Of a DNA stretch of 49,411 bases, positions 1 through 49,411 are shown one piece after another (position 1 is the first letter of the stretch; every line of letters begins with the position of its first letter). A program made the translations under genes and the position numbers. The notes below the pieces were generated by a model, which saw nothing but the letters and a program-made list of their open reading frames with translations, ran no database searches and was not told the origin of the DNA. The stretch comes from Deltaproteobacteria bacterium. GTDB lineage: Bacteria > Desulfobacterota > Desulfarculia > Adiutricales > Adiutricaceae. Location of the stretch: NCBI GenBank assembly GCA_031278475.1, contig JAITKK010000056.1, positions 1 through 49,411 on the forward strand. The letters are read 5' to 3'.

Positions 1-615
1 TCCTTCACCGTCCGGGAGATCGTGAGCCTGGGGAGGAGGCCCTACCTGGGCCGCTGGGGGAGGCTCACGGACGACGACAACCAGATAATAGACAAGGCCA
101 TAAGCTTCCTGAACCTCACCCACCTCTCCAACAAGCTGGTGACCGCCCTCTCCGGGGGCGAGACCCAGAGGGTGGTCCTCGCGAGGACGCTCGCCCAGAA
201 CACCCCCGTGGTGCTCCTGGACGAGCCCACGGCCAGCCTGGACGTGGCCCAGGCCATAGACCTCATGGAGCGGGTGAAGGCCCTTGTGTCCCAGGGGGCC
301 CTGGTGGTGACGGTGACCCACGCCCTGCACCTGGCCGCGGTCTACGCGGACGACATGGTGTTCCTGAAGAAGGGCGCCCTTGTGGCCGCGGGCCCCCTCA
401 AGGGCACGATGACAAGGCCCATCCTTAGGGAGGTCTTCGACGCCGACGGCCTGGTGAGCCCAGACGAGTTCACGGGCGGGCTGAGGATATCCTTCAGGAG
501 CGCGTACATCGCCCACGGCCTCGGGGGGCCCGGGGCCAAGGACACGCCCGAGGGGCCCGCCAAAGGGACGGATCCGGAAGTGGTACTGGCCAAGGGCCCC
601 GCAAAAGATGGCTGA
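1..615 (+). CDS. ABC transporter ATP-binding protein, FecE/BtuD-like (5' end cut by window edge)
   Basis: Frame is open from base 1 (SFTVREIVSLGRRPYLGRW), so the 22 start is an artefact. Signature LSGGETQRVVLARTLAQ, Walker B VVLLDEPTASLD, H-loop VTVTHAL. Confidence 0.9.
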   Translation, partial: SFTVREIVSLGRRPYLGRWGRLTDDDNQIIDKAISFLNLTHLSNKLVTALSGGETQRVVLARTLAQNTPVVLLDEPTASLDVAQAIDLMERVKALVSQGALVVTVTHALHLAAVYADDMVFLKKGALVAAGPLKGTMTRPILREVFDADGLVSPDEFTGGLRISFRSAYIAHGLGGPGAKDTPEGPAKGTDPEVVLAKGPAKDG

Positions 616-1496
616 GAATGTTTGGCATAGCCGCCAAAGCTAAAACTTTTTAAAAATTCTAAATTTGCAATAATTTTGCATAAATAAAAAAACATTTGTT
701 TAACAATCAGGAACATGCGAGGCAATTGAAACCATATTAACCGATATGCCGGAATCGGAAAAACGCGCAGGCCACGGCGCATTATTTCCGTATCACGCGG
801 CTGCGTGGATTCATGGGAGCCTTGGGCTTCTCAAAACGAAATGGCAAAATTAAAATCATCCCAAAAATTATAACTTAGCATCATAACCATAATACGAAAG
901 CAATACCGTATCTTATATTGATAATTTGTTATCATAAAGGGTATTGACTTATAATCGAGCAAGTTCAAATTTATCCTACCCGATTATCGCGGGCCGGAAA
1001 CCATCGCAATGCAAGGGCGCGCCTCATTTTCAGCCCGGCATTGCCATGCGCTTTTCATGGCCAGAGTGAGAATCTCACTCGCAACTAAATAATCTCTGCT
1101 GCAAATGGCTGGGTTAGAGAGGGCCGCATACGCCTAAAATTTAATTTTGCGATTAACGGGAAGCGCCCCTTGGGCCGGGCGGGTTTTGCAAAAGATCCCA
1201 AAAAATCTTTTTTTCGCTTGCTTTTCTGGCTCTTTGGGCTATCATTGTCTCAGAACGCAGCCGCTAGCCCGATCCCGTAGGCGCGCTTGCCTATGGGGCC
1301 TGACAAGCAACATATCGGTTTGCATGACACTTTCGCCTTGGCCTCACTTGCGCGCCTTGCCGTTTGTTTTTTGGTTACGGCGCGCATCCGACGCGGCAAG
1401 TGATCCTGCTCCCAAGAGGAATCTTAATTGTGCTGGCACAGCCAAACGAGGCTCCTTTTTTTTTGCTGGGATTATGCGGCCGCAAATACAAGGAAA

Positions 1497-1668
1497 GCCT
1501 GGACGGCGAGAGCATTGGCTCAAAGGGAAGACAGTAGAGCTGTCACGGAACCGCCGCTGTGATCGGGGAATGGGGCCTATCGGCAAGTGCCGGCCTGCCA
1601 CTGTCCCTTGGGATGGGAAGGCAAAGGCTCCCGTGATGATCCGAAAGTCAGAAGACCTGCCTCCAGGC
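1497..1668 (+). ncRNA. Cobalamin (B12) riboswitch
   Basis: B12-box-like core GCCACTGTcccttgGGATGGGAAGGC...TGATGATCCGAAAGTCAGAAGACCTGCCT. Closing P1 stem GCCTGGA (1497-1503) / TCCAGGC (1662-1668). Lies upstream of cbiK. Confidence 0.9.
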
Positions 1669-1793
1669 AAAGCGCAAATCCTTGGATCCCTTCGCGGACG
1701 CCATCGGTTGTGTGCCTTGGCTTGAGCCGGCACAACCCCCAGCACCCTCGCGCGGTGGATCAAGGAATGCGCTGCCCGCGTAAAAAACGGATC

Positions 1794-1828
1794 GCGGTCC
1801 CAAACACAGTTGGGATCGCTTTTTTTTT
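1794..1828 (+). terminator. Intrinsic terminator, probable expression platform of the B12 riboswitch
   Basis: GCGGTCCCAA-acacag-TTGGGATCGC followed by nine T; located between riboswitch and cbiK start. Confidence 0.85.
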
Positions 1829-1871
1829 GGGGGATAAAATGCCCCTCTATCATAACTTAAAGAGGTGTGTT

Positions 1872-2942
1872 ATGACTTTTTCGAGTGCCAAGAATTCCCA
1901 TTTGAGGAGAGAACTTAGAATGATAATCGCCTTGTTCTCGTTCGCCCTCTTCCTGTTCGCGGTCGCGGCCATACAGCTTGCTTTCTCGACGGACGCCCAG
2001 GCCTATGAGAGGAAGGCCGAGAAACCCGCAATCGTCCTGGCGGCCTTCGGCACGACCGAGGTACCGGCCCTTCCCGCCATCCTGAACGTCGAGAAGAGGG
2101 TGAGGGCCGCCTTCCCAGACTACGACGTCCACATCGCCTTCACCTCCAACCAGATAAGGGAGACCTGGCACCAGAGGGCCACCGACGACGCCTTCAAGAA
2201 GGCCAACCCGGACATCCCCGAGGAGATCTACGGCGTCAAGAACGCGCTCACCACCTTGGCCGACATCCAGGAGCAGGGCTTCAGGCTCATCATGGTCCAG
2301 TCCCTTCACTTCGCCGACGGCGAGGAGTACACCGACCTTGCGAACCTGGTCAAGGCCCTTGCCGGCTACAACACCATGAAGCCGGTGCTCAAGCCCTTCC
2401 CGTGGCTCGGCCTCGGCGTCCCGGCCCTTGGGACCGGCGACGGCCAGCCGGCCTACATCGACGCGGCGGTCAAGGCCCTGGAGCCCTACGTGACCGAGGC
2501 CGTCAAGGCCGATTCCAACCTGGTCTTCATGGGCCACGGCAACGAGAACCTGACCCAGAAGATCTACTCCAAGCTTGAGGCCGCCCTCCGCAAGGCCTAC
2601 AAAAACGACAACATCTACATAGGCGCTGTCGAGGCCAAGCCGCACGCCGACGGCATCATCGAAGAGATCAAAAAGAACCCGAATGCCCCGAAGAACATCC
2701 TGGTCGCCCCGCTCATGCTGGTCGCCGGCGATCATGCCCGCAACGACATGTCCGGACCCCACCCCGAAAGCTGGACCAGCCAGTTCACGGCCGCCGGCTT
2801 CAACGCCACCCCCAAGCTGCAGGGCCTGGGCGAGATGGACAGCTGGGCCGATCTGTTCGTGAACCACCTGAAGGCAATCGAGCCCGGCCTCAAGGAACAG
2901 CAGGCCAAGGATCTCAAGGCCGAGGCCGCAGCGAAGAAGTAA
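1872..2942 (+). CDS. cbiK: Periplasmic sirohydrochlorin cobaltochelatase (CbiK family) with N-terminal signal peptide
   Basis: Signal peptide MIIALFSFALFLFAVAAIQLAFSTDAQA then KPAIVLAAFGTTEVPA; MGHGNEN; LMLVAGDHARNDMSG. The ORF-track start at 1587 lies inside the riboswitch; ATG 1872 or 1920 has an RBS. Confidence 0.88.
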   Translation: MTFSSAKNSHLRRELRMIIALFSFALFLFAVAAIQLAFSTDAQAYERKAEKPAIVLAAFGTTEVPALPAILNVEKRVRAAFPDYDVHIAFTSNQIRETWHQRATDDAFKKANPDIPEEIYGVKNALTTLADIQEQGFRLIMVQSLHFADGEEYTDLANLVKALAGYNTMKPVLKPFPWLGLGVPALGTGDGQPAYIDAAVKALEPYVTEAVKADSNLVFMGHGNENLTQKIYSKLEAALRKAYKNDNIYIGAVEAKPHADGIIEEIKKNPNAPKNILVAPLMLVAGDHARNDMSGPHPESWTSQFTAAGFNATPKLQGLGEMDSWADLFVNHLKAIEPGLKEQQAKDLKAEAAAKK

Positions 2943-3029
2943 GCCAAGCCCAAAAGGCCAGGCCTTACTGTCAGACAACCGCGGGCCGGGGGGGCTTGGC
3001 CCCCCCGGTTTCCCGCACCATGCGACACG

Positions 3030-4040
3030 ATGAACGAAAAACACAATCCGGGACCCACCCCGGCGCGGCGGTCGCGGGCCGTGGGCCTCGTCCCGGCCCT
3101 TGCGGCCATGGCCCTAAGCATCCTCGCGATGCTCTGGCTACCGGCCTTTCTTTCCGCGGACGACGCGAGGCCAAGGATAATCAGCCTCTACGCCGCCCAC
3201 ACCGAGATAGTGCTGAGGGTGGGCGCGAGGGACAACCTTGTGGGGATCTCCGAGCAGGAGACCTACGACGGCCCCGAGACCCAAGGCTGGAAAAGGCCCC
3301 AGACCTTCTCGGTGGGCGACGACGTGGAAAAATACCTGGCGGCCAACCCGGACATAATACTCATCAGGCCCCAGCACCTTGGCTCGGCCAAGGGCCTGTT
3401 CGACTCCCTCGCCGCGACCGGGATCAGGATCTGGGTCAAGCAGATAATCCACGCCGAGGAGCTCTACGACTACTGGCTCGAGATCGGCAAGATCTGCGGG
3501 AAGGACGAGAAGGCCTCCGGGATGGTGGCGGCCTTCAAGGAAGCCCTCAAGCCCTACGAGGAGAGGACCAAGGCCAGGACCAAGAGGCCCGGGGTCTTCT
3601 TCGAGTCGGTCCACAAGGAGGTCAAGACCTTCACCCCCGACTCCATCCCCATCTGGGTGGTGACCGTATCCGGTGGCATCAACGTGGCCTCGGACGCCCA
3701 GCCCGCAAGGCCTGGCCTTGTGGTGGCCGACTACGGCCCGGAAAAACTCCTGGCCAAGGCATCCGAGGTGGACGTGTTCCTCTCCCAGGAGGGCCCCATG
3801 AACAGGGTCCCCCTGGACGTCATAAAGAACCGCACCATCTACCAGGCGCTGCCTGCCATCAAGGACGGCAGGGCCTACAAGGTGCCGGAGGATCTCGTAT
3901 CCAGGCCGACCCCGAGCCTCATCGAGGGCATCGCGCTTCTGGAGAGCATTTTCTTCCCGGAAGGCCCGGTCACCGCGCCGGCAGCGGCCGCGCCCGGTGC
4001 CGCCCCGGCCTCCCAGGACGGCCAAAAACCCGCCAATTAG
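3030..4040 (+). CDS. ABC transporter periplasmic substrate-binding protein (BtuF/FecB-like)
   Basis: Signal/TM N-terminus; RIISLYAAHTEIVLRVGARDNLVGISEQETYDGPE, NPDIILIRPQH; lies next to cbiK under the B12 riboswitch. Confidence 0.8.
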   Translation: MNEKHNPGPTPARRSRAVGLVPALAAMALSILAMLWLPAFLSADDARPRIISLYAAHTEIVLRVGARDNLVGISEQETYDGPETQGWKRPQTFSVGDDVEKYLAANPDIILIRPQHLGSAKGLFDSLAATGIRIWVKQIIHAEELYDYWLEIGKICGKDEKASGMVAAFKEALKPYEERTKARTKRPGVFFESVHKEVKTFTPDSIPIWVVTVSGGINVASDAQPARPGLVVADYGPEKLLAKASEVDVFLSQEGPMNRVPLDVIKNRTIYQALPAIKDGRAYKVPEDLVSRPTPSLIEGIALLESIFFPEGPVTAPAAAAPGAAPASQDGQKPAN

Positions 4041-4080
4041 GGCCCGGCATGCCCCCTCCCCCTCAGGGGTCATGACACGA

Positions 4081-4122
4081 AAAGCCCGCCGCGGCCCCGG
4101 GACGGGCCGCGGCGGGCTTTTC
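4081..4122. terminator. Strong intrinsic terminator hairpin (bidirectional)
   Basis: AAAAGCCCGCCGCGGCCC-cgggac-GGGCCGCGGCGGGCTTTT between convergent genes. Confidence 0.9.
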
Positions 4123-4220
4123 GCTTTTCCCTGCTATCCCTGATTAGCCTTCTTTCCCTGCTTTTGGTTTTTTCCCCTGACTGACGCCGTTTTCATCGCG
4201 TTCCCTTGCCCGCATTCCGC

Positions 4221-4335
4221 TTGATTCCCCCGCCTTTCCCTGCTTTTCCCTGAATTCCCCTTCGTTCCCCCCGCTTTTCCCAACATTTCCCGTCGTTTCC
4301 CCCACTTTTCCCTGCTTTCCCTCGCTATTTCCTTG
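4221..4335. repeat. 10-bp-period TTTCCC-type degenerate tandem tract
   Basis: Consecutive 10-mers such as ttgattcccc cgcctttccc tgcttttccc tgaattcccc ttcgttcccc ccgcttttcc. Confidence 0.75.
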
Positions 4336-4430
4336 CCTTTGCTTCCCAGGCATCCCACCGCAAAGGCAATCCGTCCCAATCCTCACCTGCCCCCCCGCCC
4401 CTTCGCGGCCGACACGCCCCGCGGGAAGCC

Positions 4431-6245
4431 CTACCTTTCAACGCCGTTCGACCCCTTGCAGAGCTTTTCCAGGCTCATGACGTTCTCGGAGAGCACGTCC
4501 GCCTGCTCCTTGAGGTTGGTGGCGAACGAGGCGGTCTGCTCGGAGGAGGCGGCGTTGGACTGCGTGACCTTGTCCATCTGCATCATCGCCTTGGAGATCT
4601 GGTCTATGCCTTGGGTCTGCTCCTTGGAGGCCTCGGCCACCTCCGCTATCAGCTGGGCCGTCTTGTTGACGTCGCTCGCGACCACCATGAACATGTCGGA
4701 GGCGGTCTTGACCAAGGAGGAACCGCTGTTTATGTTGGCGGTGGTGTCCTCTATGAGGCTTGCGGTGTTCTTGGCGGCCTCGGCGCTGCGGATTGCGAGG
4801 TTCCTGACCTCGTCGGCCACGACCGCGAACCCGGCCCCCGCCTCGCCCGCCCTCGCGGCCTCGACGGCCGCGTTCAGGGCGAGAAGGTTGGTCTGGAAGG
4901 CTATCTCGTCTATGGTCTTTATGATCTTCCCTATCTCATTGCCCGACACGGCTATGTGCTCCATGGCCTCGCGGACCTGGACCATCGCGGCCGACGAGCG
5001 GGAGACCGCGTCGTTGGTCCCCACCACCAAGGTGTTGGCCTCGAAAGCGTTGTCGGAGTTCCTCTTCGTCATGGAGGTGAGCTGCTCGAGGCTTGCGCTT
5101 GTCTGCTCGAGGGACGCGGCGTTTTCCGTCGCACCCTCCGCCAAGGAGTTGGAGGCCGAGGTAAGTTCGGACGACGCGTTGTCAACCTGCATCGCGCCTT
5201 CCGCAAGAGCCTTCACTATCACGTTCAAGGGCCCTAGGATGCTCCTCGTGATTAAGAGTGATAACGCAATCGAGAGGATGAGGCCTACAACGCCGCCCGC
5301 GACCATCACGATCCAGCTCTGCTGGACAAGGCCGAGGGTGGATCCGCTGAAGTTGTTGTTGACCGCGGTCATGGCCTCGGATAGCATGTTCACGGCCTCA
5401 AGGGCCTTGACCCTTGAGTCGACCCTTTCCTTCTTGTTGAGGTTGAGAAGCGGCATCAGGCGGTTAAGTTCCTGAACGGCCGCGGAGCATGAGCGACTGG
5501 TGGTGAGAATTACGTTAAGCTTATCCTTCTCGCTTGCTTTGGGATCGCCCAATATCTTTGTCGCAAGGGCGATGAGCTCGTTTACGCTCTTGCTGGCCTC
5601 TGCCAATTTGTCGGGGTCTTGGTTGAAGAAACCCTCGACCATGGCACTGTAGAACTCGAACGTGATCTTCTCCATGGCGAAGACGTTCTCGACCTCATCG
5701 AACCTAAAGCCTGCTCCCCCTTCCGTTGTGTTACTAAGTTGGGTCTTGATAAGATTCGACATTGAATTCTTGTAATCTTCGATGATTGCCATCAATGAAT
5801 TGAAGGCGTTGGTCGCATTCACCCTTGCATCCTGCAACCCTTTTTTGAGAGCCGGCATTTCCTCCACGTGAGACGTATATTCAGTGTACCTGCTCTCCGT
5901 GTCGGCAACCAGTTTCATTATGTTCGGCTGCCTATCTATGATTGACTTGTCGTTTAGGCCTGTTTTGATGTTTCCCAGATGCTTGGCGTTATTCGCCCTG
6001 TGGACGGTCCTAGCCTCCCATTGGCTCTGAAGCCCACCGAAACCGTACTCCGCCACGGCAACGCCTTCTGAGACGATGCCTACATGCAGGCTTGCGACAA
6101 GATCATTGTTAGGGACGATTTTTTGCTGCAAGATTGTGGTTTGGGTTTTGACATTGAATAGTAAAACCAATATCACCCCTATGACTATTATAAAAATACC
6201 ACAAATTGCCAAAAACCCCAGAATATTCCTATATTTCAACTGCAT
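4431..6245 (-). CDS. Methyl-accepting chemotaxis protein
   Basis: N-terminal TM, 4HB-like sensor, second TM, then hairpin tip [50 protein letters not shown]. Confidence 0.95.
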
Positions 6246-7533
6246 AACCGTGTCCAATATCAAAGGCACAAGCCGTCATAAAAGAGAATCCAGACAAAAT
6301 AAACGCCAACAATCCTCAATTTTAGGCAACAGCATGCGGCAAGCCCACAGTTCCACTGGTACCGTGAGTAAAGATAAAAATGATTTCCCACTGAACCCTT
6401 AGGCAATAAGGCTTTCGCCAAAAAGCCAAAAGATCCTAAAACTTTCTTGATAGCCGCCACCCTTTCCGGATCGAGGGGACTACCGCCATCCGCCTTATTA
6501 AAAGTATATCATCCGTTTTTGGTTTTATCCAAGCAAACATTTCTTTTTTTTACATATTATTTTTTATTTTTATGCAATAAAACACCCTACCATGCATTTT
6601 AACAATGTTCTTTATGTATCATGCATTATTAATATTATTCCATATTTTTATATTGCTAACGTTCCCTATTTTGAGTCCTATCAAAATATCCCCAAATTTG
6701 TGTAATATTAGACATTTTGCCATAATTTCACAATCCCAAAGACGATATTTTTCGCATCATAAATCAAGGGCTGCGCTTAAACACATTGGACGGCCATATA
6801 ATAATGTTGCGGGTAAAATAAGCTTTTCCTTGACTCATGTGAAAGTGCCGCATCAAAAACATTTTTTTGAAATATCTCAAAGTCACAACGCACGAATTGA
6901 TTTCGCACTACAGGCTGCGACCCATGATTTCCAGAACTTTTCGGTTTTTTGGCTTAGGTCGTTTGTTGGAAACCATATCCCGGCATTTCTGCCGCAATCA
7001 TCAGGCTGGGATAATTGCTTGGGGTATTTCGGCTGGGATATTTGCCTGGGATATTAGGCGGGAGGGGTTTTGCGGCACTTGGGCGGCTGGGATAATCTCG
7101 CGCGATTCATTATTCATGGGATTCATGGGACTTGAATCATCAAGCAGCGCAATCGGGGGCATCATTGGGATTTTAGCGATTTTTTCCAAAAATCATTTCC
7201 CAAGGTGCTTGCGCAAGGGCATCAAGGGCGCGCCCCTTGGCTTCCCCCGGTTCCGCAGGCATCCCGCGCAAAATCCCTGCTCCTTTCGCCCTCCCCCCAA
7301 GGCCGCTTGCCCCAGGCGCTATAAATCCCACCATGGGCATAGATGCCCCCTGGCCCCAGGGGGGGCTCGGGGAAGGCGGGGATCCAACGGGCGGATCCCC
7401 CCGAAAAGCGCTAGAATATGCCTCCGGGCGATAATCCCGCGCAGCCCCGGCGGCTGGGCCAAAGGCCGGCCCTAAGGGCCAAGGCCATGGAATCAACGGG
7501 GCGGCGGCGGGGCGCCGGCGGAAGCGAGGCAGG

Positions 7534-8916
7534 ATGGCAGGAGGCGACGACACAGGGGCCTTGACCCCGCCCAGGAAACCCAGGGCAGCCAAGGGCCCTC
7601 CCAGGCTCTGGGCCCTGGTGGACTGCGCCTCCTTCTACTGCTCCTGCGAGAGGCTGTTCCGGCCGGATCTCCTGGGCAAGCCCGTGGTGGTGCTCTCCAA
7701 CAACGACGGGGCCGTGGTGGCCATCACCCCGGAGGCCAAGGAGCTTGGCTTCGTGAGGGGTGACGCCTACTTCAAGAGGGAGAGGGAGCTGAGCGAGGCC
7801 GGGGTGGCCGTCTTCAGCTCCAACTACGCCCTGTACGGGGACATCTCCAGGCGGGTCATCCGGACCATGGAGTCGCTCGCGCCGGAGGTCCTCCAGTACT
7901 CCATAGACGAGGCCTTCGTGCCCCTGGGCAAGGCCCTGGCCCCCAACGCCCTGGAGCTGGGCGCGGCCATCCGCGAGCGGGTGGCCCGCTGGGTGGGGGT
8001 GCCCGTGCGGGTGGGCATAGGGGCCACCCGCACCCTCGCGAAGCTCGCCAACCACTGGGCCAAGAAGTCCCCTTCGGGCGTGCTGTTCCTGGCGCCGGGC
8101 TCCGAGCGGCTGGAGCTGACGCTCGCCGCCACCCCGGTGGGGGACCTGTGGGGCATAGGAAGGAGGGGGACGGCCAAGCTGGGCAAAATCGGCGTAAGGA
8201 CGGCGAAAGACCTGCGGGACATGGAGCTCCCCGCCGCCAGGAGGCTTCTCACCGTCACCGGGGAACGGACCGTCATGGAGCTGAGGGGTTTCCAGTGCGT
8301 GGCGGACGACCTCAGCCCGGCCCCCAGGAAGACCATGGTGTCCAGCCGCAGCTTCGGGAGGAAGGTTGAAAGGCTCCAGGACCTGGAGGAGGCCGTGGCC
8401 TCCCACGCGGCCCGGGCGGGCGAGCGGCTCAGGAGCGAGGGCTTGGCCGCGCTGGGGCTCTCGGTCTTCATAGAGACCAGCCGCTTCGGGAAGGACCCCT
8501 TCAACGCCGGGGCCACGCTGTGCCTCGGCTCCCCCACGAACTCAACGGTGTCCTTGGTGAAGGCCGCCAAGGAGGCCCTCGCCTCCTGCTTCGCCCCAGG
8601 CAGGCGCTACGCCAAGTGCGGCATCATGCTGTTCGACATCGCAAGCGAGGAGGCCGGCCCCCCGGCCGGGGGCCTGGTCCCGGAGGATATTGATTCCCGC
8701 CCGGCGGGGCTGATGGGCGCGATGGACGAGATAAACGCCAAGTACGGCAGGGGGACAATCAGGGTCATGGCCGAGCCGGGAAGGGACGCCTACTGGAAGC
8801 TGCGCCGGGACAGGCTCTCAAAGGTGTCCACCTGCGACCTTGGGCTCTTGCCGCTGGCCCTTGCCAAGCCCTGGCCCGGCGGGGCCCCTGGCCCCGCCGG
8901 CCCTCAGAGCTTGTGA
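7534..8916 (+). CDS. umuC: Y-family translesion DNA polymerase V catalytic subunit
   Basis: LWALVDCASFYCSCERLFRPDLLGKPVVVLSNNDGAVVA, SIDEAFV, RVGIGATRTLAKLANHWAKK. Confidence 0.93.
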   Translation: MAGGDDTGALTPPRKPRAAKGPPRLWALVDCASFYCSCERLFRPDLLGKPVVVLSNNDGAVVAITPEAKELGFVRGDAYFKRERELSEAGVAVFSSNYALYGDISRRVIRTMESLAPEVLQYSIDEAFVPLGKALAPNALELGAAIRERVARWVGVPVRVGIGATRTLAKLANHWAKKSPSGVLFLAPGSERLELTLAATPVGDLWGIGRRGTAKLGKIGVRTAKDLRDMELPAARRLLTVTGERTVMELRGFQCVADDLSPAPRKTMVSSRSFGRKVERLQDLEEAVASHAARAGERLRSEGLAALGLSVFIETSRFGKDPFNAGATLCLGSPTNSTVSLVKAAKEALASCFAPGRRYAKCGIMLFDIASEEAGPPAGGLVPEDIDSRPAGLMGAMDEINAKYGRGTIRVMAEPGRDAYWKLRRDRLSKVSTCDLGLLPLALAKPWPGGAPGPAGPQSL

Positions 8917-9332
8917 ATGACGTAGGTCACCACCCCCCAGACCACGGTCCCCTCGCTGTCGGTTATGTCGAACTCCGGGTAATCCGGGTTGTCGGGCACC
9001 AGGAAGACCCGCCTGTCCTTCACCCTCAGCCTCTTGACCGTGAGCTCGCCCTCCCAGGCGGCGATGACTATCCTCCCGGAGTCGGCCGGCCTTGAGCGGT
9101 CAACCACCAGGAGGTCGCCCTCGTTGATGCCTGCCCCGCTCATGGAGTCACCCCTCACCTTGAGGAAGAAGGTGGCGGCCTCGTTGCGGACCAGGAGCTT
9201 GTGCAGGTCCAGGCGCTCCTGGACGTAGTCCTCCGCCGGGGACGGGAAGCCCGCCGACACCGGGACGAAGAAGAGCGGCGCCCCCGGCTCGCCGGAACCG
9301 CCTTCCTCCGGCACGAATATTGTGAAGCTCAT
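8904..9332 (-). CDS. umuD: UmuD-like S24 family autoprotease
   Basis: SAGFPSPAEDYVQERLDLHKLLVRNEAATFFLKVRGDSMSGAGINEGDLLVVD...GELTVKRL: Ala-Gly cleavage site and Ser/Lys dyad. Start probably 9332 or 9356. Confidence 0.92.
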   Translation of the reverse strand: MSFTIFVPEEGGSGEPGAPLFFVPVSAGFPSPAEDYVQERLDLHKLLVRNEAATFFLKVRGDSMSGAGINEGDLLVVDRSRPADSGRIVIAAWEGELTVKRLRVKDRRVFLVPDNPDYPEFDITDSEGTVVWGVVTYVIHKL

Positions 9333-9498
9333 GCCACCAAGCCTTGAAAAATCCATCGTCCCTACGCCGGGCCAATGGCCCGCCCCCATTCCCCAAGGAA
9401 CGGCCTTTATGCCGTGCCTTGGGTTTTTTTATGCCTTTTATTCAGCATTATCAAAATACTAAATAAAATTAGAGATTTCAAGTGTCAGTTAGCGGCTT

Positions 9499-9527
9499 GC
9501 CGCCTTCCAGCCGCCTTCTCGCCGCCT
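9499..9527. repeat. 11-bp-period GCCGCCT repeat (3 copies)
   Basis: GCCGCCT at 9499, 9510 and 9521. Confidence 0.5.
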
Positions 9528-9601
9528 GCCACCTCTTGCCGCTTCCGGCCAGCCCATGCAAGCCCCTGAAACCCGCCAAGGATCCTCCCAGGACTATCTA
9601 T

Positions 9602-10150
9602 AATCATAATGTTATTTTTGTCCCAGGATTGCCGCCCCGGTCGGGCGCAGCCAAACGCCTCACAGGAAAGGGCCGCAGCGCAGGCCTATAGCAATAATCA
9701 TAATGTTATTTTGCGCCTTGGGATTGCCGCCCCGGTCGGGCGCAGCCAAAGGCCCAATAGAAATGGGATGCAGCACAGTCTCATGGCAATAATCATAATG
9801 TTATTTTGCATCCAGGATTGCAGCCCCAGTCGGGCGCAGCCAAAGACCCAATAGAAATGGGATGCAGCACAGTCCCATGACAATAATCATAATGTTATTT
9901 TGCGTCCCAGGATTACCGCCCCCGCAAACCTAGGTAACCCGACAAGGTTCCAGCCAATATTAGCTATAATCATCATGTTATTTGCGCCCCAAGATTGCCG
10001 CCCCAGTCAAGTTCAGCCAAACGCCTCACAGGAAAGGGTCGCTCTCCCAAGTGCCACCCGAAAGCTTGCCCTCAGGGCGACCAATGGCCCGGGATTTCGC
10101 AAGAGATACCCTTGTTAGCCGGAAATTTTTTACTATAATCATAGTCTTAA
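9602..10150. repeat. Tandem intergenic repeat array, ~94-bp unit
   Basis: AATCATAATGTTATT-type anchors at 9602, 9696, 9791, 9885, 9968 and a decayed one at 10137. Units carry ggattgccgccccggtcgggcgcagccaaa. Confidence 0.88.
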
Positions 10151-10208
10151 ATTTATATTTATTTTTTAACCTTAAAATCCCAGGCCAGGGCATGCCCAGG
10201 ACCGTCGC

Positions 10209-11426
10209 CTATTCCACCGCACCTGCCAGATAAGTGAAGGTGAAGCCCCCCACCCCGCACAGGGCGATGAGGAACGCCATGGGGAAGTCCACCAGCCAGG
10301 ACAGGGCCCCCACCAGGAAGGTAATCAGGGCCGCGAAGGCGAACTGCAGGACGCCCACCAAGGAGGAGGCAAGGCCCGCCATGCCGCCCGAGCCCGCCAT
10401 GGCGAGGGCCGTGGAGTTCGCCGTGACAAGCGGCATGCTCATGACCGACAGGAAGAGCATGGCCATGAAGGCCGCATAACACGGCATGCCCCACAAGGCG
10501 ACGAAGACGGCGGCAATCGACCCGAAGAAGGCCATGACCCCGAAACCCGCGAGAACCAGCGTCCTGGCCGAGTGATACCTCAGCAACAGGAAGTTGGCCT
10601 GGCTGACGATGGCCACCGCGACGGAGAGGCCGGCAAAGGAGTAGGCGTAAAAGGACGGGCTCAGGCCGTAGATCTCTATCAGGATGTAGGGCGAGGCCGA
10701 TATGAAGGAGAATATGGACCCGGAGCCCATGGCGCTCGCGAGCGCAGGGCCCAGGTAGGACCGCTTGCGGAGCAGCCCCGCCAAGTCCCTCAGGATCCCC
10801 GCCGGGGGCCTCTTGACCCTGCTGTCCCTGGGGTGCGTCTCCCAGAGGAAGGCGAGGGTCAAAAGGAGCGCCAGGATCCCCAGGAACCCCGTGAATACGA
10901 AGCAGGCCCCCCAGGACCAGAATGTCACGAACCAGGCCCCCAGGACGGGGGCCGCCACCGGGCCTATGGTCTGGACGGCCATTATGGCCGTCAGCACCTT
11001 GGCCGAATCCGTCACGCCGAAGGAGTCCCGCACCACCGCCCTGCTGATGACCATGCCCGCGCTCCCGCCCAGGGCCTGGGCGAAGCGCAGGGCAATGAAG
11101 GCGTGGATGTCCCGGACGAAGACAAGCCCCCAGCTGGCCGCGAGGTACAGAAGCAGCCCCACCACGAGGGGCCCCCTCCTCCCGAAGCGGTCGCTAATCG
11201 GCCCGTAGAACATCTGCCCCGCCGCCAGCCCGAAGAAGAACACCGAAAGGGTGAGCTGGATCCCGCCCTGGGTCGTCCCCATGTCGTTGGCCATGGTGGG
11301 GAAGGCGGAGAGGTACATGTCTATGGAGAAGGGGCCGAAGCTGTTGAGGAGTCCCAGGAGGATCACCAGCCTCGCGAGGCCGGAGCCCGGCTTGCCCCTC
11401 GCGGGGAGGGTCAAATCGTCTTTCAT
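10209..11426 (-). CDS. MFS transporter, Bcr/CflA drug-resistance subfamily
   Basis: FGPFSIDMYLSAFPTMANDMGTTQGGIQLTLSVFFFGLAAGQMFYGPISDRFGRRGPL; about 12 hydrophobic segments. Confidence 0.88.
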   Translation of the reverse strand: MKDDLTLPARGKPGSGLARLVILLGLLNSFGPFSIDMYLSAFPTMANDMGTTQGGIQLTLSVFFFGLAAGQMFYGPISDRFGRRGPLVVGLLLYLAASWGLVFVRDIHAFIALRFAQALGGSAGMVISRAVVRDSFGVTDSAKVLTAIMAVQTIGPVAAPVLGAWFVTFWSWGACFVFTGFLGILALLLTLAFLWETHPRDSRVKRPPAGILRDLAGLLRKRSYLGPALASAMGSGSIFSFISASPYILIEIYGLSPSFYAYSFAGLSVAVAIVSQANFLLLRYHSARTLVLAGFGVMAFFGSIAAVFVALWGMPCYAAFMAMLFLSVMSMPLVTANSTALAMAGSGGMAGLASSLVGVLQFAFAALITFLVGALSWLVDFPMAFLIALCGVGGFTFTYLAGAVE

Positions 11427-11565
11427 TGGCGGTCTTTGGGGCGAGGGGGCCTGCGGATGCGGCCCCATGCCTTGGTGTTGGGCGGGCCCCCCGGGGCCCG
11501 TGGCCCCGGGGTATGGCTGGCGGAGGCAGCCATGATAGCACAATTCGATCCAAAGAGCCCAGGAG

Positions 11566-11610
11566 CGAAAAGCCCCCGGCCCGGGGCGCTGCCGCGCCCT
11601 GGGCCGGGGG
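11566..11610 (-). terminator. Intrinsic terminator downstream of the dehydrogenase gene
   Basis: Minus strand CCCCCGGCCCaGGGCGC...GCGCCCCGGGCCGGGGG followed by CTTTTCGC. Confidence 0.65.
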
Positions 11611-11667
11611 CCGAAAACGGGCCCCCGGGGCCTTGGGGGGGCGGGGCCAGGGGCCCCGGCCGCCTAT

Positions 11668-12642
11668 TTAGGAGTCGTAGGGGTGGACCACGTTCTGCGG
11701 GGTGCCGGCCAGGAACTTGGTGACGTTCTCCGCCGCGATATCTATCAGACGCTCCCTTGCCTCTTTGGGCGAGAAGGCGAGGTGCGGGGTGATGACGCAG
11801 TGCTGGGCGTGGAGGAGGGGGTTGTCGCGGCTGGGCGGCTCGTCTATCAGGACGTCCAGGCCGGCCCCGTACACCTTCCCGGAGTTCAGGGCGTCGGCCA
11901 GGTCCTGCTCCACTATCAGCCCGCCCCTGGCGGTGTTGATGATGATGACCTTGTCCCTCATCTGGGAGATGAGATCCTTGTTTATGTAGCCCTCGGTATC
12001 GGAGGTGAGCGGGACGTGGAGCGATATAACGTGGGAGGTGGTTATCAGCTCCTGGAAGCTCACGATGTCGTCGATGTCCTTCGGATCGAAGGGCGGGAAA
12101 TCGCTGTTGAAGGCCTTGACCGTCATCCCCAGGGCCTTGGCTATCTGCCCGGTGGAGTGCCCGATGGCCCCGTAGCCGATTATGCCCATTATCTTCTGGT
12201 CCAGCTCTATGAGCGGGAAGTCCCAGTGGGTCCACTCCGGGGCAGCCCGCCACTTCTCGGTCCTCACCACGTCGTCGTGGTGGCCCACGTGGCTCACCAC
12301 CTCGAGCAGGAGCGCGATGGCGTACTGGGCCACCGCCTGCCTGCTGTACTGCGGGATGTTGGTGACCACGATGCCCTTGGACTCGGCGTAATCGATGTCC
12401 ACCACGTCGTAGCCCGTGGTGAGTATGCCCACGTAGCGCAGCTTGGGAAGCTGGTCTATCAGATCCTTCCCCAGCAGGGTGTGCTTCAGCATTATCAGCT
12501 CGGCGTCCTTGGCCCGCTCCACGACTTGCTCCGGGGCTGTGCGGTCATAGATCGTCATGTTGTCGACCGTGGCCTTTATCGGGTCCCAGGAAAGATCCCC
12601 GGGGTTTACGGTCGTGCTGTCCAGTACTACCAGATTCGTCAT
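11668..12642 (-). CDS. D-isomer-specific 2-hydroxyacid dehydrogenase
   Basis: GIIGYGAIGHSTGQIAKALGM (NAD-binding), VIIINTARGGLIVEQDLADAL, HCVITPHLAF. Start at MTNLVVLDS. Confidence 0.92.
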   Translation of the reverse strand: MTNLVVLDSTTVNPGDLSWDPIKATVDNMTIYDRTAPEQVVERAKDAELIMLKHTLLGKDLIDQLPKLRYVGILTTGYDVVDIDYAESKGIVVTNIPQYSRQAVAQYAIALLLEVVSHVGHHDDVVRTEKWRAAPEWTHWDFPLIELDQKIMGIIGYGAIGHSTGQIAKALGMTVKAFNSDFPPFDPKDIDDIVSFQELITTSHVISLHVPLTSDTEGYINKDLISQMRDKVIIINTARGGLIVEQDLADALNSGKVYGAGLDVLIDEPPSRDNPLLHAQHCVITPHLAFSPKEARERLIDIAAENVTKFLAGTPQNVVHPYDS

Positions 12643-13623
12643 TTTCTCACCTCTGTTGTTTGGGACCATCTTACCAGGCCAGTGTGGAGCGAGGGAAACG
12701 CCGTCCTCTCGCAAGGGGAAGGGAGCCGCGGAACGCGCGGGCGCGTGGGCATGGGCATTCGGGTGGTTCGCATTGCGTTTCAGCAGTCCCTCGGAAAATA
12801 TTAAAGCAGGGAAAAGTGAGAGTCAAGGACGAAACGTCAATGAATGCGATATTTTTGAGGGCTTTCCTCTGCCCCCATGCGCCACGGTCAGTGGCAACCC
12901 TTAAAGGATCCAAAAAACCGCAAAAGGGCAACATAATTTATTGGCCCAATCCCCAACAAACCCAAGATGGCCGCAGGCCCATGCGGGGCTGCAAGGATCG
13001 ACCCGCCATGGGTCTTGCCGATGCCGCTGGTAAGATTTTGCTTAAATTTATCCTTGCCCTATCGCCTTCATTTTTTCCTGCCCATTGACTTCTTTTTTTC
13101 TTCCGCCATTGCTTTGTTTTATACCTGCCCTGTCGCATTCATTTTCCCCGCTTCGGTCCTTGCGCTTGTTTTCGCATATTTTCGCTTATTTTCCCCAAGA
13201 CACCGTTTTGCACGTAATTTCCGGCAAAAATCTAAGGCGAGTAGCGATATTATCCGATAATTCTGCCCGATTTTTCCGCATATTACTTAAAATGCCACTA
13301 AAAAAACAGAGTGCGAAAAATTCCAGGATGTGTTTCATGATGCGCTCCGAAGAAACTTTCCAGGGATGCGCCCGGGGATGCTTCCAGGATGCGCTATCCC
13401 ACGGCTTCTTATCCAGCCCGATAATACCTTGCGCTCCCAGGGCATGGGCTTTCCCCCTCCTTGAGCCAACGCCAAAAGCATCCGGCTTCAATACGCGCGA
13501 AAAAATGCCGCACCCCAATGCACCTGAAAGGATGCCTTGCATATGGTTGTGGCGCAGGTAATTTGGGCAAATATGAGTTTGGCACCTAAAATTCGGGCGC
13601 ATGTGATTTGGTATAAAAACAAT

Positions 13624-13676
13624 AAATGCCATCAAAGGGAAAGAACAAATGCCATCAAAGGGAAACAATAAATGCC
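13624..13676. repeat. Short direct repeat, ~23-bp unit, about 2.3 copies
   Basis: aatgccatcaaagggaaagaacaaatgccatcaaagggaaacaataaatgcc. Confidence 0.6.
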
Positions 13677-13800
13677 GACAATTTGCCAACATATGCATCA
13701 ACAACGCATAATCGACGAATACATAAAAGAGGCCTCAGGATTCCATGAATCAAATCCCAAATAATAGCACGCCCCGATTTTAAAAAATTTGCGGCTGCCC

Positions 13801-13880
13801 CCTTCCCTTTCCTACCTTTCTTGCCTTCCCTACCTTCCTTTCCTTTCCCTTCCCTTCCTTTCCCTGCCCTACCTTTTCCC
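13801..13880. repeat. CCTTT/CCTTCC low-complexity polypyrimidine tract (~5-bp period)
   Basis: cttcctttcctttcccttcccttcctttccctgccctaccttttccc. Confidence 0.7.
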
Positions 13881-13986
13881 ATAATCACCGTTCCCACCTT
13901 AGCTTTACAATGCCTTGACAAAAGCACAGGGCCTTGGTAAAATACAAGCACATAATCAAAGGCTATGGCATTGCCGCCGCCGCTTT

Positions 13987-14066
13987 ACGCTGGGGTGCCG
14001 CGGGACTTCCCGCAGCCGAGAGCACGCTCAGGGACCTGATGCGGTCAGTGCCGCCGGAGGAAGCGT
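13987..14066 (+). ncRNA. TPP (thiamine pyrophosphate) riboswitch
   Basis: GGGGTGCC...GCCGAGA...GGACCTGATGCGGTCAGTGCCGCCGGAGGAAG core; P1 ACGCT (13987-13991)/AGCGT (14062-14066); upstream of a YkoE-like gene. Confidence 0.88.
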
Positions 14067-14112
14067 GCAAAAACCCTTGGCCTATGGGTTTCACTAGGCC
14101 TGTCGCACGATT

Positions 14113-14141
14113 CCTTTGAACAATCAAAGGGAGTTTTTTTT
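14113..14141 (+). terminator. Intrinsic terminator / RBS switch directly abutting the start codon (TPP expression platform)
   Basis: CCTTTGA-acaa-TCAAAGG-gag-TTTTTTTT-ATG; the Shine-Dalgarno AAAGGGAG is part of the 3' arm. Confidence 0.8.
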
Positions 14142-14879
14142 ATGCCCGAAGATTTGCCAAAGGCCCCGGACTTACCCAAGGCAGGGATTTCCGAAGCCCA
14201 GGAGGGCCCCAACCCCTCCGCCCCCGCACCTCAGGACATGGGACAGCAAAAGCCCTACGAAGGCCAATGGGGCGAGCCCGGGGGACCCGGGGCCGTAAGG
14301 CCCCCGGGTCCCAGGCCCTGGAAGCTCAAGGACTTGGCCCTTTTGGGGATGATAGCGATTGCCTTCTCGGTGGTGTACCTGGGGAACTTCAAACTGTTGG
14401 GGATGATTTACAAGAACGTGCAGCCATGGGGACTGGCATATCTCGCAGCCGCGCCTCTTTTTGGCGTACGGTTCATGGCCGCGACATTCGCTGGCATCGC
14501 CCTGCGGAAGCCGGGGGCCGCAATCATCGCCGAGATACTCACGGACACCCTGGCGGCGCTCATGGGCGGCTACTTCGGGCCCTTGATGTACGTGCATGTG
14601 CTCTTGGTGGGGGGCGGGGCCGAGGCTATCTTCCTTGCGGGACGCTACCGGGACTACGAGCCTGGCTCCATGTGCCTGGCCGCGATTACATGCGCCTTCC
14701 TGAACTTACTGAACCTGTTCACGGCTGACTTCAAGATTCTCCCCTTGCAGTTCATGGTCCCCGTGACCATCATAAGCATGTTTTCCGCGGTGGTGCTCGC
14801 AGGGCTCCTAAGCTACCTGCTGGGTAGGGCGATTTGGGGCGCCGGGCCCCGGGGCCCGGCGGAAGGCGGTCGTGCCTGA
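14142..14879 (+). CDS. ECF transporter S component, YkoE-like (thiamine/HMP uptake)
   Basis: LKDLALLGMIAIAFSVVYLGNFKLLGMIYKNVQPWGLAYLAAAPLFGVRFMAATFAGIALRKPGAAIIAEILTDTLAALMGGYFGP; TPP riboswitch upstream. Confidence 0.78.
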   Translation: MPEDLPKAPDLPKAGISEAQEGPNPSAPAPQDMGQQKPYEGQWGEPGGPGAVRPPGPRPWKLKDLALLGMIAIAFSVVYLGNFKLLGMIYKNVQPWGLAYLAAAPLFGVRFMAATFAGIALRKPGAAIIAEILTDTLAALMGGYFGPLMYVHVLLVGGGAEAIFLAGRYRDYEPGSMCLAAITCAFLNLLNLFTADFKILPLQFMVPVTIISMFSAVVLAGLLSYLLGRAIWGAGPRGPAEGGRA

Positions 14880-14978
14880 GGATGAATCGTTCGGCCTGTG
14901 CGCGCCCTTGAATGCCAACACGCCACATGGGCCCCAAAAACACCTGCCTTCAAACGCGCAAAAAGCGCCCACAGGGCA

Positions 14979-17618
14979 TTACGGGGATGCCAGACCCGCG
15001 CCTTCCTCCGCGCCTTCCATGGGCTTTCCCCGCCCCTCCCGGCCCGCTTTGGAGGCATCCTCATGCCTCTTACGCCTGTATTGCGAGATGACCACTATCG
15101 CGAGAAGGAAAAGCCCCGGGCAGCCGAAGGGCCACTTGGGCGGCCTCTGCCGGGGGATCTCCAATCCCAGGACCCTGGTTGGGTCGTCCATGTTGACCCC
15201 CAGCTTCTCAAGGCGGCTGTTGAGCGCGACGTCGTCAAGGATCAGTGTTCCGCCATCCCAGGCGAGCGTCGCGCCCGCGCTCCTAAGCCTCTCCTCGGCA
15301 CCCTCCCCCTTGAAGGGCAGCACCACCACCTGATCCTTTGTTTTCCCGCCCTCAAGCTCGGTCACTATGTGGAGCCTTATGGGGGTGTCCTCTGGGAGCT
15401 CCCCGATTGCGGCCATTATCCCGGAAGGCGGCCTCTCGTCGTAGGGCGCGAACAGGATGTCCCTTGGTATGTCCGGCCTGAACAGGAACACCATGGCCGC
15501 GAGCAAGAGGAGTACCTCCCAAAAGCGCGTCCTGGTCACGAAAAACCCCTGGGTGGCGCTCGCGAACGCCATGCAGGCAAGTATCGAGGTCAGGAGCACC
15601 CACAGGAAGTGGGCCGCATTCTGGATGTTTATCAGCAGGATCTCCTGGTTGTAGAGGAACACGAAGGGCAGCACGGCCGTGCGCAGCTCGTAGACGAAGC
15701 CCTGTACCCCCGTCTTGAAGGGATCCCCCCCGGATATGCCCGAGGCGGCGAAGGCGGCAAGGGCGACGGGCGGGGTGGCGTCCGCCATGACGCCGAAATA
15801 AAGGCAGAAGAGGTGCACGGCCAGAAGCGGGACGCCCAGGCCGTGGGCGGCGGATATGTTGTAGATGACCGGCGCCAGGAGGGTCGAAACTATTATGTAG
15901 TTGGCCGTGGTCGGGAGCCCCATGCCGAGAATTATGGCGAGCGCCGCCGTCATCAGGAGCACCACGGGCAGGAAGCCCCCGGAGATTATCTCAACCATCG
16001 TCGCCAGCACCTGCCCCACGGCGGTGAGGCTCACGGTCCCCACTATTATGCCCGCGGTGGCGGTCGCGAGCGCTATCCCCACCATGTTCTTGGAGCCGTT
16101 CACGAGGCTCAATAGAAGCCTCGAGGCGGAGTTCTGGAAGGCTGGCCACACCGGGTAGCCGTTCTTCCAGGCTATGAAGGGCCGCTTGGTGAGTATTATG
16201 AGGACCATCAGGAGGCAGGCGTAGTAGGCGGCGAGCCCGGGCGACATCTCCATCAGCATGAGCCCCCATACGAGGGTCGCGGTGGGGAGCAGGTAGTAGA
16301 GCCCGGAAAGGAGCACGGGCGTCGCGTCCCTGGGCTGCATGAGCTCGTCCGTGTCCCCCTCGGGGAGCTCGGGGAACTTGAAGGATAGGAAGAGGAGCCC
16401 CGCGTAGCCCAGGACCAAAAGGACGCCGAAGCACAGCCAGGACCAGCCGCCGAACACCTTGGGTATCCACGCGAGCAGGTAGTACAGGACGCATACCACG
16501 AGAACCGACGAGCTCACCAGGAGCCCCGCCCTGAGGAGCTTGGGAAGGAACGCGGACCTCTGCCTGGGTATCCCCACCATGCCCAGCTTGAGTGCCTCTA
16601 TGTGGACTATGTAAAGAAGGGAGAAGTAGGCGAGAAGCGCGGGAACGAAGGCGTGCCTGACTATCTGGGCGTAGGGTATGCCCGTGTACTCGGCCATGAG
16701 GAAGGCCGCGGCCCCCATCACCGGGGGCATTATCTGCCCGTTGGACCCAGCCGCCACCTCCACGGCCCCGGCCTTCTCGGCGGAGAAGCCCACCTTCTTC
16801 ATGAGGTAGATGGTGACGGGACCGCAGGTCAGCACGTTCGCAATGGAAGAGCCGGATATGCAGCCGTGGAGGCCGGACGCGACGACGGCCGCCTTCGCTG
16901 GCCCGCCCCGGAGGCGGCCCAGGATGGAAAAGGACAGCGCGGTCAGGTAGTTCCCGGCCCCGGCGTTCTCGAGCATGGCCCCGAAGAGCACGTAGAGGAA
17001 GACGAAGCTGGTGGACACCCCTATGGGCACCCCGAAAACCCCCTCCTGGGTGAGCCAGAACTGGGAAGCGGCCCTGGACAGCGAGGCCCCGCGGTGGGCT
17101 ATGAGGTCCGGCGCGTAGGGCCCCAGGAAGACGTAGACGAGGAACACTATGGCGACGCAGGTCATGGGGAGCCCCATCACCCTGCGCGTCGCCTCAAGCA
17201 GGAAGATCACCCCGCAGGAGGCCACCGCGATGTCCACCTTGTTGGGGATCCCGGGCCTTTTGGAGAGGCCGTCCTGGAATATGAAGAGGTAGCAGGCGCA
17301 GAACGCCGCGCACAAGGCGAAGACCCAGTCGTAGGCGGGGATCCGCCTGTCGGGGCTCGACTTGAACATGGGGAAGCTAAGATAGGCCAGGAATATCGCG
17401 AACGCGAGGTGCAGGGCCCTCGTCGCGGTGTCGTTCAGGATGCCCACGCCCAAGGTGGTGGGCCATGGGGAGATTATCCAGACCTGGAAAAGGGCCCAGG
17501 CGATGGCCGTGGCGAGGATCAGGAAGTGCGGGAAACCGGAGGGCTTCCTCCTCCCGGTCTCCTTCTCCAGCATCTGGTCAATGATGGGGTGGGCGTGCCG
17601 CCTCTTAAGCGTGGTCAT
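14979..17618 (-). CDS. TRAP transporter fused permease (TAXI type) with C-terminal DUF3394-like extension
   Basis: Multi-TM; GCISGSSIANVLTCGPVTIYLMKKVGF, EVAAGSNGQIMPPVMGAAAFLMAEYTGIPY, ILGMGLPTTANYIIVSTLLAPV. Confidence 0.93.
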   Translation of the reverse strand: MTTLKRRHAHPIIDQMLEKETGRRKPSGFPHFLILATAIAWALFQVWIISPWPTTLGVGILNDTATRALHLAFAIFLAYLSFPMFKSSPDRRIPAYDWVFALCAAFCACYLFIFQDGLSKRPGIPNKVDIAVASCGVIFLLEATRRVMGLPMTCVAIVFLVYVFLGPYAPDLIAHRGASLSRAASQFWLTQEGVFGVPIGVSTSFVFLYVLFGAMLENAGAGNYLTALSFSILGRLRGGPAKAAVVASGLHGCISGSSIANVLTCGPVTIYLMKKVGFSAEKAGAVEVAAGSNGQIMPPVMGAAAFLMAEYTGIPYAQIVRHAFVPALLAYFSLLYIVHIEALKLGMVGIPRQRSAFLPKLLRAGLLVSSSVLVVCVLYYLLAWIPKVFGGWSWLCFGVLLVLGYAGLLFLSFKFPELPEGDTDELMQPRDATPVLLSGLYYLLPTATLVWGLMLMEMSPGLAAYYACLLMVLIILTKRPFIAWKNGYPVWPAFQNSASRLLLSLVNGSKNMVGIALATATAGIIVGTVSLTAVGQVLATMVEIISGGFLPVVLLMTAALAIILGMGLPTTANYIIVSTLLAPVIYNISAAHGLGVPLLAVHLFCLYFGVMADATPPVALAAFAASGISGGDPFKTGVQGFVYELRTAVLPFVFLYNQEILLINIQNAAHFLWVLLTSILACMAFASATQGFFVTRTRFWEVLLLLAAMVFLFRPDIPRDILFAPYDERPPSGIMAAIGELPEDTPIRLHIVTELEGGKTKDQVVVLPFKGEGAEERLRSAGATLAWDGGTLILDDVALNSRLEKLGVNMDDPTRVLGLEIPRQRPPKWPFGCPGLFLLAIVVISQYRRKRHEDASKAGREGRGKPMEGAEEGAGLASP

Positions 17619-17675
17619 GCTGGCAAAGGGCCCTGAGGCCCCCCAACGGGGGCCCAGGGCGCTTTTCCGTGCCGG

Positions 17676-18725
17676 CTACTGGGCTGGGGCGGGGGGATCC
17701 GGCGGGACCGATTGCTCCTCTGCCGGTGGCTCGCCCTTCCAGAGGCCGGCCTCCTTGAAGTACTTGATTGCGCCCGGGTGGAACGGCACGGAGTTGCCCT
17801 CGAGGAGCTCCTCCTTGGTGAGCGTCGCGAGGGCCGGGTGCAGTCCCTTGAACTCGTCGAAGTTGTCGAACACCGCCTTGGTCACCCGGTAGGCCACCTC
17901 GTCGGGGAGCTTGGCCGACGCCATGAGGGTGGCCTTGGGCCCGAAGGTGGTCACGTCGCCGGGGGTGCCCTTGTAAAGGCCCCCGGGTATCGTCACTGTC
18001 GGGTAATAGGGGTACTTGCTTACGAAGGCGTCGACTTTGGGGCCCACCAGGGGCACCAGGTGGGAGTCGCAGGTGTTGGCCGCCTCCTGGATTGACCCGT
18101 TCGGGTGGCCGACCACGTAGACGTAGGCGTCAATCTTGTTGTCGCAGAGGGCCCCGGCCATCTCGGCGGGCTTTAGATCGGTCGCGAGCGCGTAGGTCTT
18201 GTCGGTCCAGCCGTACTCCTTCATGAGGAGCTCCAAGGTGTTGCGGTTGCCCGAGCCAGGGTCCCCTATGTTCATGCGCTTCCCGGGGAGATCCTCGAAG
18301 ACCTTGATCCCGGAGTCGTCCCTCGCCACCAAGGTGAAGGCCTCGGACTGCAGGGAGAACAGCACCCTCAGCTCCTTGTCGGGGCCGGCCTCCTGGAACT
18401 GCTCGGTCCCGTTGTAGGCGAAGGACTGCACGTCCGACTGGACGATGCCAAGGCTGAGATCGCCCGAGCGCAGGGCGTTCACGTTGAAGACCGAGGCACC
18501 CGTCGACTCGACCGTGCAACGCACGTTGTGCTCCTTGGCCCTCCTGCCCTTGTCGACTAGGCGGCATATGGCGCCGCCCACGGGGTAGTAAACGCCGGTG
18601 ATCCCGCCGGTGCCCAAGGCCACGAACTCGTCGCCGGGGGCGGCTGTAAGCGGCATGGGCGCAATCAAGGCCAACGCCAGTACCGTAAGGCATAATTTCC
18701 CGAACATCTTAAGGGATTTCATCAT
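17676..18725 (-). CDS. TAXI family TRAP transporter solute-binding protein
   Basis: Signal peptide; FVALGTGGITGVYYPVGGAICRLVDKGRR, STGASVFNVNALRSGDLSLGIVQSDV. Confidence 0.94.
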   Translation of the reverse strand: MMKSLKMFGKLCLTVLALALIAPMPLTAAPGDEFVALGTGGITGVYYPVGGAICRLVDKGRRAKEHNVRCTVESTGASVFNVNALRSGDLSLGIVQSDVQSFAYNGTEQFQEAGPDKELRVLFSLQSEAFTLVARDDSGIKVFEDLPGKRMNIGDPGSGNRNTLELLMKEYGWTDKTYALATDLKPAEMAGALCDNKIDAYVYVVGHPNGSIQEAANTCDSHLVPLVGPKVDAFVSKYPYYPTVTIPGGLYKGTPGDVTTFGPKATLMASAKLPDEVAYRVTKAVFDNFDEFKGLHPALATLTKEELLEGNSVPFHPGAIKYFKEAGLWKGEPPAEEQSVPPDPPAPAQ

Positions 18726-19396
18726 GACACTCCTTGGGGTTATGGGCAGCGCAAAGGCAAGCCCGGCGGGATGGGCCGTGACGCCCATTGGCGGGACCCC
18801 CGGCATGGGCCGGGGGGATAGGTCGGGCCGCGACGGGCCCGCCCCAGGGGGGCCCGGGCCTTGGGCCAGGCTATGTGGCTTTGCGCCCTTTATCATATCA
18901 AAACGCGGGGGATTATCCAAGCGTTGGCAGCGGTGGCCTTGAGGCCCTCGTGGCCGTCCCCCGATGGTTGCCCGATCGCGGGGCCGGGGAAAACCCCAAA
19001 GCCGCTACAGAGGCGAAGCTTATGCAAAATGGGTTCCGCGCTCACGGGCGCACGCGGGGATGCGGCCTTAAGGGCATGGCATTTAGGGCCCGGCGGGTTG
19101 CGGGTTGCGCCGTGGCGTCCCTTGCAAGGGAAACACTTAGAAGGCATGGTAGCCGCAACGGTTAGCAAAATCCGGAAGATGCCCCCGCATGGGGTGATTA
19201 CGGAACGCGCTGGTTACGAAACGCCTAATTGCGTGGCATCAAGGCCCGCCCCGCAGGCGTGCTTTGCAAAGGGACTTGCCAGCGCCCCTTGAATGTGGCG
19301 CACGCGGAATCATGGAACGATAAAATCGCAGTATGCTTCGTTAAGTTGCGAAAAAATAAGGGAAAGTAAATCAATCTGGGGAAAATACGCAACAAT

Positions 19397-19485
19397 TTAG
19401 GGAATTAGGGAAAATAGGGGGAAATATGGGGAAATATGGGGAAATATGGGGAAATAGGGGGAAATAAGGGAAAATTAGGGAAACA
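19397..19485. repeat. 10-bp-period GGGGAAATAT tandem tract
   Basis: tagggggaaa tatggggaaa tatggggaaa tatggggaaa tagggggaaa taagggaaaa ttagggaaac. Confidence 0.92.
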
Positions 19486-19627
19486 ACGCCCAATGCCTTC
19501 ATAAAGCCGGAAAGGACAAAGACCTTGGGGTTTTTCGAATCTTGGGCCAAGAGGACAAGGGTTTGATTAAGTGGGCTTGATTAAGGGCTTTGAGCGAAAG
19601 CCGCGATAATCCCCAAAACTGCTTGGC

Positions 19628-21310
19628 TCATTTCCTTTGGGTGGGGAGGACATCCGGAGCCGACGCATCCCACAGCTGGTAATAGCCCAAGTCGTCGGGT
19701 TCAAGGGACGCCCCCAGGAAATCGATGACTGACTCCCCTGCCTGGGTCGCCAGGGTTACCTGCTCCTTCAAGAGCCCCGGCATGCCTTCCCCACCCTCGG
19801 CGGGTGCCGGGGCCTGCGGCTGGGCCCCGGGCACCGGGGCACCGCCGGGATCCTGGCCCGTCCCGGAAGGAGGCACTATCAAGGGGTATTCCACGATGCC
19901 CGGGACGCTCCCCAGGCCCTGGGCCGACTCCGAATGGGATGCGCCGACGACGGCCCCGTCGGGGCCCGCGGGCATGGCGGGCGACATGGGATCCCTTGGC
20001 GGCCCTTGGGCTTCCCTCCCGGCCGGGCCCCGGGGGGATCCCGACCCAACGCCCGCGGGCATGCCGCCCGTTTCGGGAATGGGCCCAGGCTTGGGCTTGT
20101 AGGCGTCGGGTCCCGCGTAGAGCAGCTCTATGCGGCACTCCCTCTTGGCGCAGTGCCTTGTCGTGTATATGGGCGCCACCGAGGCCCTCAAGAGCGTTGC
20201 GCCCCCCTCCGGCTTTTTTTCGAACTCGACGGCAAGTATCGCCCCGCGCTCCCTGGGCTTGATGCGCTGGTTGGATATGAAGTTCCCAAGTGAGTAGGCG
20301 ACAAGCGACCTTCCCCTTTCCGTCGGGATGAAGGTCACGGGCTGCAGGACGTGCGGGTGGGTGCCGATGATCAGATCCGCCCCGTTGTCCGCCGCGAGCT
20401 GCGCAAGCCTCTCCTGGCCCTTGGTGGGCCTCTGCTGGTACTCGTTGCCCCAGTGGAACAGGGCGACGGTCACATCCGGGGAGAGAGCCGCGGCCATTTC
20501 CAGGCCCTCGAGCACCGCCTCGTCGGATATGACGTTGAGCCTGAGGCTCTCGGGGTTGTCTTCCCGTGGCAGCGAGGAGTTGCTGCCGTAGGTGAAGTTC
20601 AGGAGGGCGAACTTGATGCCGTCGTACTCAAGAAGAAGCGGCTGGTTCTGGGCGATGTCCGCGTTCCCCAGCCCTGTCCAGATGATGCCGTTTTCCTCCA
20701 TGACCTTGATGGTCCTTTGCGCCCCGGCGTTCCCCTGGTCGAATATGTGGTTGTTGGCCAAGGTCACGACATGCACGCCCATCCCGGCGATTGCCTCGGC
20801 CAGGCTGTCGGGGGAGTTGAAGGTGGGGTAGCCCTGGAACCTGCGGCCCTCCCCGGCGAAGGTGGTCTCCAGGTTGGCAATGACCATGGAGTCCCTGAGG
20901 TAGGGCGCGATCCTCGCGAACTGGTAAGCGAAGTCCCAGCCCTCCGGGCCCTTCCTTCTCGCGAACCTTATCTGCTCGCCGTGGCACATCAGGTCGCCCA
21001 GGAAAAGCACCCTGGTGGCCCGCTTGGTCCCTTGCGCGGGCGCGGGGCCCCCGGCCGGGGCCGGGGCCGCCTCGGCGGGGGGGCTTGCGGGAACCTGGGC
21101 GCCGGCCGCCGGGTCGCCCTGCCGGGGGGCCGGCTCGGGCGGGGCCCGGGGCGGGATCTCGAAGACCACGACCTCGTCGTCGACCTGGAACCTGGACGGA
21201 TCCTCCATGGGGGGGGAGCCGCGCGCCGTCTGGGCGGAAAGCCCCCCCGCGAGTGCGAGGCTGGCTATCGCCATGGCCAAGGCTATGAGGGTTAGTGCGG
21301 TCTTTCGCAT
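19628..21310 (-). CDS. CapA family protein (poly-gamma-glutamate-type capsule protein / metallophosphatase fold)
   Basis: Signal peptide; VLFLGDLMCHGEQIRFARRK, VIANLETTFAGEGRRFQGYPTFNSP, VVTLANNHIFDQGNAG, HWGNEYQQRPTKGQERLAQLAADNGADLIIGTHPHVLQP. Confidence 0.92.
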   Translation of the reverse strand: MRKTALTLIALAMAIASLALAGGLSAQTARGSPPMEDPSRFQVDDEVVVFEIPPRAPPEPAPRQGDPAAGAQVPASPPAEAAPAPAGGPAPAQGTKRATRVLFLGDLMCHGEQIRFARRKGPEGWDFAYQFARIAPYLRDSMVIANLETTFAGEGRRFQGYPTFNSPDSLAEAIAGMGVHVVTLANNHIFDQGNAGAQRTIKVMEENGIIWTGLGNADIAQNQPLLLEYDGIKFALLNFTYGSNSSLPREDNPESLRLNVISDEAVLEGLEMAAALSPDVTVALFHWGNEYQQRPTKGQERLAQLAADNGADLIIGTHPHVLQPVTFIPTERGRSLVAYSLGNFISNQRIKPRERGAILAVEFEKKPEGGATLLRASVAPIYTTRHCAKRECRIELLYAGPDAYKPKPGPIPETGGMPAGVGSGSPRGPAGREAQGPPRDPMSPAMPAGPDGAVVGASHSESAQGLGSVPGIVEYPLIVPPSGTGQDPGGAPVPGAQPQAPAPAEGGEGMPGLLKEQVTLATQAGESVIDFLGASLEPDDLGYYQLWDASAPDVLPTQRK

Positions 21311-21337
21311 GGTGAGTGGGTCGCGCGCCTCTTGGGC

Positions 21338-21730
21338 TCAGGCCTTCGTGGCCTTAACGTAGAACTTGCGGGTCCTGGGGCCGTCGAACTCGCAGAAATA
21401 GACACCCTGCCAGGTGCCGAGCACCAGGGCCCCGCCCTCCACCAGGATGGTGACGCTGGAGCCTACGGCCGTGGCCCTGAGGTGAGCCGAGCTGTTGCCC
21501 TCGGAATGCCTGAACTCGGGGCGGTCCGGGAAGGCCTTGGAGAGGCCAAGCAGGAGATCGGTCTGGACATCGGGGTCGGCGTTCTCGTTTATGGTGACCC
21601 CGGCCGTCGTGTGGGGCACGAACACCGTGAGGATCCCGTCGCTCACCTGGCTCTTGGCCAAGGCATCCCTTGCCTCGCGGGTTATGTCGATCATGGCCTC
21701 GCGAGGTGTCCGCAAACTGTACTCATGCAT
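21338..21730 (-). CDS. yjbQ: YjbQ family (UPF0047) protein
   Basis: SDGILTVFVPHTTAGVTINENADPDVQTDL, HSEGNSSAHLRATAVGSSVTILVEGGALVLGTWQGVYFCEFDGPRTRKF. Confidence 0.93.
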   Translation of the reverse strand: MHEYSLRTPREAMIDITREARDALAKSQVSDGILTVFVPHTTAGVTINENADPDVQTDLLLGLSKAFPDRPEFRHSEGNSSAHLRATAVGSSVTILVEGGALVLGTWQGVYFCEFDGPRTRKFYVKATKA

Positions 21731-22074
21731 GTTGCTTTTACCTGATAACGGTTGACGCTCCCCGCACGGATCCGTGATGCCTCTACAAGCGGATGTATGC
21801 TTTTCACCTGACCGAATCGAGGCGAAGGAAACGCTTTTTTTAGATATAGTAAGAAAAAAACCGATCCCGTGTCAAGGCAAAGGCCCCGGGGCCCCGGGGC
21901 CGCCGCGACTCCCCACGGGGCAAGTAAATATATTGGTATATAGATATATTAGGCTTTGTTATATAAATATTACCAAATAATTATGATATTGTTATGATCA
22001 AAGGTCGTGAACGCATACAATATCCCAAACAACGTCAAATCCCACAACAGCCGCAAGCGACAACACGCAGGCGC

Positions 22075-22115
22075 AAAAAACCCCTCCCGCAAGGCATGCT
22101 TCCCTGAGGGAGGGG
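22075..22115 (-). terminator. Intrinsic terminator downstream of the sigma-54 activator
   Basis: Minus strand CCCCTCCC...GGGAGGGG followed by TTTTTT. Confidence 0.7.
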
Positions 22116-22169
22116 CGTCAGCCCCCGGGGCCGTGGGCCCCGGGGAGGATGCGGGTCTTTCGCGGCTTC

Positions 22170-23714
<1,545 letters not shown>

Positions 23715-24691
23715 ATGCTATTCTCTCTAAGGCGCGAAGCGGAAAAAAAACCAAAGGGAACCAGAGTCGATGCCAACTGCTCCGAATTATTCCCGGAATA
23801 GGGGTTTATGCGGATAATTGACAAGGCTCAATAATACACCGGGAAGGATATAATCAAGCATTATCGACAGCTGATCGCTCATTCATGGGTATAGTGACTC
23901 ATGTGTCGCAAATGATACATTGTATTAAATAAAGAAAAAGTTGACTCATGAGGTAGGGCAAGGACTTATGCGGGGGTAAAAAGAATAATTGCAGGGGGAA
24001 GAAGGCATAGGGGGCAATGAAAAAGAAAACCCAGACCACATAACAAACAATAATTGGCTCAGTCGCCCTAAAACGGCCTGAACCTTGCGCAGGAGCCGCT
24101 AAAACTGTATATATTACAAAAAATCTAAAAGGTAAATGATTTAAAAGTTTATCTAATTTATATTTGATACCAATCTAAAAATTTGATTCCATAAAATGTG
24201 AGCACTTAAAGCGCAAACTGCGCCTTTTGGTAGGGATATCACACTTGCCGCGGTGTTTTTAGACCTCTGTCAATAAAAAAGACTCATAATCATAGCCCGT
24301 GCTGTGACAACATCCAATCTTATTGGACAAAAACAATAAAAGCCAAAAAATCGCAGAAGAAAATCCCAAAATATCGCCATGTGTTATTTGGACTTCGATA
24401 AAGTGCCGGAATATTATAGAAAGTTGTCTGCAGTGCCGCATTGTTTTATGACAATGGGTTTTTGGAGGGCCTATAGTTGACATCTCCCAAATTTGACAAT
24501 ATTGATGGCGTTGGGATCAAAGCATTTGGAACTTTTGCGTTCAAGGTAGGACGAGTTGTCTTATAGCAAGGTTAAGAAAGTCCCTTGATGCCAGCGGTAT
24601 TTAATTGCTTTGCTTGGGTGGGAGAGATATTCCCTCAGGATTGCGGCAAAATATTATCGGGATTGCGCAGTATTCCTAAATGCCCGCAAAT

Positions 24692-24758
24692 GATGGAAAG
24701 GGATGTATTGGGATTGAATGTGATGAAATGGGATGGATTGGGATGGGATAAAATGGAG
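24692..24758. repeat. 10-bp-period GGGAT tract
   Basis: gggatgtatt gggattgaat gtgatgaaat gggatggatt gggatgggat. Confidence 0.75.
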
Positions 24759-24986
24759 GTGTTTTATAAAAATAGCGACAATAGTCCAAAAAACAGCAAA
24801 TTTTTCCCAAGGCAACGGTTCATCCATTGCCAAGAAAACATGCCATCATGGGATGATTTGGCATAATCCCTGGCATTTCACCTCAGCGAGGGGAAAATAT
24901 GGAAATTTACAAAAATAGCAAAAAAAGCGAGTAATTTGAAAATATGAAAAAGCTTAAGTTAATCGTCGAGGTGTATGAATATTAAC

Positions 24987-25355
24987 TCATAGACGGTTCA
25001 TGATAATATCCTGACCGGTTTGTGGTATCCTTATCGTATCTCTGTCCAAAAATTCATAAACTTCACACATAGAGCTGTCAGGGTCGCATAAGCTCCAAGT
25101 ATTGTCTCGATTTTTGTTGTAAACTACGGATTTGTCGAGGACAAGCTCATCGTTTAGATAAAGCTCAATATTGTGCTCATAGAACACCATCGATAAACCT
25201 GAGCCAAAGAGTATCGCTGCGGTATCTTCGGAAAAGCCGGCTGAGGCTTCAGTGTCAACTTCCCATTCTCCAAGAAAAGGATTGTCAGATCCGCATGCGG
25301 TAAAAAAAACTATGAGTAATGTACCAGCCAATAAAGAAAGCATTGTTTTACTCAT
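24987..25355 (-). CDS. Small lipoprotein, tandem family member 5 (promoter-distal)
   Basis: MSKTMLSLLAGTLLIVFFTACGSDNPFLGEWEVD lipobox; FLDRDTIRIPQTG ending shared with paralogues. Confidence 0.85.
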   Translation of the reverse strand: MSKTMLSLLAGTLLIVFFTACGSDNPFLGEWEVDTEASAGFSEDTAAILFGSGLSMVFYEHNIELYLNDELVLDKSVVYNKNRDNTWSLCDPDSSMCEVYEFLDRDTIRIPQTGQDIIMNRL

Positions 25356-25475
25356 AAAATTCTCCACATAATAATTAATGACAGAGTCATTGATTTATTG
25401 AGGCATATTAATTAGCTATATGATATAAGATATATTCGTAAATTTGTCAGTTAATTAGCGCAGATGTCATTAGTT

Positions 25476-25527
25476 AAAAAACCAAGGGATCGCCTCAAGC
25501 GAAAGACCGACATTGCAAGATCCCTTG
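25476..25527 (-). terminator. Intrinsic terminator / structured 3' element E1 of lipoprotein array
   Basis: Minus strand CAAGGGATC (25527-25519) ... GATCCCTTG (25491-25483) GTTTTTT. Confidence 0.65.
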
Positions 25528-25553
25528 CTATTCATCAAGCTACGGTTACTCAC

Positions 25554-25925
25554 TCACATTCGTCTAAAGATGGTATCCCCTACGGGAGTGGGCATCCTTA
25601 TAGTGTTTTTGTCCAAAAAAACGATATTGTCGCAATCAGAACCTTCAGGCGAGCATGTGACCCAAGTGTTGTCAGGGTTTTTCTTATAAGATATGGGGTC
25701 TTCAATGACGACCTCCCCGTTTAAGGTTATTTTGTAACTATCATTTGTGAACTCCACCGTAAAATTAATATCGTTCGGTAACAGTTGGACTTCCTTGGAC
25801 AATCTGGGACGAGATGCTTCCATGTCAATTTGCCACTTCCCGATAAAAGGATTACTATCCCCACAAGCGGTAAATAAAACCGTAAGGAAAAGACCAACTA
25901 ATAATGGCAGTGTTGTTTTAAGCAT
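25554..25925 (-). CDS. Small lipoprotein, tandem family member 4
   Basis: MLKTTLPLLVGLFLTVLFTACGDSNPFIGKWQIDMEAS lipobox; CDNIVFLDKNTIRMPTPVGDTIFRRM. Confidence 0.87.
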   Translation of the reverse strand: MLKTTLPLLVGLFLTVLFTACGDSNPFIGKWQIDMEASRPRLSKEVQLLPNDINFTVEFTNDSYKITLNGEVVIEDPISYKKNPDNTWVTCSPEGSDCDNIVFLDKNTIRMPTPVGDTIFRRM

Positions 25926-26114
25926 ACCGTTTTCCCTTTAATGATGAATTACACAATAATTCATTGAAGCATTTTGAGAGGATAGATTCGAAAGATTTGC
26001 CAATTTCAAAAATAATCGCATAAATAATCAGTGCGGAATCGCCAAGGGTACGCCTTATAGGGCAAGGGCCGACATTCTAGAACCCTCACTATTCTTCAAG
26101 CTACGGATAGTCTC

Positions 26115-26483
26115 TCAAATGCGCTTTAAGATGGCATCCCCAAAAACAGTAGGCATCCTCATCGTATTTTTGTCCAAAAATACGACCTTGTCGCAATTAG
26201 TGCCGTCAGGCTGGCATGTGCTCCAAGTGTCGTCGGGGTTTTTCTTGTAACTTATGAAGCTATCGGAGTAAACTTCCCCGTTTATGGATACAACAATTTT
26301 ATCATTTGTAAACTTTATCCTTAAATCAATATCGTCCAGTAATTTTACATCCTTGGACAATTCGAAACGGGTTGCGCTCATGTCCATTTTCCAATCACCT
26401 ATAAAAGGATTGCTGTCCCCGCAGGCGGTAAACATAACCATAAGGATAAGACCAACAAATAATGACAGTATTGTTTTACGCAT
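26115..26483 (-). CDS. Small lipoprotein, tandem family member 3
   Basis: MRKTILSLFVGLILMVMFTACGDSNPFIGDWKMDMSAT; CDKVVFLDKNTMRMPTVFGDAILKRI. Confidence 0.87.
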   Translation of the reverse strand: MRKTILSLFVGLILMVMFTACGDSNPFIGDWKMDMSATRFELSKDVKLLDDIDLRIKFTNDKIVVSINGEVYSDSFISYKKNPDDTWSTCQPDGTNCDKVVFLDKNTMRMPTVFGDAILKRI

Positions 26484-26696
26484 ACCGTTCTCCCTTAAAA
26501 AGATGAATCACGCAATAATTAAGTCCTTGAGGCATTTTGAGGCAGATTTAGGAAACCTTAATTGCTAGATTTGCAATATTTGCTTGTTTTTTTAATTTCA
26601 TAAATTGTAATAACGGAATAACCAAGGGGATCGCCTCAGAACGTAAGTGCCGACACTGCAGGAAGCCTCACTATTTATGAAGCTCCGGATAGTCAG

Positions 26697-27074
26697 TCAC
26701 ATCCGCTTCAATACAAGACCTTCATCTCCAAACTTAATCGTGTTTTTGTCCAAGAATTCGAAAATGCCGCATCCAGTGCCATCAGTGTTGCATACGGTCC
26801 AAGAGCCGTCAGAGGTTTTCTTGTAACTTACAGGCATCGGAAATTTGGCACTATTCTTCTCCTTAAAATTTAAGGGAACCATGACAGTATCCTCTGTGAA
26901 CACCACTGTTGGAAAGATATCGTCCGGTAAACTCTTCGAAACCTGGCCGAAAAATGGAACGGATTCATCAAAGGCGAATTTCCATTCCCCAATATAAGGA
27001 TTGCTGTCCCCGCAGCCGGTAAACATGACCATAAGGAAAAGACCAGCTAATAATGATATCACTGTTTTACGCAT
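26697..27074 (-). CDS. Small lipoprotein, tandem family member 2
   Basis: MRKTVISLLAGLFLMVMFTGCGDSNPYIGEWKFAFDES; CGIFEFLDKNTIKFGDEGLVLKRM. Confidence 0.87.
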   Translation of the reverse strand: MRKTVISLLAGLFLMVMFTGCGDSNPYIGEWKFAFDESVPFFGQVSKSLPDDIFPTVVFTEDTVMVPLNFKEKNSAKFPMPVSYKKTSDGSWTVCNTDGTGCGIFEFLDKNTIKFGDEGLVLKRM

Positions 27075-27286
27075 ATAATTCTCCCTTATAAAGATGAATC
27101 ACGCAATAATTAAGTCGTTTAGGCATATTGAGGAAGATTGAATCAACTTGAAAGGCTAGATTCGTAATATTTGGTTTTTCATATAAGTGCATAAATTGTA
27201 ATAACGGAATAACCAAGGGGATCGCCTCTTAGCGAAAGTACCGACATTCTAGAACCTTGACTATTTATCACGCTACGGATAGTCAC

Positions 27287-27658
27287 TCACATCCGCATCA
27301 AGATGACATCATTGTAGCTATTGGGCATGTAAATCGTGTTTTTGTCCAAAAATACGATATTCAGGCATTTGGAGCCGTCTGGTCTGCAAACGTCCCAAGT
27401 GCCGTCGGGCTTTCTCTTGTAACTTATGTGGATTTCGATACTATCCTCCGATTGCATGTTCCATATGAAACTATCCTTTTTGAATTTCACCATTAAAATA
27501 TTATCGTCCGATAAAAACTTCAATAACGGGCCCAATTCTGAATAGGTTCTCTCCATGTCGCATTTCCATTCCCCGATAAATGGATTGCTGTCCCCGCAGG
27601 CGGCAAACATAACCATAAGGAAAAGACCGGCAAATATTGGCAGTATTATTTTACGCAT
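27287..27658 (-). CDS. Small lipoprotein, tandem family member 1 (promoter-proximal)
   Basis: MRKIILPIFAGLFLMVMFAACGDSNPFIGEWKCDMERT; CLNIVFLDKNTIYMPNSYNDVILMRM. RBS AGGGAGA before 27658; the ORF-track start 27745 lies in the 10-bp repeat. Confidence 0.87.
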   Translation of the reverse strand: MRKIILPIFAGLFLMVMFAACGDSNPFIGEWKCDMERTYSELGPLLKFLSDDNILMVKFKKDSFIWNMQSEDSIEIHISYKRKPDGTWDVCRPDGSKCLNIVFLDKNTIYMPNSYNDVILMRM

Positions 27659-27700
27659 ACCGCTCTCCCTGCGAAGATGAAACAATGGGTGAGTCCTTAT

Positions 27701-27754
27701 GGCATATTGAGGCATATTGATGCATATTGATGCATATTGGGGCATATTCGAGCA
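27701..27754. repeat. 10-bp tandem repeat (GGCATATTGA) x5 upstream of the first lipoprotein gene
   Basis: ggcatattga ggcatattga tgcatattga tgcatattgg ggcatattcg agcat. Confidence 0.9.
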
Positions 27755-28050
27755 TCCTGGGCGGATGCATTCGCAATATTTGCGGTTTTTCCCATATAAT
27801 CGCCGCTATCGTCGCTAGCGAAATCTTGGGGGCATAGCGGAATGGCGAATAGATGCCGTTTAATGATCCCCTTGGGCTTCCAAAGGCCTATTTCGGAATC
27901 AGGGATCTTGCGAGGTTTCGGGATAAGGGCTTTGATGTTTCAGCCATTGATTATCCGAATTTTCCACTTTCTTGTCAAGAGACAATCCCAAGCCGTCCGG
28001 GCCAACACATGCGGCCATGGATTTAGCCCCCGCAAGCCTCTCCCGAAGAA

Positions 28051-28086
28051 AAAAGGGCGGGGTGCCGGAAGGCGCCCCGCCCTTTT
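28051..28086 (-). terminator. Intrinsic terminator downstream of heavy-metal ATPase (symmetrical)
   Basis: AAAAGGGCGGGGTGCC-ggaa-GGCGCCCCGCCCTTTT. Confidence 0.9.
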
Positions 28087-28108
28087 GCGGTAGGCCCCTG
28101 GGTGGGGC

Positions 28109-30889
28109 CTATTTCTTAAGGAGCCTCAGCCCGTTGGCAACGACTATCAGGCACACGCCTATATCCGCGAAGACGGCCATGTACATGCGGGTGAAGCCCA
28201 GGAAGGTGAGCAGCAGGAAGACGAACTTCACTGCAAGGGAGAAGCCGATGTTCTCCCAAAGATGCCAGAAGGTCTCCTTGGAGAGCCTCACGAAGGCCGG
28301 GATCTTCCTAAGATCGTCGTCCATGATGGCGACCGAGGCGGTCTCTATGGCGGTGTCGGTCCCGGCCGCGCCCATGGCGAAGCCTATGTCCGCCTTGGCC
28401 AGGGCAGGGGCGTCGTTTATGCCGTCGCCCACCATGCCGACCTTCCCGTCCTTGGCGAGCCCGGAGACTATGTCGAGCTTCCCCTCCGGGAGCAACCTAG
28501 CCCTGTAGCCGTCCACGCCCACCTCGGACGCCACCTGCTTGGCGGTGTCCTCGTTGTCGCCGGTGAGCATCATGGTCCTGATCCCTAGCCTGTGAAGCTC
28601 CCTGATGGCATCCAGGCTCTCCTCGCGGACGGTGTCGCTAACCGCGAAGAGGCCCAGGACCCTGTCCTTGGTGAACAGGGCCACGGCGCTCCTCCCCTCG
28701 CCCTCGTGCTCCTGGAAGAACGCCTCGGACTCGGGCGAGTCCCCCAGCACCCTGCGCAAGAGCCTTGGGTTCCCGAGATACAGCCCCATGCCTTGGATGG
28801 TCCCCGCGCTCCCCTCGCCCGGGAGCGCCTGGAATCCCTCCACCTCCAAAAGATCCGAGGGAGGGATCCCCTGGGCGGCGAACACGGCCTTGGACACCGG
28901 ATGGTCCGAGCGGCCCGCGAGGCTGGCCGCCATCAGCCCCGGTCCCGCGGGGTCCTGGGCCCCGGGGAAGAGCTGCATGCCGGTCTGCACGGGCCTGCCG
29001 CTGGTGATGGTCCCGGTCTTGTCGAGAGCCAGCCATTTGAGCTTCCTGCCCTCCTCCAGGAAGGTGCCGCCCTTGACCAGGAGCCCCTTGCGGGTGGCGG
29101 CCGCGAGACCGCTCACGATCGTGACGGGCGTGGATATCACGAGGGCGCAGGGGCAGGCCACAACCAGTGTAATGAGCGCCCTGTAGAGCCACTCGGCCCA
29201 GCCGCCGCCCAGAACCAGCGGTGGGACTATGGCCACCAGCACCGCCGCGGCGAAGACCGCGGGCGTGTATATGGCCGCGAACCTGTCCACGAAGCGCTGT
29301 ATGGGGGCCCTGGAGGCCTGGGCCTCCTCCACCGCCCTGAGTATCCTCGACAGGGTGGAGTTCTCGTAGGGCTCGGTCACCAGGTACTCGAAGGAGCCGG
29401 ACTCGTTCACGGTGCCCGCGAAGACCTGGTCGCCCACGGACTTCTCCCTGGGCTTGCTCTCGCCGGTGATGGGGGCCTCGTTCACGGTGGACGCGCCAGA
29501 GACGATCCTGCCGTCCATGGAGAGCTTCTCGCCTGGGCGCACCCTCACCCGGGTGCCGACAGGCACCTGGGAGGCCCTGACCTCCGTCCAGGCGCCGTCC
29601 GGGCCCTCGACCGTGGCCTTCTCCGGGGCCAGGGCCATAAGCCCCGAGATGGCGGCCCTCGCCCGGGCCATGCTCCTATCCTCCAGCTCCTCGGCAAGGG
29701 TGAACAGCACCATGACCATGGCCGCCTCGGGGTAGTCGCCCAGAATGGCAGCCCCCGTGACCGCGACGCTCATGAGGGCGTTCATGTTGAGCTCGAGGTT
29801 CCTAATCGCTATGAAACCCTTCTTGTAGGTCGAGAATCCCGCGAGAAGGATCGCCACCGCCGCGAGGGTTATGGCCACGGCCGGGTGGAGGCCCAGCAGG
29901 TGGGATGCCTCGGAGCACAGGGCTATGCCCGCCGCCAGAAGAAGCCTGCCCCAGCCGACCGAGCCGGCGTGGTCCCGCCCCTCTTGCCTTTCCTCTTCCG
30001 GGATGGGGACGGCGTCCATGCCGATGGACGACAGGGCCCCCTCAAGCCCCTCCGTGGACCCCAGATCGTGGTACACGGTCAGATCCCTTTTGAGTAGGTT
30101 GAACTCCAGGGAGTCCACGCCCTGGAAACCCTCAAGCTTGCGCCGTATGAGCTTCTCCTCGACTGGGCAGCACATGTCGGCTATGTGGTAGCGGGAAACC
30201 TTCGACCGCTTTCCGGCGTCGGCCTCGAAGATCGGGGTGGCCTGGCAGCAGGCCGAGCAGCAGGCGGCTTTGGGTGGGCCCTTGGGCTTGGCCTCCTCCG
30301 CCTGGGCCGCCGGATTGGCGGCGTGGCCATGGGCGTCGTCTTGGGCGTGGTCATGGCCGTCGTCATGGCCGTGATCGTGGGCGGCGTCGCTACCGCCATC
30401 GTTCGCGCCTGTCGCGCCGTCTTCCTGGCAGGCCGGGAATTCAAACGGGAATGGGACCCGCTCGCCCTGCCCGTCCGGGGGCATGCCCATGCCGACCAAG
30501 GCCTCCCTCAGGGGCTCGGACGAGCCCAGGGCGTAAGAGACGAAGAGCTCCCTGTTGTCCAGGTCGAAACCAAGGGCCCTCACGCCCGGGAAGGACTGGA
30601 ATTTCTCACGGATGAGCCTCTCCTCGGCCGGGCAGTCCATGTTCCGGATGCGGAAACGGACGGCCGGGGAATCGCCCTGGCTGACGGCCAGGCTGCCTTT
30701 GAAGGCATTTTGGCGGTGCCAGGGCATTGATGGCGGTTCCTCATCGTCGCCCGGGGGTCCGTCCGGGGCGCCCCTTCCGCCGCCCGCGGCCGGGCTGGGG
30801 GCGGGACCCGCCGTTGCGGGCCTTGCGGCTTCCCTGAAGTGCGGGTGGTTGTCCTCGTGGGACGCCCCGCAGAGGTGGCAATAGTGCAT
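28109..30889 (-). CDS. P1B-type heavy-metal translocating ATPase (ZntA/CadA-like, Zn/Cd/Pb)
   Basis: CPCALVISTPV, DKTGTITSG, TGDNEDTA, MVGDGINDAPALAKADIG. N-terminus has two MDCPAEE/MCCPVEE HMA-like domains, a His/Asp-rich stretch and CCSACC. Start at MHYCHLCG. Confidence 0.95.
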   Translation of the reverse strand: MHYCHLCGASHEDNHPHFREAARPATAGPAPSPAAGGGRGAPDGPPGDDEEPPSMPWHRQNAFKGSLAVSQGDSPAVRFRIRNMDCPAEERLIREKFQSFPGVRALGFDLDNRELFVSYALGSSEPLREALVGMGMPPDGQGERVPFPFEFPACQEDGATGANDGGSDAAHDHGHDDGHDHAQDDAHGHAANPAAQAEEAKPKGPPKAACCSACCQATPIFEADAGKRSKVSRYHIADMCCPVEEKLIRRKLEGFQGVDSLEFNLLKRDLTVYHDLGSTEGLEGALSSIGMDAVPIPEEERQEGRDHAGSVGWGRLLLAAGIALCSEASHLLGLHPAVAITLAAVAILLAGFSTYKKGFIAIRNLELNMNALMSVAVTGAAILGDYPEAAMVMVLFTLAEELEDRSMARARAAISGLMALAPEKATVEGPDGAWTEVRASQVPVGTRVRVRPGEKLSMDGRIVSGASTVNEAPITGESKPREKSVGDQVFAGTVNESGSFEYLVTEPYENSTLSRILRAVEEAQASRAPIQRFVDRFAAIYTPAVFAAAVLVAIVPPLVLGGGWAEWLYRALITLVVACPCALVISTPVTIVSGLAAATRKGLLVKGGTFLEEGRKLKWLALDKTGTITSGRPVQTGMQLFPGAQDPAGPGLMAASLAGRSDHPVSKAVFAAQGIPPSDLLEVEGFQALPGEGSAGTIQGMGLYLGNPRLLRRVLGDSPESEAFFQEHEGEGRSAVALFTKDRVLGLFAVSDTVREESLDAIRELHRLGIRTMMLTGDNEDTAKQVASEVGVDGYRARLLPEGKLDIVSGLAKDGKVGMVGDGINDAPALAKADIGFAMGAAGTDTAIETASVAIMDDDLRKIPAFVRLSKETFWHLWENIGFSLAVKFVFLLLTFLGFTRMYMAVFADIGVCLIVVANGLRLLKK

Positions 30890-30950
30890 GATGGTCCTCC
30901 TGTCCATGAAGCCGGGCCAAAGGCCCGGGCTTGGTGGGGAAATCTCCCCA

Positions 30951-30987
30951 TTGACAATCATAAACCCTATAGCTACTCTAAGGTCAA
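30951..30987. promoter_or_regulatory. MerR-type operator in the divergent ATPase/merR promoter region
   Basis: ACCCTATAG-CTA-CTCTAAGGT (30964-30984). Minus strand TTGACC-19 bp-TATGAT; plus strand TTGACA-17 bp-TACTCT. Confidence 0.8.
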
Positions 30988-31026
30988 GGGCCAAGGGGCT
31001 TTTTTTTCAAGGAAAGGGGGAAAAAG

Positions 31027-31488
31027 ATGTATTCCATTGGCAAGCTGGCGGAATTATCGGGCGTCAGGCCGGTGACCATCCGCTATTATGAGAAGGTTGG
31101 GGTGATGGGGAGCCCCGAGAGGCGGGAAAACGGATACCGCTGTTATTCGGAGGGGGATCTGTCCAGGCTCGCCTTCATACGCCACTGCAGAAGCCACGAC
31201 CTCTCCATTGACGACATAAAGGAGCTCCTCGCCCTTAGCGAGGCCCCGGAGTCCAACTGCGGGGCCGTCAACGAGATAATCGACAAGCAGATAGGGAGGT
31301 TAGACGAGCTGGGGAAATCCATAGAGAGCCTGAAAAGCCATCTTGTGGACCTGCGCCACAGGTGCAGCGGGGCGGGGCCCGTCGCCCAGTGCGAGATAAT
31401 GAAGGGGTTGTTGGCAGAGGATGCCCCCAACGCCGCCCTTTGCCCAATGCCCAAGGCCAAGGCCCCCGGCAAGGGCAAAGGGGGCTGA
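31027..31488 (+). CDS. MerR family metal-responsive regulator (CadR/ZntR-like)
   Basis: MYSIGKLAELSGVRPVTIRYYEKVGVMGSPERRENGYRCYSEGDLSRLAFIRHCRSHDLSIDDIKELL; ESNCGAVNEIID; divergent from a P1B ATPase. Confidence 0.92.
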   Translation: MYSIGKLAELSGVRPVTIRYYEKVGVMGSPERRENGYRCYSEGDLSRLAFIRHCRSHDLSIDDIKELLALSEAPESNCGAVNEIIDKQIGRLDELGKSIESLKSHLVDLRHRCSGAGPVAQCEIMKGLLAEDAPNAALCPMPKAKAPGKGKGG

Positions 31489-32221
31489 CACGCCCGGAAG
31501 CCCCCTTCCCTGCCCTGGAGCCCCAAGATCCATTCTTACGTCGGGGGTTCCGCGCATGAAAACCGATAATTATCCGTTAACGCAGATAATACCGATGCTT
31601 TTCTTAAGTAGTTACTAAAAAATTCATGATAACTATATAATAATACGTTAAAGTTATCCATAAATTTAGATTAAATATAGAATATTACATAATTTTTTAA
31701 GTTATTATCTATAAAAATATCCCCCAATTCTAAAATCGCTTCATAATCGGAAAACTAAATCTCAAATCGCCGCGAACATCCAGCCAGCCCCATTTTATAA
31801 AATAAATTTTCAAATAACCCGCGGGGGGGTTCTTGCCAGGCCATCAATCTTAATCCCGCCTGGTGTCTGCTACAATGGTTCAAGGCTCCTTGTGGCCTAA
31901 ACAAAAGGGGGGCCCCGGCCCAGGCGGGCTTCCTTTGGGACCCTTCACGAATGCCTTCCCCCCACCCGCCGCAGACCATCGGATTCGGCCACCCCCCCAA
32001 TAATCAAGACATTGGCTTTCCGGCATGACATGGCCCCATGCGCCGGACTGCCAATGGTGTAGGTTGCCGGGCCTTTTTCGGCCTTTGACTTGTATCAACC
32101 ATACCTTCATGGTACCTTGTTAAATCCTGCAATCAGTCCTGATGATCTAGTAAAAACCAGCAAGAATGCGATAAGCGGCGGAAAAGAACAATCCGTCCAT
32201 TCTATCCAAGGGAGCAGCGAA

Positions 32222-34255
32222 ATGGGATTCCGTTTCAAGATAATCATGATGCTATCGATAGTGACCGTGCTCATGCTGAGCCAGATCATCGTCACCCTAA
32301 CCCTGTCGCGGTCACTTGACAACCACATAAGGACGGAGTCCGGAAAACTTGTCAAAGACATGAGCGGCATCATCCAGGACAAGGTGGAGCAGAGCGCCGC
32401 CGAGGCGTTGAGGGCGGACGCCGGGGAGCTGACATCGAACCTGGCGGTAGTCCAGAACAGCCTGCTCCTTACCAAAAAATACTTCGCGACTGAAATCCAC
32501 AACGCGGCCCTCGGGCAAGGGGCGCTGACGTTGGCGGTCAAAGAGATCAAGGATTTCTGCGAAACGAGTCTCAAGGAGCTTCCCAAGCCAATATTCGGTT
32601 TCGGGGTGACGTTCGAGATAGGCGGTTTCTCCAAGGAAGAGCCGTTTTTCCTGCCCTACGTGTACCGGGAGGGCGATGGGATTGGCTATTCGGCCGCTGT
32701 GGACATCGAAGGCAGGGACGCGAACAACCCGCCCACGGACGCGGAGCAAAGCGCTTTCGTCACAAACGAGACCACCAGGGAGTATTACACCCTGTCCGTT
32801 CCGAGGGAGCACGACCGCAACACCCCCGCATCGGAGGAAACCCACTGGACGGTGCCCTATATGAGCACCCTTGCCGGTACCATCCTGGTTTCAGCCACAA
32901 CCCCCTTGAACGACGGGGGGAAGGTCGTGGGCGTCGCCTACGTGGATCTCGCGCTTGGGAGCCTTTCCGACATCCTTGCCAAGATAAGCAAGAGGAACCC
33001 CGATTCCCTGGGCTTCTCGTTCACATGGGGCTCGCACGCCGTGCTTAGCGAACTGGGGTTCCCCGACTATGCCCCAAAGAATGTGCCCGATCTCAGCAAA
33101 CCCGGTTCCAACACAGTCAAAATATCCAACGTGGCCGACATCCCCTCGGTGGGCCCGCAAATCATCACCCTTACCCAAGGGATGAAGAATGGCGAGGTCA
33201 AGATAAGCCACTTCGAGTACAACAACGAGGAATACAGCCTGCTTCTCTTTAACGAGAGCAACCTTTTCGGCATAGCGGTGCTCATGCCGCAAAAGGTGCT
33301 CTTCGCCGACACGATCAGGGCCCAGCAGCTCATGGAGACCCTTTACGCGAGCCAGGCGAAGATCCTGTGGAACATCCAGCTGGTAAACATCGTCTCGCTT
33401 GCCATCATACTCATACTGCTTGTGGCCATTACCGTATTCATCCGCATGGCAACCCAAAAGCTGATCGACCTGGCCGTGAAACTCGACCAAGTGGCCTTCG
33501 ACATAAGCGATCTCTCGAAAGTGACCTCCGAGATCGCAAGCGAGCTCGAACAGGACAGCCAGGATCAGCAGGACTCCCTCAACAGGACATCGGAAGCCAT
33601 GAAGGACATAGCCGTCCAAATCGAGTCGAGCAACAAATCATCCAAGAAGTGCATGGAAGCCATGAATGACACGGCGATGGTTGTGGAGAGGGGCGGTAAC
33701 ACGGCAAAGAGCGTCAAAACCGCCATGGACAACATATCCGGGACCACCAACGAGATAACGAAAATCCTCAACACCATGCAAAGCATCGCCTTCCAGACCA
33801 ACCTTTTGGCCTTGAACGCCGCTGTCGAGGCAGCCCGCGCCGGGGAATCCGGCCAAGGCTTCGCCGTGGTCGCAGGCGAGGTCCGGACCCTCGCCATACG
33901 CTCCAACGAGGCGGCCACGAAGACCGACACCCTGATGGTCATCGCGAACCAAGGCGCGGAGGAAGGCGAGAAGTCCGCCGTGCAGCTAAACGAGGGCTTC
34001 GAGCGGATAGGGGAATCCGTGGAGAACGTGACCAAGCACGTGGAGACAATCTCTCAGGCAAGCCAGGAGCAGAAAAGCTCAGTCGACTTGGTATCCAAAA
34101 ACCTCGAAGAGCTCAACAAGACAGTGGATATGAACACGCAGCTCTCCCAAAAATCGTTGAACAACTCCAACACCCTCTCCGAGAAGGCCGTGGCGCTCAC
34201 CGAATCGGCTGTCGAGCTAAAGGAGCTCATACTCGGGAACGCACACGTGAACTGA
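32222..34255 (+). CDS. Methyl-accepting chemotaxis protein with extracytoplasmic Cache-like sensor
   Basis: [34 protein letters not shown]; large periplasmic region; second [52 protein letters not shown]. Confidence 0.94.
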
Positions 34256-35528
34256 CCCAAGCCCTTGGGAATCGCTCCCGAGGCCCCCTTAACGGCCGCG
34301 GCCGGAGTGCGGCTTGGGCAAGAGCCCATGCAACCCCCGCCCATGGCCCCTTTATGGCCCCTTTATGGCCCCGGGGCTTCCACAACATTGGCGTATAAAG
34401 ACCCCGGGTGGTCGATATAAGGCGCCGTCCAGCCATGAGCGCCAATCGGCCTGCCCGCTGCCGCCTTGCAAGGGGATCCAGAGGCCTCTAGAAGTGAGGC
34501 GATATGTCGCCCGTGTTGTAAAATACAAGCGAATTACCTTGCATAATCGGAAACGCCGCCTCCCTTGGGCAAAGCGTCAAAGGCACAAAAGAGGTTGCCA
34601 TAATTGTGGCACAAATTAATGCCAAGATTTTCCAACTAAATAAAATCTTCTATGAATTATTATAAATCGTTTTCAGGCCCTTTGACATAACACCGCTACA
34701 ATCCACACCCTACAAGGCTTTTGTAGCTATCAACCGCATATTGTTCTTATCCCATAAGCATTAATTTGTGGCAGCATGGACCATTTGCGTAACCAATAGG
34801 GTATTGGGTATAACAAAACGCAACATTTGCGCAAAATTCCGCCATTTCCCCGCTCTTCACAAGAGTCTTCCAAAGCATCCCGCAAACCAATTCCCTCTCT
34901 GACCGGCACACTATACAATAGTGGCGCCCGCAACGGCGCCATGCGCCTGTCGCGCCTAGGCCACGGCGTCCTAACACCATATCTAGCGATTCTTAGAACA
35001 AACTTGTAATTGGGCCCCATGCCAGGATGCTTTTGCCCTTTCCGGCCTCCATGCCGCTTAAGGCATTCCTCTTGGCAAGGCCAAGGGATCCTTGCCAATG
35101 CGCCGCTCCCAGGTATCAGCGTTTTTTTCAGAAAATTCCGAAAACCACTTATTTTGAATTTGCGATTGAATTGCCAGAATGAGATAAAACCAGAAAATAT
35201 CAATCACAAAACGTAATTATATTAGCATTTGTAGCATTTTATATAGAGTTATACGCCACGCCAAAAAGACAAAAAAAGAATCGTAGTGTCAAAATAATAT
35301 TAATTCCCTAATAATCGCCTGCTACATACAGCATATAGTGGTGTACACAAGCTGTGCTAAGCAACATGTCTCCTCTTGGCTATAATCAATTAAATAAAAT
35401 TCGTTGCTTTTCCCTTATCTTTGGTGTACCTTATTTCTAAGGCCTGTCGACGCAAGCGTCGGCATGGGCCGAACTTTACGTGCTTTTTTACCGTTTGATC
35501 CGATCGCATCAAAGAAAGGACCTATGGG

Positions 35529-36047
35529 ATGGAAAACATGACAGGCCCGCAAGGCCGCATCCCTGATCAAAACTTCAGCGAATGGCTGAAGCTCTATATA
35601 CCCGGAACGGAAGTGGAAGCCACCTTCCCCATCCCCCCGGAATTCAGGGAATACTTCGAGGATTGCCTTTACCCGCCCAGCATCCTGTTCTACGCCAGGG
35701 CGGTGATGGACACTACCGCCAGATTGTTCAACAAATCCGGTGCGCCGGACTATTCCAAAATATTCCCGGACAAGGTCGCGTACCCCAACAGCGCGAGGCG
35801 CCTCAGGGAATGGGTAAGGCTAATGGAGGTTGTGGAGGTGGACCGCCCCAACAAGAGGAGCCGCATCCTCAAGAGGGCGGGCGAGCTAAGGTGCTGCGGC
35901 AACCTCTTTTGGGAGCAGCACTCCGAGTGGCCTGACTGGACCCTCCAGAAGCCGGAGGACAAGGCGATGGATCCGATGGAGGCCGAACGCTGGCGCCGTT
36001 GGGCGGAAACCCGCTCCCACACGGCCCTCACCTTGGTCAAATCATAG
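35529..36047 (+). CDS. Uncharacterised 172-aa protein
   Basis: ATG preceded by AAAGAAAGGA; typical codon usage; followed by a strong terminator; no family recognised. Confidence 0.7.
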   Translation: MENMTGPQGRIPDQNFSEWLKLYIPGTEVEATFPIPPEFREYFEDCLYPPSILFYARAVMDTTARLFNKSGAPDYSKIFPDKVAYPNSARRLREWVRLMEVVEVDRPNKRSRILKRAGELRCCGNLFWEQHSEWPDWTLQKPEDKAMDPMEAERWRRWAETRSHTALTLVKS

Positions 36048-36069
36048 CCGGCGCGAAGCCGCCTTTAAT

Positions 36070-36101
36070 GCGAAAAGGGCCCCGCGAGGGGCCCTTTTCG
36101 C
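36070..36101. terminator. Intrinsic terminator, shared by convergent genes
   Basis: GCGAAAAGGGCCCC-gcga-GGGGCCCTTTTCGC. Confidence 0.9.
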
Positions 36102-36205
36102 ATCCTTTTGGGACCGAGGGGGCTGCGATCCATGGCGGGATCCCATGGCTGGATCCATTGGTTGACACACCTGTGGGTGATACCATGAGGGCAACCAAAG
36201 GGCCG

Positions 36206-36922
36206 CTAAAGCCTCGAAAGTATGATTTCCTCAAGCTGCGCCGGCATTTCCAGCGGATGGAAATGGCCCCCTGGCAGCTCTATCACCTCGAGGGGGAAGC
36301 TTGTCCAGCCCTGCCAGGCGGACACGAGGGCGCGATCCACCATGTCGCTCTCGGCGTAGACGGCCGTTATGGGGGCGCCCAGCACGGGGATCGGCTCCGG
36401 CCGGGAATAGTTCTCCACCGCCACGAGGTCCGCCCTGTACACGGGCGTGAACAGGCCCATTTGCTCCTCGGTGGGGACCCTCTGGCCGAACAGCACGCCG
36501 AACCTATCCGCGCTTGTCTCCCACAGCTCAAGGTCCGGGAGCCCCGACATCCCCGGGGGTATGGGGTGCCAGCCCGGGGTCGAGTAGCTGGAGAGGAAAA
36601 GCCGCCGGGGCGCCCCGAGGCCGGCCCCGGTGATCGCCAAGGCCAGCAGGAACGCGTTCAAGGCCCCCATGCTGTGCCCGAAGACGTAATAGCCCTTCCC
36701 GCCCTCAAGAAAAGGCCTTGCCTGGGCAAGAAGGTCCGCGACAATGCCCCCCATGGAATAAAGAAGCGGCTCGTCCCGGCGTTTGCCGTGCCCGGGCAGA
36801 TCCAGCGGGGCCAGGGAAAGCCTGGCCCCCAGCCTTTGGAAGCCTTCCAGGTAGTGGAAGGCGCTTCCCGAGGCGTGGGAGAGTATGAAGAACACGGGGC
36901 CATTGAATGCTTCCGGGTTCAA
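36206..36922 (-). CDS. Type II thioesterase (NRPS-associated, alpha/beta hydrolase)
   Basis: ILSHASGSAFHYLEGFQRL, LDLPGHGKRRDEP, YYVFGHSMGALNAFLLA (intact GxSxG), PGGHFHPLE. Confidence 0.92.
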   Translation of the reverse strand: MNPEAFNGPVFFILSHASGSAFHYLEGFQRLGARLSLAPLDLPGHGKRRDEPLLYSMGGIVADLLAQARPFLEGGKGYYVFGHSMGALNAFLLALAITGAGLGAPRRLFLSSYSTPGWHPIPPGMSGLPDLELWETSADRFGVLFGQRVPTEEQMGLFTPVYRADLVAVENYSRPEPIPVLGAPITAVYAESDMVDRALVSAWQGWTSFPLEVIELPGGHFHPLEMPAQLEEIILSRL

Positions 36923-36969
36923 TCAGCCGTGCCCCCCATACGGGCCTGTGGCGTTTCGCGCGCAAGGGC

Positions 36970-37935
36970 TCAAGGCAAGGCCCCCTGGGGGGCCTTCTCG
37001 GGATCCCCGGCCGCCGTGGGTTCCCCGGCCGCCTTGCCCGCCACGCCCCTGGACGCCGGGTCGCCCGCGAACAGAAGCCTCAGGCCCACGGAATTGTACC
37101 TCAGGGATGGTTTGAGCGGCATCCTGCGGGTGACCGTCAGGGTCTCGGGCTGGTTGTAGAAGGCCCCGCCCCGCAGCACCTTCTCGAGGCCGCTCCTGGG
37201 GCCGATGGGGTCCTGGTTCTGGCCGTTTGCGTAGAAGGCCGGGTTGTACCAGTCGGCCACCCACTCCCAGACGTTCCCCAGAACGTCGCGCAGCCCCAGC
37301 GGGTTGGGCTTTTTTAGGCCGATGGGGTGCGGCGTGCTCCCGGAGTTGCCCTTGTGCCAGGCGTAATCGCCCAGGTCGGCCAACTTTCCCGGGAACCCCG
37401 TGTCCTGTTGGGTGCCGCCCCTGGCGGCCAGCTCCCACTGGGCCTCGCTGGGTATCCTGTAGCCGTCGGTACCCTCCAGCTCGTTCAGCATGACCACGAA
37501 CTCGAAGGCGTCGGCCCAGGAGATGTTGTGCACCGGCCCGAGGGGGTCCTTGAAGCGGCTGGGGTTCATGCCCGTTACCTTCTCGTAGCTTGCCTGATCC
37601 AGCTCCTTCGCGGCTATGTGGAAGGGCTCGCTGATGCTCACCTCGTGGACCGGGCCCTCGCCGGGGAGTGCCCCCTCGCCCTCGTAACCCATGCTGAAAC
37701 TCCCGGGCCCCACCTTCACGAAGTCCATGCCCAGGCTGTTGCGGAAGCCCCCTGTGGCCTGGGGCGCCGCCTGGGCCTGCGGGGCCGCCTGGGCCTCCGC
37801 CCTGGCAGCCTGCGGGAGGGAAACAAACGCCAAGGCCAGGGCCGCAAGGAGGGAGAAGGCCGCCCCCGTCATGGCTCCCTTTGCCAGTCCCTTTGCCCCT
37901 CCCATGGCCCCCATCTTCCTGTGTCCTTCCCTCAT
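36970..37935 (-). CDS. Exported SUMF1/formylglycine-generating-enzyme-like protein, PvdO-like
   Basis: Signal peptide; NSLGMDFVKVGPGSFSMGYEGE, YRIPSEAQWELAARGG, NPLGLRDVLGNVWEWVADWY, KVLRGGAFYNQPETLTVTRR. Catalytic Cys pair absent. Confidence 0.9.
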   Translation of the reverse strand: MREGHRKMGAMGGAKGLAKGAMTGAAFSLLAALALAFVSLPQAARAEAQAAPQAQAAPQATGGFRNSLGMDFVKVGPGSFSMGYEGEGALPGEGPVHEVSISEPFHIAAKELDQASYEKVTGMNPSRFKDPLGPVHNISWADAFEFVVMLNELEGTDGYRIPSEAQWELAARGGTQQDTGFPGKLADLGDYAWHKGNSGSTPHPIGLKKPNPLGLRDVLGNVWEWVADWYNPAFYANGQNQDPIGPRSGLEKVLRGGAFYNQPETLTVTRRMPLKPSLRYNSVGLRLLFAGDPASRGVAGKAAGEPTAAGDPEKAPQGALP

Positions 37936-40900
37936 ATGCCTGCAAAACCCTTCAGAAGCCGCAAGGCCTGCCCCGCGGCCCCCCCTTGGATTAGCGAGAA
38001 GTGGTCCGCCTGGACCGTCTCCTCCGCGAACGGGCCCTTGGCCAGCCCGGATAGCCCGCTGGGGACGGCCCCCGGCGGGGGCACCGGGAAGGGGGACGCC
38101 AAGGCCGGCCTCAGGCAGAGGACCGGGGACGACAATGGCCGCGGCCTGTGGGCCCGCCAGGCCCCAAGCTCCCGCAGGGCCGCGCCCATCCTGCCCTCCC
38201 GCCTTTTGGGGCCGAAACCCTCGTAGTGGCCGAGCGAGCCAAGGAGGGCCAACGCGTCCGACTCCGGCGAGCCCTCGGGCTTGGAGGCCCCCTCCGGGGG
38301 GGACAAGGGGTCCAGCAGCAGCAGGCAGCTTAGCCTCGCCCCGGACAAGCCCTCGTACTGCCTAGCGGCCTCCCAGGCGAGCGGCCCCTTGAGTCCCAGG
38401 CCGGCCAGCACGAAGCCCCCTTGCGGGAACCGCTCGGCCAGGGCCCTGGCATAGGCGCCCGCAAGGTCCGCCAAGGGCCCGTCGGGCCCTTGGGCGGCGG
38501 GTCGCCCGTCCTCGGGATCCCGGCCCCCGCCGCCCAGCCATGGGTTCAGGGCCAGCACCCCCTGCCCCTCGGGCCAGGCGTCCATAAGCCCCCTGAAGGC
38601 CATGAGGCTCCCCGCAGGCCCCGGGCAGAGCGCGAGCTGCGGGCCCCCGCCGTCCCTCGCGTCGTACAGGGCCGGGCCGACGCGCTCCAAGAGAAGGTCC
38701 AGGGCGGCCGCGAGCTCCCTCGCGCTCCTCGCGTGGAGGACCGGCTCGGGGCCAGGGGCCACGCCCGCGAGATGCGAAAGGGCGGCCGACACCTCCACGG
38801 CCTTCAGGGAATCCCCCCCAAGGGCCACGAAGCTGTCGTTAAGGTATATGGTGCCTCCCAGGGCGTCCTTCAAGGCCTTGGACACCATCGCCTCGGAGAG
38901 GCTTCTGGGGGCCTTGTCACGGCCCGCGAGGAGCCCCGCCCCGTAGGGCCTGGGAAGCGCCGCCTCGTCCAGCTCGCCGTCCGGGCCTATGGGCCAGCGG
39001 GGGAGCGTCACTATGAAGCGGGGGACCAGGGCCGCCGGGAGCCTTTTGCCAAGGTGGTCCCGAAGCCCCCTCGCGAAGGCCGCGTCCTGGGAGGCCGTCC
39101 CCCCGGCCTCTTCCAGGCCGGGGGCCCCCGCGCCTTCCGGGGCCCCCGGCCCCGAAAGGGGCCGGGCAGGGTCGCCTTCCGGGGCCGTCGGGGAATCGGG
39201 AACGCTCGGGCCCGGCACCGGGAGCGGCTCATAGGCGAGCCCGGCCTCGTCATCGTCCGACAGCTCCGGCATGTCCAAAAGGTCGAAGTCCCCGGATTCC
39301 CCGGAGAGGGTGTCCAGGGCCTCGTAGGGGAAGACATCCTCCTGGCCAAGCTCGCCGTGCTCGGGCCCCAGCGGGGCCCCCTCCCGGATGACGTAGGCGT
39401 AAAGCGAGCTTCCCCCGCTTCCCGGGGCCGCGAGAACCCTGCAGTCGAAGACCCCGGGGAAGGCCGTTATCAGCCGTTCCATGTCCCCAAGCGAGGGAGA
39501 GCGGCCGGCCAGGTTCAGAAGGGGGCGCATCCCGCCCAGGTGTGCCACCGAGCCGTCCGGGAGGATCCTGGCCCTTTCCGAGGTCCTGAAGTACCTGCGT
39601 CCGTTGGCCGGGAGAACCCCCGGATCCCTCGCGAAGGCCTTGGCGCTCTCCTCGGGGAGCCTCAGGTAGCCCTGGAAGAGCGTAGGCCCGGAGACGCAGA
39701 GCTCGCCCGGGTATCCCTGGGGCCTGGGCGAGCCGTCCTTCCCCAGGACAAGGGCCGAGACGCCCTGGACCGGGCGGCCGAGGCCCGGATCCCCGTAACG
39801 GGCGCAGAGAAGGGGCCCGGCCGCCTCCCGCACCCTGAACTCGGACCAGACCGCGTAGGGCAGGCCCGTCGAATCCACCGGAATGCCGCCGTTAAGCCTC
39901 AGGACCCGTAAGGCGCCCGGGGCCCTGAGCCCCAAAAACTCCCTTGCCAGGGCCCCGGCGATTGTCCCGTGGGCGACGCCGCCCTCCTCCATGAAATCCC
40001 TCAGGGCCTTCCCGGAGGCCCTTGCGCCCTGCCCTGGGAAGAGGCACTCCGCGCCCGCGAGAAGCATGGCCAGGATGTCGGGTACGAAAAACGGCGAGAA
40101 CGGCGGCGGGGCCAACACCCTGTCGCCCTTCCCGATGCCGTAAAAGCCGGGGAGCCACAGGGCGTGGGAGGACAAGGCGTCGCCCCCGAAGGCTATTAGC
40201 GCGGGCCTTCCTGAAAGCGGCCCGCGGGGCACCAAGAGGGCCGCCCCCCCGGGAAGCGGCGGTCCCTCGGGCGGGAGCCCGGGGAAGGGGCTCAGGCGGC
40301 CGTTTTCGCGGACCAGCACCTTGGGGCCCTCGAAACCCTTGGACAAAGAGGACAGCCTCTCATGGGCAATCAGAAGCTCGGGGCCCGCCTCGGAAAGGTA
40401 CGCCGAGACCGCATCCCTGGGCGCGAAGGGGTCAAGCGGGAGGACGGCCGCGCCCGAGGCGAGAAGGCCCACGATTGCGGCCACCAGATCCGGCCCGGGC
40501 GGGAGCAGCACGGCCCCCAGCTGCCCGTTCCCCAGCTCGCCCGAGAATTCCTGGAACTCCCTGGCCCGCGCCCAGAGCGCGGCCCTTCCCACGCCCGCGC
40601 CCTTCATTGCCAAAAGCGGCGTGTCGGCCCCGTCCGAGAGCCTTCCCACCAGAAGCCCGGAAAGCGCGGGTGCCGGCCCGGGGAGCAGGGCCTGGGCCGC
40701 GAGAGAGGGGTTCGGGTCCCTTTGGCCGGAAAACGCCTTGAACGCGAGATCCGGGTTGTCCGACGCGTTCCGCAAGGCCCCGAGGAAGGCGTCCCGCAGA
40801 AGCGTCGCGGCCCCCTCTGGCATCGAAGCCCTATTGAACTCCAAAAACCCCGATGCTTTGGGCTCATGAACCAGATGCAGGGCCAGATCGTATGCGGGAT

Positions 40901-43900
40901 GAAGCCTCCCCGAGAAAGCCCCCCCGGCTTCCTCCGGTTCGTCAAGGCCCATGACGACTATGTGCCCCAGATAGGCGTCCGCCGGGAATTGCGCGCGCCC
41001 CGGGCCCAGGATCCTCGGAAGGGGCGGGAGCCCCGCCTTGCCGCAGTCTATCAGCTCCTGGGAAACACGGGCCGCGTCCGAGAAGCGGGTGTCGTCCGCG
41101 AATTCAAGCAGCATCGGGACGAAACGGGGTCCCTCCGGGCCCTTCCCCACCAAGAGCCCGAAGCCCCCTTGCCCGGAGTCCAGCCAGCGGGCGAGGCTCA
41201 GCCCCCAAGCCGCGGCCATGAAGGCCGGAACGCTCACCCCCGCCTTCGAGGAGGCCTCCCCTATCCTTTCCGAAAGCCCCTGGTCGATGCCAAGCCCCAA
41301 GCTGACCTGGCCCTCGGTAAGCAAACCTGTGTCGCCCATGCCCGTACGGGCGTCAGGGACATTCAGGCCTTCCAACAGCGCGACAGGCTCCCAGCCGGAA
41401 AGAAGCCCCCTTGCCCGTTCCATGTCGGAGGCGCTCGCGCCTTCCCTGTCGTCGTTCCCTATGAGGGAATAGGGTTTTTCGCCCGATGGCCCTTCAAGCC
41501 CACCGGAAATTTCCGCGATGCGCCCCAACACCCACTTGGCCCCCAAGGGATCCAAGGCGAAGAGGCCGTAGGCGAGCCTTAGCCTTGTTCCGTCCCCGGC
41601 TCGCTCCATGGAAAGGACGCTTAGCCCCCCCTTGCTTATGCCTGTGGCCGCATGCCCCAGCGGGAGTGGGTTCGGGTCAGGCGCAATCTGGTCCCCGCCC
41701 GGGTCAAAACCCGGGCCAGGGCCCGTAAGCGCTGCCTTCAGTGGCTCGCCCTCGGCCAACCGGATCCTTAGCATGGGGAGTTCGGAAACCAACCTGCCGA
41801 GAGCCTCTTCCACCTTGGCGGGGTCAAGCTCCACTGGGACCTCCAGGGTGGCGATGCCCTGGTCGGGCGCGGCGTCCCCCTGGGAAAGGGCCCTGTAGGC
41901 AAGGGACGCCCTAAGCGGACCAAGGGCGAAGCCCTCGCCTTCCCTGAGCCCCCGCGGGGGCTCACTTAACGGAAAAGGGCGGGTTTGGCCCTCCCCCGAA
42001 AGCGGATCCTGGGCCAAGTCCCCGTGCCCGTCCGCAGCGGCGTCCGCGCCCTGCTCCCCGGCTTGCCCAATGGGCAAATCCGAATCCCCGGCAAGCTCGG
42101 CCTCGAAGTTCAGTATCCCGGAATCCCCCTCCGATGGCCCGGGCATATCGGGCTCGAGCATGTCGGGCTCTAGTATCTCGGGCTCGGGCTCGAGGCCGAG
42201 GCTTTCCTCGGCGGACAGGCCGCCCAGCTCGTCGAGGCCGATTGCGCCCTCGGGAAGCACGAAACCCTGATCCAGAAGGCTTAAGGCCTCGGCCCCCAAG
42301 GCCGGGGGGATTTTGGGTTCCTTTGCGAACCCGGTCCCCGACCCGGTTCCCGACCCAATCCCCGAATCGGTTCCCGACCCAAGTTCCGGCCCGCTGCCGG
42401 TCGCCATGGAAGGATGGACATCCGGGCCCAGGGATGAGTCTATCTCGGGTTCAAGGGAGGGATCGAGTTCGGAATCATATCCCAGCTCCTCCGGGATGGC
42501 ATCGGGCGACAGTTCCATAATATCGTCAAGGCCTGTTTCGGCCCACGGGCCATCGGCGGAATCAATCCCCCCGCCCGGAGGCTCGGCAGTCCTTGGTCGA
42601 AGCCCCGGGGAACCCGTCCCCTCTTGGCCTTCCGCGACCATCCCGTCGAAGAGCGCGAACAGCCCGGGGCTGGTATCCTCTGCCTGGGCCTCGGAGCCGT
42701 TCCCGCCGCGGGAGGGGAGGACGTCCGGACCGTCGATATCCTCGAGCTCGTCCGGGCCGGGCGGGGAAAGAGGCGCAAGCCCCGCGACAGGGGCATGGGG
42801 GACCGGCGGTTCATGGTATCTGCCGGTTGGGACGTAAGGGGGCCCGCTTGGTTGCGCGCCCTGCGCGAACGCGAGGTGCCTCGCGATTTCCCCCGCGAGG
42901 GACCATGGCGTGGAAAAGGCCATTATCTCCCGAACGCCCGCGGGCGCGCCCCTTGCCTTTAGTTCCTTGGACAAAAGGTAGGCATCGTCTTCGGTCATGC
43001 CGTTCGCGAGCATGGATTCCTGGTCCGCTATGTCCTCCCCGAAAAGGGCCTTGTGGGATTCCCGCACGGCCTTCAGGGCCTGCCCGAATGCCTCGCCCGA
43101 GACGCCCTCGGGCGGCGGGGGCGTTCCCTCGGGCGGGGACGCGAGCCGCAGGGTATCGATCTCCCCGCGGGGGTCCAATGGCAGCCTGTCGGATATTATC
43201 AGGTAGGCGGGGTTGAGCCACGGGGGGAGCGACCCCGCGATCCCGAGGCGCGCCCTGGAAAGCTGCCTCGCGCCCTCGCCTAGGTCGCCCTCTATCCCCG
43301 CGAACAGCCACAACGCGAGCGTTTCCTGGGACTTGTCGCTTAGGATGGTCCCCAGGCGCACGCCCTTCAGAAACGATTTCGCGAATATGCGCCGCTCGAC
43401 GAGGGGAGGGGCGTAGATTCTTCCCTGGAGCGAGGGGATGTCGGCCGATGCGAGCGGGTTGAAATGGCCGTCGAGGTCCAAAAAGGCGCATTCGCCCATT
43501 GGGACCATTCCCTCGGGAAGCCTTGACAGCCGCGGCTTGGGCGTGAGCCCCATCGTTTGGTCCGGCCCCCTTGGGGCCGGGCCCCCAGAATCGCCGGCCT
43601 CGGCAAAAGCCCCGGCTTGGGGAAAGGAAGTAACGACAGGCCCTTCGCCTTCCTCTTCGCTTGCAAGCGCTTGGGCCTCAAGGGCCGCGGGTCCCGGCAT
43701 TCCGGAAGCCGTGCCGGCCTTGCCTTTGTTTTCCGGGCCGCGCCTTGTCTTGGAGGCCCCGGAGAGCCATGCCAGGTCCACCCCCTCGAAATCCTTGGGC
43801 TTCAGGGCCAGCTTGTTGGGAGTCTTTTCCCGGGCCGAGCCGTCGGCTTCTTCCCCGTCTGGGCCCTCCATGCCCGGGGGGGTCTCGTAATAGTCCTCCG

Positions 43901-46900
43901 CGGTCTTCAGCGTGTCGGGCACGTGGAAGCGCGGGATCCCGTCGGACACCAGGGGCCCCGCGAGATTGAGCCGGCCTATCGAAAGCCGCGGGAGGGCGTT
44001 GCCGCCCGCCCCCAGCACGAAGGCGATGACGCCCGGTGCGGGCCGCCCCATGGGCTGCTCGCCCGAGCCAAGGGGGATGTCCCTGTGCAGGGCCGGAAAG
44101 CCCGGCCTGTCGTAGACGTAGGTGACCCTCAGCCCCTCCCTCCCGGCGTAGAGGGTGCCAGGATCGCGGCCGCCCAGGGCAAGGGCGCGGAGCTTTGGCA
44201 GATCGGCTTTTCCCAGAAGGGATTTGCCTACCCTCGCGGGAAGGTAGGCGAAGGATATGGCGTTGTCCCGGACGAAGGCGTGGAGGCCCTCCTGGCCGTG
44301 GCCCTCCCTGAAATCGCACTCGTGCTCGCAAAGGCAGGCCCCTTGGGCCAAGGCGGGCATGGCCTCGGAAAAGAGCCTCAGGTGCCCCAGCCCCTTGGGA
44401 AGCAAGGCCCTGTCGCCCGGCCTCAGGGGGAACAGGGCCTTGGCCGAGCCCACCCTGTTGAGCGCGTTGGAGTAGCTCAGGCACTCCGGGGCGACGCCTC
44501 CGCCAAGCGCCCCGAGGCCCTCGCCGTGGATGACCGCGACCGTCCTGTCGTCGCCATCGGGGGAATCCAAAAACTGCAGGAGCACGAGCCGGTCAAAGCC
44601 CCCTTGCGGGGGCTTTGGCCGGGGGGGCTCCAGGAACAAATCGAGGTCCAGGAATTTCCCGCGGTGCCCAAGGGAGGATAGGGTGGCGGCACTGGCTGTC
44701 GGCCCTATCACCGTGGTCAGCCCATCCCTCACGGCCTTTGAAAGCGTCGCGGCCGACAGTTTCGGATCCAGCGTCACAAGGGTCGCCTCGGTCCTGAGGA
44801 TTGCGAGGGAGCAGGCGACGGACAGGGCCCCGTACGGGAGGAACAGCCCCACCTTGGGAAGCTCCTTGGGGGCCTTGGGGAAATCCAGGTAGATCCTCTG
44901 CTCCAGCCCGGAGACGAAAAGCTCCAGTTCCGAATGGGTGAGCGTCAGGGACTGCGAGGAGATCGCGGGCAAGTCCGAATGGACCACGGATGCCTTTATG
45001 GTCACCTGCGGGAGCGGCGGGATGTCGCCAAGGGGCTCGTAGCCGGGGCCCGCGGCCGCCCCGAGGACGTCCTCCAGCCGCTCTTTGGGGAGCCCGGGCG
45101 GGAATGCGTGGGCGCCGCCCTGCCCCTGGGCTTGGACCCCGCCATGGCCTTTGGCCCCCCTTCCCGCGAGCATGCCCTGCAGGGTGTCCCGCCACAGGGA
45201 CAGGAAATCCGACAGCGGCTCCGTCCGGAAGCGCGCGGGCGAGGCGTGGAGCATCAGCTCCGCCCCGCCCTCGCCCACCTGGCAAGAGGCGGCAAGCTCG
45301 AACTCGGAGGCCCTGGGGACCCTCACGGGTATCTCGTTTATCTCAAGGGACGGCGGCCCAAGCCGCGACAGCCCCTCGTGGCAAAACGCTATATCCCCGA
45401 ACGAGAGCCCAAGGGCCGAGGCCGCCCTGAGGGCGTCCCTGGCGTAGGGCGCGGACGCGACGGAATAATCCTCCAGCCCGCGCGCCATGCCCTGGAGCCC
45501 GTCGCCCGTGTCCGTGGGAAGGGCTATGGGGACAGGGTCCATGAGCTGCCCCACCAGGCCCTGGAAGGCCGAGGGCAGCCCCTGCCTCTGGGGCCCGAGC
45601 CTCGCATAGACGGCCCTGCCCTCCCCGGAATAAAGGGACAGGGTGGTGGCGAACGCGGCCTCGGCCAATAGCTCCGGCCTTACCCTCCAGTTCCTGGAAA
45701 GGTTCCTGAGCTTGCGGAAGGCCTGGTCGGAAAGCCCCAGGGCGAGCGGTCCTGAGGCGAGCCCCGGGTCCGGATCCCCCAAAGCCGGGGGCAATGCCTG
45801 GGAGAGGGATTTTACGCCCTGCAAGGCCTCCCGCAGGTAGGCCGAGGCGTCCTTCGCGGGTTCGCCCATCCAGGAGGACAGGGGCTTGGGCGTCCCCCTG
45901 GGGGGGCGCCCGGCCAAAAGCTCCTCAACAACCACCGATAGGCCGTAGCCGTCAAGGGCGAGCTCGGAATAGCTTATGAGGAGGTAGGAGATCCCCTGGG
46001 TCTCGAAGAGATCCACCCTGAAGAGCGGCCCGTCGGGGGGCCCCCCGTCGCGTATGCCGTCCGCGAAGGCCAGGACCCTTTCCAGGGCCTCCTTCGGGCC
46101 GTAGGAGGATAGCGAGGTATAGGCGAACGGAAGCCCGGCCTCCGGCATCGCGCCCAAGAGCGGCTCCCCGTCCCGCTCCAGGACCCTCAGGCGCAAGGCC
46201 TCGTGCCTATCGGAGAGCAGCCCCAGCCTTTCGCCCAGGGCGATGGGATCGAGCGCCGCGGCCAATTTCAGGAGCCTCTGCCTGTTCCCCCTCCCCACCG
46301 TCTCCCTGGCCCTCATAAGGGAAAGCTGGTAAGGCCCGGGAGGGTAGGCCCAGAGCGGCCGGAGCCCCGAGGCCTTCCCCAGCTCGGGCGAGGGGCCGGA
46401 ACCAAGGGCCTGGGCCTTCGCGGGGCCCGCGGCCTCGCCTCCCGCGCCCCCTTGGGCGCGGGGGGCGGAAGGACCCCCGGTCCCGCCGGGCCCCCCGGGC
46501 CCGCCCAGGCCGTCGGGGGGCGCCGGGTGCATGTGGCCCGCGGCCTCCCGCAGGTCCAAAGAGGAGAGGAGTTTGCCGGGGTCGAGGATCCAGCCGTCCG
46601 CCAAGAGCCCCGCCGTGACCATGGTCGCGTGCAGGGAATCGCCCCCCAGATCCAAAAAGGAATCCATGGGCCTGGGCCGGGAGTCCGGGGCCAGCCCAAG
46701 GGCCTCGCGGACCCTTTGGAGCAGGGCCTTCTCGGCCGGGCCGCTGAGGCCGCCCTCGTCGGGGAGCGGAACCGGGGCCGGGAGCCTCGCGATGTCCACC
46801 TCGCCGTAGGGATCGAGCGGCAGCTCGGTCACGAAGGCGAGCCTCGAGGGGATCTCGCTGTGCCACATCATGCCCCACAGGCTTGAGAGCAGGCCCCGCT

Positions 46901-49411
46901 CCAGGCGCAGCGACTCCGCGGGGGAACCCGCGCCCGGAAGGGAGGTGTTGGGCATCACCAGGTACGCGCAGAGCGTGGGCATGAAGCTGGCCTGGAGGCT
47001 GTCGTCCCTCTGCGCGACGAAGGCGTCCAGCACATTCGGGAGCCAAGAGAGGGTCCTCGCGATCCTCGCGGGATCGACCGGCAGCCCGTGCCTTCCCGGA
47101 ATCCTCCCGCCGACCTTGCCGGTGGGGTCGAAGCGCCCGTCAGGGCGCCTCCGGCCGAGGAAGCCGGTGAGGTACAGGCTTGTGCCGCCCCACTTGCCAG
47201 GTGCCGCCCCAAGCGCCGGGTCGGGCGCGAAGGGCCTCCCGCCCCCGGGCGGGTCGCCAAGGTAGGCGGAAGGCACGGTCTCGCCGCCTATGGAAAGCTC
47301 GCCCGGGTAGCCCGGGGCGAGCAGGCCGCCTTTCTCGCCCAGGACCCAGGCGGGGCTCCCCTCCAGGGGCTCGCCGAAGGAGTCCGGGAGCCTGCCTGGG
47401 TGCGGCTTGTCCAGCATGCACAGGAGCCCTGTCTCGGGGCCGCCCTGGAAGGCGATTACCCTTAGATCGGGCTTGCCGGCGAACAGCCTCGCCTCCTCCT
47501 TGCGCCCAGGCGGGGCCCAGGCGAGCCCCGGGCCCCTCGCCCACACGAGCCTCAGGTTCCCGCCCGGGTACGCGGACAGGAAGGGTTTGACGGCCATGGG
47601 CGGGAGCGGGATTACCGTTACGCCCCTGGATTCCGCCATGGCCGCGAGCGTCGCGGGGGTCGACCTGTCGGACTCGGAGGCTATGACCCCGGCGTTCCCG
47701 GAGGACAAAGCGAACAGCAGTTCCAGGACGAAGAGGTCCGAGCCCTTGGGGCTGGTTATGGCCAAGAGATCCCCTGGCTCCGGGAGTATCGCGCGCGACA
47801 GGGCCGCGACGGCCCTGGAGAGCGCGAGCTGGGTCACCCCGGTCGCGACCCTGCGGCTGGTCACGATGCCGCCAAGGCCGTCGTCCTCCATCTCGTGGTC
47901 TTTCAGGAATATGAGGGCAAGCGACGAGGGATCCGGATCGTCCGCGTCCGGGAGCCCATCCTCCACGGCATCCAGCGGGTAGTCCGGGGCCGCGGGCGGC
48001 TGGGACTGCGGGTCGCCGTTATAGTCGAGGAGGGCCTCGCCCGGGACGCCCCCCAGCAGCCCTTTCAGGGCCTCGGGGAAGGGCCTGGGGCCCATCGCCG
48101 CGAAAGGCCTGAAGGGCGCGAGCCCGGACCCAAGCTCGGCCTCGCCGAGGGAGGGATCCAGGAGAAGGGCCGGCCTTCCGGACAGAAGGCAGCCCAAAAG
48201 GGCCCCCGGGAAGGTCAGCCCGTCATCCAGGACCAGGGCGACGGGCGCGGGCTTTCCTGGATCAGCATTTTCGGTCGCGGCATCGGGCGCGGCATCGGTC
48301 GCGGGATCGGTTGCCGAATCGGTCGCGTCCCCCGCGAACTGGCGGAGCACGGTCGCGACCTTGGCCGCCTGGGCCCTTAGCTCGCCCCGGCCCATGGACC
48401 TGTCCTTCAGGAACAACGCGGCCCCGAAGGTCTCGTCCGCGCCGCCCGCGAGGGCAAGGCCGGCAACCGCCGGAAGGTCCCTGGGGGGCGCGGCCGCGTT
48501 GTTGTTTATGAGGACCTTGAGTTTCCCGGCCTCCAGAAGTATCGCGGGCGACAGGGCGATCGATGGGTTTTCGGAAGCGGCCCTGAGAAGGGTCTCGTAA
48601 CCCTGGGCGTAGACCTCCAGCTGCCAGGGCTCGAAATGCCTGCGCTCGTAGACCATGTCGAGCGCGAGGCCGTCGCCCAGGAGCAGCCAGAAAAGGGATA
48701 GCGGGAATCCCTCGGCCCTGGACCCCGGGCTTGTCGCGCTCAGGGTGAAACCGACGCCGTCCGCCGAGCTTACCTTGGGCGCGGGCGGGAAGAACAGATG
48801 GGACAAGGTCTCCCGGCCGAGAGGCGACACCCTCGCAATCTCCGTGTAGGTGAGGATCCTTTCGCGGTCCATGGCAAACCCGTTGATGGACGCCTCGACT
48901 TCACGGGCGAGCCCCGCGAACGATGTCCCTTCCCGCGCGTCCGCCGCGAGGGGGAGCATCACGGCCATGGGCCCTATGGGGCGGTTGTCGCCCCCGCTGG
49001 ATATGTAGCCCGTGGCGACCTTGCCCTCGCCCGTTGCCAGTGACAGGTATCCCAGCCATGCGGCGGAAAGGAAGGCGGAAAGCCCGACTCCCAGGGACGC
49101 CGCCGCCTTCCCGAAGGATTCGAGCATGTCGGCCTTGAAGCGGACGGGGACCAGGCCCACCCCCTCCATGTCCTTCTCGGAGGGCCTCGCGAGCCTGGAC
49201 GGGAGCCTTGAGGGGACCCTCAGGCCCGAGAGCCTTTCGCGCCAAAAAGACTCCGCCTCCAGACGCATGGCGGCGTCCTGGGCCCAGGGGTCGTCCTGGG
49301 GGATCGCCTGCGCGGCTTCCGGTTTCACGCCCCCAAGTATGGCCGAGAGTATCCTCGTTATGGAATTGGGGTCCGCGGCTATGTGGTGCACGGAGAAAAC
49401 GATGACGCAGC
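37932..49411 (-). CDS. Giant non-ribosomal peptide synthetase-like protein (5' end beyond window). Visible order: C*-A1-PCP1-C2-A2-PCP2-linker-C3-A3-PCP3-TE
   Basis: Open to the window edge (upstream in frame CVIVFS-VHHIAAD). LGGDSL PCP motifs at 46632-46649 and 38805-38822. A-domain C-terminal motifs LPLDPYGEVD (46791-46823), LPLDPRGEID (43155-43184), WPIGPDGELDE (38964-38996). C-terminal alpha/beta TE at about 37940-38650. Confidence 0.93.
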   Translation of the reverse strand, partial: CVIVFSVHHIAADPNSITRILSAILGGVKPEAAQAIPQDDPWAQDAAMRLEAESFWRERLSGLRVPSRLPSRLARPSEKDMEGVGLVPVRFKADMLESFGKAAASLGVGLSAFLSAAWLGYLSLATGEGKVATGYISSGGDNRPIGPMAVMLPLAADAREGTSFAGLAREVEASINGFAMDRERILTYTEIARVSPLGRETLSHLFFPPAPKVSSADGVGFTLSATSPGSRAEGFPLSLFWLLLGDGLALDMVYERRHFEPWQLEVYAQGYETLLRAASENPSIALSPAILLEAGKLKVLINNNAAAPPRDLPAVAGLALAGGADETFGAALFLKDRSMGRGELRAQAAKVATVLRQFAGDATDSATDPATDAAPDAATENADPGKPAPVALVLDDGLTFPGALLGCLLSGRPALLLDPSLGEAELGSGLAPFRPFAAMGPRPFPEALKGLLGGVPGEALLDYNGDPQSQPPAAPDYPLDAVEDGLPDADDPDPSSLALIFLKDHEMEDDGLGGIVTSRRVATGVTQLALSRAVAALSRAILPEPGDLLAITSPKGSDLFVLELLFALSSGNAGVIASESDRSTPATLAAMAESRGVTVIPLPPMAVKPFLSAYPGGNLRLVWARGPGLAWAPPGRKEEARLFAGKPDLRVIAFQGGPETGLLCMLDKPHPGRLPDSFGEPLEGSPAWVLGEKGGLLAPGYPGELSIGGETVPSAYLGDPPGGGRPFAPDPALGAAPGKWGGTSLYLTGFLGRRRPDGRFDPTGKVGGRIPGRHGLPVDPARIARTLSWLPNVLDAFVAQRDDSLQASFMPTLCAYLVMPNTSLPGAGSPAESLRLERGLLSSLWGMMWHSEIPSRLAFVTELPLDPYGEVDIARLPAPVPLPDEGGLSGPAEKALLQRVREALGLAPDSRPRPMDSFLDLGGDSLHATMVTAGLLADGWILDPGKLLSSLDLREAAGHMHPAPPDGLGGPGGPGGTGGPSAPRAQGGAGGEAAGPAKAQALGSGPSPELGKASGLRPLWAYPPGPYQLSLMRARETVGRGNRQRLLKLAAALDPIALGERLGLLSDRHEALRLRVLERDGEPLLGAMPEAGLPFAYTSLSSYGPKEALERVLAFADGIRDGGPPDGPLFRVDLFETQGISYLLISYSELALDGYGLSVVVEELLAGRPPRGTPKPLSSWMGEPAKDASAYLREALQGVKSLSQALPPALGDPDPGLASGPLALGLSDQAFRKLRNLSRNWRVRPELLAEAAFATTLSLYSGEGRAVYARLGPQRQGLPSAFQGLVGQLMDPVPIALPTDTGDGLQGMARGLEDYSVASAPYARDALRAASALGLSFGDIAFCHEGLSRLGPPSLEINEIPVRVPRASEFELAASCQVGEGGAELMLHASPARFRTEPLSDFLSLWRDTLQGMLAGRGAKGHGGVQAQGQGGAHAFPPGLPKERLEDVLGAAAGPGYEPLGDIPPLPQVTIKASVVHSDLPAISSQSLTLTHSELELFVSGLEQRIYLDFPKAPKELPKVGLFLPYGALSVACSLAILRTEATLVTLDPKLSAATLSKAVRDGLTTVIGPTASAATLSSLGHRGKFLDLDLFLEPPRPKPPQGGFDRLVLLQFLDSPDGDDRTVAVIHGEGLGALGGGVAPECLSYSNALNRVGSAKALFPLRPGDRALLPKGLGHLRLFSEAMPALAQGACLCEHECDFREGHGQEGLHAFVRDNAISFAYLPARVGKSLLGKADLPKLRALALGGRDPGTLYAGREGLRVTYVYDRPGFPALHRDIPLGSGEQPMGRPAPGVIAFVLGAGGNALPRLSIGRLNLAGPLVSDGIPRFHVPDTLKTAEDYYETPPGMEGPDGEEADGSAREKTPNKLALKPKDFEGVDLAWLSGASKTRRGPENKGKAGTASGMPGPAALEAQALASEEEGEGPVVTSFPQAGAFAEAGDSGGPAPRGPDQTMGLTPKPRLSRLPEGMVPMGECAFLDLDGHFNPLASADIPSLQGRIYAPPLVERRIFAKSFLKGVRLGTILSDKSQETLALWLFAGIEGDLGEGARQLSRARLGIAGSLPPWLNPAYLIISDRLPLDPRGEIDTLRLASPPEGTPPPPEGVSGEAFGQALKAVRESHKALFGEDIADQESMLANGMTEDDAYLLSKELKARGAPAGVREIMAFSTPWSLAGEIARHLAFAQGAQPSGPPYVPTGRYHEPPVPHAPVAGLAPLSPPGPDELEDIDGPDVLPSRGGNGSEAQAEDTSPGLFALFDGMVAEGQEGTGSPGLRPRTAEPPGGGIDSADGPWAETGLDDIMELSPDAIPEELGYDSELDPSLEPEIDSSLGPDVHPSMATGSGPELGSGTDSGIGSGTGSGTGFAKEPKIPPALGAEALSLLDQGFVLPEGAIGLDELGGLSAEESLGLEPEPEILEPDMLEPDMPGPSEGDSGILNFEAELAGDSDLPIGQAGEQGADAAADGHGDLAQDPLSGEGQTRPFPLSEPPRGLREGEGFALGPLRASLAYRALSQGDAAPDQGIATLEVPVELDPAKVEEALGRLVSELPMLRIRLAEGEPLKAALTGPGPGFDPGGDQIAPDPNPLPLGHAATGISKGGLSVLSMERAGDGTRLRLAYGLFALDPLGAKWVLGRIAEISGGLEGPSGEKPYSLIGNDDREGASASDMERARGLLSGWEPVALLEGLNVPDARTGMGDTGLLTEGQVSLGLGIDQGLSERIGEASSKAGVSVPAFMAAAWGLSLARWLDSGQGGFGLLVGKGPEGPRFVPMLLEFADDTRFSDAARVSQELIDCGKAGLPPLPRILGPGRAQFPADAYLGHIVVMGLDEPEEAGGAFSGRLHPAYDLALHLVHEPKASGFLEFNRASMPEGAATLLRDAFLGALRNASDNPDLAFKAFSGQRDPNPSLAAQALLPGPAPALSGLLVGRLSDGADTPLLAMKGAGVGRAALWARAREFQEFSGELGNGQLGAVLLPPGPDLVAAIVGLLASGAAVLPLDPFAPRDAVSAYLSEAGPELLIAHERLSSLSKGFEGPKVLVRENGRLSPFPGLPPEGPPLPGGAALLVPRGPLSGRPALIAFGGDALSSHALWLPGFYGIGKGDRVLAPPPFSPFFVPDILAMLLAGAECLFPGQGARASGKALRDFMEEGGVAHGTIAGALAREFLGLRAPGALRVLRLNGGIPVDSTGLPYAVWSEFRVREAAGPLLCARYGDPGLGRPVQGVSALVLGKDGSPRPQGYPGELCVSGPTLFQGYLRLPEESAKAFARDPGVLPANGRRYFRTSERARILPDGSVAHLGGMRPLLNLAGRSPSLGDMERLITAFPGVFDCRVLAAPGSGGSSLYAYVIREGAPLGPEHGELGQEDVFPYEALDTLSGESGDFDLLDMPELSDDDEAGLAYEPLPVPGPSVPDSPTAPEGDPARPLSGPGAPEGAGAPGLEEAGGTASQDAAFARGLRDHLGKRLPAALVPRFIVTLPRWPIGPDGELDEAALPRPYGAGLLAGRDKAPRSLSEAMVSKALKDALGGTIYLNDSFVALGGDSLKAVEVSAALSHLAGVAPGPEPVLHARSARELAAALDLLLERVGPALYDARDGGGPQLALCPGPAGSLMAFRGLMDAWPEGQGVLALNPWLGGGGRDPEDGRPAAQGPDGPLADLAGAYARALAERFPQGGFVLAGLGLKGPLAWEAARQYEGLSGARLSCLLLLDPLSPPEGASKPEGSPESDALALLGSLGHYEGFGPKRREGRMGAALRELGAWRAHRPRPLSSPVLCLRPALASPFPVPPPGAVPSGLSGLAKGPFAEETVQADHFSLIQGGAAGQALRLLKGFAGI

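Follow-up and report, generated by a model that had tools for sequence, protein, structure and literature searches.

We report a giant pseudo-NRPS, which probably lost catalysis in the common ancestor of four bacterial genera (g1, g4, g7 and g8) and has since been maintained under purifying selection in a non-enzymatic capacity, and for which a role in scaffolding or binding with its first adenylation-like domain (A1) as core is inferred. That the protein represents a conserved pseudo-megasynthase rather than a product of decay or misalignment is concluded from the loss of residues throughout the clade, the open frames, dN/dS ratios of 0.19-0.40 and the canonical state of the relatives in sister genera. 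As nearly all catalytic residues are gone and selection still preserves the protein, it probably fulfils another, non-enzymatic job. Direct evidence for function, expression and ligand is lacking, and a role as scaffold or binding hub, in which carriers might be loaded in trans, is only inferred.

The window, i.e. the whole stretch of DNA that was analysed (49,411 nucleotides; contig C195 of genome G000), contains a single open frame of 3,825 codons at positions 37932-49409 of the minus strand, in agreement with a sequence-only reading that had counted more than 3,819. The frame runs off the contig end, so that only part of the gene is contained in the window. Its upstream part is provided by contig C134, on which a 3,485-codon frame begins with an ATG start and runs off base 1. 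The first 119 bases of C134 are identical to the last 119 bases of the window, a whole-genome check detected the shared 119-mer at no other place, and the orthologues are unbroken across the C195/C134 junction. Presumably, the overlap corresponds to one assembly word, which would fit the k119 contig names in related MAG records. The joined protein comprises 7,271 aa. Since colinear frames of 6,889, 7,067, 7,209 and 9,470 aa are present in related genomes, the giant frame is more than a product of chance. The features are as follows (window positions unless a contig is named):

37932-49409, minus strand: last 3,825 codons of the pseudo-NRPS (7,271 aa in total); the rest is on C134
C134 1-10455, minus strand (locus L009): 5' part of the giant gene, sharing a 119-base overlap with the window
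48489-49409, minus strand: condensation-like domain C4, 3' part (5' part on C134); HHIAAD kept
46773-48470, minus strand: adenylation-like domain A3; A3 loop, A7 Asp and A10 Lys lost (GEVD)
46530-46736, minus strand: PCP after A3; LGGDS kept, Ser in 5/8 orthologues
44967-46361, minus strand: condensation-like domain C5; HHxxxDG replaced by YSELALD
43128-44966, minus strand: adenylation-like domain A4; A3 motif, A5 Glu, A7 and A10 lost
42828-43115, minus strand: PCP after A4; without Ser (NGMTED), Ser in 0/9 orthologues
41298-42827, minus strand: low-complexity Gly/Ser/Asp/Pro/Glu linker; conservation 21%
40578-41300, minus strand: remnant of a sixth C-like domain; profile match only in the orthologues of G008, G028, G014, G020 and G032
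38943-40565, minus strand: adenylation-like domain A5; A3 motif, A7 Asp and A10 Lys lost (GELD)
38700-38921, minus strand: terminal PCP; LGGDS kept, Ser in 7/9 orthologues having the domain, deleted in G001
37935-38690, minus strand: thioesterase-like domain (TE); nucleophile Ser replaced (GLGLKG), Asp and His positions present here
36970-37935, minus strand: FGE/SUMF1-family protein; nearest NCBIfam model PvdO, far below cut-off
36206-36922, minus strand: type II thioesterase; GHSMG, Asp and His intact
35529-36047, plus strand, convergent: 172-aa protein of unidentified family; present in 9/11 clade genomes and 0/26 others

According to profile matches, the full-length protein is arranged in the order PCP-like/aminotransferase/C1/C2/A1/C3/A2/C4/A3/PCP/C5/A4/PCP/C-remnant/A5/PCP/TE, the N-terminal aminotransferase being of the HemL-like class III. 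With C-A-PCP modules and a TE, the architecture is that of a functional type I NRPS, but the A-domain core motifs, the condensation His and the TE nucleophile required of such an enzyme are not preserved. The window by itself yielded Pfam matches to AMP-binding (four stretches), Condensation (two) and PP-binding (two) and a sub-threshold match to Thioesterase, confirming the C-A-PCP order with terminal TE read from the letters. The losses claimed for this part were also borne out: the A3 motif is unrecognisable and TGD is absent in all three A domains, the A10 Lys is replaced by Glu in each of them (GEVD, GEID and GELD), one PCP is devoid of Ser while the other two keep LGGDS, and the TE carries GLGLKG in place of GxSxG.

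These losses extend across the clade. The A3 motif and the A10 Lys are absent from all five A modules in every aligned orthologue; the latter is replaced by Arg in all A1 domains and by Glu, Asn, Gly, Ser or Arg in the other modules. The A7 Asp is changed to Ile, Val, Leu or another residue in nearly all A modules with single exceptions, e.g. A3 of G008, and A2 lacks the whole C-terminal subdomain in 6/6 orthologues. Of note, the alignments of A3 to A5 are less certain than those of A1 and A2. In the condensation motif, the catalytic His is retained in merely 2 of 33 domains, both of them in G000 (C3 and C4), whereas the structural Asp is present in 32 of 33; canonical relatives show both residues in 9/9 domains. 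The HHIAAD of C4 is absent from the five other aligned orthologues. Likewise, the PLP lysine of the aminotransferase is missing from all six pseudo-NRPS orthologues, but present in 3/3 canonical relatives. The TE Ser is gone in G000 and in 6/8 other aligned orthologues, a Ser at this position being found only in G008 and G004. The PCPs behave differently: Ser is kept in 5/8 cases in the PCP following A3 (PCP3) and in 7/9 cases in the terminal one (PCP5), but in 0/9 cases in PCP4, and the N-terminal PCP-like segment lacks it as well. In G001, G004 and G008 both PCP3 and PCP5 are missing or without Ser, and G001 has lost PCP and TE.

In all, 37 genomes of the family were compared. The related named records are Deltaproteobacteria MAGs; assignment to the family Adiutricaceae and an origin from termite gut are inferred from record names and a MAG study (PMC9137090). 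Contigs were searched with the A1 alignment; the C-terminal 926 aa used as query gave no match. The pseudo-NRPS was present in 11/11 genomes of genera g1, g4, g7 and g8, with complete or near-complete frames of 6,889 to 9,470 codons. G020 (L105, L106, L107) apparently carries two copies with A1 regions ~75% identical, unless two strains are mixed in this MAG. In the rpoB tree g1, g7 and g8 form one clade (support 1.0); g4 could not be included as rpoB is missing from its assembly. The clade sits on a long rpoB stem and evolves fast in general. As a separate observation, several genomes of the family encode an extra, diverged RpoB paralogue: L146 (G028:C13), L147 (G024:C367), L148 (G023:C107), L149 (G019:C10), L150 (G033:C27), and also in G031 and G029. 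Its Rif region is changed and GDKxxGRHGNKG is altered in some cases, and the G023 copy is fused to an RpoC-like part (2,849 aa). This may represent a further altered paralogue that has been retained, or else an RNA polymerase insensitive to antibiotics.

All five A modules group separately, each in a clade of its own that spans the species (support 0.995-1.0), which means that the protein was passed on in one piece. Canonical relatives exist in g6 and g10 (G023, G033 and G036): these share the PCP-aminotransferase-C-A start and homologous modules, but unlike the pseudo-NRPS have intact catalytic motifs. A1-A3 group near G023_2684/G033_2190/G036_2591 and A5 near G023_4906. The canonical form is patchy (3 of the g6/g10 genomes examined), while the dead form occurs in all genomes of its own clade. 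The NRPS genes of g9 and g11 carry canonical motifs and are not of the pseudo-NRPS kind. Next to the canonical relatives, a protein of the beta-lactamase family (PF00144) is encoded that bears an autotransporter beta-domain and may act as a prodrug peptidase at the cell surface (L038:1806-5624, L047:9447-13328).

Within genus g7, Nei-Gojobori counting yielded dN/dS ratios of 0.19-0.40, i.e. not near 1; these values are approximate, since the synonymous sites of this GC-rich DNA are almost saturated (pS ~0.45). Indels among orthologues are in frame, and no frameshifted allele was found among five full-length and several partial orthologues. Thus, relaxed selection and broken frames, the criteria for a pseudogene, are not met, while the sequence-based criterion for a conserved pseudoenzyme, namely that catalytic residues have disappeared from a protein whose fold and frame are maintained by purifying selection, is fulfilled; the absence of enzymatic activity is inferred. 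Together with the lack of intact motifs within the clade, this supports the earlier proposal, which took the protein to be repurposed or else strongly diverged and not a case of ordinary decay.

Conservation is unevenly distributed. A1 is 62-70% identical to the G000 copy across the clade genomes, other parts only 21-45%; RpoB reaches 74-86%, a level which A1 approaches. The A1 pocket is near-fixed (D V M S V/L W C/Y V/I T/A, with R for Lys), and the sequence GGxxGVMGFSK, which is clade-specific and located ~25 residues before the lost A3 position, is found in 10/10 A1 copies scanned. A1 retains the A4 Asp, the A5 Glu, A6 and the A8 Arg, but has Ile or Val for the A7 Asp in all copies. No PCP follows it directly, and in most species neither a PCP nor an active C domain adjoins. 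An AlphaFold model of A1 built from 22 sequences (pLDDT 84) keeps the A-domain fold, and its best PDB matches are NRPS A domains, with Txo2 and GrsA being best by E-value; an earlier model from 6 sequences was poor (pLDDT 49) and was discarded. Judged from sequence conservation, A1 is likely the functional core; the assignment of A1 as hub and of the rest as scaffold is inferred from relative conservation.

Downstream of the giant gene, the type II thioesterase, which meets the GxSxG/Asp/His criterion, follows the pseudo-NRPS in G000, G001, G004, G007, G024, G028 and G032; in G014 it lies on another contig, and none was detected in g8. Its triad is intact in 7 genomes. Only in G000 is the FGE-family gene inserted between both genes, and no homologue was detected in the compared stretches of other pseudo-NRPS loci; its start codon overlaps the stop of the giant frame, i.e. 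the genes are translationally coupled, and the protein has an apparent signal peptide. For the 172-aa protein no Pfam or NCBIfam match was obtained; its C-terminal part is Trp/Pro-rich and invariant. Upstream of the giant gene, a 135-aa secreted-looking protein is encoded (L009:11708-12115, minus strand), with a homologue only in G001 among the compared loci.

Which explanation accounts best for these data? A misreading, i.e. intact motifs that were misaligned or a chimeric assembly, is hardly credible, even though the gene is split over two contigs in G000: canonical motifs occur nowhere in the proteins and no intact motif set is found at the same positions in within-clade orthologues, whereas the same regular expressions detect the motifs in G023, G033 and G036, and intact relatives are seen only in these sister genera outside the clade; the finding is the same in independent MAGs, the overlap of 119 bases is unique and the orthologues are continuous at the junction. 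An early stage of ordinary pseudogene decay, in which the frame merely happens to be open, could invoke the high GC content, which lengthens chance frames (many overlapping frames are present), and the losses in G001. However, frames of ~7,000 codons in several genera at 30-50% identity, the dN/dS ratios, the presence in 11/11 genomes and the retention of the structural Asp where the catalytic His is lost leave this explanation very improbable. It is also doubtful that A1 is a diverged but active enzyme, using GGxxGVMGFSK for A3 and Arg for the A10 Lys in an altered adenylation or ligase reaction. The retained core motifs and pocket, the invariant loop, which resembles a displaced phosphate-binding sequence, and the kept accessory enzymes would fit such an activity, but the A7 Asp, which binds ribose, and the A10 Lys are replaced in all copies, a PCP or active C domain is not at hand in most species, and A2-A5, the C domains and the aminotransferase are dead too.

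More weight, albeit still limited, can be given to a carrier platform, in which A and C domains are dead and PCP3 and PCP5 are pantetheinylated and loaded by another enzyme, with thioesterase II releasing or editing the load. The Ser residues kept in both PCPs, the intact and syntenic thioesterase II and the precedent of inactive A domains complemented in trans elsewhere, e.g. in albicidin synthesis (PMC8949500), are compatible with this idea; a PPTase-family gene is present in 16/17 genomes, a count that does not discriminate. However, G001, G004 and G008 lack Ser-bearing PCPs yet keep the protein, and G001 and G004 also keep thioesterase II. Moreover, no stand-alone A-PCP was recognised in G000, whose other AMP-binding matches represent four separate genes, none assigned to amino-acid activation, and the most conserved part, A1, has no following PCP. 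Hence, of the sequence-only reading the non-ordinary nature of the NRPS stands, while its suggestion of trans-loaded PCPs is weakened by the three species in which both Ser-bearing PCPs are dead or deleted: such loading is possible where the PCPs bear Ser, but cannot be the function common to all species.

For the preferred explanation, conserved non-enzymatic function, we envisage that an aminotransferase-containing NRPS lost catalysis in the common ancestor of the four genera and that purifying selection then kept the whole protein as a giant scaffold or binding protein with A1 as its core. A1 would bind a ligand or partner via the conserved amino-acid pocket and the clade-specific Gly-rich loop without ATP chemistry, and the remaining modules would provide spacing and surfaces for docking. 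Two PCPs might, in most species, still hold a group attached via phosphopantetheine, on which the intact thioesterase II encoded next to the giant gene would act. It must be cautioned that the mostly kept PCP Ser, the intact thioesterase II and the PvdO-like neighbour in G000 speak against a non-enzymatic reading, as they are what an active pathway would possess. The generally fast evolution of the clade also counts against it.

Genome mining treats every NRPS as a peptide producer; a complete assembly line that is dead but selected would demonstrate that megasynthases can be exapted. It also offers a testable case of a 7,000-residue modular enzyme that turns into something different, and sister genera supply intact relatives with which it can be compared. 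Only tentatively, and short of an even chance, do we suggest that a whole NRPS was turned into a non-enzymatic core protein of this clade, in which A1, neofunctionalised through its new Gly-rich loop and fixed ligand pocket, serves as sensor or hub, and that it is the first pseudo-megasynthase. Single A or C domains without activity have been described before, but a conserved NRPS that is dead throughout was not found in the open-access literature, to which our search was restricted. Degenerate A core motifs inside a megasynthetase are likewise seen in the albicidin, enduracidin and ramoplanin systems, where inactive A domains are complemented in trans (PMC8949500), and in fungal SidD with its truncated dA domains (PMC10192304). 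However, in albicidin-type systems and SidD one domain is dead and the line is otherwise active, whereas in the pseudo-NRPS every module, the C domains, the aminotransferase and mostly the TE are dead. The X domains of glycopeptide NRPSs (PMC8949500) provide another likeness, as they have a C-fold with mutated HHxxxDG and recruit other proteins; yet the X domain is single, resides in an active line and has a known P450 partner, while no partner is known for the pseudo-NRPS. Like pseudoenzymes in general, the pseudo-NRPS has kept fold and ligand pocket under purifying selection and has lost its catalytic residues, but it differs from them in scale, being a complete 7,000-aa multimodular megasynthase.
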